From the NCBI RefSeq assembly GCF_023343835.1, contig NC_064471.1, positions 451,501 through 515,500 of the forward strand: a stretch of 64,000 nt of DNA, written 5' to 3'. A program made the translations under genes and the position numbers. Source of the DNA: Lagopus muta. Lineage: Eukaryota > Chordata > Aves > Galliformes > Phasianidae. Shown here piece by piece: positions 1 to 64,000 of the stretch. How positions within the stretch are numbered: the stretch's first letter is position 1; each line of letters begins with the position of its first letter. The notes under the pieces were generated by a model. It ran no database searches. It was not told where the DNA came from and worked only from the letters and a program-made list of their open reading frames with translations.

Positions 1-468
1 ACACAATTCAAACCACTCCTCCCTTTCTTTGGGGGGAGCACAAAAAATGTGAAGCTAAAGCAACACTTTCTAGGTTTCAATAGAGTAAACAAAATTTCTT
101 GGAGAGGCACACGCGTTTAAGTAACAAAATATCACTTCCTCACTTCCCCAAGAGGCACGTGCACGCAGACACACACACACACACAAAAGGTTCAAGTTTT
201 GCACTTCAGTTACCAAATAACCAGAGAGGTCTTCCCGAGGAGGCACACACGTATTAAACAAAATGCAAGTATTCAAAATACATCCCCGAGAGGTATACAC
301 ATAAAAGGCAAATTTTGAGAATATGGAGCGGTCTTCCTGGAGAAGGACTCACGTCTAAATTTTCAAAACTATCGCTCCTTTCAACTCCAGGAGGTGCACA
401 CAGAAAGAAAAAAAAAGCTTCAAACTATATCTGGAAGGACAACACTCTCACCGCGGGTATCCTGCCAT
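1..468 (-). repeat. Inverted fragment of an ENS-1/Soprano-like leader (EN family)
   Basis: Read on the minus strand, this stretch matches the leader between the 5' LTR and gag of EN2 (about 34620-35060). It shares the same series of motifs resembling GTGTGTGCCTCYYxGG and the GGATACCCGCGGTGAG segment. No protein is expected: in EN2 it is untranslated leader. It lies opposite in orientation to the EN1 fragment at 13600, so it is not simply the 5' half of EN1. Bases 469-504 after it match nothing else I recognise in the window. Confidence 0.75.
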
Positions 469-504
469 GACTACGCCATTAAATAGGAGATTTACGCCAT
501 TTGC

Positions 505-938
505 AGGAGAGCAAACCAGAGAACAAGCCATGGCATGCCCGAGGAATTGCCTGACATTGGGAAGGCCTGACATCATCCCCTAGTGCTCTTTGTTTAACGA
601 TGATGACTTCAAAGAAAATCACCATATCAGTAGGACAAGGAGAGCACCGAGACATCTTGGAAACAACAGGATGACTGCTGACTGGCACCAGATAACAAAT
701 AAATTAACAAGTAAATAGCAAATGTAAACCTTCTGATAAGATTGTGAACCTGGAGTACCCAGCCATTGGGGAAACAGGGGAGGGGGGAGGCAAGGGGGAG
801 AAAACAGGGTATAAAGGCTGTCATGTTGTGTCCATAGGCGCGCTCCGACTTGTGGGATGCCCGCCATTGCAATCGCGAATAAATTCTGCTTTTATCAGAG
901 ATACCGTCCTGACAAAATTACTTGGGTTATTTCCAACA
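505..938 (+). repeat. GP1 5' LTR, truncated at its U3 end
   Basis: The sequence is almost identical to 13163-13598, the end part of the GP1 3' LTR. A TATA box (TATAAA, 810-815) and a polyadenylation signal (AATAAA, 878-883) lie in the expected order, and the LTR ends in CA at 938, three bases before the primer site. The first ~208 bases of the family LTR are missing. Confidence 0.85.
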
Positions 939-941
939 ATT

Positions 942-959
942 TGGGGGCTCGTCCGGGAT
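942..959 (+). other. GP1 primer-binding site, tRNA-Pro
   Basis: TGGGGGCTCGTCCGGGAT is the classic complement of the tRNA-Pro 3' end used by many gammaretroviruses. It sits three bases after the LTR terminal CA, exactly where a primer site belongs. Confidence 0.9.
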
Positions 960-3700
960 TATTGTCGCCTCTTTGAGAGTTTCCCTACTGCCCTGCACAG
1001 GATAGGTGCACCCCGCTGATTTCAGCGGTCCTGTCTGGGTGGTGAGGTGACTCCTTGTTATGGCCGATAAAAAACCGAGGCTGTTACAAAAAGGACGGGC
1101 TCTGTGAAAGCCAAGGGGCAGGTAGGTACGGGTGTTGGCCATTGCGACCCGGTAACTTCGTGCACGGACCAAGGTAAGGGGATTTAACTCTTTCCTTGGG
1201 GGTCGGTTGAGACTCTTGAGTGTGTGTGACTGAGACGCGCTGTCAGTGTGAAGCAAGTGCTGAGTCCCGACCTGCGGTTCCGCTGTCCCACGAGGGGCAC
1301 GGCCAGCGACGGACGAAGCGGCTGTGTTGGTGAAAGGAAGAGTCTCGGGAGGGAACTGTTGGTGTGCGGTACCCTGTGCACTTGACGAAGTGCCAGCAGT
1401 ACACCCCTATTAATCCGAGATAGAAGTATAGTACTCCTGAGGGATTGGGCCCAAAATCCGAGAATCAGAGTGTGGTAACCTGTGAGCTGGGGAGTTCACA
1501 GTAGCATTCTGGAGGGATGGGTAATAGGAGTTCCTGAGAGCAGGGGAAAAAGGTCCCCGGAATGGTGCCTAGAGAGAGCCAGCCCCTTGGGAGAAGTGTT
1601 TCAAAATTGGAAAATAATCCCAAAACTAGGAAAAGAACAGGAAAAAAAAATGTTTAAATACTGTATACAGTAGAGAGCCACTACAGGGAAAATCATTATT
1701 TTGACCAAAATAGAAGTCTGAAGAAAATTGGGCCTATCAAACTTTGTATTTATATGTAAACAGTAAGACTCCTTTTCTGAAACAGAATTGGCTTAATGAG
1801 TGCAAGAAGTAAAGAAATGTTCCTCGTGAGGAGTTCAAGTTCAAAGGAAATGGGAAAGAGAAGCAGAAAGATCATAAATGGGATCCCTTAGATAACTTCC
1901 CCCCCTTTAATTTCTAAAGCAGTGCAATTTCTAAAGCGGCGGTGACCTCTCCAGAGGAGGAAAGTGGGTGCTGCTGATCTGTGCAGGGTCCTGTAGAGAG
2001 GATGCACTCTCAATTACTGAGGGAGTTGGAGTAATGTGAATGGGACCTGGAGAGTTTTCCTTTCTCTAATACTAACCTTACTAATACTTCACTTTGTCTC
2101 TTAAGGCAGTCTTAGGTAAAAGGGAAATAGGGTATGGTAATGCCTGCTGTTTTTACTAGAAGAGAAGTTAGGAGTTGCAAGAAGAATTCCTTAACTGAGG
2201 ATCCTATAAGTGTAGCAGAACAATTAGATCAATTTCTAGGGCCTAATTTGTACTCATGGATGGAAATGATGTTTATCATTGATATGTTGATTATTGGAGA
2301 AGGAGGTTGGCAGCTATGCAAGTGTGGGAAATGAATACAGAGGGAAGGTTGAGCTCTGGAGGAAGGCAGAGAGAGAAGGATCCTGAGGATAAATTGTACT
2401 GATTATTGTCACTGTCTGTGTGATTGTTAAATGTTTATGTCCTGAAAGTGTTGTGTTATGTTATGTCGTGTACGAGGCTGTTATGGAACAAGGGGTGTCT
2501 AAAGTGATATGAGAAGACCCCCTGGGTTGTATTTTGGCTCACTGGAGAAACATTGTTGGTGAGCCAGGGGGAATATTGAATAAGAAACCAGGAACGTGAA
2601 TGGAGTAATGGGACCAGTTGTATAATTGAGTATCCTAATCATGAGACCAAGTGCTGGGTGTTTGTGGAAGTTGAGGAATTGTGTTGTTTGATTTGTGGAT
2701 TTTGAAGGCACTAGGAGAAACTGTCTTAATGGTATGTGGAAATGCAATTGTTAATGGTATGTGGAAATTATGTGGAAATGCAGTAGTTAATGGTATGTGG
2801 AAATGCAATTTTTAATGGTATGTGGAAATTATGTGGAAATGCAGTTGTTAATGGTATGTGGAAATTATGTGGAAATGCAGCTTTTAATGGTATGTGGAAA
2901 TGCAGTTTTAATGGTATATGGAAATGCAGAAATGCAATTTTAATGGCATGTGGAAATTATGTGGAAATGCTGTTTTTAATGGTATGTGGAAATGCAATTT
3001 TTAATGGTATGTGGAAATTGTGTGGCAGTGCAATTTTAATGGTATGTAGAAATGCACTTGTTAACGGTATATGGAAATTATGTGGAAATGCAGTTTTTAA
3101 TGGTATGCGGAATTGCAATTGTTAATGGTATGTGGAATTGCAGTTGAGGGTACAAATAGTGGAATTGTGGAAAAACAAACAAACAAAAAAAAAATGGCAA
3201 AAAGGTTAAGGAAAACAGTGAGTTTGGGATATTAGAGTTGGGCCGGCACGAGAACACATCCCCGCACACCCCCCACTGCGGCTTGTAAGAACAACTTGGA
3301 GTGGGAGAAAGAGCTGGGGGCTGGAGCCTCCCGCTGTGATGTGAAGGGTGCAGTGCTTGTGAATGGGGATGGGACGGGACATTGGAAGTGAGAATAGCCC
3401 GTCATCTGCAGAGCTGGGGAAACCCGGTAACCAGTGTGAGCACTGGAAGCCTGGGGAGAGAAGGGGGTGAAATTGAAATACAATGTTAGTAATGGCTGTG
3501 ATGATGAGAGTTTGGAAAGTGAAAAGAGTTTGGGAAAAACAAACTGAGGAAGGCAAAGTTGAGCAAGGTTAACAGGGATGTCCTTACCTAGAAGAAGAGG
3601 TAAGGGGAGCCTGGAAGGGCTCAGGGAGAGTTCCACCCTGCCAGGACTGAAAGCAGCAGGGGAAGCAGGCTGAAGAGGTTTATTTTCTGGTACCTCTGGG
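960..3700 (+). pseudogene. GP1 leader and degraded gag
   Basis: Leader sequence runs to about 1480. Short open stretches then resemble gammaretroviral Gag. Around 1482-1673 a matrix-like piece contains SPEWCLERASPLGEVFQNWK. Around 2134-2334 a capsid-like piece contains AEQLDQFLGPNLYSW. No frame stays open through the region, and no zinc knuckle can be read. The middle is disrupted by an expanded tandem repeat (2731-3147). I can name the gene only from position and short motifs. Confidence 0.55.
2731..3147 (+). repeat. 25/36-bp minisatellite inside GP1 gag
   Basis: About 14 imperfect units each begin with AATGGTATGTGGAAAT. Short units are about 25 bases (ending GCAATTTTT or similar). Long units are about 36 bases and carry an extra 11-base ATTATGTGGAA step. 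The related GR1 element has no comparable array at the matching place (around 52750-52800), so the expansion looks specific to this copy. Confidence 0.9.
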
Positions 3701-3759
3701 TGCGTCTTACTATTACCCGTAGATGATTTTTGTAATAGTTGTAGCAGCTACTGGCAAGA

Positions 3760-5440
3760 GAAGTTTACTTTTTTTTTGGACCAATTAAATACAGGCTAGG
3801 AGAACAAGTAGGAATATATAAATTCTTGTACATGCCAGGTTCTCCAAAACGATTATTTGGGCATGACATGTTAGAATAGTTGAATGTAGAGATTAAATTC
3901 AGTAGAGACGATTGGAACTACTTGTCAAGCAAGAGCAATGGACTGAAAATTTTAAGTCTGGCTTTAACACAAACTGGGAAAAGCAATGTTGTACTCCCAG
4001 AAGTTACGTAAATCCTACATTGGGTATACACAGGATTGCAGGCATCAGGGATGCCTGGCAGAGCCAAAAATGCAGCCCAATGAAAGTTAAGTTAAAGATG
4101 GGAGCCAGCCCAACCAGGGTAAAGCAATGCCCTTTGAGGATACAAGATTGTAGGAGGATAAAAGAAATAAAAATAACTTTTTGGATTTTGGATTACTAAT
4201 TGGATAGAAATAAAAATAACTTTTTGGATTTTGGATTACTAATTGGATAGAAATCCAAATACAACACCCAATCTTGCAAATGAAAAATTGGATGGCAAGA
4301 GCTATAGTTTGGTACAAGATTTGAGGGCAATTAATAGAAAAGCTGAATATATACAACTCATGGTGTATATCTTTATTAACCAAGCTAAGGAATAAGCAGG
4401 TGGGGTTTGCCATTCTGGACTTGAAGTACACCTTTTTCTGCCTGGTTTTGCCAAAGAAAGTCTAAAATTATTTGCCTTTGAATAGGAAAACTCAAATATG
4501 GAGAGAAGAAAAAAATAATAATTAAAAGTAATGATAATAATTCAGTTAACCTGCACAGTGTTACCCAGGGTTGTGAGAACAGCCCAGTGATTTTTGAGAA
4601 CTGGTCAACTCGTGAGCCTGAGATTTGGGTTCACCATCTCACAGTGGAAATTTACTGCAGTACGTGGATGCTACAGTAACAAAGGACTGTGTACAATGGA
4701 CTGTGAGCTTGCTGAATTTCTTGATTTAAATGGCTATCAAGTTTCTCAACAGAAAGCACAACTGATCAAAGAGAAGGAAGCAACTTGCTGAACACCCAGA
4801 ACACCAACGCAGAGCTGCCTCCAAGCCAGCAGTGTGCGACTGCATGGAAACTGTCTGTGCCAGTTGGTCAGAGCTACAGGAGGAACCGTTGGACGATGCT
4901 GAGGAGTCCTGGATTCATCGACGGAAGCAGTTTTGTGAAGACAAGGAAACCGTAAGGCAGGACATGCAGTAACTGCTACTGACAGGATAACTGAAGCAAA
5001 ACCATGACCTGTGGGGACTTCCACTCAGAAGGCTGAAATAACTGCCTTCACAAGAACCTTAAATATATATGGACGGATGCTAAATATGCTTTTGGGGTGG
5101 TACCCACTCGTGGTACCATCTGGAAAGAGCAAGGATTGTTTACACACAAGGAAAACAAATTCAGCATGATGTAAATCTACCAAAGAACATCATGGCTGTT
5201 ATACATTGTAAAGGACATCAGAAGAGTGACACTGTACAGGAAACTGGGAATATGATGATGGATCAGGTGGCAAAACAGGCAGCTGAAGGAAAAGAAATTG
5301 GTGAACAGCTTTAATTCCAGACGGTAAACTTGAAATACCTGAACCTTAGTCAGAACCTATAAGGTACTCTAGAAAGGATAGGAATCTAATTAATGAAGGG
5401 AAGAGAGCAAGCTGACAGATGGGTGCATACCCAGATGGAC
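3760..5440 (+). pseudogene. GP1 degraded protease end, reverse transcriptase and RNase H
   Basis: Scraps of gammaretroviral Pol can be read in changing frames: a protease/RT junction near 3780-3900, an RT connection segment near 4700-4790 (LAEFLDLNGYQVSQQKAQ), and an RNase H stretch near 4960-5340 with ACHGHEKQ-like spacing lost to stops. The equivalent region of GR1 (50280-51500, minus) matches at base level. There are numerous in-frame stops, so no enzyme activity is expected. Confidence 0.6.
4164..4249 (+). repeat. Perfect 43-bp tandem duplication
   Basis: A 43-base unit starting GAAATAAAAATAACTTTT is present twice back to back (4164-4206 and 4207-4249) with no visible difference. It lies inside the decayed RT of GP1 and looks recent. 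Confidence 0.9.
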
Positions 5441-5479
5441 ACACTGTTGTGCCCGTTAGTATTTTATAGAATTTGGTTC

Positions 5480-6269
5480 TAAGGGAACACAATAAAACAT
5501 GGGGGGTTCAGACACCAGAAAGTAACTGTACAATCCTAGTACCAGGAACAGGGTACAAGTGGGGCTTGTTGGAAAGGGAACCTTCCAGGACAACAATTGC
5601 AAATTGATTTTTTTTTGAACTGCCAGGAAAAATGAGAGTTTTGATATATGCTAGTTCTAACCAATACCCTTTCAGGGTGACCAGAAGCATTCCCTTGCAG
5701 GACCAATAGAGCCAAGGAAGTAACCAAGGTAATTTTGCAGGGGATTATTCCAATGTTTGGGTGTCATGCAACAATACCCTTCAACCAGGGAATTCATTTT
5801 ATTGCAGAGATTGTCCAACAGGTCAGCAGGCATTGGGAATAAATTGGCAATTGCACATAGTACACAGACCACAGGCGAGTGGTCAGGGGGAAAAGATGAA
5901 CTGTCTAATTAAATCACAGGTTATAAAACTGGGACAGGAAGCTGGACTATCCTGACCACAGTTGTTGCCTTTGGCTCTCCTTAGTACCAGAACAAAACCG
6001 AGAGCCAAAGAGGGGTTAAGTCCTTTCAAAATACTGTACAGAAGGCCTTATGTTGTACAAAATAGGATTTCTACCCAAGTAGGGCGCGAAATACTAACTG
6101 AGCATGTGATAAGTCTGCAGGAATGGCTTTGAGGAGAGGAGAAACTGGTTCTAGAAAATAGAGCCCAAGGCCTTGATATGGCTCGATAATATGTATGTAA
6201 CAAATCTCTTTTAAGATTCGCCCCTGGAACCAAGCTGGGTAGGTCTGTTCCAGGCGCTGCTAATATTCC
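5480..6269 (+). pseudogene. GP1 integrase remnant (interrupted by LA1)
   Basis: Base-level match to the GP2 integrase at 30375-31082. The catalytic-core region with (F)NQGIHF-type sequence near 5775, and the SGQGEKMN region that holds the catalytic Glu, are recognisable, but frameshifts and stops interrupt it. As in GP2, the position of the second catalytic Asp reads Asn. The C-terminal part continues after LA1 at 12012-12107, where it ends with a KKVPPTQ-like stretch. It sits between RNase H and env, as in all gammaretroviruses. Confidence 0.65.
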
Positions 6270-6627
6270 TGTATAGGAACTGCTGAGTCACGGCCTGAAC
6301 CTCTGATTAATCACCTGAGGCGAGCCATGAGTCAGCCAGAGGAGCACAGGTGAAGGCAATTCACATGTGCTGCTGGAAGGGGGGGAGCCAGGCTCCACCC
6401 CTCCTAGACCTATTTAAGAGCTGGCTACCAGAGGGGAAAGATCTCTTCTGGAGATTGTCTTTTTTGGTGTCTTTTGGTGAGCTCAACCAAAGGATAAGCT
6501 CTTCCACTTATTCTCTTTTGTGCTGGTTGTTTACTTTGATTAATTTTCTTGATTGTATTGTGATTATAACATCATGATATCTATTGTTTATGTAATTATA
6601 TTGTGATTATAACATCTCGATTATACA
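6270..6627 (+). repeat. LA1 5' LTR
   Basis: Begins TGTATAGG and ends ATACA just before the primer site. U3 carries two TGAGTCA (AP-1-type) sites at 6284-6290 and 6328-6334, and an inverted repeat built around E-boxes (CACAGGTG ... CACATGTG). TATTTAAG near 6409 may be the TATA element. Confidence 0.9.
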
Positions 6628-6629
6628 CT

Positions 6630-6647
6630 TGGCGAGCCAGGCAGGCT
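6630..6647 (+). other. LA1 primer-binding site, tRNA-Arg-like
   Basis: TGGCGAGCCAGGCAGG follows the LTR by two bases and matches the complement of the tRNA-Arg(ACG) 3' end except at about two positions (from memory of vertebrate tRNA-Arg). The minus-strand copy LA2 has the same site with one change at 22089-22106. Confidence 0.65.
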
Positions 6648-6668
6648 GAGTGTACTAAAATTAACATC

Positions 6669-6955
6669 ATGTCTTTTCTTTGGAATTTCTATAAATGGGT
6701 CAAGGAAAAAAGCTGGAGCACAAACTTGGCGTTTTAACAGGGAAGAAGCCAATTCTACATCTTCCTGTAGGCCAAGTTCGTAACATTTTAATAAATGATG
6801 ACCAGACTCCTAAATCAACGGACTTTGTTGAACAGGAGAACAAGAAATCCAAATCAGACCTTGAATGTCCAATTCTGACTGATCCACTGCGCGTCCATCC
6901 TGTCAAAACCCAGAAAACAAAATGTACAGGACAGACCGGCAGGGGTGCCGCCTGA
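6669..6955 (+). pseudogene. LA1 gag N-terminal part, internally deleted
   Basis: Starts MSFLWNFYKWVKE, like the first residues of LA2 gag (22067 down). It then jumps to the segment ending LTGKKPILHLPVGQ, so about 200 bases present in LA2 are missing. A frame change follows, and the reading frame from 6695 ends at 6955, overlapping the main gag frame that starts at 6945. Role by analogy: matrix region of Gag. Confidence 0.6.
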
Positions 6956-7940
6956 TCAGTGGCCCCCTGCCCAGACTAATGTACACTTAACGGCTCGGCC
7001 ATACACGGCAACAGAATTGATGGACCTAGTAAAGCGATTTCGGCTGAAGCCTAGAGAAAGTGTGCCTGCTTGGTTATTGAGACTATGGGATTCTGGGGCA
7101 GAAAGTGTCTTGGTGAATGGCCCAGAAATAGCTAAGTTGGCCACCATGACCGTCCATCCTGCTCTCAGACAGAGGTTATACGTAGGTAATCAATATCGTG
7201 ATGAAAACCATTCCATACTAGAATGGTTAATGGCGGCCTGCCGTATGGTATGGCCGAATAAATCAGACATACCTTTACATACAGGCATGTGGTCCTCCAT
7301 GGAGGACCTTCAAAACTATATCCGCGAACTGGGTGTAAGAGAGTCTATCTATGAAGATACATTTGATGGCCCTGATATGGTTAAATTTTCAGCAGGGATG
7401 AGAGATTTAATTTTACTGCAAGCTCCTTCCCATCTGTACGGCACCCTAGTCTCCATATTAAATCCCCTTGTAGCATCAGAAGCCGTAGTCCAGCAGGCTG
7501 CCCAGTTAGTTGCCGACTTGGGAGAAACAGAACGCCTGCGGACTAGGCGCAATATTCGGTTTTTGGAGGAAGCAGAGGTCCTGCCGGTAAATAAAGCCAA
7601 AATGCCGGCTACTCGAGCTCCTCCATTGGGACCCATAAGGGTATCCCGAAAACAAATGTTTAATGATTTAATTCGGGCTGGGGTCCAATTTGCTAAGATT
7701 GACCGCCAGCCCATCCATGTCCTTCTCCAGCTCTGGAGACAACTAAAGGACAATCAAAAATTCCAGAGCTACCCTAAGAAATCAAGGGTAAGAGCTATAG
7801 AGAGGGTTCCAACAACAACATGGAACCTAGAAGATTTTATTATTCCAAATAGGAAAAAGAAGCCACCTCAGGTGTCTCGGGCCACAATGCCTGAGCCATC
7901 GGAAGCAAAAGAATTGGCCCTAGCACAATTCATGGCGTGA
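6945..7940 (+). CDS. LA1 Gag, main capsid-containing part
   Basis: 331 residues, open. It would be the structural polyprotein segment that assembles the particle core. The N-terminal third has a motif LMDLVKRFRLKPRESVPAWL followed by LWDSGAE, which is also seen in a recognisable variant in LK1 Gag (VSWLVRCWDSGAHSL), so the two families share ancestry. A helical stretch with DMVKFSAGMRDL suggests the capsid C-terminal domain. No zinc knuckle is present, as in ERV-L-type Gag. The ATG is inside the frame rather than the true start, because upstream gag is in another frame. It ends four bases into the protease frame, which lies in the -1 frame. Confidence 0.75.
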   Translation: MPPDQWPPAQTNVHLTARPYTATELMDLVKRFRLKPRESVPAWLLRLWDSGAESVLVNGPEIAKLATMTVHPALRQRLYVGNQYRDENHSILEWLMAACRMVWPNKSDIPLHTGMWSSMEDLQNYIRELGVRESIYEDTFDGPDMVKFSAGMRDLILLQAPSHLYGTLVSILNPLVASEAVVQQAAQLVADLGETERLRTRRNIRFLEEAEVLPVNKAKMPATRAPPLGPIRVSRKQMFNDLIRAGVQFAKIDRQPIHVLLQLWRQLKDNQKFQSYPKKSRVRAIERVPTTTWNLEDFIIPNRKKKPPQVSRATMPEPSEAKELALAQFMA

Positions 7941-8293
7941 CAAGGGATGTTAGTCCCTGTAGAGCCTCCAGACGGGACCGGAGGCCCTATGTAGAATTAA
8001 CGATTTATTGGTCCCGAAAAAATATTCAGAGAGTGATGGCATTGGTAGACATGGGAGCAGAAACATCAATTATCTATGGAGATCCGGGAAAATTTGATGG
8101 GGACAGAGTGATGACTGGTGGTTTTGGGGGACAGACTATTCCTGTCACCCAAACATGGTTAAAATTGGGGGTTGGGCGTCTCCCACCCCGGGAGTACAAG
8201 GTGTCTATTGCCCCAGTCCAAGAATACATCCTGGGCATAGACATTCTATGGGGTCTGGCTCTCCAAACAACTGTGGGAGAGTTCAGACTTTGA
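7937..8293 (+). CDS. LA1 retroviral aspartic protease with altered active-site motif
   Basis: 118 residues resembling a retropepsin: an N-terminal strand, an active-site loop at residues 36-40 reading VDMGAE where retroviral proteases have D-T/S-G-A, a flap region (GFGGQTIPV), and the C-terminal ILGIDILWG motif (the usual ILG-R/D block). LA2 also has Met in the second position, while LA3 (minus, near 57950) has the normal DTGA. It lies in the -1 frame relative to gag, and a TGA at 8291-8293 separates it from RT. LA3 has a sense codon there. The Met change would be expected to harm catalysis. Confidence 0.8.
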   Translation: MTRDVSPCRASRRDRRPYVELTIYWSRKNIQRVMALVDMGAETSIIYGDPGKFDGDRVMTGGFGGQTIPVTQTWLKLGVGRLPPREYKVSIAPVQEYILGIDILWGLALQTTVGEFRL

Positions 8294-8317
8294 CAAAGAT
8301 GTATCAGTATCCAGCTG

Positions 8318-10147
8318 GTGCAGGCGATATTAAGAGGCCATGCGAAACGTGAGCCTGTTTGCTTGCCGAAACCGTGCCGGATTACTAATGTTAGTCAGTA
8401 TAGACTCCCGGGTGGGCAAGATGAAATATCAAGAACAGTGCAGGAATTAGAAAAAGTAGGCATTATAAGACCTGCACACAGCCCATATAACTCCCCAATA
8501 TGGCCAGTGCGAAAGTCGGATGGCACATGGAGGATGACAGTAGATTACAGAGAATTAAATAAGGTCACGCCGCCTATTCATGCGGCCGTACCCAATATTG
8601 CCTCCCTAATGGACACATTGAGTAGGGAGATAAGAACCTATCATTGTGTCCTAGATCTAGGAAATGCATTCTTTAGTGTCCCAATTGCTGAGGAATCGTA
8701 AGATCAGTTTGCGTTTACGTGGGGAGGCAGGCAGTGGACCTTTCAGGTCCTGCCACAGGGGTACGTGCATTCACCAACATATTGTCACAATCTAGTGGCG
8801 CGTGACCTGGCTGATTGGACAAAACCTGATGATGTTAACCTGTATCATTATATTGATGATCTCCTGTTGGCATCCGACTCACTGGAGGCAGTAGGACAGG
8901 CAGCAGATTCATTAACCGCCTACTTACAACAGAGGGGATGGGCTATAAATCCCCAAAAGGTGCAAGGTCCAGGCCTGTCCGTAAAATTCCTGGGGGTGGT
9001 TTGGTCAGGAAAGACCAAAGTGCTACCCAGTGCTGTCATAGGTAAGGTTCAGGTGTTCCCAGTCCCTACAACATCAAAGCAGCTGCAAGAGTTTCTAGGT
9101 ATACTGGGTTATTGTTGTTCCTTTATATCTCACCTAGCGCAGCTGCTAAGGCCACTACACAGACTCACAAAAAAGGGGCAGCTATGGGACTGGGGGAAAA
9201 CGGAACAGGATGCTTTCCAACAAGCAAAACTGGCAGTTAAACAAGCTCAGGCCTTGGGTATATTCAATCCTACCCTCCCAGCTGAGTTGGACGTTCATGT
9301 TACTCAAGACTGCTTCGGTTGGGGCCTGTGGCAACGCCAGAGCTCTGTTCGGACCCCCATTGGTTTCTGGTATCAGGTTTGGCACGGAGCAGAAGAAAGA
9401 TACAGTATGATTGAAAAACAGTTATTGGCTGCCTATTCGGCATTACAGGCAGTAGAGCCAATAACTCAAACAGCTGCAGTTATAGTCAAGACCACTCTGC
9501 CAATTCAGGGGTGGGTGAAGGATCTGACCCACCTTCCTAAGACAGGGGTGGCCCAAGCCCAAACAGTGGCACAATGCGTCGCCTGTCTCAGCCAAAGGAG
9601 CAGTCTGTCTTCATCCCCCTTGAAAGAAGAACTCCAGAAGATCCTAGGCCCAGTTACGTATCACAGTGATGCACCAAAAGAAATACTGGTCGCTCCACCA
9701 GAGAAGAGTCCCGTTCAGGAGGGAAAATATCCTATCCCTGAAGATGCCTGGTACACAGATGGGTCCAGCAAGGGCAACCCGAGCAAGTGGAGAGCAATAG
9801 CATACCATCCTTCCACTGAGACAATCTGGTTCGATGAGGGGGATGGTCAGAGCAGCCAATGGGCAGAACTGCGAGCTGTGTGGATGGTTATAACCAAGGA
9901 ACCCGGTGATGGTAGCCTGAACATCTGCACAGATAGTTGGGCTGTGTACCGGGGGCTCACTCTTTGGATTGCACAGTGGGCCACCCAGGAATGGACTATC
10001 CACGCCCGACCGATCTTTGGCAAAGACATGTGGTTAGATATATGGAATACGGTCAAACACAGGACTGTACGTGTCTACCATGTTTCTGGTCATCAGCCCC
10101 TACAGTCACCGGTAAACGATGAAGCCGACACACCAGCCCGAGTTTGA
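8318..10147 (+). pseudogene. LA1 reverse transcriptase and RNase H, one internal stop
   Basis: One frame (same as protease) with a single TAA at 8699-8701. RT: WPVRKSDGTWRMTVDYRELN in the fingers, LPQGYVHSPTYCHN, and the catalytic YHYIDDLLLA near 8848. The connection domain is followed by RNase H with WYTDGSSKGN (first Asp), WAELRAVW (Glu), CTDSWAVYRG (Asp) and the VSGHQPLQ end. Known role: copying viral RNA to DNA and degrading the RNA strand. Apart from the stop the domains look complete. It is followed by integrase. Confidence 0.9.
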
Positions 10148-10801
10148 TGGATTGAGAATTCACCATCTGAGGACATGGCCCACTGGTTACATGAGAAGCT
10201 ACGGCATGCTGGACAAAAGACAATGTGGGCAGTTGCTAAAGCATGGGGACTGCCCATACAACTACCTGATATCGTCCAGGCATGCCAGGATTGCGACGCT
10301 GGCTCCAAGATGAGACTGAGATCGTTGCCTAAAACAACAGCCCATCTTGCTAGGGGACACAATATTCTCCAGCGATGGCAGGTCGATTACATCGGGCCCC
10401 TTCCTCACTCTGAAGAGGCAAGATAGGCCCTGACTTGTGTCGACACTGCAAGTGGGCTACTGCAGGCCTATCCAGTACCGAAAGCAAACCAGGCATATAC
10501 CATCAAGGCACTCACTAAACTGATGTCTGCCTATGGAGCACCTCAAGTCATCGAGAGCGACCAAGGGACTGAGTTTACTGGTGCAATGATACAGCGCCGG
10601 GCAGAAGAAAATAACATCGAATGGCAATTCCACCTACCATATAATCCAACAGGGGCAGGCCTCATTGAGCGTTATAACAGTATTCTTAAGGCTGCCCTGA
10701 AGACAGACTCCCAGTCCCTGCAGGGGTGGACAAAAAGACTGTATGAAACCCTGCGGGACCTGAATGAAAGACCTCGACATGGCAGACCCAGTGCTCTGTG
10801 A
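10148..10801 (+). pseudogene. LA1 integrase, one internal stop
   Basis: N-terminal zinc-binding region WLHEKLRHAGQK with the second pair read as CQDCDAG, so the last Cys of CxxC is lost (LA2 keeps CDAC). Core: WQVDYIGPLP, then TAG at 10424-10426, then ESDQGTEFTG and the catalytic Glu in GLIERYN, 35 residues after the second Asp. It ends at TGA 10799-10801 where LA2 reads through into the C-terminal domain. Function in the family: insertion of viral DNA into host DNA. Confidence 0.85.
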
Positions 10802-11323
10802 ATGTTGCAGACGATATGGGTCACCCTGCTTAGGATCCAAATTACGGGCACTGATCATCAGGTAAGACCCCAGATTGGTAATGAAAATAATCTTCTGCTC
10901 CCTGCCCCTGCAAATTTAGATCCAGGTACCCATAAAATAAAATGGCCCTGGAAGGTGCAGGTAGGACCCAAGTGGTGTGGCCTACTTGCACCTTGGGGGA
11001 GACTATTGGAGGTGGGAGGCTCAGTAGTCACTCCAGTAATAGGTACATGGCCTACTGATATTGTGGTCAATACTCCGATCCTTATTGCTAAAGGGACCCC
11101 CATCGTGTCCCTGTGTCAGATCAGGACACCTCCTTTGGTGCCTGATATCGTTATGCAGCCGCAGATGTCCGGCCAAAAGGTGTGGTACAGGCGGCCAGGA
11201 CGTGCCCCAGTACAAGCGGAAGTGTTGACCCGAGACAAATACAGCCTGTATCTTGCCCTGGAGAGCAGACCTTCCCCTCCTGGTACCTGTGAAACATCTG
11301 TATTACTCCCCGTGAGTCTGTGA
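10802..11323 (+). CDS. LA1 C-terminal Pol domain, possibly dUTPase-derived
   Basis: 173 residues, fused in frame to integrase in LA2. The centre reads KWCGLLAPWGRLLEVGG, then TWPTDIVVN, then ILIAKGTPIVSLCQI. The spacing of the GLLAP..G motif, a strand, and a final KGTPIVSL strand reminds me of the trimeric dUTPase fold that ERV-L elements carry after integrase, but the catalytic Asp/Tyr motif is not convincing. The rest (VWYRRPGRAPVQAEV) resembles an integrase C-terminal SH3-like DNA-binding domain. I am sure it is a conserved part of Pol in this family and unsure of its activity. Confidence 0.5.
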   Translation: MLQTIWVTLLRIQITGTDHQVRPQIGNENNLLLPAPANLDPGTHKIKWPWKVQVGPKWCGLLAPWGRLLEVGGSVVTPVIGTWPTDIVVNTPILIAKGTPIVSLCQIRTPPLVPDIVMQPQMSGQKVWYRRPGRAPVQAEVLTRDKYSLYLALESRPSPPGTCETSVLLPVSL

Positions 11324-11648
11324 GCCTTCAGGACCACCGGAAGGAGGAAAATGCCATCAAGCGTTTCAGTGTTGTTGTCAGATCACGTACAACAGCCGGT
11401 GATGGTTTGCATGGGACTGATGGAACATAGAACGGACCTGCACCTCAGGACCTCATGCCTCCAGGCACATCATCGAGCACTGGCCCATATAAGAATATAG
11501 ACATCCACTAATCATTACTTGTCTTGAACATTACCAACACACGTCGTGATAAAATTGTATAAGCGTCGCGATATACCGGATCTCTGTATTAGGGAAAGCT
11601 TACCCTTTTGTTAACCTGATCATTGTTTCACGCAGTGAAGGGGTGGAG
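11324..11648 (+). other. LA1 3' untranslated region and polypurine tract
   Basis: No open frame of note and no env. The end, GAAGGGGTGGAG (11637-11648), is a purine-rich tract directly before the 3' LTR and should prime plus-strand synthesis. The same tract is seen inverted next to the LA2 and LA3 LTRs (17784 and 54706). Confidence 0.75.
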
Positions 11649-12006
11649 TGTATGGGAAGTGCTGAGTCACGGCCTGAACCTCTGATTGATCACCTGATGT
11701 GAGCAATGAGTCAGCCAGAGGAGCACAGGTGAAGGCAATTCACCTGTGCTGCTGGAAGGGGGGAAGCCAGGCTCCACCCCTCCTGGACCTATTTAAGAGC
11801 TGGCTACCAGAGGGGAAAGATCTCTTCTGGTGATCGTTTCTCTTGGTGTTTTCTGGTGAGCTTAACTGAAGGGTAAGCTCTTCTGCTTATTCTTTTTTGT
11901 GATTGTTGTTTACTTTGTCTAGTTCTCTTGATTGTATTGTGATTATAACTTTTTGATATCTTTTGATTATACCTTTATGTTGTGATTATAATATCTTGTT
12001 TATGCA
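11649..12006 (+). repeat. LA1 3' LTR
   Basis: 358 bases, the same length as the 5' LTR, starting TGTATGGG and ending TATGCA. It contains a perfect 12-base inverted repeat (11722-11733 and 11739-11750, spacer GGCAA) made of AGCACAGGTGAA and its complement, so each arm is an E-box. TGAGTCA sites are also present. Confidence 0.9.
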
Positions 12007-12011
12007 ATCCC

Positions 12012-12953
12012 GCACAACAGTGAAAGCATTGTGGATACATCATTCTAGATTTAAGAAGGTTCCTCCAACACAATGAGAACTGAAATCAGCTGGACCCTTA
12101 AAATTGTGAATCAAAGGACAGAAATGTGGGCTCTTGTAACTGTTAGAAATGTTGGTTTGGTGAGTGCAGCATTTGATGTAAATGCTTATGTGTCTTTTGT
12201 GTAAAACATTATATATCAATATTATTTGGTATGTATGCAAGCTAGGGATTTAAACTTTTCTCTTCTTGTTCCTGATGATTTTAACGCAAGAAATCAAGCT
12301 GTTTCAGGATTTGAGTCACTGTCCTGGTGGGTGATGATCAACAAGAATGTAGATGTGATTACAACTAAAGGTAGTTAACCCATGGAGGCTTACAAATTAT
12401 ACAAAGAGTGCAATAAAGAGAATTGCAGGACAGTTATATGCCACAAGTAGGGTAGCCTGAGAAAATAGGATCTCCTAAAATGTGATAAAGGAATGTATAT
12501 GTAACACTGGATACCCGTTGTTGCACCTTCATTCCAATAATATTGCTCTGGATGAAATAATAATGAAGGCATTGCAAGGGCTTGGTGCCACCCTTGTCAA
12601 TGAAGTGGCAGAAAAAAAATCAGGAATAGATACTTCTGTCACTGGATGGTTGGCGTTCTGGTTTGGTAAATGGAAAGAGGTGACTGTATCCACATTTACT
12701 TCTTTGATAGTAGCAGCAGGAGCCTTTATGGCCACTGGTTGCTGTGTTATCCCCTTTGTGGGGGGACTAGTAGAGTAATTAATAGAGAGAGCACTATTGA
12801 AGCAAGCACTAATGGAGCCATTACATTTGGATAAAATTATGGTATTAGAGGTGATGGGAGATAAAGAAAGTGGAGACGAGGGCGATGTCTATTGAAGTGA
12901 ACCTTAAAGAATTGCAGAAATCAACAATGTATAAAAAGAAAAAAGGGGGGAAT
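12012..12953 (+). pseudogene. GP1 integrase tail and env remnant lacking most of SU
   Basis: After the end of integrase (to ~12107), an env-like reading begins at a point where the start codon is lost. It gives a signal-peptide-like stretch and the first ~85 residues of a surface subunit. From about 12380 it goes straight into transmembrane-subunit sequence, a heptad region followed by a cysteine motif. The open piece 12482-12778 ends with FGKWKEVTVSTFTSLIVAAG and a membrane anchor (AFMATGCCVIPFVGG). Nearly all of SU is missing, exactly as in GP2. A polypurine tract AAAAAAGGGGGG lies just before the LTR. Confidence 0.7.
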
Positions 12954-13598
12954 TGTGGGAATCAAGTGTTGTTTCTGCATTGGAATTGTATAATATTTTT
13001 ATTTTATGATCTCTCCTATCATAGTTCTTTTTGGGAGTCCCTCTACTTAACTTGGGAAAGATCTCTGAAAAGTTTATCGTATAGACGAAACTTCCCAGGA
13101 ACGCCTATTCTGTATATATGTATATATGTGTATTTTGTCATTACACACTGCGAGAATATTCTGCACGAGAGCAAACCAGAGAACAAGCCATGGCATGCCC
13201 GAAGAAGCCCCTGACATCGGGAAGGCCTGACATCATCCCCCAGTGCTCTTTGTTTAACGATGATGACTTCAAAGAAAATCACCATATCAGTAGGACAAGG
13301 AGAGCACTGAGACATCTTGGAAACAACAGCATGACTACTGACTGGCACCAGATAACAAATAAATTAACAAGTAAATAGCAAATGTAAACCTTCTGATAAG
13401 ATTGTGAACCTGGAGTACCCAGCCAGTGGGGAAACAGGGGAGGGGGGAGGCAAGGGGGAGAAAACAGGTTATAAAGGCTGTCATGTTGTGTCCATAGGCG
13501 TGCTCCTACTTGTGGGGCGCCTGCCATTGCAATCGTGAATAAATTCTGCTTTTATCAGAGATACCGTCCTGACAAAATTACTTGGGTTATTTCCAACA
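12954..13598 (+). repeat. GP1 3' LTR (complete, 645 bp)
   Basis: Starts TGTGGGAATC right after the polypurine tract and ends TTCCAACA. TATA-like TTATAAAGG lies near 13470 and AATAAA near 13539. The last ~435 bases match the truncated 5' LTR closely. It is followed by EN1 gag sequence. Confidence 0.9.
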
Positions 13599-13599
13599 T

Positions 13600-14138
13600 T
13601 AGGGGGCTTCCAGAATCGTTAAAACACCTATAGGTATTCAGCTGCAAGGAAAAATACAGGCAATGCCTCAGGGAGAGAGAGCCTGGCCACTGCTAGAAGG
13701 AACTGTAGCCCCCAACCATCTGCAGTCAGGAAACAAAGCATGGTCATGGGGAGAAGTTGCCCAAGAGTTAATTATGAAAGGAAATATGGGCCAATGGTTT
13801 CTTCCTCCACTAAACTTGAGCCAAGAGAAGTAAGAGTTGCAGCAGTCAGCCTTGCCCCCAGGCCTCCTAGCCCAAAACTCAGTGGGACTGGAAGGGTCTC
13901 ACTGTCAGTAAAGATAGGTAGGCGAAATATTGATCATGAATGTAATTGTCTCTGGATACTGGGCTGGCAAAAGGGTGTTCCACGAGATTTGATGAATGGA
14001 TTACCCACTGTCAGCTTAAAGAAATTAGTTAACTGGTGGCCAGAACAAAAGCTCCAGAATCTTGAGGAAAGCAAAAACCCAGGTCCTAGGGTCTCTCCCA
14101 GGGAACCTGAACGGCTATCCAAGCCATTACAAAACTGA
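13600..14138 (+). pseudogene. EN1 gag C-terminal fragment (ENS-1/Soprano-like)
   Basis: Base and protein similarity to the last ~175 codons of the EN2 gag (36303-36832). Shared motifs include LAPRPPSPKL, an IDHxxN stretch, LGWxxGxPR and LVNWWPEQKL. The upstream two thirds of gag are absent because the GP1 3' LTR abuts here. A frame from 13740 is open to 14138. The fragment is not expected to make a functional product. Confidence 0.8.
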
Positions 14139-15399
14139 TGTCTTCTCCCCTCCCAAGTGAGCGGGGTGGGGGCGGTGAAGGGTGGATGCATGAGAAAGCT
14201 CACAACAAAGGGAAGCAAGATCCTTGATTTAACACCTTTTGCTAAAGGCCTCACCACTCTTGCCAGTTATCCCTGTGAGTCACGATCCAGTGGCTGATAA
14301 GCCAGGGAAGCACTCTTACCTCCCTGGCCAGACTGTGTCCATTGACTCACCTAACCTGAGGCCAGTTTCCCTAAACTTAATGGAATCCCTAACCAAATAT
14401 CTTGGAAGGCTAAAGACACCCCGAAAAACGAATATGAAATCAACACTTGCTGGATTGTTCCCTCATTTTTTAACCGTATTAACAAAGTCCAAAAAGGGCA
14501 AGTCGGTGTCTTGTTTTATTTCACATAAGATCCCCGTGGGACCTTGACAGAACACAAAAAGGCTAATAGCTGATTTTAACCATTTGTGTTTTGTGACAGA
14601 AATACTGAAGATTTGATCATACTAGAACACTGAATGTACCTCTTGATTACATTTTTTGGTTGCAATAGTGTTATGTTTTGTGTTGTTATGGGTATGGGTG
14701 ATGACTGGTATCAGTCCTTGGATCTGTTAAACTTCAGGACTGAGTTCAGGGTTTTTTACAGGTCATCCTGGCTTACTGGTACTCCCTGCACGGTGATAGC
14801 ATTTATTTTGACCCTTTCTTTCACCCCTTTTTTACCAAACTGATTATGATTTGCATGTAACTCCTCCACAGTGTTTCCAAATTCCTAACAAACTGGGAAA
14901 TGAATCAAGGGACCCATCTAATATCTATTAGATGTGGTCACAAAAGAAATCTATCAGAAAGCCTTTTGCACTGACGCTTTTCAGTGTCACACCAGTCTAG
15001 GAGTTCCATCCAAAACATGGTTGTTGGAAAGTGCCTAAGTTTCAATAAGAGTGGTGTATGTTTCTGGGATTACCCCTTTTTTAAGGTTTGTACTGTGGAG
15101 GTATCGTGCACACACCATCCTGTGAAAAGTTCTGTGGACTGTAACAATACTTGAATTTGCCAAACTAATATTTATATCTCTCAGCATTTGAATTGCTTTG
15201 GAAATGCTCAAGTATAAAGTTCTCGAGACACTAAATCATCTTAGGAAACATTACATGTCAAGTCCACATATTGTCAAATTAGACTAGATACACTTTTAGT
15301 GAATTAACTGAAGTGTAATATTGTATGGCTATTCATAAACACCACAACCTCTACTGAAGAATTCCCATCTGGATCCTGGCTTACACTGGGAGTTCCTGG
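14139..15399 (+). other. EN1 region between gag and env remnant
   Basis: Partly alignable to 36833-37280 of EN2 (shared GAGCGGGGTGGGGGCGGTGAAGG-type block near 14155). Contains no convincing pol: only short frames of about 100 codons or fewer. I read it as decayed retroviral sequence and assign no function. Confidence 0.5.
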
Positions 15400-15945
15400 G
15401 TTGGGAAAGCAGCTGACACAAATACCTCTGTTTGTTTTACTTATTTGTTTATTAATATTGGTTATTGTTAAATGTATGGTCATTGCTAAATGTATGGTTG
15501 TCTCTTTTTACTTTCCACCTTTAATTCATCATGTAACATTTGTGTCACCACTCCTGAGGTATCACCGAGTGGTGTCTGTGGAAAACTGAATGATTCTCAT
15601 TGTTGTCTAAAGATTGATTGTAATGGTAAAGTTGTTAAACAAATTGCCCAGGGTATATGGAAAATAGCCCATGTTCCTGTCCAAAACTGGAAAAGCCTGG
15701 ATGTTGATTTCTTTTCCTGGCTTCCAGGTGGCCCATGGGTCAAAACATATCCTGTTTTATGTACTGTGTGTTGTTGCAACTCTTATGTTTGTACCTTGCA
15801 TGATTCCATGTTTTATTCAACTTATACAACGTGTTGTATCCTCCATGTACTTTGTAACCACTTCAACTGATGATGGACAAGTCCAACAGATCAGGGCAAC
15901 ATTTGTAACCAAGCCCAAGAAATTTTTTGTAGTAATTGTGTAACG
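15400..15945 (+). pseudogene. EN1 env remnant with transmembrane anchor
   Basis: Begins with a hydrophobic signal-like run and a short cysteine-containing segment (SSCNICVTTPEVSPSGVCGK). It reaches a TM-subunit stretch FFSWLPGGPWVK, then in another frame a membrane anchor ILFYVLCVVATLMFVPCMIPC and a tail. One frameshift separates the two parts. EN2 has a shorter in-frame version (37291-37518) lacking about 170 bases in the middle. Gammaretrovirus-type Env layout is inferred from the anchor and its position before the LTR. Confidence 0.6.
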
Positions 15946-16076
15946 TTTATCTTCCCCTTCTCCCCCACCTCCTTCCCCCCCTGCTTCTTTGCTGTCTTTT
16001 TATTTTCTGCCTTTTCCTCACCACCGTGGAGGGTCACTTATGTTTTATTTCAAGCAATCTTTGAGCCACGGGGTGG

Positions 16077-16977
16077 TGTGAGAATCCTTCTTTGTTTTTT
16101 TTTTTGTTTTTTTTTTTTTGGCTCAAAGCTTGCTTCCTGAGGTTTTTCTTGTGATAAGACTCTGAGTGACTTGTCAAGGAGGCAAGTGATGGGTGCTAAC
16201 TGTGTCACAATCGATATCGCTTTGGGAACATTTGCAAGCCCCTTCCCCCCCCAGAGCTGCTTGCTCTGTAGAAGAGCGAAAAAGAGTGCTCAGGAGTGTT
16301 CACTGGAAGATCTGGCCTGTGGCCAAACTGCTCCAGCTCGGTATGGGAGGCTGGGGGATGATACCATTGTATCTTGTGAAGGCAAGATACAAGTTGGTGC
16401 CTCCCTGCTTCCTCTTATCTGCTGGCAAGGCCAGAAAGATAAGAACAAAGGAGTTTCTGCTGAGATCCCAGAGCCAGAAGCTGCCACCGCAAGGAGAACT
16501 GACTCAACCACCTTGGGTTTGAGCTGTCACTCAAAGGAGAGCTGACTCGACCACTTTGGATTTGAGCTGTCACTCCAAAGATAGCTGACTCAACCACTTT
16601 GAAGGATTGAAAAGGGGCCATCATCACCATGGTCATTGTCATTGTCAACAGAACAACTCTGCCTGATGACCCACCGCTACTGAAGGTAAAAGACGGAACT
16701 ACGAACCTCGAACCTCGCTGGATCCATGATGGTGACTATGTCCCTCTTGCTGCCTATCAAGGCTCCTTGCCTCTTCTTTCCTATCTTTTCTATCGCCCTC
16801 CTTCCCTTCCCCATTACCTTACTCATAATAGTGTCCGTCCTCCCCTTCCCCATTTCCCTGATTAAGATTTGTAATAAACTGGTCGGACCAACATTTGAAC
16901 CGTTGCTTCTTAATCTCACGCCGGGTATATAGATAATAAAAGAACCTCCTCTCCCTCCTAGAAATTGGAGCGAGACA
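16077..16977 (+). repeat. EN1 3' LTR (901 bp, diverged subtype)
   Basis: Starts TGTGAGAATC after a purine-rich GGGGTGG tract and ends GAGACA. The last ~250 bases match the EN2 LTRs (TTTTCTATCGCCCTCC, AATAAACTGG with the polyadenylation signal at 16873-16878, CACGCCGGGTATA). U3 differs strongly from EN2 and includes CAAAG...GCTGACTC repeats. The U3 recurs inverted at 29009-29348. Confidence 0.8.
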
Positions 16978-17457
16978 AATGGATTGTTAAAAATTATGCT
17001 GAAAGCAATGGGTGGCAGAACATTTAAGCACTGGGAGAAGCATTTGGTAGAAGCCACCTGGTTAGTCAATGCCAGAGGATATATCAATCGAGATGGTCCT
17101 ACCAAATACAGCTTCCTACATACTGTAGTGTTAGATAAAGTCCCCGTTGTACATGTAAAGAGCAGGTTGGGAAAGGCAGTTTGGGTTCTTCCACCTTCTG
17201 GAAAGGGCAAACCTTTCCATGGTGCTGTTTTTGCCCAGGGACCAGGATCCACTTGGTGGGTAATGCAGAAAAACGGGAATGTTCAGTGTGTACCACAAGG
17301 AATCTTGATGCTGGGGGAGTGCAGTTAGTAATTCTAGGTATATATATGTATACACATGTGTGTGTAATGCATTTTAATCATTGTTTGTTTGTATATATAT
17401 ATATATATATATATTAAGCACGATGTAGTGATGTAGAATAAGGGGTGGAATGTCATG
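16978..17457 (+). pseudogene. LK2: end of integrase, polypurine tract and LTR stub
   Basis: 115 codons (16984-17328) match the last part of LK1 integrase (28045-28402), with shared FKHWEKHLxEATWLVN and KAVWVLPxSGKGKP. The EN1 LTR ends exactly at its left edge, so EN1 probably inserted into this LK copy. A (TA)n run at 17393-17415 and AATAAGGGGTGGAA precede TGTCATG (17451-17457), the first seven LTR bases, after which LA2 begins. Confidence 0.8.
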
Positions 17458-17783
17458 TGTATAATCAATAGATATCAAGATGTTATAATCACAATACAAT
17501 CAAGAGAGTTAGACAAAGTAGACAACGATCACAAAAAGAGAATAGGTGGAAGAGCTTACCTGTCGGCTAAGCTCACCACAAAACACCAAGAGAGGTGATC
17601 TCCAGAAGAGATCCTTCCCCTCTGGTAGCCAGCCCTTAAATAGGTCTAGGAGGGGTGGAGCCTGGATCCACCCCTTCCAGCAGCACAGGTGAATTGCCTT
17701 CACCTGTGCTCCTCTGGCTGACTCATTGCTCACATCAGGTGATCAATCAGAGGTTCAGGTCTTGACTCAGCAGTTCCCATACA
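17458..17783 (-). repeat. LA2 3' LTR (326 bp)
   Basis: Same family as the LA1 LTRs, about 30 bases shorter, with the TGAGTCA and E-box inverted-repeat region present. The polypurine tract lies at 17784-17795 (inverted). Confidence 0.9.
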
Positions 17784-18116
17784 CTCCACCCCTTCACTGC
17801 GTGAAACAATGATCAGGTTAACTAAAGGGTAAGCTTACCCTAATACAGAGATCCGGTATATCGCGACGCTTATACAATTTTATCACGACGTGTGTTGGTA
17901 CAATTCAAGACGAGTGATGATCAGTGGAATTCCATACTCTTCTATGGGCCAGTGCTCGATGATGTGCCTGGAGGCATGAGGTCCTGAGGTGCAGGTCCGT
18001 TCTATGTTCCATCAGTCCCATGCAAACCATCACCGGCTGTTGTACGTGATCTGACAGCAACACTGGAACACTTGATGGCATTTTGTTCCTTCCGGTGGTC
18101 CTGAAGGCTCACAGAC

Positions 18117-19256
18117 TCACGGGGAGTAATACAGATGTTTTACAGGTACCAGGAGGGGAAGGTCTGCTCTCAAGGGCAAGATACAGGCCGTATTTTTATC
18201 TTGGGTCAACACTTCCGCTTGTACTGGGGCACGTCCTGGCCGCCTGTACCATACCTTTTGGCCGGATATCTGCGGCTGCATAACAATATCAGGCACCAAA
18301 GGTGTCCTGATCTGCCACAGGGACACGATGGGGGTCCCTTTAGCGATAAAGATCGGAGTGTTGACCACAATATCAGTAGGCCATATACCTATTATTGTAG
18401 GGACTACTGAGCCTCCCACCTCCAATAGTCTCCCCCAAGGTGCAAGTAGGCCACACCACTTGGGTCCTACCTGCACCTTCCAGGGCCATTTTATTTTATG
18501 GGTACCCGGCTCTAAATTCTCAGGGGCAGGGAGCAGAAGATTATTTTCGTTACCAATCTGGGGTCTTACCTGATGATCAGTGCCCGTAATTTGGATCCTA
18601 AGCGGGGTGGCCCATGTCATCTGCAACATTCTCAGGGCACTGGGTCTGCCGTCTCGAGGTCTTTCATTCAGGTCCTGCAGGGTTTCATACAGTCTTTTTG
18701 TCCACCCCTGCAGGGACTGGGAGTCAGTTTTCAGGGCAGCCTTAAGAATACCATTATAACGTTCAATAAGGCCTGCCCCCATTGGATCATATGGTAGGTG
18801 GAATTGCCATTCGATGTTATTTTCTTCTGCCCAGCGCTGTATCATTGCACCAGTAAAATGAGTCCCTTGGTCGCTCTCGATGACTTGAGGTGCCCCATAG
18901 GCAGACATCAGTTTAGTGAGTGCTTTGATGGTATATGCCTGGTTTGCTTTCAGTAATGGATAGGCCTGCAGTAGCCCACTTGCAGTGTCGACACAGGTCA
19001 GGGCGTATCTTGCCCCTTCGGAACGAGGAAGGGGCCGGATGTAATCGACCTGCCATCGCTGGAGAGGATTGTGTCCCGTAGCAAGATGGGCTGTTGTTTT
19101 GGGCAACGACCTCGGTCTCATCTTGTAGCAAGCATCGCAATCCTGGCGTGCCTGGACGATATCAGATAGTTGTATAGGCAGTCCCCATGCTTTAGCAGCT
19201 GCCCACATTGTCTTTTGTCCAGCATGCCATAGCTTCTGATGTAACCAGCGGGCCAT
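18117..19256 (-). CDS. LA2 integrase plus C-terminal domain, intact frame
   Basis: 379 residues without a stop. Zinc-binding region near the N terminus (WLHQKLWHAG ... CDAC). Catalytic core with WQVDYIRPLP, ESDQGTHF and LIERYNG; the second Asp and the Glu are separated by exactly 35 residues. The frame then continues without interruption into the ~170-residue C-terminal domain seen separately in LA1 (KWCGLLAPWGRLLE ... IAKGTPIVSL). This is the best-preserved integrase of the LA family here. The upstream RNase H has been deleted, so it would need another frame for expression. Confidence 0.85.
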   Translation of the reverse strand: MARWLHQKLWHAGQKTMWAAAKAWGLPIQLSDIVQARQDCDACYKMRPRSLPKTTAHLATGHNPLQRWQVDYIRPLPRSEGARYALTCVDTASGLLQAYPLLKANQAYTIKALTKLMSAYGAPQVIESDQGTHFTGAMIQRWAEENNIEWQFHLPYDPMGAGLIERYNGILKAALKTDSQSLQGWTKRLYETLQDLNERPRDGRPSALRMLQMTWATPLRIQITGTDHQVRPQIGNENNLLLPAPENLEPGTHKIKWPWKVQVGPKWCGLLAPWGRLLEVGGSVVPTIIGIWPTDIVVNTPIFIAKGTPIVSLWQIRTPLVPDIVMQPQISGQKVWYRRPGRAPVQAEVLTQDKNTACILPLRADLPLLVPVKHLYYSP

Positions 19257-19315
19257 GTTCTCAGATGGTGAATTCTCAATCCATCAAACTCGGGCCAGCG
19301 TGTCGGCTTCATCAT

Positions 19316-20122
19316 TTACCGGTAACTGTAGGGGCTGATGACAAGAAACACTTGCAGCTGCTTTGATGTTGTAGGGACTGGGAAGTCCTGAACCTTATCT
19401 ATGACAGCACTGGGTAGCACTTTGGTCTTTCCTGACCAAAACACCCCCAGGAATTTTACGGACAGGCCTGGACCTTGCACCTTTTGGGGATTTATAGCCC
19501 ATTCCCTCTGTTGTAAATAGGCGGTTAATGAATCTGCTGCCTGTCCTACTGCCTCCAGTGAGTCGGATGCCAACAGGAGATCATCAATATTATGACATAG
19601 GTTATCATCATCAGGTTTTGTCCAATCAGCCAGGTCACGCGCCACTAGATTGTGACAATACGTTGGTGAATGCACGTACCCCTGCGGCAGGACCTGAAAG
19701 GTCCACTGCTTGCCTCCCCACGTCAATGCAAACTGATCTTGCGCTTCCTCAGCAATTGGGATACTGAAGAATGCATTTGCTAGATCTAGGACACAATGAT
19801 AGGTTTTTATCTCCCGACTCAATGTGTCCATTAGGGAGGAAACATTGGGTACGGCCGCATGAATAGGTGGCGTGACCTTATTTAATTCTCTGTAATCTAC
19901 TGTCATCCTCCATGTGCCATCCGACTTTCGCACTGGCCATATGGGGGAGTTATACGGGCTGTGTGCAGGTCTTATAATGCCCACTTGTTCTAACTCCTGC
20001 ACCGTTCTCGATATTTCATCTTGCCCACCCGGGAGTCTATACTGACTAACATTAGTAATCCGGCACGGTTTCAGCAGGCAAACAGGCTCATGTTTCGCAT
20101 GGCCTCTTAATATCGCCTGCAC
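19316..20122 (-). pseudogene. LA2 reverse transcriptase, truncated by deletion of RNase H
   Basis: 268 residues with fingers and palm (TVDYRELNKVTPP, LPQGYVHSPT) and the catalytic region reading NIDDLLLAS, so the first position of Y-x-DD is Asn. After TTSKQLQ the sequence jumps about 1 kb, relative to LA1, to the last bases of RNase H in another frame (FLVISPYSYR, then stop). The connection domain and nearly all of RNase H are gone. Confidence 0.85.
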
Positions 20123-20146
20123 CAGCTGGATACTGATACATCTTTG

Positions 20147-20503
20147 TCAAAGTCTGAACTCTCCCACAGTTGTTTGGAGAGCCAGACCCCATAGAATATC
20201 TATGCCCAGGATGTATTCTTGGACTGGGGCAATAGACGCCTTGTACTCCCGGGGTGGGAGACGCCCAACCCCCAATTTTAACCATGTTTGGGTGACAGGA
20301 ATAGTCTGTCCCCCAAAACCACCAGTCATCACTCTGTCCCCATCAAATTTTCCCGGATCTCCATAGATAACTGATGTTTCTGCTCCCATGTCTACCAATG
20401 CCACCACTCTCTGAATATTTTTTTGGGACCAATAAATCGTTAATTCTACATAGGGCCTCCGGTCCCGTCTGAAGGCCCTACGGGGACTAACATCCCTTGT
20501 CAC
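20147..20503 (-). CDS. LA2 aspartic protease with DMGA motif
   Basis: 118 residues, collinear with the LA1 protease, including VDMGAETSV at the active site, GFGGQTIPV in the flap region and ILGIDILWG. The same TGA ends it before RT as in LA1. The shared Met and shared TGA mark LA1 and LA2 as one subfamily, distinct from LA3. Confidence 0.8.
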   Translation of the reverse strand: MTRDVSPRRAFRRDRRPYVELTIYWSQKNIQRVVALVDMGAETSVIYGDPGKFDGDRVMTGGFGGQTIPVTQTWLKLGVGRLPPREYKASIAPVQEYILGIDILWGLALQTTVGEFRL

Positions 20504-22067
20504 TCCATGAATTGTGCTAGGGCCAATTCTTTTGCTTCCGATGGCTCAGGCATTGTGGCCCGAGACACCTGAGGTGGCTTCTTTTTCCTATTTGGAATAA
20601 TAAAATCCAGGTTCCACTTTGTTGTTGGAACCCTCTCTATAGCTCTTACCCTTGATTTCTTAGGGTAGCTCTGGTATTTTTGATTGTCCTTTAGTTGCCT
20701 CCAGAGCTGGAGAAGGACATGGATGGGCTGGCGGTCAATCTTAGCAAATTGGACCACAGCCCAAATTAAATCATTAAACATTTGTTTTCGGGATACCCTT
20801 ATGGGTCCCAATGGAGGAGCTCGAGTAGCCGGCATTTTGGCTTTATTTACCGGCAGGACCTCTGCTTCCTCCAAAAACCGAATATTGCGCCTAGTCCGCA
20901 GGCGTTCTGTTTCTCCCAAGTCGGCAACTAACCGGGCAGCCTGCTGGACTACGGCTTCTGATGCTACAAGGGGATTTAATATGGAGACTAGGGTGCCGTT
21001 CAGATGGGAGGGAGCTTGCTGTAAAATTAAATCTCTCATCCCTGCTGAAAATTTAACCATATCAGGGCCATCAAATGTATCTTCATAGATAGACTCTCTT
21101 ACACCCAGTTCGCGGATATAGTTCTGAAGGTCCTCCATGGAGGACCACATGCCTGTATGTAAAGGTATGTCTGATTTATTCGGCCATACCATACGGCAGG
21201 CCGCCATTAACCATTCTAGTATGGAATGGTTTTCATCACGATATTGATTACCTACGTATAACCTCTGTCTGAGAGCAGGATGGACGGTCATGGTGGCCAA
21301 CTTAGCTATTTCTGGGCCATTCACCAAGACACTTTCTGCCCCAGAATCCCATAGTCTCAATAACCAGCCGGCACACTTTCTCTAGGCTTCTGCCGAAATC
21401 GTTGTACTAGGTCCATCAAGTCTGTTGCCGTGTATGGCCGAGCTGTAACATGTAAATGAGTCCGGGCAGGGGGCCATTGAACAGGCGGCACCCCTGCTGG
21501 TCTGTCCTGTACTTTTTTTGTTTTCTGGGTTACAACAGGACGGACTTCCAGTGGATCAGTCATAATTGGACATTCAAGGTCTGATCTAGATTTCTTGTTC
21601 TCCTGATCAACGAAGTCTGTTCATTCAGGAGTCTGGTCATCATTTATTGAAATGCTATGAATTTGGCCTACGGGAAGATGTAGAATTGGCTTCTTCCCTG
21701 TTAAAATGCCAAGTTCGTGCTCCAGCTTCTCAATGCGGTCTTTCAAAAGCTGATTTCCAGTTTCTAAAGTATAATTTCTTATATCCGCATGATTTAAGGC
21801 ACTTAATAACGGCCGTGCCACCATGGAGGCAGCCAGATGTCTTTCTTTAGTAATGAGGACATCCTTGCTAAGTCCTTGAAATTAGTCCGCCATACCATAT
21901 GGGGAGATATAGCCCATAACGCGTAAGGGACCCCATTTTTCAATGATAGCAGCTAACTCATAATAGGGTGATTCCTCAAATCCTGGGATCTGCCCTAGAA
22001 TCATTTTCTCTAGAGGAGTATTGTTCGACCCCTTGACCCATTTATATAAACTCCATAGAAAAGACAT
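20500..22067 (-). pseudogene. LA2 Gag, broken by frameshifts
   Basis: The longest piece (20500-21360, 286 residues) is collinear with LA1 Gag. Further N-terminal pieces lie at 21357-21563, 21621-21824 and 21882-22067, the last starting MSFLWSLYKWVKG near the primer site. A coiled-coil-like stretch (LLKDRIEKLEHELGILTG) in the second piece is present here but deleted from LA1. Together they show a Gag of roughly 480 residues with no zinc knuckle. Confidence 0.75.
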
Positions 22068-22088
22068 GATGTTAATTTTAGTGTATTT

Positions 22089-22106
22089 GGCCTGCCTGGC
22101 TCACCA
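22089..22106 (-). other. LA2 primer-binding site, tRNA-Arg-like
   Basis: Minus strand reads TGGTGAGCCAGGCAGG, one base different from LA1, two bases from the LTR end. Confidence 0.6.
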
Positions 22107-22108
22107 AG

Positions 22109-22465
22109 TGTATAACCAAGATGTTATAATCACAATATAATTGTATATAATTAATAGATATCAAGATGTTATAATCACAAAATAATCAAGAGAATTCGGT
22201 AAAGTAGACAATGATCACAAAAGAAAATAAGTGGAAGAGCTTACCCTTCGGTTGAGCTCACCAGAAAACACCAAGACAGGTGACCTCCAGAAAACATCCT
22301 TCCCCTCTTGTAGCCAGCTCTTAAATAGATCTAGGAGGGGTGGAGCCAGGCTCCCCCCCTTCTAGCAGCACAGGTGAATTGCCTTCACATGTGGTCCTCT
22401 GGCTGACTCATGGCTCGCCTCAGGTGATTAATCAGAGGTTCAGGCCGTGACTCACCAGTTCCCAT
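22109..22465 (-). repeat. LA2 5' LTR, interrupted by LK1 three bases from its end
   Basis: Covers all but the terminal ACA of the LTR. LK1 begins at 22466, and the sequence CCCAT (22461-22465) is repeated at 29001-29005, followed by the missing ACA. Confidence 0.9.
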
Positions 22466-22952
22466 TGTCATGGTTCTATGTTTTTGTTTTTGTTTTTTTG
22501 TTTTTGGGTTTCAGTATTCCACATCAAAACATCATGTAGTGTACGGGGCATTAAAGTGTCACTGCCCCAGTCCCAGCTACCTATCCCTGTACATTACAGA
22601 AGTCACGGGATCTGGTCCTTCCGGGTGGGGGGGGCGCTCTCTTGCTGCCTGGCAGTGGGTGCTGGAGGGTGCTTTCCTAGCCGTTCCAAGCTTTTCAGGT
22701 TTGAATCGGTCCCGGGAACTCTCTCTCTCTCATCTTGTCTGATTTATTAATCTCAATTGCAATTAAATTGTATCTATTGTGTTATCTTGTATTCCGATAT
22801 TATAGTAAAATAAGTTTTCCTCCATAGATTGTTGCCGCTGTTCTTTTCCTCCCTTCCTTCCTTCCGATTTTGTGGGACTGGGGTGGGGGGGGGAGGGCAG
22901 AGGCCTGTCGCCCCTGTCACGGACATAGATTGATCTGGTCAAATCCGTGACA
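22466..22952 (+). repeat. LK1 5' LTR
   Basis: Begins TGTCATGG and ends CCGTGACA, giving a short terminal inverted repeat (TGTCA/TGACA). A T-rich start, a CT-rich segment and a G-run near 22880-22895 are shared with the other LK LTRs. Confidence 0.95.
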
Positions 22953-22958
22953 GATTTT

Positions 22959-22976
22959 TGGCGCCCAACGTGGGGC
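22959..22976 (+). other. LK1 primer-binding site, tRNA-Lys
   Basis: TGGCGCCCAACGTGGGGC is the standard tRNA-Lys(1,2) complement, six bases after the LTR. LK4 has the same site with one change (minus, 42237-42254). Confidence 0.9.
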
Positions 22977-23228
22977 TCGACTGCTTTTTAGTTTTTTGAA
23001 CGAATCTTTTTTTCTCTCTGCTCTTAGAGAGCTTCGTTAGGGAGCATTGTCAGTAGTTCAGGTTTCTGTGCTGGAAAACCTGACCTTGAAAGATTAGGCG
23101 TACTGCCAGTGTTCTGGGATATTTGTAAACTTTGAGCACTACTTAGTCTGGGTAGTGCCTTTTTTCTTTTTTTTTTCTCTCCTCTTGTTAGCTTCAATTC
23201 ATTAACCCTTTTTTAGCAAGCACCAGCG
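22977..23228 (+). other. LK1 leader
   Basis: About 250 untranslated bases between primer site and gag, expected to hold the packaging signal. No long open frame. The gag ATG at 23229 has a purine at -3 (AGCGATGA). Confidence 0.6.
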
Positions 23229-23777
23229 ATGAACCCACTCGTTATCGTGGGGGTGCTGGGTAAAGGATTTAAAGCAATGGTGTTAGTCACAACCTACTGG
23301 CCAATAATCCATCTCACACTTGTGTGTTTTGGAATTGCATCCATATATATCTATCTAAGGGCACTGATGGAGACACCTATGTTTTACCTATTTGCAATGT
23401 GGTATGATTTGAACTTTGACATCTACATCCCAGAAGGAATGGCTAATTTCACAAACAACTACATCCCAGAAGGAATGGCTAATTTCACAAACAACTACAT
23501 CCCAAATGGAGTAGCTAATTTCACAAACAGCTACATCCCAAATGGAATAGCTAATTTTACAAACAACACGATGTTCAGACCAGTCTCTGGGTTTTCTTCT
23601 CGGTTTGTCAAACGTTTTTTGAATCCTGAATTAATACCCATGTTGTTGTTCGTGTCATCAGTTTTCCTGAATGTATTCCTATGCATTCGTATTAAGGGAA
23701 AGGAGTCTCTTCCAAAACTAGAGAATGATGATTGGCAGGGAATATGGAGAGGTTTAGGAAAGGTTTTAGAAGCATGA
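23229..23777 (+). CDS. LK1 Gag N-terminal segment with two membrane spans and sequon repeats
   Basis: 182 residues to a TGA. Residues ~16-43 and ~134-153 are strongly hydrophobic. Between them lie four tandem 12-residue units (66-113) of type YIPEGMANFTNN, each with an N-glycosylation sequon (NFT at 73, 85, 97, 109). If both spans insert, the repeat loop would face the lumen or outside. This is unlike ordinary cytosolic Gag and recalls glycosylated Gag of gammaretroviruses in principle only. LK4 has the same layout with two repeat units and reads Trp where LK1 has the stop (23775-23777), so the frame is naturally continuous with the capsid part. Confidence 0.75.
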   Translation: MNPLVIVGVLGKGFKAMVLVTTYWPIIHLTLVCFGIASIYIYLRALMETPMFYLFAMWYDLNFDIYIPEGMANFTNNYIPEGMANFTNNYIPNGVANFTNSYIPNGIANFTNNTMFRPVSGFSSRFVKRFLNPELIPMLLFVSSVFLNVFLCIRIKGKESLPKLENDDWQGIWRGLGKVLEA

Positions 23778-23786
23778 GGACCCGCA

Positions 23787-25067
23787 GTGTCATGGGATTT
23801 TACTCTTGAACACCTGTGGGATCCTGAGAAACTAAGCCAGTATTTGAGTCAGGGACTATGCGGCTTACATAAATCTAAGGAGGTACAACTTATGTGGGGT
23901 TTGGCTTGTGCTTACCGTGCCCTATATAATACCATTCTGGAGAGAGAGAGTTTCCGAGCTGAGGTTCAAGCCAAAGGGGAAAATCCCCAAGTCAAATCTA
24001 ATCAATCACAGGAGACACCAGTAACAATACCGGTTGCTCCTGTGGAGGGCAAGAAATGGAAACGAGTGTCTTCGCGTCTTGAACGAAAAAGAGAAGAAGA
24101 GGAGGAGGAGGAGGAAGATCCAGGCGAGGGGCCCTCCTCAGAACCACCACCATCGCGAAAGGCAAAAGCAAAAACTAAGAGACATGCAGAAGAGAGTGAT
24201 GAAGAGGAAGTCTCTATTACTACTCGCCGGCCTCTAAAGATGACTGAAATTCAAGGTTCAAGAAAGGAGTTCACACGGCGCCTGAATGAAAGTATTGTTT
24301 CCTGGTTGGTTCGCTGTTGGGACAGTGGGGCCCATAGCTTGTCTCTGGATGGTAATGAAGCTCGCCAACTAGGTGCCATTGCCAGAGATCCAGCTATTGA
24401 TAGAGGAATTAGTCGATGTTCGGATGAGGCTGCCTCCCTCTGGGAACGAGTGTTAACAGCTGTGAAGGAAAAGTATCCCTTCAAAAATAGCTTGAAGATT
24501 TCAATGAAAAAATGGGATACAGTTGAAAAGGGTATCCAGTATTTGAGGGAAATAGGCGTGGTGGAAATGTTGTATGACCCTGACTTTGTTTCTAACCACC
24601 CACAACAAAACCGCGACCCTGAAAGAGTGAGGACAACGCCTGAGATATGGCAGAAAATCGTGACAACAGCGCCGGACAAATATGCCGCTACACTAACGTC
24701 AGCGTGTGACAGATACCAGGAACAACAGAGATCACCCTTAATTTATGAATTAATTGTTACGCTCCAAAACTACGAACAATTGCTGTCTCCAATTCATTCT
24801 GCCGTTGCTGCAATATCAAGAATGACGGAGCAAGTGTCTCAACTGATTAACCGTGACAAACCTGTAGCAGTATCAGAAACGCTTGATGAAGATCAGGATA
24901 ATCAAACAAGTCTAGCGAAGGATGTGAAGGAGATGAAGGAGACGATGAGATTTTTGCGAGCCCACCTAACTAAAGACGATGAACCTTCCTTCTTACGTGC
25001 ACGATCAAAAATCTCAGCTGTTAGAGGCAGACGCTCTCCGGCTCAAGTAAGAAATAATACACCATGA
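23787..25067 (+). CDS. LK1 Gag, acidic/basic linker and capsid region
   Basis: 426 residues in the same frame as the previous entry. The first ~90 residues continue the N-terminal domain. A run of Glu with Lys/Arg patches follows (near 24080-24210: EEEEEEEED, then KAKAKTKRH, then ESDEEE). A capsid-like region carries VSWLVRCWDSGAHSL, matching the LA Gag block LLRLWDSGAE. Further on, PEIWQKIVTTAPDKYAATL resembles the capsid C-terminal domain. No zinc knuckle. The TGA at 25065-25067 is conserved in LK4 (near 40231), and pol lies in the -1 frame about 200 bases on. Confidence 0.8.
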   Translation: MSWDFTLEHLWDPEKLSQYLSQGLCGLHKSKEVQLMWGLACAYRALYNTILERESFRAEVQAKGENPQVKSNQSQETPVTIPVAPVEGKKWKRVSSRLERKREEEEEEEEDPGEGPSSEPPPSRKAKAKTKRHAEESDEEEVSITTRRPLKMTEIQGSRKEFTRRLNESIVSWLVRCWDSGAHSLSLDGNEARQLGAIARDPAIDRGISRCSDEAASLWERVLTAVKEKYPFKNSLKISMKKWDTVEKGIQYLREIGVVEMLYDPDFVSNHPQQNRDPERVRTTPEIWQKIVTTAPDKYAATLTSACDRYQEQQRSPLIYELIVTLQNYEQLLSPIHSAVAAISRMTEQVSQLINRDKPVAVSETLDEDQDNQTSLAKDVKEMKETMRFLRAHLTKDDEPSFLRARSKISAVRGRRSPAQVRNNTP

Positions 25068-25270
25068 ATTGTCTTATGGTATTACCTACGTGACCATGGA
25101 GAAGACATGGGGAAGTGGCACGGTCAACCTACTCCTGTACTACGAGCCCGGGTGAAAGAATTACAAGGCAGATCAACCACCAGTGCAGTTGCTCCAGTTA
25201 CCACAGGTAATGAATAGAGGGGCCCTGCCCTCAGTCGGGGGGGGAAAGGGATAATAGAGTATATTGGACT

Positions 25271-26911
25271 GTGTGGATTCGATGGCCTGGCACATCAGAA
25301 CCACAGAAATATAAGGCCCTGGTGGACACTGGTGCACAGTGCACTCTGATGCCCTCGAGTCACCAAGGGACAGAATCAATCCATATTTCTGGAGTGACCG
25401 GGGGCTCTCAAGAATTGACTGTGTTGGAGGCCGAGATAAGCCTCACTGGTAAGGACTGGCAAAAACATCCTATTGTGACGGGCCCAGGGGCTCCATGTAT
25501 ACTAGGTATTGATTATCTCAGAAGGGGGCATTTCAAGGATCCTAAGGGGTATCGATGGGCCTTTGGAATAGCTGCTGTGGACACAGACAACATTAAGCAG
25601 CTGTCTGTTCTGCCTGGCCTGTCAGAAGATCCATCTGTTGTGGGGCTGCTGCGAGTAAAAGAGCAACACGTACCGATTGCTACAAAAATGGTGCACAGGC
25701 GTCAGTACCGCATCAACAGGGATTCTTTGCTCCCCATTCATAAGTTAATTCGTCAACTAGAGAGCCAGGGAGTGATCAGCAAAACTCACTCGCCTTTTAA
25801 CAGCCCCATATGGCCAGTGCGTAAAGCCAGTGGAGAATGGAGGCTGACGGTGGACTACCGTGGCCTGAATGAAGTCACACCCCCACTGAGTGCTGCTGTG
25901 CCGGACATGTTAGAACTCCAGTATGAACTGGAGTCAAAAGCGGCCAAATGGTATGCCACCATTGACATTACTAATGCCTTCTTTTCCATCCCTTTGGCCA
26001 AAGAATGTAAGCCACAGTTTGCTTTCACATGGAGGGGCATTCAGTATACCTGGAACCGTTTGCCCCAGGGGTGGAAACACAGCCCGACCATTTGCCATGG
26101 GTTGATTCAAACTGTATTGGAACAGGGCAGTGCTCCTGAGCACCTGCAGTACATTGATGACATCATTGTGTGGGGCGATACAGCAGAAGAAGTCTTCACA
26201 AAAGGAGAGAGAATGATCCAAATTCTTCTGAGTGCTGGTTTTGCTATTAAGCGAAGCAAAGTGAAAGGACCTGCCCAGGAGATTCAATTCCTAGGTATAA
26301 AGTGGCAAGATGGCCGTCGTCACATCCCGACAGACGTGATCGACAAAATCACTGCTATGTCTCCACCCACTAGCAAAAGAGAGACACAATCTTTTCTGGG
26401 TGCAGTGGGCTTTTGGAGAATGCATGTTCCAAACTACAGCCTCATTGTAAGCCCCCTTTATTATGTGACGCGAATGAGAAATGAGTTTACATGGGGCCCT
26501 GAGCAGCAGCAGGCTTTTGAACAGATTAAACAGGAGATAGCCCGTGCCGTGGCCCTAGGGCCAGTACGGACTGGACAGGGTATAAAGAACATCCTCTACA
26601 CTGCTGCTGGAGAGAACGGTCCCACTTGGAGTTTGTGGCAAAGAGCCTCAGGAGAGACCCGAGGCCGACCCCTGGTATTCTGGAGTCGGGCATACAGAGG
26701 GTCTGAAGAGCACTACACTCCAACTGAAAAGGAGATCTTAGCCGCTTATGAAGGGGTTCGGGCTGCTTCCGAAGTAGTCGGTACTGAAACACAGCTCCTT
26801 CTGGCACCTCGACTGCCAGTGCTGAACTGGATGTTTAAAGGAAAGGTTCCCTCCACCCATCATGCTACTGATGCCACTTGGAGTAAGTGGATTGCACTGA
26901 TTACACAATGA
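25271..26911 (+). CDS. LK1 protease and reverse transcriptase
   Basis: 546 residues. Protease: KALVDTGAQCTLMP at the active site (normal D-T-G), GVTGGSQELT flap-like, ILGIDYLRRGHF. RT: WPVRKASGEWRLTVDYRGLNEVTPP, AFFSIPLA, LPQGWKHSPTICHG, catalytic QYIDDIIVWGD, then thumb (SFLGAVGFWRMHVPNY) and connection domains. The frame stops at TGA 26909-26911, where LK4 reads Arg; RNase H and integrase continue in frame from there. The ATG at 25271 is internal: the true start would come from gag-pol frameshifting or readthrough. Confidence 0.9.
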   Translation: MWIRWPGTSEPQKYKALVDTGAQCTLMPSSHQGTESIHISGVTGGSQELTVLEAEISLTGKDWQKHPIVTGPGAPCILGIDYLRRGHFKDPKGYRWAFGIAAVDTDNIKQLSVLPGLSEDPSVVGLLRVKEQHVPIATKMVHRRQYRINRDSLLPIHKLIRQLESQGVISKTHSPFNSPIWPVRKASGEWRLTVDYRGLNEVTPPLSAAVPDMLELQYELESKAAKWYATIDITNAFFSIPLAKECKPQFAFTWRGIQYTWNRLPQGWKHSPTICHGLIQTVLEQGSAPEHLQYIDDIIVWGDTAEEVFTKGERMIQILLSAGFAIKRSKVKGPAQEIQFLGIKWQDGRRHIPTDVIDKITAMSPPTSKRETQSFLGAVGFWRMHVPNYSLIVSPLYYVTRMRNEFTWGPEQQQAFEQIKQEIARAVALGPVRTGQGIKNILYTAAGENGPTWSLWQRASGETRGRPLVFWSRAYRGSEEHYTPTEKEILAAYEGVRAASEVVGTETQLLLAPRLPVLNWMFKGKVPSTHHATDATWSKWIALITQ

Positions 26912-26917
26912 GCACGG

Positions 26918-28402
26918 ATGGGGAACCTCAGCTGTCCAGGAATCCTAGAAGTCATCATGGACTGGCCTGAAGGTAAAATGTTTGGAACACCACCGGGAGA
27001 AGAAGTATCACGTGCTAAAGAAGCCCCACCATACAATGAACTACCGGAGAATGAAAAGAAATATGCCCTGTTCACAGATGGATCGTGTCGTATTGTGGGA
27101 AAGCATCGCAGATGGAAATCTGCTGTGTGGAGCCCCACACGACAAGTTGCAGAGGCCACCGAAGGGAAAGGAGAATCAAGCCAATTTGCAGAGGTAAAGG
27201 CTGTCCAACTGGCCTTAGATGTCGCTGAATGGGAGAGGTGGCCAATGCTCTATCTTTACACTGACTCATGGATGGTAGCAAATGCCTTATGGGGGTGGTT
27301 ACAGCAGTGGGAGCAAAATAACTGGCAAAGAAGGGGTAAACCTATTTGGGCTGCTGAACTGTGGAAAGACATTGCTGCCCAAATAAAGAATATGATTGTA
27401 AAGGTGCGCCATGTAGATGCTCATGTGCCCAAGAGTCGGGCTACTGAAGAACAGCAAAATAACCATCAGGTAGATCGAGCTGCCAGAATTGAGGTGGCTC
27501 AAATAGACCTGGACTGGCAGAACAAGGGTGAATTATTTCTGGCTCGGTGGGCCCATGAGACCTCAGGTCATCAAGGGAGAGATGCAACATACAAATGGGC
27601 TAGAGACCGAGGGGTGGACTTAACTATGGATGCCATTGCACAGGTTATTCATAACTGTGAAACATGTGCCATCATCAAACAAGCCAAGAGGATGAAACCC
27701 CTCTGGGAGGAAGGGCGATGGCAAAAGTACAAATATGGGGAGGCCTGGCAGGTTGATGATATCACCTTGCCACGATCTCGCAATGGTAAGCATTATGTGC
27801 TTACTATGGTGGAGGCAACCACTGGGTGGCTTGAAACATATGCAGTACCCCATGCTACCACCCGAAACACCATACTGGGTCTCGAGAAACAAGTCCTGTG
27901 GCGACACGGCACCCCAGAAAGGATTGAGTCAGATAATGGGACTCATTTCAAAAATTCTCTTGTGAATACTTGGGCCAAAGATCATGGCATCGAGTGGATT
28001 TACCATATTCCCTATCATGCTCCAGCCTCTGGTAAAATTGAACGATACAATGGATTGTTAAAAACGATGCTAAAAGCACTGGGTGGCGGAACATTTAAGC
28101 ACTGGGAGAAGCATTTGGCAGAAGCCACCTGGTTGGTCAATACCAGAGGATCTATCAATCGTGATGGTCCTAACCAATCCAGTTCCCTACATACCGTAGA
28201 GGGAGATAAAGTCCCTGTTGTACATGTAAAGAACATGTTAGGAAAGGCAGTTTGGGTTCTTCCAGCTTCTGGAAAGGGCAAACCTCTCCGTGGTACAGTT
28301 TTTGCCCAGGGACCAGGATCCACTTGGTGGGTAATGCAGAAGAATGGGGATGTCCAGTGTGTACCACAAGGAAACTTGATGCCGGGGGAGTGCAGTTACT
28401 AA
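26918..28402 (+). CDS. LK1 RNase H and integrase
   Basis: 494 residues. RNase H: ALFTDGSCR (Asp), SSQFAEVKAVQLAL (Glu), LYTDSWMVANAL (Asp), VRHVDAHVPKS (His/Asp end). Integrase: zinc-binding WAHETSGHQGR ... CETCAII, core with WQVDDITLP, ESDNGTHFKN and GKIERYNGL with 35 residues between the second Asp and the Glu, and a C-terminal domain with KAVWVLPASGKGKP. All metal-binding residues are present, so the domains could be active if expressed. It ends 110 bases before the 3' LTR with no env. Confidence 0.9.
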   Translation: MGNLSCPGILEVIMDWPEGKMFGTPPGEEVSRAKEAPPYNELPENEKKYALFTDGSCRIVGKHRRWKSAVWSPTRQVAEATEGKGESSQFAEVKAVQLALDVAEWERWPMLYLYTDSWMVANALWGWLQQWEQNNWQRRGKPIWAAELWKDIAAQIKNMIVKVRHVDAHVPKSRATEEQQNNHQVDRAARIEVAQIDLDWQNKGELFLARWAHETSGHQGRDATYKWARDRGVDLTMDAIAQVIHNCETCAIIKQAKRMKPLWEEGRWQKYKYGEAWQVDDITLPRSRNGKHYVLTMVEATTGWLETYAVPHATTRNTILGLEKQVLWRHGTPERIESDNGTHFKNSLVNTWAKDHGIEWIYHIPYHAPASGKIERYNGLLKTMLKALGGGTFKHWEKHLAEATWLVNTRGSINRDGPNQSSSLHTVEGDKVPVVHVKNMLGKAVWVLPASGKGKPLRGTVFAQGPGSTWWVMQKNGDVQCVPQGNLMPGECSY

Positions 28403-28498
28403 TTCTATGTATATGTATATAGCCATGTGTGCATTTTAATCATTTTTTGTTTGTTTGTATATATGTATATATATTTTAAGCATGATGTAACGATGTAG

Positions 28499-29000
28499 AA
28501 TAAGGGGTGGAATGTCATGGTTCTATGTTTTTGTTTTTGTTTTTTTGTTTTTGGGTTTCAGTATTCCACATCAAAACATCATGTAGTGTACGGGGCATTA
28601 AAGTGTCACTGCCCCAGTCCCAGCTACCTATCCCTGTACATTACAGAAGTCACGGGATCTGGTCCTTCCGGGTGGGGGGGGCGCTCTCTTGCTGCCTGGC
28701 AGTGGGTGCTGGAGGGTGCTTTCCTAGCCGTTCCAAGCTTTTCAGGTTTGAATCGGTCCCGGGAACTCTCCCTCTCTCACCTTGTCTGATTTATTAATCT
28801 CAATTGCAATTAAATTGTATCTATTGTGTTATCTTGTATTCCGATATTATAGTAAAATAAGTTTTCCTCCATAGATTGTTGCCGCTGTTCTTTTCCTCCC
28901 TTCCTTCCTTCCGATTTTGTGGGACTGGGGTGGGGGGGGGGAGGGCAGAGGCCTGTCGCCCCTGTCACGGACATAGATTGATCTGGTCAAATCCGTGACA
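28499..29000 (+). repeat. LK1 polypurine tract and 3' LTR
   Basis: AATAAGGGGTGGAA (28499-28512) precedes the LTR (28513-29000), which repeats 22466-22952 almost base for base. Confidence 0.95.
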
Positions 29001-29008
29001 CCCATACA

Positions 29009-29348
29009 CCTTGCCAGCAGATCAGAGGAAGCAGGGAGGCACCAACTTGCATCTTGCCTTCCCAAGATACAATGGTATCATCCCCCCAGTCTTCCATTCT
29101 TAGTTGGAGTGGTTTGGCTACAGGCCAGATCTTCCGCCAGTGAACATTGCTAAGCACTCTCTTCCGCTCTTCTACAGAGCAAGCAGTTCTGGGGGAAGGG
29201 GCTTGCAAATGTTCCCAAAGCGATATCAATTGTCACACAGTTAGCACACATCACTTGCCTCCTTGACAAGTCACTCAGAGTCTTATCACAAGAAAAACCT
29301 CAGGAAGCAAGCTTTGAGCCAAAAAAAAACCAAAGAAGGCTTCTCACA
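29009..29348 (-). repeat. Inverted U3 fragment of an EN1-type LTR
   Basis: Minus-strand sequence matches the first ~350 bases of the EN1 3' LTR (16077-16436), starting TGTGAGAAGCC at 29348 and cut off at 29009 where LA2 ends. The R and U5 parts are absent. Confidence 0.8.
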
Positions 29349-30234
29349 CACCCTCATTGAGTGCTGCTGTGCCAGATATGTTAGAACTCCAATCCGAACT
29401 GGAGTCAAAAGCAGCTAAGTGGTATGCCACCATTGACATTGCTAACGCCTATTTCTCCATTCCTTTGGCCAAAGAATCTAGACCACAGTTTGCTTTCACC
29501 TGGAGGGGCATTCAGTATACCTGGAATCCTTTGCTCCAGGGGTAGAAACATAGTCCAACCATTTGCCATGTTTGGGTTTTTCCAGCTTCTGGGAAGGGCA
29601 AACCTCTTCACGGAACTGTCTTTGCCCAGGGACCTGGGTCCACCTGGTTGGTGATGCAGAAAAACGGGGATGTTCAGTGTGTACCACAAGGGAATTTGAT
29701 GTTGGGGGAGTGCAGTCTGTAATCCCATGTGTTAAGCATGATGTAGTGATGTAGAATAAGGGGTGGAACGTCATGGTTTTATGATTTTTGGTCATCAGTA
29801 TTCCACACCATAACATCATGTAATGCTCTGGGGGGTGGGGTGTGATATCTGCCGAATGTTTGTCCGATGGAGAAGAACTACATTTCCCCTGGAGGCTTTG
29901 CGGTCAGCAAGGAGATATAACTCCATGCAAGGTCACTTGATCCTTTTTCTTCGCTATCTGCACTTCACCGTCTTTTCTTCAGTCACTCAACTGGACTGCA
30001 CTTCTCACCCCAGCATTGTGGTGAGGTCTATACAATTCAGACAGACTCTTTCTCTCTCATTGTATTTTACTAATACTATATTTAGTAAAATCATTTGTTC
30101 CACCTCAGATTAGTGCTGTTGTTTTCAAGTATTTTGGGGTCCCCTGCTTCCCCTTTCCCAGAGGCGCGGATCCGCAGATCCCTCTGCCCTGCTGGTCACG
30201 GAACTGGGCCGGACCAGCCCATAAACCATTGACA
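29349..30234 (+). pseudogene. LK3: RT fragment fused by deletion to integrase end, plus LTR
   Basis: 29349-29568 matches the LK1 RT palm (AVPDMLELQSELESKAAKWY ... FSIPLAKE). At 29569 it jumps to the last ~50 codons of integrase, a loss of about 2.1 kb relative to LK1. After a polypurine tract an LTR runs 29769-30234. This LTR subtype shares its start with LK1 (CATGGTTTTATG, its first T mutated to C) but has a different body (ACTACATTTCCCC, AGTCACTCAACTGG) and ends CCATTGACA. Confidence 0.8.
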
Positions 30235-30346
30235 GATCTTCTGTCTTTTTGGCTGAAGTCGATGAGCCTTCATTCAGTGAATATTATCTAATTCTAATGC
30301 AGAAACAACAATTGATTCCCACAATTTCCCCCTTTTTTTCATACAT
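30235..30346 (-). repeat. Inverted composite of GP2 LTR start and GR1 LTR piece
   Basis: Minus strand, from 30346 down: polypurine tract, first ~50 bases of the GP LTR (TGTGGGAATCAATTG...), then ~45 bases matching the GR1 LTR (CACTGAATGAAGGCTCAT). The same two sequences occur in the same relative order at 43855-44100 on the plus strand, separated there by about 180 more bases. Confidence 0.7.
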
Positions 30347-30547
30347 TGTTGATTTCTGCAGTTCAGAAAAATTAATAAAACATATGGAAGGGACAGACAC
30401 CAGAAAGTAACTGTACAATCCTAGTACCAGGAACAGGGTACAAGTGGGGCTTGTTGGAATGGGAACCTTCCAGGGCAACAATCGCAAATTTTTTAATTTT
30501 TTTTTTTTTTTTCTCAGAACTGCCAGGAAAAAGGAGGGTTACGGAAT

Positions 30548-31027
30548 ATGCTAGTTCCAACCAATCCCCTCTCAGGGTGGCCAGAAGCATTCCCTTGCAG
30601 GAACAATAAAGCCAAAGAAATAACCAAGGCATTGTTGCAGGAGATTATTCCAAGGTTTGGGTGTTCTGCAACAATACCTTTCAACCAGGGAACTCACTTT
30701 ATTGCAGAGATTGTCCAACAGGTCAGTAAGTTATTGGGAATAAATCGGCAATTGCGCATACCACACAGACCACAGTCAAGTGGTCAGGAGGAAAAGATGA
30801 ACCACCGAATTAAATCACAGGTTGTAACACTGGGCCAAGAAGCTGGACTATCCTGGCCACAGTCATTGCCTTTGGTTCTCCTTAGGACCGGAATGAAACC
30901 TAGAGCAAAGGAGGGGTTCAGTCTTTTCAAAATACTGTACAAAAGGCCTTACGTTGTACAAACAGGGATCTCTACCCAACTAGGGAGTGAAATACTAACT
31001 GAGCATGTGATAAGTCTACAGGAATAG
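30548..31027 (+). CDS. GP2 integrase core, open fragment lacking a catalytic Asp
   Basis: 159 residues of a gammaretroviral integrase core. WPEAFPCRNNKAKEI follows the first strands. Where the second catalytic Asp is expected the sequence reads FNQGTHF, so Asp is replaced by Asn; the catalytic Glu (SGQEEKMN) is kept exactly 36 residues later. The segment LPLVLLRTGMKPR and the ISLQE end are typical of the family. GP1 has the same Asn. Activity is unlikely. Confidence 0.8.
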   Translation: MLVPTNPLSGWPEAFPCRNNKAKEITKALLQEIIPRFGCSATIPFNQGTHFIAEIVQQVSKLLGINRQLRIPHRPQSSGQEEKMNHRIKSQVVTLGQEAGLSWPQSLPLVLLRTGMKPRAKEGFSLFKILYKRPYVVQTGISTQLGSEILTEHVISLQE

Positions 31028-31082
31028 CACTGGGAAATAGAGAAACTGGTTCTAGGAACTAGAGCCCAAGGCCTTGAAAGCT

Positions 31083-31574
31083 TGTCACGGAGTTGACCAG
31101 ATCAATCTATGTCCGTGACAGGGGCGACAGGCCTCTGCCCTCCCCCCCCCACCCCAGTCCCACAAAATCGGAAGGAAGGAAGGGAGGAAAAGAACAGCGG
31201 CAACAATCTATGGAGGAAAACTTATTTTACTATAATATTGGAATACAATATAACACAATATATACAATTTAATTGAAATTGAGATGAATAAATCAGACAA
31301 GATGAGAGAGAGAGTTCCCGGGACCGATTCAAACCTGAAAAGCTTGGAACGGCTAGGAAAGCACCCTCCAGCACCCACTGCCAGGCAGCAAGAGAGCGCC
31401 CCCCCCCACCCGGAAGGGCCAGATCCCGTGACTGCTGTAATGTACAGGGATAGGTACCTGGGATTGGGGCAGTGACACTCTAATGCCCCGTACACTACAT
31501 GATGTTTTGATGTGGAATACTGAAACCCAAAAACAAAAAAACAAAAACAAAAACAAAAACATAGAACCATGACA
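31083..31574 (-). repeat. LK4 3' LTR
   Basis: Same LTR as LK1 in inverted orientation (492 bases), with the polypurine tract just above it at 31575-31588. Confidence 0.95.
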
Positions 31575-31717
31575 TTCCACCCCTTATTCTACATCGTTAC
31601 ATCATGCTTAAAATATATATACATATATACAAACAAACAAAAAATGATTAAAATGCACACATGGCTATATACATATACATAGAATTAGTAACTGCACTCC
31701 CCCGGCATCAAGTTTCC

Positions 31718-33265
31718 CTATGGTACACACTGAACATCCACATTTTTCTGCATCACCCACCAAGTGGATCCTGGTCCCTGGGTAAAAACTGTACCACGGA
31801 CATGTTTGCCCTTTCCAGAAGCTGGAAGAACCCAAACTGCCTTTCCTAATATGTTCTTTACATGTACAAGAGGAACTTTATCTCCCTCTACAGTATGTAG
31901 GGAACTGGATTGATTAGGACCATCACGATTAATAGATCCTCTGGTATTGACTAACCAGGTGGCTTCTGCCAAATGCTTCTCCCAGTGCTTAAATGTTCCG
32001 CCACCCAGTGCTTTTAGCATCGTTTTTAACAATTCATTGTAGCGTTCAATTTTACCAGAGGCTGGTGCATGGTAGGGAATATGGTAAATCCACTCAATGC
32101 CATGATCTTTGGTCCAAGTATTTACAAGAGAATTTTTGAAATGAGTCCCATTATCTGACTCAATTCTTTCTGGGGTGCCATGTCGCCACAGGACTTGTTT
32201 CTCGAGACCCAGTATGGTGTTTCGGGTGGTAGCATGGGGTACTGCATATGTTTCCAGCCACCCAGTGGTTGCCTCCACCATAGTAAGCACATAATGCTTA
32301 CCATTGCGAGATCGTGGCAAGGTGATATAATCAACCTGCCATGCCTCCCCATATTTGTACTTTTGCCATCGCCCTTCCTCCCAGAGGGGTTTCATCCTCT
32401 TGGCTTGTTTGATGATGGCACATGTTTCACAGTTATGAATAACCTGTGCAATGGCATCCATAGTTAAGTCCACCCCTCGGTCTCTGGCCCATTTGTATGT
32501 TGCATCTCTCCCTTGATGACCTGAGGTCTCATGGGCCCACCGAGTCAGAAATAATTCACCCTTTTTCTGCCAGTCCAGGTCTATTTGAGCCACCTCAATT
32601 CTGGCAGCTCGGTCTACCTGATGGTTATTTTGCTGTTCTTCAGTAGCCCGACTCTTGGGCACATGGGCATCTACATGGCGCACTTTTACAACCATATTCT
32701 TTGTTCGGGCAGCAATGTCTTTCCACAGTTCAGCAGCCCAAATAGGTTTACCCCTTCTTTGCCAGTTATTTTGCTCCCACTGCTGTAACCACCCCCATAA
32801 GGCATTTGCTACCATCCATGAGTCAGTGTAGAGATAGAGCACTGGCCAACTCTCCCGTTCAGCGACATCTAAGGCCAGTTGGACAGCCTTTACCTCTGCA
32901 AATTGACTTGATTCTCCTTTCCCTTCGGTGGCCTCTGCAACTTGTCGTGTGGGGCTCCACACAGCAGATTTCCTTCTGCGATGCTTCCCCACAATACGAC
33001 ACGACCCATCTGTGAACAGGGCATATTTCTTTTCATTCTCTGATAGTTCATTGTATGGGGGGGCCTCTTTAGCACGAGCTACTTCTCCTGGTGGTGTTCC
33101 AAACATTTTACCTTCAGGCCAGTCCATGATGACTTCTAGGATTCCTGGACGGCTGAGGTTCCCCATCCGTGCTCGTTGTGTAATCAGTGCAATCCACTTG
33201 CTCCAAGTGGCATCAGCAGCATGATGGGTGGAGGGAACCTTTCCTTTAAACATCCAGTTCAGCAC
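31718..33265 (-). CDS. LK4 RNase H and integrase, open frame
   Basis: 515 residues collinear with LK1 26840-28390, without the stop LK1 has between connection domain and RNase H. RNase H motifs (ALFTDGSCR, SSQFAEVK, LYTDSWMV) and integrase motifs (HETSGHQG, CETC, WQVDYITLP, ESDNGTHFKN, GKIERYNEL) are all present. A stop near the very end removes only the last few residues relative to LK1. Upstream it is in frame with the RT piece 33401-33748, separated by a single TAG at 33401-33403. Confidence 0.9.
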   Translation of the reverse strand: MLNWMFKGKVPSTHHAADATWSKWIALITQRARMGNLSRPGILEVIMDWPEGKMFGTPPGEVARAKEAPPYNELSENEKKYALFTDGSCRIVGKHRRRKSAVWSPTRQVAEATEGKGESSQFAEVKAVQLALDVAERESWPVLYLYTDSWMVANALWGWLQQWEQNNWQRRGKPIWAAELWKDIAARTKNMVVKVRHVDAHVPKSRATEEQQNNHQVDRAARIEVAQIDLDWQKKGELFLTRWAHETSGHQGRDATYKWARDRGVDLTMDAIAQVIHNCETCAIIKQAKRMKPLWEEGRWQKYKYGEAWQVDYITLPRSRNGKHYVLTMVEATTGWLETYAVPHATTRNTILGLEKQVLWRHGTPERIESDNGTHFKNSLVNTWTKDHGIEWIYHIPYHAPASGKIERYNELLKTMLKALGGGTFKHWEKHLAEATWLVNTRGSINRDGPNQSSSLHTVEGDKVPLVHVKNILGKAVWVLPASGKGKHVRGTVFTQGPGSTWWVMQKNVDVQCVP

Positions 33266-33403
33266 TGGCAGTCGAGGTGCCAGAAGGAGCTGTGTGTCAG
33301 TACCGACTACTTCAGAAGCAGCCCGAACCCCCTCATACGTGGCTAAGATCTCCTTCTCAGTTGGAGTGTAGCCCTCTTCCGACCCCCTGTAGGCTCGACT
33401 CTA

Positions 33404-33770
33404 GAATCCCAGGGGTCGGCCTCGGGTCTCTCCTGAGGCTCTTTGCCACAAACTCCAAGTAGGACCGTTCTGTCCAGCAGCAGTGTAGAGGATGTTCTGT
33501 ATACCCTGTCCCATCCGTACTGGCCCTAGGGCCACGGCACAGGCTATCTCCTGTTTAATCTGTTCAAAAGCCTGCTGCTGCTCAGGGCCCCATGTAAACT
33601 CATTTCTCATTCGCATCACATAATAAAGGGGGCTTACAATGAGGCTGTAGTTTGGAACATGCATTCTCCAAAAGCCCACTGCACCCAGAAAAGATTGTGT
33701 CTCTCTTTTGCTAGTGGGTGGAGACATAGCAGTGATTTTGTTGATCACATCTGTCGGGATGTGACAACAG
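33404..33770 (-). pseudogene. LK4 RT thumb/connection piece next to EN2
   Basis: Matches LK1 26330-26700 (SFLGAVGFWRMHVPNY, FTWGPEQQQAFEQIK, GETRGRPLGF). It ends at TAG 33401-33403 on one side and is cut by EN2 on the other; RT resumes at 38493. Confidence 0.85.
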
Positions 33771-33775
33771 CCATC

Positions 33776-34601
33776 TGTAAGAGATTATTCTGTTAACTTC
33801 TGTGTCTCAAAGCTTGCTGGGGACACAGATGGACTTGTTCTAGTCCCGAGCAAGGATTGTGAAATCCTTTGTCTGAAGGACACAGATGAACAAGTTCAGG
33901 CAAGTCCTGGGCAAAGGTTGTGAGATCCTTTGTCTGGGGGATGCAGATGGACAAGGCCAGGGGCGACGAGAGCGAGATGAACTGCAGCTGAATAGCTGTG
34001 AAGTGCTCCTTTGTGTGGGCTTATCTCCGGATGATGGCCATCTCAGGAGGTACTCAATGACTCTTGCTCAAGGCCCATCCTTGTCACATAGGCAGGGGAA
34101 CAAGGAGGATAAAAGAGGAACTGAAAACCATGAGGATAGGTTTCTGACAAGAGATTCCTCAAGAAGGAGAGAGAGGAATTCCGGAAGATAGAGGGATTCC
34201 TGAAGATTGAGGTGATTCCTGCATACTGCGGAACTCTCCTGAGCCTGCTGCCTGACCGCTGTTGCTGCTTCAAGAAATGGCTCCTCGACTTCCTCTTCTA
34301 CCTGCCTGCTGCCCAAGGCCGGCCACGCTGCTGCTCCCCGTCTTCTGCTGCGTTCTGCCCGGGACCTTCAAACACCGTGCAACGGGACCGCTGCTGGATC
34401 CTGCTGTTGACTATCCCTGCTGTACGCAACTCCTGCTTCTTTTCCATCTTTTCTATCGCCCTCCTTCCCTTCCCCGTCTCCCTGATTAGGTGTTAGTAAT
34501 AAACTGGATGCAACAACATATGAACCGTTGTTTCTTAATCTCACACCGGGTATACAGATATTAAAGAACCTCATTTCCCTCCTATAAATTGGAGCGAGAC
34601 A
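33776..34601 (+). repeat. EN2 5' LTR with an extra ~61-bp repeat
   Basis: Starts TGTAAGAG and ends GAGACA. Compared with the 3' LTR it has one more copy of a unit containing GATCCTTTGTCTG (about 33845-33945); from 33950 onward the two LTRs are nearly identical. AATAAACTGG near 34498 holds the polyadenylation signal. If the ENS-1 link holds, this LTR type is known to be active in early embryonic cells. Confidence 0.85.
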
Positions 34602-34608
34602 TTTTTAT

Positions 34609-34626
34609 TGGCGAAGTCGGTGCAGG
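34609..34626 (+). other. EN2 putative primer-binding site (tRNA-Ser-like)
   Basis: TGGCGAAGTCGG followed by TGCAGGAT resembles the complement of tRNA-Ser(AGA) with one substitution and a two-base insertion. It lies seven bases from the LTR end, which is further than usual, so the call is weak. Confidence 0.35.
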
Positions 34627-35293
34627 ATACCCGCGGTGAGAGACATGTCCTTCCAGATATAGTTTGAAACTTTTTTTTTCTGTGTGCACCTCTTGGAGTT
34701 GCAAGGAGCGATAGTTTTGAAAATTTAGACGTGAGTCCTTCTCCAGCAAGACCGCTCCATATTCTGAAACTTTACCTTTTATGTGTGTACCTCTCGGGGA
34801 CGTATTTTGACTATTTGCATTTTGATTAATACGTGTGTGCCTCCTCAGGAAGACCTCTCTGGTTATTTGGTAACTGAAGTGTGAAATTTGGTGTGTCTGC
34901 GTGCTTGCGCCTCTTGGGGAAGTGAGGAAGTGATATTTTGTGACTAAAACGTGTGTGCCTCTCCAAGAAGTTTTATTTACTCTATTGAAACCTAGAAAGT
35001 GTTGCTTTAGCTTCACATTTTTTGTGCTCCCCCCAAAGAAAGGGAGGAGTGGTTTGAGTTGTGTGCACCTCCTGGAGTTGCAAGGAGTGAACTGTAACTT
35101 AGGTGTGGTGTTTACAGTTTGTTCTAGCTTCTTGTCTTTGTGTGTTCCTGTCAACAAAAGGGAGGAGTGATTGGAGCATTTGCATTTGTTTAGGTGTGGT
35201 TTATCTCCCTGGGAGGAGCGGTGAGGAGTAACTGAGCTTTTGAACACGTGTACCTCCTCCTCCCTTAGTGTAGATCTTTCATTGTATTAAGAA
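34627..35293 (+). other. EN2 long leader
   Basis: About 670 bases without a sizeable sense ORF, containing repeated blocks of GTGTGTGCCTCY with GGAAG/GGAG. The same blocks appear inverted at 1-468. The antisense frame 34582-35247 is open for 221 codons, but its composition follows from the repeats. Confidence 0.6.
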
Positions 35294-36832
35294 ATGAGTA
35301 ACAGTATTGCCAGTATGAAAAGTGAAGATGTGTTATTTGACCTTTTAGAAAAGCATGGTGCTCGTCCCTCTTTGTCAGGGGTGGACTGGGCACGCCAAAA
35401 TTGGCATAATTTGCAGAGTGTTTCGGACCGCATTAGTGTCTTACAGAATGAGGCTCGTTCACGAGCTGGAAAAGGAAAGTCGTTTACTTGTGCCGTTCTC
35501 GGGGCTGCTTTAAAAGCTGCCGTGGAGTTCCGAAATGAAAAGCATTCGGCAGAACTCCAAACCATAGAAGCACTACAGGAGTCGGTTAGAGTTACACAAG
35601 AATTCGTAAAAACTCTGCAGAATCAAATAGTTAATCTCGGGGAACAACTAGAAAGAGAGAAACATAATTCGACCTTGTTGCAGATGGCTTTCAAGGAACT
35701 GTTAACACGTAAAGATACTGGCGATACTGTCACCCATAGGTTGCCTCAAGAAAAAACTTTTCCTCAGGAGGAATTACAAGAAATAAAGGAAAGACTAGAC
35801 AAATTAGAAACCCCAATAGCCCCATTGCGTCCCTTGATAAAAACAGAATATACCTTCGATAACAGTGAGGATCTAGATCCTCAAATGAATGTTAAGGAAA
35901 TTCCGTTCTCGGCCACCGAACTAGCAAAACTCAAAAAGGACTTTAGCCGCTCTCCAAAGGAATCAGAGACAGAATATGTGTGGAGGGTGAGTCTCACTGG
36001 TGGCGATCAGATTCAGTTAACAGAAAAGGAAGCAGAAGGTTATTGGGGACCAGGAGTATTTTTAACTACCAGTAACAGTCGTGCTCCCTGGTCATTAACA
36101 CAGAGGGCTGCCTATTGGGCAGGTGGTCTCAACCCTTTGGAAAGGGGAGACCCTCTTGCCATTACTGGAACTACTGACCAATTAGTAGAAAGCGTTCAAA
36201 AGGCTGTTTGTCTCCAACTGATGTATGATAGAAAGCTGCAGCCACATCATGAATCACCCATGATGATGCCCGTTGATCCTGAGAGAATGACCCCTTTAAT
36301 TAGAGGGCTTCCAGAATCACTAAAACCCATAGGCATACAATTACAAGCAAGGATACAAGCTATGTCACAGGGAGAAAGAACCCGGGCAGTGTTAGAAGAA
36401 ACTGTAACCCCCAACCATCTGCAGTCAGGATGCAAAGTATGGACGTGGGGGGAGGTAGCCCAAGAGTTAATTAATTATGGAAGAAAATATGGGCCGGCGG
36501 TTTCTTTTCCCAGTAAATCTGAGCCAAGAGGTGTAAGGCTTGCAGTAGCCAGTCTTGCCCCCAGGCCACCTAGCCCAAAACTTAATGGAGCTGAAAAGGG
36601 TTTGCCCCCAATAAAAACAGGTAGACGGAGTATTGATCATAAACGTAATGGACTTTGGACTCTGGGCTGGAAAAGGGGTATTCCACGAAATTTGATGGAT
36701 GGATTGACAACAGATAGATTAGAGAAATTAGTTAACTGGTGGCCAGAACAAAAACTCGAGAATCTAGAGGAAAGCAAAACCCCGGTCCTAGGGCCTCTCT
36801 CAGGGAACCTGAACGGCTATCCAAGCCATTAG
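35294..36832 (+). CDS. ENS-1: ENS-1/ERNI-like Gag-derived protein, intact
   Basis: 512 residues, open from ATG to stop (ENS-1 is recalled as about 490 residues). Residues ~1-80 form an N-terminal helical domain, and ~85-137 are a predicted coiled coil (LQTIEALQESVRVTQEFVKTL ...). The middle (about 200-340) looks like a divergent capsid: LKKDFSRSPKESETEYVWRV, AYWAGGLNP, and a PEISLKP-type helix. The C-terminal part is basic and Pro-rich (LAPRPPSPKL) and ends NLNGYPSH. No zinc knuckle. ENS-1/ERNI is an early-embryo protein reported to bind chromatin partners. The symbol is tentative and could equally be a paralogous Soprano Gag. Confidence 0.65.
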   Translation: MSNSIASMKSEDVLFDLLEKHGARPSLSGVDWARQNWHNLQSVSDRISVLQNEARSRAGKGKSFTCAVLGAALKAAVEFRNEKHSAELQTIEALQESVRVTQEFVKTLQNQIVNLGEQLEREKHNSTLLQMAFKELLTRKDTGDTVTHRLPQEKTFPQEELQEIKERLDKLETPIAPLRPLIKTEYTFDNSEDLDPQMNVKEIPFSATELAKLKKDFSRSPKESETEYVWRVSLTGGDQIQLTEKEAEGYWGPGVFLTTSNSRAPWSLTQRAAYWAGGLNPLERGDPLAITGTTDQLVESVQKAVCLQLMYDRKLQPHHESPMMMPVDPERMTPLIRGLPESLKPIGIQLQARIQAMSQGERTRAVLEETVTPNHLQSGCKVWTWGEVAQELINYGRKYGPAVSFPSKSEPRGVRLAVASLAPRPPSPKLNGAEKGLPPIKTGRRSIDHKRNGLWTLGWKRGIPRNLMDGLTTDRLEKLVNWWPEQKLENLEESKTPVLGPLSGNLNGYPSH

Positions 36833-37290
36833 AAAACTGATGTCTCCGCCCCTCCCAAGTGAGCGGGGTGGGGGCGGTGAAGGGTGGATGTATTAGAAAG
36901 CTCACAACAAAGGGGAAACACTTATCGCCTGGGCCAGCCTGTGTAGACTGGCTCAGCTAACCCGAGGCTGGTTTCCCTAACCTTAATGGGATACCTTAAC
37001 AAATATCCTTGGAAGGCCAAGGACACCGTGAAAAAGGAATATAAAATTAACACTTGCTGGATTGCTCCCTCATTTGTTAACCATATTAACAAAGCCCCCC
37101 CCAGAAAAGGGCAAATCGGTGTCTCGTTTTATTTTTTTTTCAGAATACTCCTATGGACCTTGACTGAACACTGAAAGAACTCTAATGTTTTGTGACAGAA
37201 ATATTGAAAATGTGATCATGTTAGAATACTGAATATACCTCTTGATTACATTTTGTATTTTTACTATGTTTTGTGTTGTTGTGAGTAGTA
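36833..37290 (+). other. EN2 post-gag remnant
   Basis: Aligns in part with 14140-14620 of EN1. It holds a 62-codon frame (36986-37174) with KKEYKINTCWIAPSFVNHINK that I cannot assign. No protease, RT or integrase motif is readable, so pol was lost before this copy inserted. Confidence 0.5.
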
Positions 37291-37518
37291 ATGGCGTATC
37301 TCTATTTGTTGTATTTATTTGTTATTGGTTATTGCCAAATGTATGGTTGCCTCTTTTCACTTTCTACTTTTTATTCATCATGTAACATTCGTGTCACCAC
37401 TCCTGAGGTATCACCGAGTGGTGTCTGTGGCAGGTTGATATTGTGTGCTGTTGCAACTCTTATGTTTGTTAATTGTATGGTTCCGTGTTTTATAAGATGT
37501 GTTGAATCACCTATGTAG
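37291..37518 (+). CDS. EN2 mini-Env: signal peptide plus membrane anchor
   Basis: 75 residues: a hydrophobic N terminus (MAYLYLLYLFVIGYC) like a signal peptide, ~25 residues with several Cys (SSCNIRVTTPEVSPSGVCG), then a second hydrophobic run (ILCAVATLMFVNCMVPCFI). EN1 has an extra ~170 bases between the two parts, so this is a deletion product that kept a reading frame. Whether it is translated is unknown. Confidence 0.45.
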   Translation: MAYLYLLYLFVIGYCQMYGCLFSLSTFYSSCNIRVTTPEVSPSGVCGRLILCAVATLMFVNCMVPCFIRCVESPM

Positions 37519-37716
37519 ATTGTAACCTCCTCTATTGATGGGGAAGACAAGCACATCAGGGCCTACCCTGATGAATCTCTTGTAATGATTGTATGAAACT
37601 TTTGATTCCCTACCCCCTTCTCCCCCCTTCTTTACCCCTATGCTTGGTATCTTTTTCTCTCACCATTATGGATCATCTGTGTCCCATTTCAAAGCAACCT
37701 TTGAGTCATGGGGTGG

Positions 37717-38492
37717 TGTAAGAGACTATTCTGTTAACTTCTGTGTCTCAAAGCTTGCTGGGGACACAGATGGACTTGTTCAAGTCCAGACAAGTCCCGA
37801 GCAAGGACCGTGAAATCCTTTGTCTGGGGGAACGCAGATGGACAAGGCCAGGGGCGACGAGAGCGAGATGAACTGCAGCTGAATAGCTGTGAAGTGCTCC
37901 TTTGTGTGGGCTTATCTCCGGATGATGGCCATCTCAGGAGGTACTCAATGACTCTTGCTCAAGGCCCATCCTTGTCACATAGGCAGGGGAACAAGGAGGA
38001 TAAAAGAGGAACTGAAAACCATGAGGATAGGTTTCTGACAAGAGATTCCTCAAGAAGGAGAGAGAGGAATTCCGGAAGATAGAGGGATTCCTGAAGATTG
38101 AGGTGATTCCTGCATACTGCGGAACTCTCCTGAGCCTGCTGCCTGACCGCTGTTGCTGCTTCAAGAAATGGCTCCTCGACTTCCTCTTCTACCTGCCTGC
38201 TGCCCAAGGCCGGCCACGCTGCTGCTCCCCGTCTTCTGCTGCGTTCTGCCCGGGACCTTCAAACACCGTGCAACGGGACCGCTGCTGGATCCTGCTGTTG
38301 ACTATCCCTGCTGTACGCAACTCCTGCTTCTTTTCCATCTTTTCTATCGCCCTCCTTCCCTTCCCCGTCTCCCTGATTAGGTGTTAGTAATAAACTGGAT
38401 GCAACAACATATGAACCGTTGTTTCTTAATCTCACACCGGGTATACAGATATTAAAGAACCTCATCTCCCTCCTAAAAATTGGAGCAAGACA
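37717..38492 (+). repeat. EN2 3' LTR
   Basis: Preceded by GGGGTGG. From about 37850 it is nearly identical to the 5' LTR, with a handful of differences near the end (for example TCCTAAAAAT versus TCCTATAAAT). Followed by CCATC. Confidence 0.9.
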
Positions 38493-38705
38493 CCATCTTG
38501 CCACTTTATACGTAGGAACTGAATCTCCTGGGCAGGTCCTTTCACTTTGCTTCGCTTAATAGCAAAATTAGCTTGCAGAAGAATTTGGATTATTCGCTCT
38601 CCTTCCGTGAAGACTCCTTCTGCTGTATCGCCCCACACAATGATGACATCAATGTACTGCAGGTGCTCAGGAGCACTGCCCTGTTCCAATACAGTTTGGA
38701 TTTGT
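38493..38705 (-). pseudogene. LK4 RT palm fragment between EN2 and CR1
   Basis: Minus-strand match to LK1 26120-26310, including the QYID(V)IIVWGD region in which the first Asp of the catalytic YIDD pair reads as Val after one change. Cut by EN2 and by the TTCGTG-rich sequence and CR1. Confidence 0.8.
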
Positions 38706-38760
38706 TCATGTTCGTGCTCGTTCGTGTTCGTTCGTGTTCGTATGGATACAGTTCGTGTTC
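38706..38760 (+). repeat. TTCGTG-type short repeat
   Basis: Irregular tandem TTCGTG/TTCATG hexamers lie between the LK4 RT and the CR1 body. It is not part of the LK sequence and could be extra sequence made at the CR1 5' junction. Confidence 0.6.
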
Positions 38761-39216
38761 AAAGAAGGGCAACAAAGCTGGTGAGGGGTCTGGAACACAG
38801 GCCATATGAGGAGAGGCTGAAGGAGCTGGGAATGTTGAGCCTGGAGAAGAGGAGGCTCAGGGGAGACCTTATTGCTCTCTATAACTTCCTGAAGGGAGGT
38901 TGTAGTGAGCTGGGGGTCGGCCTCTTCTCTCGTGTCATTAGTGATAGGACCAGGGGGAATGGTTTCAAGCTACGCCAGGGGAGATTCAGGCTGGACATGA
39001 GGAAGTATTACTTTTCAGAAAGGGTGGTCAGGCACTGGAATGGACTGCCCAGGGAGGTGGTGGAATCACCGACCCTGGGGGTGTTCAAGGAAAGACTGGA
39101 TGTTGTGTTGAGGGACATGGCTTAGTGGGAGCTATTGGTAATAGGTGAACGGTTGGACTGGGTGATCTTTTAGGTCTTTTCCAACCTTAGTGATTATATG
39201 ATTCTATGATTCTATG
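38755..39216 (+). mobile_element. CR1 LINE, 5'-truncated 3' end
   Basis: Encodes the last part of the CR1 ORF2 ([20 protein letters not shown] ... [14 protein letters not shown]) and ends with the CR1 3' UTR and its ATTCTATG repeat tail. It matches 46863-47240 inverted. Inserted in LK4 RT. Confidence 0.9.
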
Positions 39217-40030
39217 GATCAACCCATGGCAAATGGTCGAGCTGTGTTTCCACCCCTGGGGCAAACGGTTCCAGGTATACTGAATGCCCTTCCATGCGAA
39301 AGCAAACTGTGGCTTACATTCTTTGGCCAAAGAAATGGAAAAGAAGGCATTAGCAATGTCAGTGGTGGCATACCATTTGGCCGCCTTTGACTCCAGTTCA
39401 TACTGGAGTTCTAAAATGTCTGGCACAGCAGCACTCAGTGGGGGTGTGACTTCATTCAGGCCACGGTAGTCCACCACGCACTGGCCATATGGGGCCGTTA
39501 AAAGGCGAGTGAGTTTTGCTGATCACTCCCTGGCTCTCTAGTTGACGAATTAACTTATGAATGGGGAGCAAGGAATCCCTGTTGGTGCGGTACTGTCGCC
39601 TGTGCACCGTTTTTGTGGCAATCGGTACGTGTTGCTCTTTTACTCGCAGCAGCCCCACAACAGACAGATCTTCTGACAGGCCAGGCAAAACAGACAGCTG
39701 CTTAATGTCGTCTGTGTCCACAGCAGCTATTCCAAAGGCCCATCGATACCCCTTAGGATCCTTGAAATGCCCCCTTCTGAGATAATCAATACCTAGTATA
39801 CATGGAGCCCCTGGGCCCGTCACAATAGGATGTTTCTGCCAGTCCTCACCAGTGAGGCTTATCTCAGCCTCCAACACAGTCAATTCTTGAGAGCCCCCGG
39901 TCACTCCAGAAATATGGATTGATTCTGTCCCTTCGTGACTCGAGGGCATCAGAGTGCACTGTGCACCAGTGTCCACCAGGGCCTTATATTTCAGTGGTTC
40001 TGATGTGCCAGGCCATCGAATCCACACAGT
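39217..40030 (-). pseudogene. LK4 protease and RT fingers
   Basis: Protease with DTGAQCTLMP and ILGIDYLRRGHF at 39452-40027; RT fingers and palm continue at 39217-39477 in another frame (VDYRGLNEVTPPLSAAVPD). One frameshift near 39470 separates them. Collinear with LK1 25271-26110. Confidence 0.85.
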
Positions 40031-40230
40031 CCAATATACTCTATTATCCCTTTCCCCCCCCGACTGAGGGCAGGGCCCCCCTATTCATTACCTGTGGCAA
40101 CTGGAGCAACTGCACTGGTTGTTGATCTGCCTTGTAATTCTTTCACCCGTGCTCGTAGTACAGGAGTAGGTTCACAGTGCCACTTCCTCATGTCTTCTCC
40201 ATGGTGACGTAGGTAATACCATAAGACAAT

Positions 40231-41983
40231 TCATGGTGTATTATCCCTTACTTGAGCCGGAGAGCGTTTGCCTCTAACAGCTGAGATCTTTGATGGTGCA
40301 CGTGAGAAGGAAGGTTCATAGTCTTTAATTAGGTGGGCTCGCATAAATTTCATCATCTCCTTCACCTCCTTCGCTAGACTCATTTGATTATCCTGATCTT
40401 CATCAAGCGTTTCTGATACTGCTACAGGTTTGTCACGGTTAATCAGTTGAGACACTTGCTCCGTCATTTTTGATATAGCAGCCACGGCAGCATGAATTGG
40501 AGACAGCAATTGTTCGTAGTTTTGGAGCGTAACAATTAATTCATAAACTAAGGGCGTTCTCTGTTGTTCTTGGTATCTGTCACATGCTGATGTTAGTGTA
40601 GCAGCATATTTGTCCGGTGCTGTTGTCACGATTTTCTGCCATATCTCAGGTGTCATCCTCACCTTTTCAGGGTCGCGGTTTTGGTGTGGTTGGTTAGGAA
40701 CAAAGTTAGGGTCATACAGCATTTCCACCACGCCTATTTCCCTCAAATACTGGATACCCTTTTCCACTGTATCCCAATTTTTTCATCGCAATCTTCAAGC
40801 CATTTTTGAAGGGGTACTTTTCCTTCACGGCTATTAACACTCGTTCCCAGAGGGAGGCAGCCTCATCCAAACATGGACTAATTCCTCTGTCAATAGCTGG
40901 ATCTCTGGCAATGGCGCCTAGCTGGCGAGCTTCATTACCATCCAGAGACAAGCTATGGGCCCCACTGTCCCAACAGCGAACCAACCAGGAAACAAGACTT
41001 TCATTCGGGAGCCGTGTAAACTCCTTTCTTGAACCTTGGATTTCAGTCATCTTTAGAGGCCGGCGAGTAGTAATAGAAACTTCCTCTTCATCACTCTCTT
41101 CTGCACGTCTCTTAGTTTTCCCTTTTGCCTTTCGCGATGGTGGTGGTTCTGAGAAGGGCCCCTCACCTGGATCTTCCTCCTCCTCCTCCTCTTCTTCTCT
41201 TTTTCATTCAAGACGAGAAGACACTCATTTCCATTTCTTGCCCTCCACAGGAGCAACCAGTATTGTTACTGGCGTCTCCTGTGATTGATTAGATTTGACT
41301 TGGGGATTTTCCCCTTTGGCTTGAACCTCAGCTCGGAAACTCTCTCTCTCCAGAATGGTATTATACAGGGAACGGTAAGCACAAGCCAAATCCCAAATAA
41401 GTCGTACCTCCTTAGATTTATGTAAGCCGCATAGTCCCTGACTCAAATACTGGCTTAGTTTCTCAGGATCCCACAGGTGTTCAAGAGTAAAATCCCATGA
41501 CACTGCGGGTCCCCATGCTTCTAAGACCTTTCCTAAACCTCTCCATATTCCCTGCCAGTCATCATTCTCTAGTTTTGGAGGAGACTCCTTATTACGAATG
41601 CGTTGGAGTACATTCAGGAAAATTAACGACATGCACACCAACATGAGTATTAATTCAAGATTTGAAAAACGTTTGATAAACTGAGAAGAAAACCCAGAGA
41701 CTGGTCTGAACATCGTGTTGTTTGTAAAATTAGCTATTCCATTTGGGATGTAGCTGTTTGTGAAATTAGCCATTCCTTCTGGGATGTAGATGTCAAAGTT
41801 CAAATCATACCACATTGCAAGTAGGTAAAACATAGGTGTCTCCATCAGTGCCCTTAAGTAGCTATATACGGATGCAATTCCACAACACGTAAGTGTGAGA
41901 TGGATTATTGGCCAGTAGGTTGTGACTAACACCATTGCTTTAAACCCTTTACACAGTGCCCCCACGATAACGAGTGGGTTCAT
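40231..41983 (-). pseudogene. LK4 Gag with frameshifts
   Basis: 252 open residues from 41983 carry the two-span N-terminal domain (two 12-residue NFT repeats instead of four) and read straight through the position of the LK1 stop. The acidic linker is in another frame (41053-41256), followed by capsid pieces 40712-41050 and 40231-40767. The terminal TGA matches that of LK1. About three frameshifts in total. Confidence 0.85.
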
Positions 41984-42236
41984 AGGTGGTGCCTGCTAAA
42001 AAGGGGTTAATGAATTGAAGCTAACAAGAGGAGGAGAAAAAAAAAAAAAAAAAAGGCACTACCCAGACTAAGTAGTGCTCAAAGTTTACAAATATCCCAG
42101 AACACTGGCAGTATGCCTAATCTTTCAAGGTCAGGTTTTCCAGCACAGAAACCTGAACTACTGACAATGCTCCCTAACGAAGCTCTCTAAGAGCAGAGAG
42201 AAAAAGAGATTCGTTCTAAAAGCTAAAAAGCAGCGA

Positions 42237-42746
42237 GCCCCATGTTGGGCGCCAAAAATCTGTCACGGATTTGACCAGATCAATCTATGTCCGTGACAGG
42301 GGCGACAGGCCTCTGCCCTCCCCCCCCACCCCAGTCCCACAAAAAATGGGAAGGAAGGAAGGGAGGAAAAGAGCAGCGGCAACAATCTATGGAGGAAAAC
42401 TTATTTTACTATAATATCGGAAAACAAGATAACACAACATATACAATTCAATTGAAATTGAGATTAATAAATCAGACAAGATGAGAGAGAGTTCCCGGGA
42501 CCGATTCAAACCTGAAAAGCTTGGAACGGCTAGGAAAGCACCCTCCAGCACCCGCTGCAAGGCAGCAAGAGAGCGCCCCCCCCCACCCGGAAGGGCCAGA
42601 TCCCATGACTGCTGTAATGTACAGGGATAGGTACCTGGGATTGGGGCAGTGACACTCTAATGCCCCGTACACTACATGATGTTTTGATGTGGAATACTGA
42701 AACCCGGAAACAAAAAAAAAAAAAAAAAAAAAAAAAAACCATGACA
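42237..42746 (-). repeat. LK4 primer site and 5' LTR
   Basis: Primer site TGGCGCCCAACATGGGGC (42237-42254, one change from the tRNA-Lys complement in LK1) lies six bases from the LTR (42261-42746). The LTR has a long A-run (about 28) near its start on the plus strand where LK1 has the T-rich start. Confidence 0.9.
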
Positions 42747-42751
42747 CAGCT

Positions 42752-43873
42752 CAATACATAATGTTTGACCAGGAGATTATATGTATATACTAGGTACTAT
42801 ATACTTATATTGTATGTATATACTAGATCTCTTTCAGATTCACTCCTGGAACCAAGGTGGGTAGGTTTGTTCCAGGTGCTGCTAACGTTCCACACAACAG
42901 TAAAAATGAAAGAACAAGCATTGTATGTACATCATACTGGAATTAAGAAGGTCCCTCAAACACAATGGGAACCTAAGTCAGCTGGACCTTTAAAATTGTG
43001 AATACAAAGACAGTAATTTGGGCTCTTGTAATTGTTAGAAATATTAATTTGATAAGTGCAGCTTTTGATGTAAATGCTTATGTATCTCTTGTGAAAAACA
43101 TCATTACAAAGTATACTAATATCAGTAATTGTTTGGTATGCGGGCAAGCTAAGAATTTAAACTCTTCACTTCTTGTTGCCCCTGATGATTTTAAGGCGAG
43201 AAACCAAATTGTTGCAGGGTTTGAGTCACTGTCCTGGTTGGTGATGATCAACAACAATGTAGATTAGATTAACTATATCTTTTATAATCAATGGAGATTT
43301 ACAAATTATTCAGAGTGCAATGAAGGGAATTGTGGAACATTTAGATGCCACAAGTAGGATGGCCTGGGAAAATAGGATCGTCTAAGATATGATGCAAGCT
43401 GAAAAAGGGGGTGTATGTGTGATGCTGGGTACCCGTTCTTGCACCTTCTTCCCAGTAACACAGCTTTGGACAACATAATAACTAAGACATTGGCAAAGGT
43501 GGTAAGCCCTTGCAATGAAGTGGCAGAAAAATCAGGAATAGATTCTTGTATCACTGGACTGTTGGAGTCCCGGTTTGGTAAATGGAAAGGGCATGACTGT
43601 ATCCACTTTTACTTCTTTGGTAGTAGTAGCAGGAGTCCTGATGGCCATTGGTTGCTGTGTTATCCCCTTCGTGAGGGGACTGGTACAGTGATTGATCGAG
43701 ACAGCACTATTGAAACAAACACCAATGGAGCCACCACCATATTTGGATAAAATGATGGTATTAGAGGAGATGGGAAATAAATAAAGTGAAGAGAGGGAGA
43801 TGTCTATAAAAGTGAACCTTAGAAAAGGAATTGCAGAAATCAACAACATATGAAAAAAAGAAAAGGGGGAAAT
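42752..43873 (+). pseudogene. GP2 integrase tail and env with SU deletion
   Basis: Integrase ends at 43001 (KKVPQTQWEPKSAGPLKL). Overlapping it, an env frame starts at 42998: signal peptide (MNTKTVIWALVIVRN), then ~70 residues of SU with NISNCLVCGQ, ending at 43267. TM-subunit sequence follows at once (heptad region, GGVCVMLG cysteine motif near 43415) and a membrane anchor near 43620-43680. A polypurine tract AAAAGGGGGAAA ends at 43873. The SU deletion matches GP1. Confidence 0.7.
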
Positions 43874-43963
43874 TGTGGGAATCAAATGTTGTTTCTGCAT
43901 TAGAATTAGGTAATATTTTTTGATTTTATGGTCTCTGCTGCTATAGTTTTATAGTTTTAGATA
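43874..43963 (+). repeat. GP2 LTR stub
   Basis: First ~90 bases of the GP LTR (TGTGGGAATC...), after which GR1 LTR sequence begins in the opposite orientation. Confidence 0.75.
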
Positions 43964-44375
43964 GTGTTTTTCCCAGAATTTGTATACATATTCATTACAT
44001 TTCCAAGAACCCATCAGCATATGGTCCCTCCCTCTTGCACAGTGCGCTGTAGGCAGTGGGGGTCTTCTTCTGGTGGTCACTGAATGAAGGCTCATTGTCT
44101 TCAACCGAAAAGTAATCGGATCAGACCTGTTCCTTGTGTGATGTTATCTTCAAGTTTACAATAGTTTCAAGATGTTCTTGTCTTATCTGGCCTCAAATCC
44201 TGCTTACCTGCATTCTTATGCAATGGTTAACCCTTATCTTGTCCTCTCTTTACTCACATTCCTATGCAATGGTTAATCCTCATTTACTGCACATCCTACT
44301 TGCTACATTCTTTTGTCTTGTCTTCCTTTACAGCAGGCCCATGTTTCCCCAAACTCAATCCCCCCTTTTTCTTGA
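43964..44375 (-). repeat. GR1 3' LTR (U3 part) and polypurine tract
   Basis: Matches the U3 of the 5' LTR (53944-54316). R and U5 (about 160 bases) are missing. On the minus strand AAAAAGGGGGGAT precedes the start TGAGTTTGG at 44357. Confidence 0.8.
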
Positions 44376-44640
44376 ACCTAGCAAATTCTTTTGCTAGATT
44401 ACTCTATTGGGGAAAAGAGAAGTTATGAAATAACTCCCTTTCTTGTGAAATGCATTCAGTCCACTAGGGCAAAACTCATCATCGGTCCTTCAAGGCCTAC
44501 TGTACTTCTCAGTTTCTTTCTTTCATTACAATCCCTGTTTCTATATACTTTTCAGACCCCCCTCATTTAATTTGTACAGGTCCTTACCTCAATTCCTTTA
44601 ACCTGTATACTACTGCGAAAAAATATTCTTGCTCGGACTA
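44376..44640 (-). pseudogene. GR1 env 3' tail
   Basis: Minus-strand reading ends with LAKEFARFKKKGGIEF-like codons running into the polypurine tract, as in gammaretroviral Env tails. Upstream frames are broken. The plus-strand SH2 gene region begins at its far edge. Confidence 0.4.
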
Positions 44641-44760
44641 GCAAAAGACCTTCAGAGGTATAAACTAGTTATACATTGTAACTATTCATGCCAGACAGAC
44701 CCTCTTGACATGATCACGCGACGTCTAGCTTGTACACCGGGCATGGGTGTCAGCAGACAC

Positions 44761-44766
44761 TATAAA
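44761..44766 (+). promoter_or_regulatory. Possible TATA box of the SH2 gene
   Basis: TATAAA 61 bases before the SH2 ATG, followed at 44770 by CCATTGGC. Distance would give a short 5' untranslated region. Chance occurrence cannot be excluded. Confidence 0.35.
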
Positions 44767-44826
44767 GACCATTGGCAAGCCCCACCAAAACTGAGGTGGC
44801 TTGGTGGAGGCGAGTGGCAAGGAACC

Positions 44827-45504
44827 ATGGGTTCGTGTGTGACAAAGGAGATGGCAGATTGCCAATTGACAGAAGAACCCATCAATTATACATGGAACCT
44901 GCTTTACATTCCCCAGACTGGGAGCAGACAGAGGAGACGACCTGCACAGAAGGAGGTCAGCACCAACATCGAGCTGCATCTCGTGCAGGAATGGTTCCAT
45001 GGCAAGCTGGGGGCAGGGCACGGTGGGCGGCACATAGCCAAGCGGCTGCTGACAGAGTTCTGTGCCAAGATGGAGGCCCCTGATGGCTCCTTCCTCGTCA
45101 GGGAAAGCAAGACTTACGTTGGGGACTACGTTCTATCCTTCTGGCACAGTGAGAAGATACGGCATTGCCGCATACACTGGCGACAGGATGCTACCAGTCA
45201 GAAGTTCTTTGTGACTGACACCCAAGTATTTGACAGCCTGTACGACCTTATCGCCTACTATTGGGAGACATCGCTAAGGTACAACGGACTTGAGATAAGG
45301 CTGACTGAGCCGGTGCCTTGGTCCAACACTTACGCCAACACAGACCGGGTGCCGTGGGATGGCACCAGAGGGACGAGCCCGGCTCCAGCGCCATCTACTT
45401 CAGGGCAGGAAGGAAGATCGAGCACTGCCAAATGTGGCAAGAGAGTCACATTTAATACAGCACTTAACCAAGTACACATTGTTCAAGTTCATCGCCCACA
45501 ATAA
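44827..45504 (+). CDS. Acylation-type N terminus + PLCG1-like SH2 domain protein, intronless
   Basis: 225 residues. The ATG at 44827 (ACCATGG, an ideal Kozak context) is chosen over the in-frame ATG at 44629, giving MGSCVTKE: Gly2, Cys4 and Thr6 fit N-myristoylation plus palmitoylation as in Src-family kinases. A basic patch RQRRRP lies at 34-39. Residues ~54-160 form one SH2 domain (WFHGKLGAG, SFLVRES with the pTyr-binding Arg at 92, HCRIH at 113-117, FDSLYDLI), closest in my reading to the N-terminal SH2 of phospholipase C gamma 1. The tail has GKRVTF at 204-209. No catalytic domain. AATAAA (45500-45505) overlaps the stop. The PLCG1 domain is split by introns in vertebrates, so this is a retrocopy. 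It is antisense inside GR1. It could act as a membrane-bound phosphotyrosine decoy; that is inference. Confidence 0.8.
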   Translation: MGSCVTKEMADCQLTEEPINYTWNLLYIPQTGSRQRRRPAQKEVSTNIELHLVQEWFHGKLGAGHGGRHIAKRLLTEFCAKMEAPDGSFLVRESKTYVGDYVLSFWHSEKIRHCRIHWRQDATSQKFFVTDTQVFDSLYDLIAYYWETSLRYNGLEIRLTEPVPWSNTYANTDRVPWDGTRGTSPAPAPSTSGQEGRSSTAKCGKRVTFNTALNQVHIVQVHRPQ

Positions 45505-45559
45505 AAGTTTTTGTTCTGCACTAACAACAGAGTCCACGTCTAATTGCCACAGTTAAACC

Positions 45560-45900
45560 TTCCTCTTATTTGTCTTCCTCAACCTCTATGAGGACCTTTG
45601 GACAGGAAAGGGCATAGAGGGGCTTTACCAGTATTCCATAGTTGTAGGCGGCACCACCTCATCATCCCTAGGAAAGTCTGGAGCTCATTCCAGAGTCTCC
45701 TCGCTGTTCCCTAGGGTTCGGGATCCCAAAGTAATTCCGTAACGCAAATGAGTTACTTGTGGCTGTGCTGCTTGGGCTTTCTGTGGAGAAACTTGATAGC
45801 CTTTAAGTCTGAGAAAGTTTAGTAAGCTAATTGTCCATGTTATGCATTAACTACTTTGTTCCTCCCTCTTTAACCATTAGGAGGTCTAGAACCATTCTAT
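45560..45900 (-). pseudogene. Gammaretroviral RT fragment
   Basis: Minus-strand reading LLNFLRLKGYQVSPQKAQAAQ matches the RT connection block of GP1 (4700-4750) and GR1 (51110). It is out of order relative to GR1 integrase and env, so it belongs to another insertion or a rearrangement. Confidence 0.65.
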
Positions 45901-46440
45901 TTTGCATCATCACTTTGGACAAAGAAGATACCACCTCTTGGATTGTTCACAATGCATTTGTTGTGGCATTACTATTTCTAGAGTTGCAGAGATATTCACT
46001 ATAGCCTTTTCCCACTGAGCTACTCTTAAGACTGGGATAAGGGCTCTCATGAAGCTATGGTATCTCGTATTGCACCTTACCAATGGGTTATTTACCCTTT
46101 TAACCTTCCTTGAATTTTGATACTGGCTCTAAATAGTTCTCACTATGCCTGGTGAGAGTTTAAGCTCTCCCATCTCTGCCCAGCCACCAGAAAAATTTAA
46201 ACAAATGACACTTGCTCATTATATTACTTCCATTATGACATTCATGCCCACTAATGAGAGTGTTATTACTTTCCTTAATAGCATAAGTATGGAAATGTAA
46301 GGTTCATTCAAATAGAAGGGAAAAGAGTGACAATCACACATTTAACAATAACAAATAAATAAATATAACACAAAACATAGTACTATTAAAACCAAAATGC
46401 AACAGCACACATCAACTCACCACAGATATCACCCTATGTA
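45900..46440 (-). pseudogene. GR1 env 5' part, degraded
   Basis: On the minus strand the start resembles the signal-peptide region of the EN env (TTATTTGTTATTGTTAAATGTGTG near 46360-46300). Several stops follow. Too decayed to define domains. Confidence 0.4.
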
Positions 46441-46479
46441 CACTGAAATAAAGCAAGTTACTAACCAACTCATCTTTTC

Positions 46480-46745
46480 CTTATGAGTTTAACTTTTCAC
46501 AGTGCACTTTCCTTGAAAGACCAAGTAGTTCCTCAGCATCCTGGAATAACCTCCTGGAACAATACTTTAGTTACTCCAAGTGCCTTATTAGTCCTACAAG
46601 GGAATGCCTCTACCCACTTTAAAAAGGTATTAGTTAGTACCAGCATACAACGATACCCTCCTTTTCTTGGGAGTTCCGAGAAATCAATTTGCCACTGTTG
46701 CTCTTCCTTCTAAATCATTAATTAGATTCCTATCCTCTCTAGAAT
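46480..46745 (-). pseudogene. GR1 integrase core fragment
   Basis: Minus-strand reading contains DFSELPRKGGYRCMLVLTNTF and WVEAFPCRTNKA, the first part of a gammaretroviral integrase core with its first catalytic Asp. The remainder is lost to stops, and a CR1 copy abuts at 46779. Confidence 0.65.
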
Positions 46746-46778
46746 ATTTTAAAGGTTATGACTCAGGTTTAAAGATTT

Positions 46779-48977
46779 TCATAGAATCATAGAATCACCA
46801 AGGTTGGAAAAGACCTAAAAGATCATCCAGTCCAACCATTCACCTATTACCAATAGCTCCCACTAAACCATGTCCCTCAACACAACATCCAGTCTTTCCT
46901 TGAACACCCCCAGGCTCGGTGACTCCACCACCTCCCTGGGCAGTCCATTCCAGTGCCTGACCACCCTTTCTGAAAAGTAATACTGCCTCATGTCCAGCCT
47001 GAATCTCCCCTGCCGTAGCTTGAAACCATTCCCTCTGGTCCTATCACTAATGACACGAGAGAAGAGGCCGACCCCCAGCTCACTACAACCTCCCTTCAGG
47101 AAGTTATAGAGAGCAATAAGGTCTCCCCTGAGCCTCTTCTTCTCCAGGCTGAACATTCCCAGCTCCTTCAGCCTCTCCTCATATGGCCTGTGTTCCAGAC
47201 CCCTCACCAGCTTTGTTGCCCTCCTTTGAACACGTTCCAGGGCCTCAATGTCTTTCTTGCAGTGAGGGGCCCAAAACTGGACACAGTACTCGAGGTGCAG
47301 CCTCACTAGTGCTGAGTACAGGGGAACAATCACCTCTCTGCTCCTGCTTGCAACGCTGTTTCTGATGCAGGCCAGGATGCCATTGGCCTTCCTGGCCACC
47401 TGGGCACACTGCTGGCTCATGTTCAGCCGAGCATCAACCAATACCCCCAGGTCCATTTCCTCTATGCAGTCCTCCAGCCACACCGCCCCAAGCCTGTAGC
47501 GTCGCCTGGGGCTGTTGTAGCTGAAGTGCAGGACCCAGCATTTGGCCTTGTTGAAACTCATCCCATTGGCTACAGCCCAGCTCTCCAGCCTGTCCAGATC
47601 CCTCTGTATGGCCTCGCTACCCTCAGGCAGATCCACACTTCCAGCCAATTTAGTGTCATCTGCAAATTTACTGAGGGTGCACTCAATGCCCTCATCCAGG
47701 TCATCAATAAAGATATTGAAGAGGACAGGCCCCAGCACCGACCCCTGGGGAACACCACTCACGACCGGTCGCCAGCTGGATTTAACTCCATTCACCACCA
47801 CTCTCTGAGCCCAGCCCTCCAGCCAGCTCCTCACCCAGCCAAGAGTGTACCCATCCAAGCCTTGGGCTGCCAGCTTCTGCAGGAGAATACTGTGGGAGAC
47901 GGTGTCAAAGGCTTTGCTGAAGTCTAGGTAGACCACATCAACAGCCTTTCCCTCATCCACCAGATGGGTCACTAGATCATAGAAGGAGATCAGGTTGGTC
48001 AAGCAGGACCTGCCCTTCATGAGCCCATGCTGGCTAGGCCTGATCCCCCGGTCATCCCGCACATGCCGCATGATCTCCCTCAAGACAATCTGCTCCATAA
48101 CCTTCCCTGGCACCGAGGTCAGGCTAACGGGCCTGTAGTTCCCTGGATCCTCCTTACGACCTTTCTTGTAAATGGGAGTCACATTGGCAAGCCTCCAGTC
48201 TTCTGGGACCTCACCAGTCAACAAGGAGCGCTGACAGATGATGGAAAGCGGTTCGGCTATCACCTCCGCCAGTTCCCTCAGCACTCTCGGGTGGATCTCA
48301 TCTGGCCCCATAGACTTGTGGCAGTCCAGTTGGAGTAGTAGGTCTCTGACTGTTTCTTCCAGAATCACAGGGGGGTTAGTGTGCTCCCCAGCCGAGATTA
48401 CCAGGTCAGAGAGAGGAGTATCCTGAGGATAACTGGTCTGACTTTTAAAGACAGATGTAAAGAAGGCATTCAGAACCTCCGCCTTTTCCTTATCCTCAGT
48501 GGTCACATTCCCAGCCTCATCCAGCAAAGAGTGGATATTCTCCTTTGTCCTCCTCTTACTGTTAATGTATTTATAAGAGTTTCTTATTCCTTTTCACCCC
48601 AGCAGCTAGGTTAAATTCAAGCTGGGCTTTTGCCTTTCTGATTTCACCTCTACACATCCTAACGACTTCCTTGTATTCATTCTGAGTTACCTGTCCCTCT
48701 TTCCACAGGCAGTATATTCTTTTTCTCCCAGAGCCTCAAGAATAGCTCCCTATTCATCCACGCCGGTCTTCTTCCCCGACAGCTCATTTTGCAGCTCAGG
48801 GGGACTGCCTGCTCCTGCACCCTTAAGACTTCCTTCTTGAAGAGCAACCAGCTCTCTTGGACCCCTTTACTTGCTAAGACCGAATGCCAGGGGACTCCCC
48901 CTATTAGTCCCTTGAACAATTCAAAGTCCACCCTCCTGAAGTCCAAGGTAGCAGTTCTACTATTCCCCCTCGATCAG
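46779..48977 (-). mobile_element. CR1 LINE, long 5'-truncated copy
   Basis: 3' end at 46779 with the inverted ATTCTATG-type tail (CATAGAATCATAGAATC). Holds the RT-containing ORF (next entry) and, after a frame break at 48530-48670, an upstream piece (48677-48946) from the region between endonuclease and RT. The endonuclease itself is missing. Confidence 0.95.
46863..48527 (-). CDS. CR1 ORF2 reverse transcriptase, open fragment
   Basis: 554 residues. Non-LTR reverse transcriptase: the fingers region holds [16 protein letters not shown] and [10 protein letters not shown], the palm [11 protein letters not shown], and [18 protein letters not shown] and the catalytic FADDTKLAG carry the active-site aspartates. 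The thumb and the conserved CR1 C terminus ([19 protein letters not shown]) follow. Known role: target-primed reverse transcription of CR1 RNA. No endonuclease domain in frame, so it is not autonomous. The open length suggests a fairly young copy. Confidence 0.92.
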
Positions 48978-49102
48978 GTTTTGCCCCCTGATCCACCATC
49001 TTACTTCCAGTTTCCTGTACAGAGTCACCCTTCTGATGTCCTTCACAATGTATAACAGCCACACTGCTCTTTGGTACATTTCCATCATGCTGAATTTGTT
49101 TT
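48978..49102 (-). pseudogene. Second gammaretroviral RNase H fragment
   Basis: Matches 50325-50440 (GR1 RNase H end) at base level in the same orientation. Being present twice, it shows that two related proviruses or a duplication contribute to this block. Confidence 0.7.
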
Positions 49103-49872
49103 TGTCAACAGTTTACGGGCTGGTTCGGCCTGGTTCCATGACCAGCAGGGCGGAGGGATCTGCGGATCCGCACCTCCGGGAAAGGGGAAACAGGGGACCC
49201 CAAAATACTTGAAAACAACAGTAACAATCTGAGGTGGAACAAATGATTTACTAAATATAGTATTAACAAAAAAAAAAAAAAAAAAAAATAGATAAATAAA
49301 TACAATGAGAGAGAGAGAGAGCCTGTCTGGATGTTAGATAGTCCTCACCACAATGCTGAGGTGAGAAGTGCAGTCCAGTTGAGTGACTGAAGCGCAGACG
49401 GCAAAGCGCAGACGGCAAAGCGCAGACGGCAAAGCGCAGACGGCAAAGCGCAGACGGCAAAGCGCAGACGGCAAAGCGCAGACGGCAAAGCGCAGACGGC
49501 AAAGCGCAGACGGCAAAGCGCAGACGGCAAAGCGCAGACGGCAAAGCGCAGACGGCAAAGCGCAGACGGCAAAGCGCAGACGGCAAAGCGCAGACGGCAA
49601 AGCGCAGACGGCAAAGCGCAGACGGCAAAGCGCAGACGGCAAAGCGCAGACGGCAAAGCGCAGACGGCAAAGCGCAGACGGCAAAGCGCAGACGGCAAAG
49701 CGCAGACGGCAAAGCGCAGACGGCAAAGCGCAGACGGCAAAGCGCAGACGGCAAAGCGCAGACGGCAAAGCGCAGACGGCAAAGCGCAGACGGATCAGGT
49801 GACCTTGCATGGAGTTATACCTCTTTGCTGACCACAAAGCCTCCTGGGGAAATGTAGTTCTTCTCTCGTCTG
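49103..49872 (-). repeat. LK3-type LTR containing a minisatellite, U3-truncated
   Basis: Minus-strand version of the LTR at 29769-30234 (shared GGATCCGC, CCCCAAAATACTTGAAAACAAC, AGTTGAGTGACTGAAG). It ends with TGTCAACAG at 49103 and is cut off in U3 near 49872. A 14-bp array (49391-49793) replaces a ~45-base segment of the reference LTR. Confidence 0.85.
49391..49793 (+). repeat. 14-bp minisatellite, about 29 copies
   Basis: Near-perfect tandem array of GCGCAGACGGCAAA inside an ERV LTR. The reference LTR at 29965-29985 has a single diverged copy (CACCGTCTTTTCTTCAGTC, other strand). Because 14 is not a multiple of three and the unit has no stop in any frame, all six frames can stay open; those frames are not genes. 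Confidence 0.97.
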
Positions 49873-49999
49873 GAGATCCTTCCTTCTGGTGTTTTGTGGT
49901 GAGCCTAGCATTTATTCTCTCTTGTTATCATAGTCCACTTCGCCTAACTCTCTTGTTTATTTTGTGATTGTAACAACTTGCTATCCATTGATTATACAC
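49873..49999 (+). repeat. LA-family LTR scrap (R-U5 end)
   Basis: Resembles the last ~130 bases of the LA1 LTRs (CTGGAGATC, TTCTGGTG, TGTGATTGTAACA, end TTATACA). Confidence 0.7.
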
Positions 50000-50275
50000 T
50001 GCTCCTGCGCCCTTAAGACTTCCTTCTTGAAGAGCAACCAGCTCTCTTGGACCCCTTTACTTGCTAAGACCGTATGCCAGGGGACTCCCCCTATTAGTCC
50101 CTTGAACAATTTGAAGTCCAAGGTAGCAGTTTTACTATTCTCCCTCCAGGCTCCACCATGAATTGAGAAATCTATCATTTAATGGTCACTCTGTCCAAGA
50201 GAGCCTCCAACCTCCACGCCTCCCACCAGACCTTCCCTGTTTGTGAACAGCAGGTCTAGTGGGGCAACTGATCTT
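50000..50275 (-). mobile_element. CR1 fragment
   Basis: Minus-strand CR1 sequence. Its first ~150 bases duplicate 48809-48960 with differences; the remainder (ACCTCCACGCC, GGTCTAGTGGGGCAACTGA) is CR1 further upstream. A separate copy or a displaced part of the CR1 above. Confidence 0.85.
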
Positions 50276-50279
50276 AAGT

Positions 50280-50888
50280 TTACCGTCTGGAATTAAAGCC
50301 TTCTTCAACTACCTGCCCTGCCACCTTACCCATCATCTTATTTCCAGTTTCCTGTACAGTGTTACCTTTCTGAGGTCCTTTACAATGCGTAATAGCCACG
50401 CTCCTTGGTAGGTTTAAATCATGCTGTTTTCCTTTTGTGTGCATCCTTGCTTTTTCAGATGGTACTACGATGTGTGGTATCCCAAATACATAATTAGCAT
50501 CTGTCCATATAATTAAGGCTCTTGTCCAGGCAGTTATTTCAGCCTTTTGTGGGAAAGTCCCCTCAAGTAATGGTTCTGCTTCGATTACCTTGTCAGTAGC
50601 AGCTACTGCATATCCGGCCTTACAGTTTCCTTGTCTCACAAAACTGCTACTGTTGGTAAACCAGGTGTCTTCTGCGTCTTCTAAAGGTTTGTCCATCAGG
50701 TCGGACTGGCTGGAATATGCCTGCTCTACCAGGATGGCCTGGAATTTCAAGAACCTTTGAGGTGAGAGCCAGTGCCCTCCTTTTACCTCCCATACAGTAG
50801 ACACTGTATGAGATATTAAAACTGTTATTCTTTGGCCTAGCAAAACTTGAGTACTAGTGCAGCCATTGCCTTCAAGCACCCCGTCCAC
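50280..50888 (-). CDS. GR1 RNase H, open fragment
   Basis: 202 residues. The start resembles the RT/RNase H connection of gammaretroviruses (SPQRFLKFQAILVEQ). RNase H follows: TWFTNSSSFVRQGNCKAGYAV, where the first catalytic Asp of the usual TDGSS motif is Asn; QKAEITAWTRAL with the Glu; IIWTDANYVFGI with the second Asp; and SVAITHCKGPQKGN at the end. The frame is open but missing one metal ligand. It sits upstream of a CR1 piece, so it no longer joins integrase. Confidence 0.8.
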   Translation of the reverse strand: MDGVLEGNGCTSTQVLLGQRITVLISHTVSTVWEVKGGHWLSPQRFLKFQAILVEQAYSSQSDLMDKPLEDAEDTWFTNSSSFVRQGNCKAGYAVAATDKVIEAEPLLEGTFPQKAEITAWTRALIIWTDANYVFGIPHIVVPSEKARMHTKGKQHDLNLPRSVAITHCKGPQKGNTVQETGNKMMGKVAGQVVEEGFNSRR

Positions 50889-53760
50889 CCTTTACTCACT
50901 TCATCAAGCTGTTTGGTTGAAGTGTGCCACTGCCCAAGGTTCTGGTAGCCCCAAAGCAGAGGGCATTCATGAGTTCATTCCTGGGAAGGTATGGAGTTCC
51001 TTGGCAGTTTGTGACTCAGGGGTTTGGCAGATGGCTTCTTTCCTGGCAGTCCTTAAGGTTTGAACTCCAGCTGTAATCTCATATCCCAAATACGTCTTTC
51101 TGTTGAGAAACTTGTTAATCATTTAAACAAGAAATTCAGCAAACTCACAGTCCATTGCACACAGTCCTCTTTGTTTCTGTGATGCCCACGTACTGCAGTA
51201 AGGTTCCACTCTGGGATGGAGAAACCCAAGTCTCAGGTTCATTAGTCGACCATCTTTCGAAAAATCATTGAGCTGTTCTCACAACCCTGGGTAACACTGT
51301 TCAGATTAACTGAGTCTTTTCTCCCCATACTGGGGCTTTTCTATTCAAAGGCAAATAACCTTAGGCTTCCTTTGGCCAAACCAGGCAGAAAAGGCATTCT
51401 TCAAGTCCAGAAGGTAAACTCCACTTACTAATTCCTTAACTTGGTTAATAAGGTGTATGGATTTTTCACCACTTAGTGTATACATTCAACTATTCTATTA
51501 CTTGTCCTCAGATCTTGTTCCAAACTATAGCACTTGTTTTCCATTTATTTATCTATTTATTCAGGTTTGGAGTACTGTGTTTGGATTCATATTCAATCAG
51601 TAATCCAAACTCCAAAAATTACCTATTATTTCTTTTATCTTTCTACAGTCACATATCCTCAAAGAGCTCTGCTTTACCCTGACTGGGCTAACTCTTGCTT
51701 TTAACTTAACTGCTGTTTAGGGCTGCATTTTTGAGTCTGCCAGGTATCCCTGATACCCACCCTCCTATGCGTTTCTTATTCATGATTTCTGTAACTTCTG
51801 GGGCTGTAATCTTGTTTTTCCCTGTTTGTGTTAAAGGCAGACTTAAAATTCTCAATCAGTTAATACTGTTTGATCCTTAGCTCCAGTTTTATCTAACTTC
51901 TTGCCAGAGTAACCTGGCATGTACAAGAATTTGTGTATTCCTACTTGTTTTCTCAGTCAATATTTAATTAATCTCAAAAAGTTAGCCTTTTCTTATTGGG
52001 CATTAGCTCCTTCTATTGTTGCAAAATCACCTACAGGTGGCAACTGTATCCATCAAAATGTAAACTTTATCCTGCTCCCCTAGCTGTAATTTAACCAGTG
52101 GATCTGCTAGGGTAAACTTCCCAGATTCCCATCCATCATCTTTGCAACCAGAGACTGTTCCCTCTTTCTCAGTAATTTACACTTTATTTTCATTCCAGAG
52201 GGGTGAAGTCCTCCCTGGGCTCTTCCAGCCCTCCCCCCACCTCTCTCTGAGTGGATCCCTGGGTCCTACAGCCCTACTCTAGTGCTGCAACAGTAACAGC
52301 TGCTGTTATTCTCAATTTCCTTATTATCTCTGTTTCTCAATCAGTTTTTTTTGTTTTTCCTTCATATCACACACCTCTCTTCAGTCCTGACATCCCTGTT
52401 ACACCCTTCTCATCTTTGCCTTCCTCAGCCTGTGTCCATCCCAAACTTTTCACTTTCCAAACTCATCATTACATAAACTACTAGCATCATTTTTCAGCTT
52501 TACCTCCTCTTCTCCAGAGGCTTCCAGTGTTAACACTGGGATTTCCTAGATCTCTGCAGAGGCTATTCTTACTTCCAGTGCCCTGTCCTCTCTACCTCCC
52601 CCTTAACAAGTAACAGCAGTCTCTGTCCCCGGCTCTCTTTCTCTCACACACCAAGTTCTGCTCCCAGGGGAATGGTGTGGGTGTTGCTCTCATGCCAGCG
52701 AAGATGAACTCACTTTATCTTTAACCCTTTTTCCTTTGTTCCACTATTAGTACCTTCAGTTACACTTGCACATACCCCTCAATTCTATACCATTAACAAT
52801 TACACTTATACCATCAAAACAGTTTGTCTCATTCTCTTCGAAGTCCACAAATCAAACCATACAGTTCTTCAGTTTCCATAAACACCCTTAATACCATGTA
52901 ACTTCTCACTAACAATCCACAACGTTTGGTTATAAACACCTCACCACAGAACCAGCACTGATTGACCCACCTCCCTCACACATCTCCTTGCAAGCAGAAT
53001 ACAATATTACATAAATGAGTTGACATTCATTCCCTGAATGGAGCAGGCATCTCTCTATGAATCTATCATCCCCATTCAGAAATTCATACAGAAACATAAA
53101 GACAGACAGAGATCACTGTTATACTCCGCGCTCACACTGCAGCTATGCCATGTCACAGTTCTCAACACATTTGCTCGCAATCACACACAATGCCGGCTTT
53201 ACACTTTAACAAATCAGAGCTCCGGACTCCTTTTGAGTGTTTTGATAACAATTCTCAAATACACGGTACCGAACACTTACAACCAATGGTGACAGCAGTA
53301 ACAATAACTACGATTCTGTTATACCTGTTATATCCACAACAACCCACGTAAACATTAGACAAAACTGGTGTTATCAATCACTTAATAACTAGCGCGCTTA
53401 ATGACTATTGTTTCTTCCTTGCGTACGCCTTATGGGCTTCATTTGTAGGGTTTCCTTTCCAAGGAATTGCCCTGTACCCAGCTTTCTTTGAAGGGTTTCC
53501 CTTCCCAAGGAATTGCCCTTGTACCCAACTTGTGAGCTCACCCACCCAGGGGAGAGCACTCAGGCCCTTTTCTACCCCGTGTAGGACATCTCCGTACACC
53601 TTATGGGTTCCTCTTTCTCCTAAACATACCTGGTCCGCCGACAAATGGTCCTCATCTGCCCCTGCAGTGATTGGATAAGAAAGGAGAATCCTTCTGAAAA
53701 ATCTTGGGGTGCACCAAAGGCATCCCCCCTCTCAGCCGGTCCTGCAGCCGGACAGAGATT
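50889..53760 (-). pseudogene. GR1 decayed leader, gag, protease and RT
   Basis: Base-level matches to GP1 run along it: RT near 51050-51480 and 51480-51720, protease/RT near 51780-52030, and gag before that. Frames are short. A leader frame (53405-53644) contains a twofold ~38-base repeat (CCTTTCCAAGGAATTGCCC). The tandem repeat of GP1 gag is absent here. No complete domain is readable. Confidence 0.55.
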
Positions 53761-54316
53761 GTCCCATCTGGGGTGCCAAATTGAATTACGGAAACAAACT
53801 CTACAACCCAGAGTTAGGTTATAAAGCAGATATGTTTTATTCAGCATTTGGAGCCAAGCTGGGTGCAAGGGGGACAGCTAATCTAAACTTGCACACCGTA
53901 GGACAAAAGCATGGTACAAACATAGGCCGAACTAATACATAATCAGTGTTTTTCCTGGAATTTGTATACATATTCATTACATTTCCAAGAAGCCCTCTTG
54001 CACACGTGCCATCACCAGTGGAGGTCTTCTGATGGTCACTGAATGAAGCCTCATTGTCTTCAACCAAAGTAATCTAATTAGACCTGTTCCTCATGTGATG
54101 CTCTCTTCAAGTTTACAATAGAGTTTCAAGATGTACTTTACTTACCTGGCCTCAAATCCCGCTTAACTGCATTCCTATGCAACGGTTAACCCTTATCTTG
54201 TCCTCTCTTTACTCACATTACTAGGCAATGGTTAATCCTCATTTACTACACATCCTACTTGCTACATTCTTTTATCTTGTCTTCCTTTACAGCAGACCCA
54301 TGTTTCCCCTAACTCA
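53761..54316 (-). repeat. GR1 5' LTR and primer site
   Basis: LTR 53782-54316 (535 bp) starts TGAGTTAGG and ends TTCA on the minus strand, with AATAAA near 53835. Three bases on, TGGCACCCCAGATGGGAC (53778 down to 53761) differs at two positions from the complement of tRNA-Arg(CCT), a tentative primer assignment. Confidence 0.75.
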
Positions 54317-54390
54317 AAGTCACAGAATTCAGAGACCAGCAGCCTAAGGCGGAAACCCAAACCATAGAATCACTACAGGAATTAGTTAAG
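54317..54390 (+). pseudogene. EN3: scrap of ENS-1-like gag
   Basis: Matches EN2 gag near 35530-35600 (ACCATAGAAxCACTACAGGA). LA3 begins at 54391 inside it and GR1 ends before it. Confidence 0.7.
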
Positions 54391-54705
54391 TGTATAAATA
54401 AGATATTATAACGACAATAAAATCAAGAGAATTAGACAAAGTAAACAACGATCACAAAAGAGAATAAGTGGAAGAGCTTACCCTTCAACTGAGCTTACCA
54501 GAAAACACCAAAAGAGATGATCTCCAGAAGAGATCCTTCCCCTCTCGTAGCCAGCTCTTAAATAGGTCCAGGAGGGGTGGAGCCTGGCTTCCCCCCTTCC
54601 AGCAGCACAGGTGAATTGCCTTCACCTGTGCTCCTCTGGCTGACTCATGGCTCGCCTCAGGTGATTAATCAGAGGTTCAGGCCATGACTCAGCAGTTCCC
54701 ATACA
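54391..54705 (-). repeat. LA3 3' LTR (315 bp)
   Basis: Same LTR as LA1/LA2, shortened by about 40 bases, with TGAGTCA and E-box inverted repeat. Inverted polypurine tract from 54706. Confidence 0.9.
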
Positions 54706-55038
54706 CTCCACCCCTTCACGGCGTGAACCAATGATCAGGTTAACAAAAGGGTAAGCTTTCCCTAATACAGAGATCCGGTATATCACGACGCTTATACAAT
54801 TTTATCGCGACGTGTGTTGGTACAGTTCAAGACAAGTGATGATTAGTGGATGTCTATATTCTTCTATGGGCCAGTGCTCGATGATGTGACTGCAGGCATG
54901 AGGTCCTGAGGTGCAGGTCCGTTCCATGTTCCGTCAGTCCCATGCAAAACATCACCGGCTGTTGTACGTGATCTGACAGCAACACTGGAACGCTTGATGG
55001 CATTTTGTTCCTTCCGGTGGTCCTGAAGGCTCACAGAC

Positions 55039-55855
55039 TCACGGTGAGTAATACAGATGTTTTACAGGTACCAGGAGGGGAAGGTCTGCTCTCCAGGGCA
55101 AGATACAGGCCGTATTTCTGTCTTGGGTCAACACTTCCGCTTGTACTGGGGCACGTCCTGGCCGCCTGTACCACACCTTTTGGCCGGACATCTGCGGCTG
55201 CATAACGATATCAGGCACCAAAGGAGGTGTCCTGATCTGCCACAGGGACACGATGGGGGTCCCTTTAGCAATAAAGATCGGAGTGTTGACCACAATATCA
55301 GTAGGCCATGTACCTATTACTGGAGGGACAACTGAGCCTCCCACCTCCAGTAGTCTCCCCCAAGGTGCAAGTAGGCCACACCACTTGGGTCCTACCTGCA
55401 CCTTCCAGGGCCATTTTATTTTATGGGTACCCGGCTCTAAATTTCCAGGGGCAGGGAGCAGAAGATTATTTTCATTACCAATCTGGGGTCTTACCTGATG
55501 ATCAGTGCCCGTAATTTGGATCCTAAGCAGGGATAGGCCTGCAGTAGCCCACTTGCAGTGTCGACGCAGGTCAGGGCGTATCTTGCCCCTTCGGAACAAG
55601 GAAGGGGCCCGATGTAATCGACCTGCCATCGCTGGAGAGGATTGTGTCCCCTAGCAAGATGGGCTGTTGTTTCGGGCAACGATCTCAGTCTCATCTTGGA
55701 GCAAGCGTCGCAATCCTGGCATGCCTGGACGATATCAGATAGTTGTATGGGCAGACCCCATGCTTTAGCAGCTGCCCACATTGTCTTTTGTCCAGCACGC
55801 CGTAGCTTCTGATGTAACCAGCGGGCGATGTTATCAGATGGTGAATTCTCAATCC
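55039..55855 (-). pseudogene. LA3 integrase with catalytic core deleted, plus C-terminal domain
   Basis: The zinc-binding region (55491-55781, CQDCDACSKM) and the first core strand (WQVDYIGPLP) are present. The sequence then jumps about 360 bases relative to LA2, removing the second Asp and the Glu, into the C-terminal domain (55039-55500: KWCGLLAPWGRLLEVGG ... IAKGTPIVSL). No integration activity is possible. Confidence 0.85.
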
Positions 55856-55856
55856 A

Positions 55857-56763
55857 TCAAACTCGGGCCAGTGTGTCGGTTTCATCGTTTCCCGGTGACT
55901 GTAGGGGCTGATGACCAGAAACATGGTAGACACGTACAGTCCTGTGTTTGACCGTATTCCATATATCTAACCACATGTCTTTGCCCCAGATCGGTCGGGC
56001 GTGGATAGTCCATTCCTGGGTGGCCCGCTGTGCAATCCAAAGAGAGAGCCCCCGGTACACAGCCCAACTATCTGTGCAGATGTTCAGGCTACCATCACCG
56101 GGTTCCTTGGTTATAACCACCCACACGGCTCGCAGTTCTGCCCATTGGCTGCTCTGACCATCCCCCTCATCGAACCAGATTGTCTCGGTGGAAGGATGGT
56201 ATGCTATTGCTCTCCACTTGCTCGGGTTGCCCTTGCTGGACACATCTGTGTACCAGGCATCTTAAGGGATAGGATATTTTCCCTCCTGAACGGGACTCTT
56301 CTCTGGTGGAGCGACCAGTATTTCTTTTGGTGCATCACTGTGATACGTAACTGGGCCTAGGATCTTCTGGAGTTCTTCTTACAAGGGTGATGAAGACAGA
56401 CTGCTCCTTTGGCTGAGGTAGGCGACCCGTCGTGCCACTGTTTGTGCTTGGGCCACCCCTGTCTTAGGAAGGTGGGTCAGATCTTTCACCCACCCCCGAA
56501 TTGGCAGAGTGGTCTTGACTATAACTGCAGCTGTTTGAGTTATTGGCTCTACTGCCTGTAATGCCGAATAGGCAGCCAATAACTGTTTTTCAGTCATACT
56601 GTATCTTTCTTCTGCTCCGTGCCAAACCTGATACCAGAAACCAATGGGGGTCCGAACAGAGCTCTGGCGTTGCCACAGGCCCCAACCAAAGCCGTCTTGA
56701 GTAACATGAACGTCCAATTCGGCTGGGAGGGTAGGATCGAATATACCCAAGGCCTGAGCTTGT
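55857..56763 (-). pseudogene. LA3 RNase H and RT connection
   Basis: RNase H 55857-56243 (QWAELRAVWVVI, CTDSWAVYRG, VSGHQPLQSP) and connection 56379-56750 (WYQVWHGAEERYSMTEKQLL), with a frame break near 56260-56380. Collinear with LA1 9240-10147. Confidence 0.85.
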
Positions 56764-57996
56764 TTAACTGCCAGTTTCGCTTGTTGGAAAGCATCCTGTT
56801 CGGTTTTCCCCCAGTCCCATAGCTGCCCCTTTTTTTGTGAGTCTGTATAGTGGCCTTAGCAGCTGCGCTAGGTGAGGTATAAAGGAACGCCAGTAACCCA
56901 ATATACCTAGAAACTCTTGCAGCTGCTTTGATGTTGTAGGGACTGGGAAGTCCTGAACCTTATCTATGACAGCACTGGGTAGCACTTTGGTCTTTCCTGA
57001 CCAAACCACCCCCAGGAATTTTACGGACAGGCCTGGACCTTGCACCTTTTGGGGATTTATAGCCCATCCCCTCTGTTGTAAATAGGCGGTTAATGAATCT
57101 GCTGCCTGTCCTACTGCCTCCAGTGAGTCGGATGCCAACAGGAGATCATCAATATAATGATATAGGTTAACATCATCAGGTTTTGTCCACTCAGCCAGGT
57201 CACGTGCCACTAGATTGTGACAATACGTTGGTGAATGCACGTACCCCTGTGGCAGGACCTGAAAGGTCCACTGCCTGCCTCCCCACATAAACGCAAACTG
57301 ATCTTGCGCTTCTTCAGCAATTGGAATACTGAAGAATGCATTTCCTAGATCTAGGACACAATGATAGGTTTTTATCTCCCTACTCAATGTGTCCATTAGG
57401 AAGGAAACATTGGGTACGGCCGCATGAATAGGCGGCGTGACCTTATTTAATTCTCTGTAATCTACTGTCATCCTCCATGTGCCATCCGACTTTCGCACTG
57501 GCCATATGGGGGAGTTACACGGGCTGTGTGCAGGTCTTATAATGCCTACTTTTTCTAATTCCTGCACTGTTCTCGATATTTCATCTTGCCCACCCGGGAG
57601 TCTATACTGACTAACATTAGTAATCCGGCACGGTTTCAGCAGGCAAACAGGCTCATGTTTCGCATGGCCTCTTAATATCGCCTGCACCAGCTGGATACTG
57701 ATACATCTTTGTTGAAGTCTGAACTCTCCCACAGTTGTTTGGAGAGCCAGACCCCATAGAATATCTATGCCTAGGATGTATTCTTGGACTGGGGCAATAG
57801 ACACCTTGTACTCCCGGGGTGGGAGACGCCCAACCCCCAATTTTAACCATGTTTGGGTGACAGGAATAGTCTGTCCCCCAAAACCACCAATCATCACTCT
57901 GTCGCCATCAAATTTTCCAGGATCTCCATAGATAATTGATGTTTCTGCTCCTGTGTCTACCAATGCCATCACTCTCTGAATATTTTTTCGGGACCT
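56764..57996 (-). CDS. LA3 protease-RT, continuous open frame
   Basis: Protease with VDTGAETSII and ILGIDILWG flows directly into RT (TVDYRELNKVTPP, LPQGYVHSPTYCHN, YHYIDDLLLAS, thumb) without the TGA of LA1/LA2. The frame is open on to 58143, but those last ~50 residues are antisense of the AV1 LTR and not part of the protein family. It ends at a frameshift in the connection domain. Catalytic residues of both enzymes are present. Confidence 0.88.
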   Translation of the reverse strand, partial: RSRKNIQRVMALVDTGAETSIIYGDPGKFDGDRVMIGGFGGQTIPVTQTWLKLGVGRLPPREYKVSIAPVQEYILGIDILWGLALQTTVGEFRLQQRCISIQLVQAILRGHAKHEPVCLLKPCRITNVSQYRLPGGQDEISRTVQELEKVGIIRPAHSPCNSPIWPVRKSDGTWRMTVDYRELNKVTPPIHAAVPNVSFLMDTLSREIKTYHCVLDLGNAFFSIPIAEEAQDQFAFMWGGRQWTFQVLPQGYVHSPTYCHNLVARDLAEWTKPDDVNLYHYIDDLLLASDSLEAVGQAADSLTAYLQQRGWAINPQKVQGPGLSVKFLGVVWSGKTKVLPSAVIDKVQDFPVPTTSKQLQEFLGILGYWRSFIPHLAQLLRPLYRLTKKGAAMGLGENRTGCFPTSETGS

Positions 57997-58320
57997 GTAG
58001 TTAGCTGAATGGGCTGGGGCAGTCGCCAGGGTCGCCAGGGGCCCCTCGGCCCCTGGGAAACCATGGCAACAAATGACCTGAAGATAAGAGAGAAGAACAG
58101 GATAGACCAAATAAGGAAGAAACAAGACATGCCACATGTCCATTGGTCAGGTAGTAGCCCTAAGGCATGGGGAAAGTTTTAAGAAGGGTGTGCTCCTTGC
58201 AATTAGGGCCATTTTGCCGCTCACCATATTGGTGTCATGAAAAGCGCGCGAAACTGACAGGGGCTGTTGGAACACTTTCACAAGGAGACTTCAGTCAGGG
58301 TCGCCGAAACAAAGGCGACA
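57997..58320 (+). repeat. AV1 5' LTR (alpharetrovirus type)
   Basis: Starts TGTAGTTAG and ends GCGACA just before a primer site. The segment CCATTTTGCCGCTCACCATATTGGTGT (58211-58236) is the well-known R region of avian leukosis-type LTRs with few changes. The polyadenylation signal expected just before it reads AATTAGG, so it is damaged. Confidence 0.8.
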
Positions 58321-58322
58321 AA

Positions 58323-58340
58323 TGGTGCCCCGTGTGAGGA
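58323..58340 (+). other. AV1 primer-binding site, tRNA-Met (elongator)
   Basis: TGGTGCCCCGTGTGAGGA matches the complement of an elongator tRNA-Met 3' end, recalled from memory, two bases after the LTR. Standard alpharetroviruses use tRNA-Trp, so this lineage differs. Confidence 0.75.
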
Positions 58341-58511
58341 AGTCTCACCTGTGGAAGTGTGACAGCCGGCTGTGGGACGGACGCAGGAGCCTGCCGTGGT
58401 AAGGCGGCGGAGGAGCTGGAGGGGCTGATCCCCTGGGGCTAAAAGCAGCGCTGGTAGCTGGTAGAAGCAGCTGGTGGAAGGTCGCGGAGGGTTTGATTTC
58501 CCTGGGCGACG

Positions 58512-60206
58512 ATGGAATCTGTCATTAAGGTATTATATCAAGTTTGTAAAACGTACTGCGGGAAAACCTCCCCTTCTAAGAAGGAGGTGGCCACCGTTCT
58601 TTCTTTTCTTGTAAAGGAGGGACTTCTTTCTTTTCCTTATGAGATTTATGACTCCAGCAAGTGGGACTCTTTGATATTAGCGCTCGCTCAGAGAGCTATG
58701 TTGTCCCAAGGGGCGTCGGTGCTTAAATTTTGGGGTCCGATTCGGGGGGCTTTGAAGGCAGCGAGGGAAGAAAAGACTGCCAAAAACCTTGCCAGAGATC
58801 TGTTGGGTTTGGATCCGGGCGGGGGGGGGTCACCGCGGCCGGGAGACTCTAACCCCTTCAAGGATCTGCCCCAAGACAAGATGGCACCAGACGCACCGAC
58901 CTTGCCAGAAACACCAACACCGGAAAAGAAGGAGGAAGAGTCGCCATCATCTCCGACGGCTCCGCCCCCGTATCCTCTCCAGTACCCCTCTTTGCATGGC
59001 TTTCGTCAGGGGGAGGATCCTACACGGGTAGGGGTAGGGGTAGGGGCAGGGGCCGAGGTATTGCTGGCTGCGGCTCCGCCCTCAGGGGCCGAGCGATTGA
59101 TGGTTGCGGCTCTGCCCCTGCCACCCGTTCCGCCCTCCCAAATGCCCTCCCAAACGGCCAGGGTCCCAGCTAACTTGGGGAAAGGGGCCTTATTTATCGA
59201 TTGGGGCCGGGTAAGGGAGGAGATGAGAGCAGCGGAGCTCTTGGATGATTATAAGACATTCCCTGTAGAGATCAGGGGACAGGGACCTGTTTGGATTCCT
59301 TTAGACCCAAGGGCAGTAACTCACCTCGCTGAGACAATAGGGAAGAAGGGTTTACGATCGCCCGCTACACTTTTTGCACTGGAGGCAATTATGGTGCCGG
59401 GACCTTTGCTCCCATACGATATAGAGGGCCTCATGCAGGTGATACTTGAGCCAGTGCAGTATATGTTGTGGAAGGAAGAGTGGTTGGCACAGCTCAGGGC
59501 TGTAGTCGCAGCAGCGACATGTAACCCACAACACCCAGCAAATGGTAGGGAACTTGGAAAGGTAACTAATCTGACACGGTTGTTAGGGTATGGGGAAGGG
59601 ATGATAGGTTCCCCTGAAGGCCAGTTCAGACGCCTTCGCCCAGGAGAGCTGATGGCGGCCACAGAAGCAGCTCTGACAGCCTTCAGAAGGTTCTCCAGGA
59701 CAGCTGAACCTTCTGCTCCCTGGGCAGAGGTAGCCCAGGGTCCATCTGAGTCATTCTCGGATTTTGCCAGTCGATTGATTCGGGCAGTAGAAGGCTCAGA
59801 TCTGCCAAAGATTGCCCATAATGCAGTAATCATGGATTGTCTTAAACAGAAATCACACAAAAATGTTAAGGATCTTATTCGAGCCGCTCCCGACGACCTC
59901 AGTACTCCGGGAGATATCATTAGGTATGTACTAGAGAAACAGAGAACAACGCCCCTCACCAATGAGGGATTAGCAGCAGCGTTAGTAGCGGCGATGGCCA
60001 TGAGGGAGGATCAGAGTAGGGGACCATGTTTTAAGTGCGGACAGTTTGGTCATTTCAGAGCCCAATGCCGAGCCCCTGGGAGACAGAAAGGGGAAGCAGG
60101 GCCAGACCAGACTTGCCAAGCCTGCGGGAGATCAGGGCACTCCGCACGCCAATGTCGGAAGTTTGTCATAGTGCCGCAGGGAAACGAGGATGGGAGGGTG
60201 CCTTAG
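58512..60206 (+). CDS. gag: AV1 Gag, intact alpharetrovirus-like polyprotein
   Basis: 564 residues. Matrix with TYCGKTSPSKKE near the N terminus and ALKAAREEK; late-assembly motif PPPY at 151-154; a Gly/Val-Ala-rich spacer; capsid from about residue 230 (DWGRVREEM) with the major homology region QGPSESFSDFASRL near 412; nucleocapsid with two zinc knuckles (CFKCGQFGHFRAQC at 506-519 and CQACGRSGHSARQC at 535-548). All canonical residues are present. It ends at TAG after the knuckles; protease, which in alpharetroviruses continues in the gag frame, is here in the -1 frame and decayed. ATG follows a ~170-base leader. Like other endogenous copies it may still assemble particles; that is inference. 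Confidence 0.92.
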   Translation: MESVIKVLYQVCKTYCGKTSPSKKEVATVLSFLVKEGLLSFPYEIYDSSKWDSLILALAQRAMLSQGASVLKFWGPIRGALKAAREEKTAKNLARDLLGLDPGGGGSPRPGDSNPFKDLPQDKMAPDAPTLPETPTPEKKEEESPSSPTAPPPYPLQYPSLHGFRQGEDPTRVGVGVGAGAEVLLAAAPPSGAERLMVAALPLPPVPPSQMPSQTARVPANLGKGALFIDWGRVREEMRAAELLDDYKTFPVEIRGQGPVWIPLDPRAVTHLAETIGKKGLRSPATLFALEAIMVPGPLLPYDIEGLMQVILEPVQYMLWKEEWLAQLRAVVAAATCNPQHPANGRELGKVTNLTRLLGYGEGMIGSPEGQFRRLRPGELMAATEAALTAFRRFSRTAEPSAPWAEVAQGPSESFSDFASRLIRAVEGSDLPKIAHNAVIMDCLKQKSHKNVKDLIRAAPDDLSTPGDIIRYVLEKQRTTPLTNEGLAAALVAAMAMREDQSRGPCFKCGQFGHFRAQCRAPGRQKGEAGPDQTCQACGRSGHSARQCRKFVIVPQGNEDGRVP

Positions 60207-60460
60207 GCCCAGGGCCCCTCCCCCGGAACACCAAATGGGCCAGACAATGCGGCTCTGCCTACCCAAGGTCGGGGTCCCGTACCTCAGTAAGCCCCTCGCC
60301 CACAGTGGCGTTAACCATGGGAATGGGAGAGCGCCCCTTGGGCAGGATCATGCTTACTTGTGCGGGGAGCATACTTTCTTGCAGGTCCCTTGAGGAAGAG
60401 AACACCGTAAATATGCCCTCAGCTATGACTACTAACATCTCGTCAGCAACTTTGGCATCC
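60207..60460 (+). pseudogene. AV1 protease remnant
   Basis: In the frame of 60035-60505, VALTMGMGERPLGRIML resembles the start of an alpharetroviral protease. The active-site Asp motif cannot be found and the frame ends soon. No pol follows. Confidence 0.5.
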
Positions 60461-60477
60461 CACTTCACCCCCCCCCC

Positions 60478-61476
60478 ATGGCTTCAGCTCCGCATAAACA
60501 AGTAGAAGAAGGCGTTCAACTGTCTGCGCTTTTATCTTGCAAAACGGCTGAAGTGCAGGAATGCAAGGTCGTTGAAACCCCTCCGCTGTATCCACAACAA
60601 CCACTGTCTCTGTGTAATCTGCCCCCTGTGGGGGTAGGGGGAGAAGTGAGCTGGGATGGGACACTTGCTGTCTCTTCTCAGGTGGTGGAATGCAGTAACA
60701 CCCAGGGGGGTGGGGACTGCGGGCACGGATTGGGTACGGATTGGTCAAAAGTTAGAGAGGCGGTAGAAGAAAAAACAGCAGAGAGAAAGGGAAGCGATGT
60801 AACTTACAGGTGCTCGGATGATAGTGTCCGGCCAGCACTGTCCACCCTGACTGCACCTGAAGGTGTAGGTGGCATCCGGCCTGCACCCTCTGCTCAGGTT
60901 GCACCCGACGGAGAAAGAAGTAACGATAGTCTCCGGACCCACTGTCTGCCACAGTGTTCAGACCCATTGACTCGACCCACACATCTTTTTACAAGATTGA
61001 GTGCGCATGCAACCAATCAGAAGCCTCTACAACAGTCAGTGCTTGATCAAAGGGAGATGGGCACAGTGGGAGCAGTGCAGAGCCCGCAGCTTCCAGCTGT
61101 GTCTGAAAAGGATAGCAAAAGGAGAGAGGTGAATTTGCATTCGGGAGTTAAGAGAGATGCACTAACAGATTGTGGGAAGTTTAGATCTAGCCTGATAGAG
61201 GAAGGAAGAGCACTAGAGACCTTCCCGATAGTAGGGAATGATAACAGAGACCCAGAAACGGTACCCCTTGATCCGAAAGGCATCACACACCTGATAGATT
61301 GTGCAGAGAAACGAGAATTGAAATCACTCCTCGCTTTAAATGCATTAGAAGTCCTGACAGCATTAGGCCTTCTCTTTCAGCATGTAACAAATCTGATGTG
61401 CATGGTGCTTAAGCCAGTGCAGTATGCACTGTGGGCATCAGAATGGGTTCCCTTCATGGACAGGTGGCCAGATTGA
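60478..61476 (+). CDS. Second, diverged alpharetrovirus-like gag fragment with an insertion
   Basis: 332 residues, open. Blocks align in order with AV1 Gag: TPPLYPQQPLSL with the PPPYPLQYPSL late-domain block, VGVGGEV with the Gly/Val spacer, DWSKVREAVEE with DWGRVREEM, then ETFPIVGN ... PLDPKGITHL and KPVQYALWASEW with the capsid N-terminal domain. Between DWSKVRE and the capsid lie ~140 residues with no counterpart, rich in Ser/Pro/Thr. Matrix is missing, and the frame stops inside capsid. The ATG at 60478 may not be a real start. A partial tandem gag from another provirus is the simplest reading. Confidence 0.65.
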   Translation: MASAPHKQVEEGVQLSALLSCKTAEVQECKVVETPPLYPQQPLSLCNLPPVGVGGEVSWDGTLAVSSQVVECSNTQGGGDCGHGLGTDWSKVREAVEEKTAERKGSDVTYRCSDDSVRPALSTLTAPEGVGGIRPAPSAQVAPDGERSNDSLRTHCLPQCSDPLTRPTHLFTRLSAHATNQKPLQQSVLDQREMGTVGAVQSPQLPAVSEKDSKRREVNLHSGVKRDALTDCGKFRSSLIEEGRALETFPIVGNDNRDPETVPLDPKGITHLIDCAEKRELKSLLALNALEVLTALGLLFQHVTNLMCMVLKPVQYALWASEWVPFMDRWPD

Positions 61477-61717
61477 GGCCTGGAGAACAAGCAATTCCAT
61501 ACGGCTGGTTTGTGAGAGCAGTGCTCTCAAGGCTTGAGATATCTGCCTTGATATTAAACAAATGTTTGTTATTCTTGAGGTACATTCAAACAGGTACCTG
61601 AGACAATGTTGGTATATATTGGGCATAGTGCCACTAGAGCTTTCAGCAATCACTCTAATCTCTAATCTCTCTGTCTATAACTTTACCAGTATTGTAGGAT
61701 GTGGCTTTAATTATTAA
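61477..61717 (+). other. Unassigned 240 bases between gag fragment and env
   Basis: No open frame of note. The first ~60 bases could continue gag in another frame. Nothing else recognisable. Confidence 0.4.
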
Positions 61718-62074
61718 GTGTTGGCGACATCACATCAGTTCTTGCAGGATAATTACATGGTGATTAAAGACCTATCACCTGCTCCAAGTGGGATGAATCT
61801 CGCTTTGGCTTACCAAGGAAGGAACTTGGTAAGGAAGCTTTTGCAACATGACGACCTGCACCAATTGCTGAAACAAGTCAGAGACAATGGACAGAAAACC
61901 TTGATCACCGTTCACCATGACACAGAAGAGATACATCATGTCCTAGAGAGAGTAAAGAAGGATGGAGAACACCACTGGTGGGAAGTTCTTCTTGGATGGT
62001 CTCCCACAGCGACAGGGATATTTAACTCTGTACTGCATCTGGTCGTAGTTGTGTTAGGTTTAGCATTATTCTAG
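61718..62074 (+). CDS. Env transmembrane-subunit fragment
   Basis: 118 residues. Helical, charged central part (LLKQVRDNGQKTLITVHHDTEEIHHVLERV), then WWEVLLGWSPTATGIFNSVL and a membrane anchor (LHLVVVVLGLALF) at the end. The WxxLLGWSPTATG block before an anchor is typical of alpha-/beta-type retroviral TM subunits. It has no signal peptide, fusion peptide or SU, so it is only the C-terminal part. Confidence 0.65.
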   Translation: MLATSHQFLQDNYMVIKDLSPAPSGMNLALAYQGRNLVRKLLQHDDLHQLLKQVRDNGQKTLITVHHDTEEIHHVLERVKKDGEHHWWEVLLGWSPTATGIFNSVLHLVVVVLGLALF

Positions 62075-62326
62075 GCTGTTAGGGTAGAACTATCAGGCGC
62101 TTTGTGATATAACAGAGCAGGGTTTCACTGAGCATGGGAGAGATTTTGTGGCAGGCGAAGAAGGCGAGGACTCGGGATGTGACAGGATAGGACCTCCCCC
62201 TGCTCAGTGGTGAAAAGCCTGCATCTAATTTGTGTATTTTGCTTCATCAACTGTCTGCAATAACGTTTAAGCAATCAATGCTTGGAATACCATAGACTTC
62301 TCGAAAGATTGTAACAGGGTTCACGT

Positions 62327-62527
62327 ATGTATTGTAACGGATGTTTAACTATGTTTATTCTGTATTCAGTTATAGTTGTATTAGGTCTAACATTAATATG
62401 CTTTACGCTTATAGTCATATTATATTACTTATATAGATATATAGGTATATTACTGAGGAAGACTGTTAAGCAAAATAGACCTGGCTGGCCTGAAAGGGTC
62501 AAACAGGGAACACGCAGCCCCTCCTGA
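62327..62527 (+). CDS. Short membrane protein fragment, probably Env tail
   Basis: 66 residues: one long hydrophobic run (MFILYSVIVVLGLTLICFTLIVILYY broken at the Ile-rich end) then a basic tail (RKTVKQNRPGWPERVKQ). It has the look of a retroviral Env anchor plus cytoplasmic tail and lies directly before LTR-like sequence. The previous fragment already has an anchor, so two env copies may overlap. 62075-62326 between them has no gene. Confidence 0.45.
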   Translation: MYCNGCLTMFILYSVIVVLGLTLICFTLIVILYYLYRYIGILLRKTVKQNRPGWPERVKQGTRSPS

Positions 62528-62636
62528 AAGGGAAGGACTGCCACGTTTAACATGCGGCCCTTCCTGAAAGGGAAGGACTGCCACGTGTAACATGCGGCCC
62601 CTCCTGAAAGGGAAGGACTGCCATGTGAAACCAGCA
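62519..62636 (+). repeat. 40-bp direct repeat, three copies
   Basis: CCTGAAAGGGAAGGACTGCC recurs at 62523, 62563 and 62603 with 40-base spacing and few changes; a weaker fourth unit starts at 62488. It lies just before or at the start of the BV1 LTR and may be part of its U3. Confidence 0.9.
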
Positions 62637-62639
62637 AGC

Positions 62640-62905
62640 ATAATTAACAGCTTCTTCGTTCCATGACCAAGAGCAGAACATGTTCTGTGGAGAGAACACC
62701 TTTTGATCACTGTACTGATCATAATACAAAGAGCTAACTAACCAATGATGTATTGCTGTCAGCCACATGAATGTTATCTGATTTAAGTATTGTATACTCC
62801 TGTAGCTAAAAGATATAAAAACTCTGTAACAACAATAAACTTTGCTTTTGCGCCACCAGAGCCTTAAGCCCGTCTGTCCCAGGCGTCTTGAGCTGGTCTC
62901 CGTCA
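62640..62905 (+). repeat. BV1 5' LTR (start uncertain)
   Basis: TATAAAA at 62814-62820, AATAAA at 62834-62839, GT-rich downstream segment, end CCGTCA at 62905 two bases before the primer site. The short TATA-to-AATAAA distance implies a very short R, as in betaretroviruses. Confidence 0.75.
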
Positions 62906-62907
62906 TA

Positions 62908-62925
62908 TGGTGCCGAAACCCGGGA
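62908..62925 (+). other. BV1 primer-binding site, tRNA-Phe
   Basis: TGGTGCCGAAACCCGGGA is the complement of the tRNA-Phe 3' end, recalled from memory. Confidence 0.85.
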
Positions 62926-63031
62926 ATCTCGGACTCCATATGACAAAGGCGTCGCTTCCTCCCACGAGCCGCGGTTGGTAAGTTGAAATAGGGAGGTAAG
63001 GACTAGGGAATTGGACAGATTGTTAAATAAA

Positions 63032-64000
63032 ATGGGACAAGCTGCAAGTACAGAACGAGGCATTTTTTCTGCAATGCTGAAATCATTATTAGTTGCCCGA
63101 GGAGTAAAAGTAACTCGGAGTCAGATTAGTAGTTTTTTAGATTTTATAGAGGAAGTATGCCCCTGGTTTCCCAGGGATGGAACTATTAATATTGAAACTT
63201 GGAATAAAGTAGGTGAAAGACTCCAGGGCTGTTATGCTGTGCATGGTCCTGAGAAGGTACCTATTGATACCTTTACACTTTGGACTCTAATAAAAGAATG
63301 TCTCAGAGGAGACACAGGAGATGAGAAGTGGCAGCGGACCACTCGCTCAACAGAAAAGTTATATCCTGCCTTGTCGCGATCAAAATCTCTTGATCATATC
63401 CCTTTGTCTATGCCATCGGCACCCCCACCCTCCCCTCCCCAATATGAGCAACCTTTGATTTGTAAATTAGCAAACGACTTGCCGCCTTGTAAACCTCCTG
63501 GCACTAACATAACAAAGGATATTTTACCCCCTGATGATTGGGGAGAATTAGAAAAAGAGGCTGCTAAATATCACCATAAGGATTTAGCGGCTGTATTCCC
63601 AGCGTTACAGGCTGCTGGTGCCGCTGTGCAGACACAACAGATAGTCGATCAGGCTCGATCAGATCCCCTTGCTGTTTCACCTGCCTTTCGAGCAGGGCGA
63701 ATGCCTCCCCCGCCTGGAGTAGATGCTTTGCTTATGCAACAATCCCCTATGCAATTAGCATTAAAAGAAGCTAGGAAAGCTGGGGAGACAATTTATGATT
63801 TTTCTGGGCACGTTTTTCCCGTGATACAGAGCCAACAAGCGAACGGAAACACAGTAAATGATTATGAGCCTATTCCTTTTAAACAACTGAAAGAGCTTGA
63901 AGCTGCTAATATTCTTCCCCCTTCTGACTGGAAAAGCTTGGCAAAGGCTGTGTTAAGTGGAGGTGAATATTTACTTTGGACTTCCAAATATGCGGAACGG
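63032..64000 (+). CDS. gag: BV1 Gag, intact but cut by the window edge
   Basis: 323 codons from ATG to the last base with no stop. MGQAAS start fits N-myristoylation. A matrix domain (~1-100) with FIEEVCPWFPRDGTINIETW is typical of betaretroviral matrix. A Pro-rich part with SAPPPSPPQYEQP follows, which may serve as a late-assembly region. The capsid appears to begin near VFPVIQ, with YEPIPFKQLKELEAA and SDWKSLAKAVLSGGEYLLW, the betaretroviral capsid N-terminal pattern. The lack of stops suggests a young copy. Zinc knuckles, protease and pol would lie beyond 64000. Confidence 0.88.
   Translation, partial: MGQAASTERGIFSAMLKSLLVARGVKVTRSQISSFLDFIEEVCPWFPRDGTINIETWNKVGERLQGCYAVHGPEKVPIDTFTLWTLIKECLRGDTGDEKWQRTTRSTEKLYPALSRSKSLDHIPLSMPSAPPPSPPQYEQPLICKLANDLPPCKPPGTNITKDILPPDDWGELEKEAAKYHHKDLAAVFPALQAAGAAVQTQQIVDQARSDPLAVSPAFRAGRMPPPPGVDALLMQQSPMQLALKEARKAGETIYDFSGHVFPVIQSQQANGNTVNDYEPIPFKQLKELEAANILPPSDWKSLAKAVLSGGEYLLWTSKYAER

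Follow-up and report, generated by a model that had tools for sequence, protein, structure and literature searches.

A PLCG1-derived, SH2-only reading frame antisense in a decayed gammaretrovirus-like provirus: a possible receptor decoy

The retroviral oncoproteins v-Crk and v-Src both carry SH2 domains of host origin; v-Crk has no catalytic activity, and v-Src is myristoylated and located between env and the 3′ LTR. LTR-mediated retrocopies of host sequences were reportedly described by Tan et al. in 2016. According to the part of a review that deals with them (PMC8622228), the known retroviral antisense frames are mostly shorter than 200 residues. SH2 capture by retroviruses, LTR-mediated retrocopies and antisense retroviral genes are already known one by one. 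Here we describe a PLCG1-derived, SH2-only frame lying antisense in an endogenous retrovirus (ERV), an arrangement not reported among the titles listed in our search of the open-access literature, and for which a report elsewhere is possible.

Within the window, by which we mean the entire 64,000-nucleotide stretch of DNA analysed, a frame of 225 codons encoding an SH2-only protein derived from PLCG1 extends from 44827 to 45504 on the plus strand, as read from the open reading frame, the Pfam assignment and a PDB sequence search. Pfam places an SH2 domain (PF00017) at residues 56–145 with 65.8 bits (E 3.7e-18; cut-off 21), and at E values up to 1 only SH2 models appeared in the frame. Among the best 60 of the 220 relatives in the PDB search, PLCG1 ranked first (E 3e-61), followed by PLCG2 (1e-34) and SHP2 (5e-11). 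The motifs GRHIA (residues 67–71), FLVRES (89–94) and HCRIH (113–117) are kept; SH2 membership is indicated both by the score above the curated cut-off and by the presence of the phosphotyrosine-binding arginine of FLVRES. By sequence comparison, the domain is the N-terminal SH2 (nSH2) of PLCG1, in agreement with the preliminary description of this locus, which had proposed a single PLCG1-like nSH2 with FLVRES and HCRIH and without any catalytic part.

Specifically, the nSH2 core (residues 47–168; 44965..45330, plus strand) is identical to PLCG1 at 79 of 122 positions (65%), with no indels and no stops. When PLCG1 chain positions 470–830 were compared with the window by tblastn, the in-frame match ran from 44872 to 45345 and included, ahead of the core, a remnant of the linker and of what we take to be the end of the split PH domain (44872..44964, plus strand), with gaps of 10 and 2 codons relative to PLCG1; when frameshifts are penalised less heavily, two compensating ones take the place of the gaps in this linker. 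On the other side, a remnant of the C-terminal SH2 (cSH2) lies in another frame of the same strand (45330..45443; tblastn, 19/38 identical, E 4e-5), between it and the nSH2, first 16 and then 4 codons are missing relative to PLCG1, followed by a frameshift. All the indels found relative to PLCG1 are located outside the nSH2 core. Since the cSH2 remnant is in another frame, the last ~50 residues of the product correspond to frameshifted cSH2 DNA, and the two matches together indicate that the copied piece spanned the end of the split PH domain and the nSH2, and reached into the cSH2. PLCG1 sequence extends through both sides of the SH2 domain without introns, so that the earlier call of an intronless gene holds on the exon structure that we assume for PLCG1; the frameshifted cSH2 tail and the antisense orientation described below had escaped that first reading.

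Beyond this piece, about 45 earlier PLCG1 residues compared with 44360–46600 gave a best E of 0.04, on the opposite strand inside the gene, which we took as chance, and the portion from the end of the cSH2 through the SH3 gave a best E of 0.8 in the same region. The catalytic halves X and Y/C2 reached a best E of 1.0 in the whole window. Assignment to the PLC-gamma enzymes (X and Y halves, split PH, two SH2 and an SH3) was considered and rejected, as catalytic and SH3 matches are missing and the cSH2 is out of frame. Searches for relatives in IMG/VR contigs and GTDB genomes returned pattern matches, none of which was confirmed.

The ATG at 44827 has an optimal context (A at −3, G at +4), and the coordinates, the stop codon and the MGSCVTK N terminus given in the preliminary description proved exact. 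These first seven residues match a PROSITE-type myristoylation pattern, and the 225-residue product would probably be lipid-anchored through N-myristoylation and perhaps palmitoylated at Cys4 besides. The same frame is open upstream as far as a stop at 44599 and offers two more ATGs in frame, at 44743 and 44710, so that the product may instead be a 264-residue form that lacks the acylation start. A TATAAA lies at 44761..44766 (plus strand), 66 bp 5′ of the ATG at 44827, and a second one at 44659 (plus strand) precedes the ATG at 44710; the acylation claim is weakened by the two upstream ATGs with a TATAAA of their own. At the other end, an AATAAA (45500..45505, plus strand) overlaps the stop codon. 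Counting both strands, TATAAA occurs 34 times and AATAAA 75 times in the window. In a post hoc look, in which a TATAAA 30–125 bp upstream and an AATAAA at the stop were required, just one of the 147 window frames of at least 60 codons had both signals in place, namely the SH2 frame, whether the first ATG (44710) or any in-frame ATG (including 44827) was used. The N terminus was also compared with the other frames of the window as a test of a Gag-derived start, and nothing but itself was found below E 0.5. A structure prediction of the frame from the single sequence was unusable (mean pLDDT 32.5).

The surroundings of the SH2 gene are those of a decayed provirus of gammaretrovirus-like type, to which the gene, on the plus strand, is antisense: the recognisable proviral parts are on the minus strand, with a scrap of transmembrane Env (Env-TM) on one side of the gene and the polypurine tract and 3′ LTR on the other. 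A truncated 3′ LTR (43963..44358), directly preceded by a polypurine tract recognised by eye (44359..44370), pairs with a 5′ LTR at 53781..54317, the matching part of which is 53945–54317 and the inner end of which is approximate; a primer-binding-site-like sequence, likewise seen by eye, follows the 5′ LTR from 53778 downward. Between the LTRs we found the Env-TM scrap, of the gammaretrovirus-type TLV_coat family (45854..45946; E 7.4e-5 and 22.1 bits, slightly short of the 22.5 cut-off), a fragment of the integrase core (rve, 46536..46709; E 8.4e-4, with 20 bits against a curated cut-off of 32.6) and, belonging to this provirus too, a fragment of RNase H (50280..50696; E 1.3e-5). A further minus-strand scrap at 45772..45846, presumably of reverse transcriptase, is like the pol pieces at 51122–51232 and 4591–4788 and breaks the normal gene order; the piece that holds it (45688–45846) gave no Pfam match, and a convincing one was likewise missing for seven further pieces of the minus strand in the neighbourhood of the gene. 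Only 8 bases separate the end of Env-TM from the reverse transcriptase-like start (45846–45854), a patchwork that resembles a template-switching product.

The provirus is interrupted by two further sequences. One is a LINE that we take to be of CR1 type, whose frame of 482 codons has stayed open within the old provirus (46863–48311, minus strand); its 3′ part (46779–47234, 456 bp) is 97% complementary to 38754–39209, where the partner frame is 38640–39125 (plus strand). The other is a minisatellite with a 14-bp unit in 30 registered copies (49292–49893), which carries a repetitive minus-strand frame of 158 codons. The two LTRs differ by a K2P distance of 0.095 ± 0.017 (371 sites), with 6 gap openings, and that both derive from one provirus is the simplest reading rather than a proven one.

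Assuming one provirus, the host-derived sequence lies between LTRs, as in a v-onc gene, but opposite to the sense of the viral genome as given by LTR, polypurine tract, integrase and Env-TM. The intronless host cDNA flanked by LTR-element sequence is what would be expected of an LTR-mediated retrocopy. No run of six or more A or T was found in 45500–45800, where a poly(A) at the insert end was sought, and no 8-mer that could represent a target-site duplication is common to 44560–44830 and 45500–45860; classification as a LINE-type processed retrogene, which would call for both, was set aside. The place of the gene within a single LTR pair, with Env-TM on one side and the polypurine tract on the other, speaks for a route through an LTR retroelement, and either of the two origins proposed earlier, retrogene or viral capture, may apply.

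The earlier statement that all the surrounding ERV genes are decayed is correct for those genes that can be recognised in the provirus around the SH2 frame; other ERVs of the window, however, hold frames of 459–564 codons. The longest is a gag frame of 564 codons, presumably alpharetrovirus-like, open at 58512–60206 (plus strand) and overlapped by an antisense frame of 226 codons (59321–60001); others, ERV-like by eye, are 35294–36832 (plus strand, 512 codons), 31718–33253 (minus, 511) and 56764–58143 (minus, 459). In addition, three pairs of inverted segments are 92–96% identical (22466–26109/39215–42746, 8010–10473/55531–57995 and 6710–9096/19344–21728), these long pairs forming a nest of repeated ERV insertions. 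Scans of the window with Rfam (gathering cut-offs) and for tRNAs gave no matches. An avian origin fits the CR1-type and alpharetrovirus-like content of the window. Bird W chromosomes are described as ERV-rich in the part of the literature used here (PMC8310711), and nothing in the window places it on the W.

Selection on the nSH2 core was assessed with mammalian PLCG1 from the PDB as the baseline, in place of the bird parent, by neutral simulations in which the PLCG1 nSH2 was mutated to the same identity as the observed core. At this divergence, the chance of encountering no stop in the core is 0.08–0.10, and that of neither stop nor indel is 0.011 to 4e-5 for indel:substitution ratios of 0.03–0.10; in the window, the ratio is 0.081 (162 gap openings and 2002 substitutions, from repeat pairs with at least 300 aligned columns). 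The 43 replacements in the core are more conservative than neutral ones (P 0.008–0.014). With the Pfam SH2 model, the core scores 67.9 bits and PLCG1 75.4, compared to 23.0–41.1 for stop-free neutral sequences of equal identity (9/9 sequences). A comparable result was observed with an independent profile of 13 SH2 domains from which the PLCG1 nSH2 was excluded: the core reaches 80.4, PLCG1 89.4 and the 1000 stop-free neutral simulations a mean of 43.5, none of them attaining the core score. If 10 of the replacements are granted to the bird parent the count is still 0/1000, and with 20 it rises to 7/1000.

A core score so far above neutral indicates that the SH2 fold was kept under selection somewhere, in the virus, in the host or in a source gene, and all the constraint may have acted in a source gene before copying. 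Of the sites common to PLCG1 and PLCG2, 48/72 are kept, versus 31/50 elsewhere (Fisher P 0.70), and neutral simulations retain 46–47 of the 72, so that replacements are not scarcer at these sites. The good SH2 score, combined with this lack of avoidance, suggests that the domain drifted or was retuned within SH2 limits. Without selection, the first 168 codons would stay unbroken with P 0.047 (indel ratio 0.08) or 0.005 (0.18) at the LTR-derived age, which assumes both LTRs from one provirus, and P may reach 0.26 for a younger insert; these values hint weakly at selection after integration. The preserved frame had been read as a sign of youth or selection, and of this the simulations uphold past selection on the domain. 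As regards youth, the CpG observed/expected ratio (o/e) is 0.55 in the frame and 0.16–0.27 in its flanks, which fits youth, low methylation or a richer starting sequence; the sequence around the gene may thus be older than the gene itself. CpG content was dropped as proof of this, as a GC-rich source may have had a higher value to begin with.

In the part of a study of PLC-gamma-1 that concerns its SH2 domains (PMC3532599), a functional nSH2 alone was needed for initial FGFR1 binding, as tested with R586L, affinities of about 5 nM and 81 nM were attributed to the nSH2 and the cSH2, respectively, and the cSH2 binds the enzyme's own pTyr783. By our reading, R586 is the FLVRES arginine, which is kept in the frame. 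In the portion of another study that is relevant here (PMC4546648), the viral protein K15 recruits PLC-gamma-1, and the isolated cSH2 of PLC-gamma-2 behaves as a dominant negative on this recruitment; fragments of the gamma array of PLC-gamma-1 are also mentioned there, by citation, as dominant negatives. With the nSH2 kept, the cSH2 and the enzyme lost and a membrane anchor gained, the product would be expected to occupy receptor sites without signalling.

All together, we favour, with a probability of roughly 0.45, a captured SH2-only and probably lipid-anchored decoy, which, if expressed, would rival PLC-gamma-1 for binding to phosphorylated receptors. The starting material would have been a spliced PLCG1 transcript from a bird, or an intron-free copy of such a transcript, comprising the terminal part of the split PH domain, the nSH2 and at least part of the cSH2. 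A gammaretrovirus-like LTR element would have taken it up in antisense, with env on one side and the polypurine tract on the other. Deletion and frameshift would then have cost it the cSH2, the nSH2 being retained by selection. The resulting 225-residue SH2-only protein would reside at the inner face of the membrane and bind the docking phosphotyrosines of PLC-gamma-1, for example an FGFR1-type site, damping the recruitment of the enzyme. Against this, the published dominant negatives are a cSH2 or a longer array and not an isolated nSH2, the cSH2 frameshift is also expected of a decaying copy, and the capture of a host gene antisense to the virus is mechanistically awkward. A bolder version, which we regard as a long shot, would have an exogenous bird gammaretrovirus as the natural vector. 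It would have carried in antisense, complete with promoter and polyadenylation signal, a decoy made from the host PLC-gamma nSH2 and anchored in the membrane, which would have blunted receptor signalling in infected cells, and the endogenised copy would have kept the frame.

Part of the same evidence would suit an ordinary LTR-mediated retrocopy, unlikely in our judgement and still a real contender, in which a piece of an already diverged bird PLC-gamma-like transcript sits in the ERV with an nSH2 that is not yet broken and encodes no useful protein. Retrocopies of this kind are known in chicken, according to the part of the work that treats them (PMC5408686), and a frameshifted, partly deleted cSH2 is in keeping with one. 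Moreover, the fold constraint could have acted wholly in the source gene, and lucky survival after integration has a P of 0.005–0.26, by age and indel ratio. However, such a retrocopy requires a source gene ~65% identical to PLCG1 in a conserved domain, the PLCG1 nSH2 being highly conserved, and the TATAAA and AATAAA that bracket the frame also speak against it.

Those same signals, together with the antisense orientation, are what a host retrogene would bring if it had first been domesticated at another site, where it had a promoter and a polyadenylation signal of its own, and later inserted into, or recombined with, the decayed ERV on the opposite strand. The contrast in CpG o/e (0.55 versus 0.16–0.27) and the steps in GC, up at about 44720 and down at about 45440, point the same way. 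We nevertheless consider a later insertion quite improbable: the ends lack a target-site duplication of at least 8 bp and a poly(A) tail, the gene sits in the env-to-polypurine-tract interval, and the compositional step is not unique, as the right flank is GC-rich again at 45620–45740. Finally, the compact TATA-ORF-AATAAA layout recalls a sense-strand element or a DNA virus with genes of this design, of which this would be the sole survivor; with flanking parts (polypurine tract, LTR, Env-TM and reverse transcriptase scrap) that are retroviral and on the minus strand, and no confirmed relative among IMG/VR contigs, such an origin is barely conceivable.

If the captured decoy that we prefer is used, it would represent a natural dominant negative against PLC-gamma-1, built from the enzyme's own receptor-docking domain and delivered by a retroelement, as well as an example of antisense carriage of a host gene that has signals of its own. 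Even if the locus is silent, it records an SH2 domain whose shape was maintained outside the genes that are named here.

In conclusion, compared with the gamma-specific array of PLCG1 (split PH, nSH2, cSH2 and SH3), the frame has the same nSH2 with FLVRES and HCRIH, the linker and the end of the split PH domain, with 65% identity in the core, and differs in having no catalytic halves and no SH3, a cSH2 out of frame and a new N terminus. With v-Crk and v-Src it shares a host SH2 in an avian retroelement, being devoid of catalysis like v-Crk and resembling v-Src in its position and myristoylation-type start, whereas the PLCG1 origin, the lack of SH3 and kinase, the absence of a visible Gag fusion and the orientation antisense to the provirus set it apart. 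Compared to LTR-mediated retrocopies, as presented in the relevant part of PMC5408686, it is likewise an intronless partial host cDNA between LTRs, but is distinguished by its antisense orientation, by fold constraint over a long divergence and by compact signals of its own. Lastly, as in the HBZ-type antisense genes covered by the part of the review cited above (PMC8622228), an antisense frame lies close to the 3′ end of the provirus; in contrast to them, this frame carries a host-derived domain and its own TATAAA.
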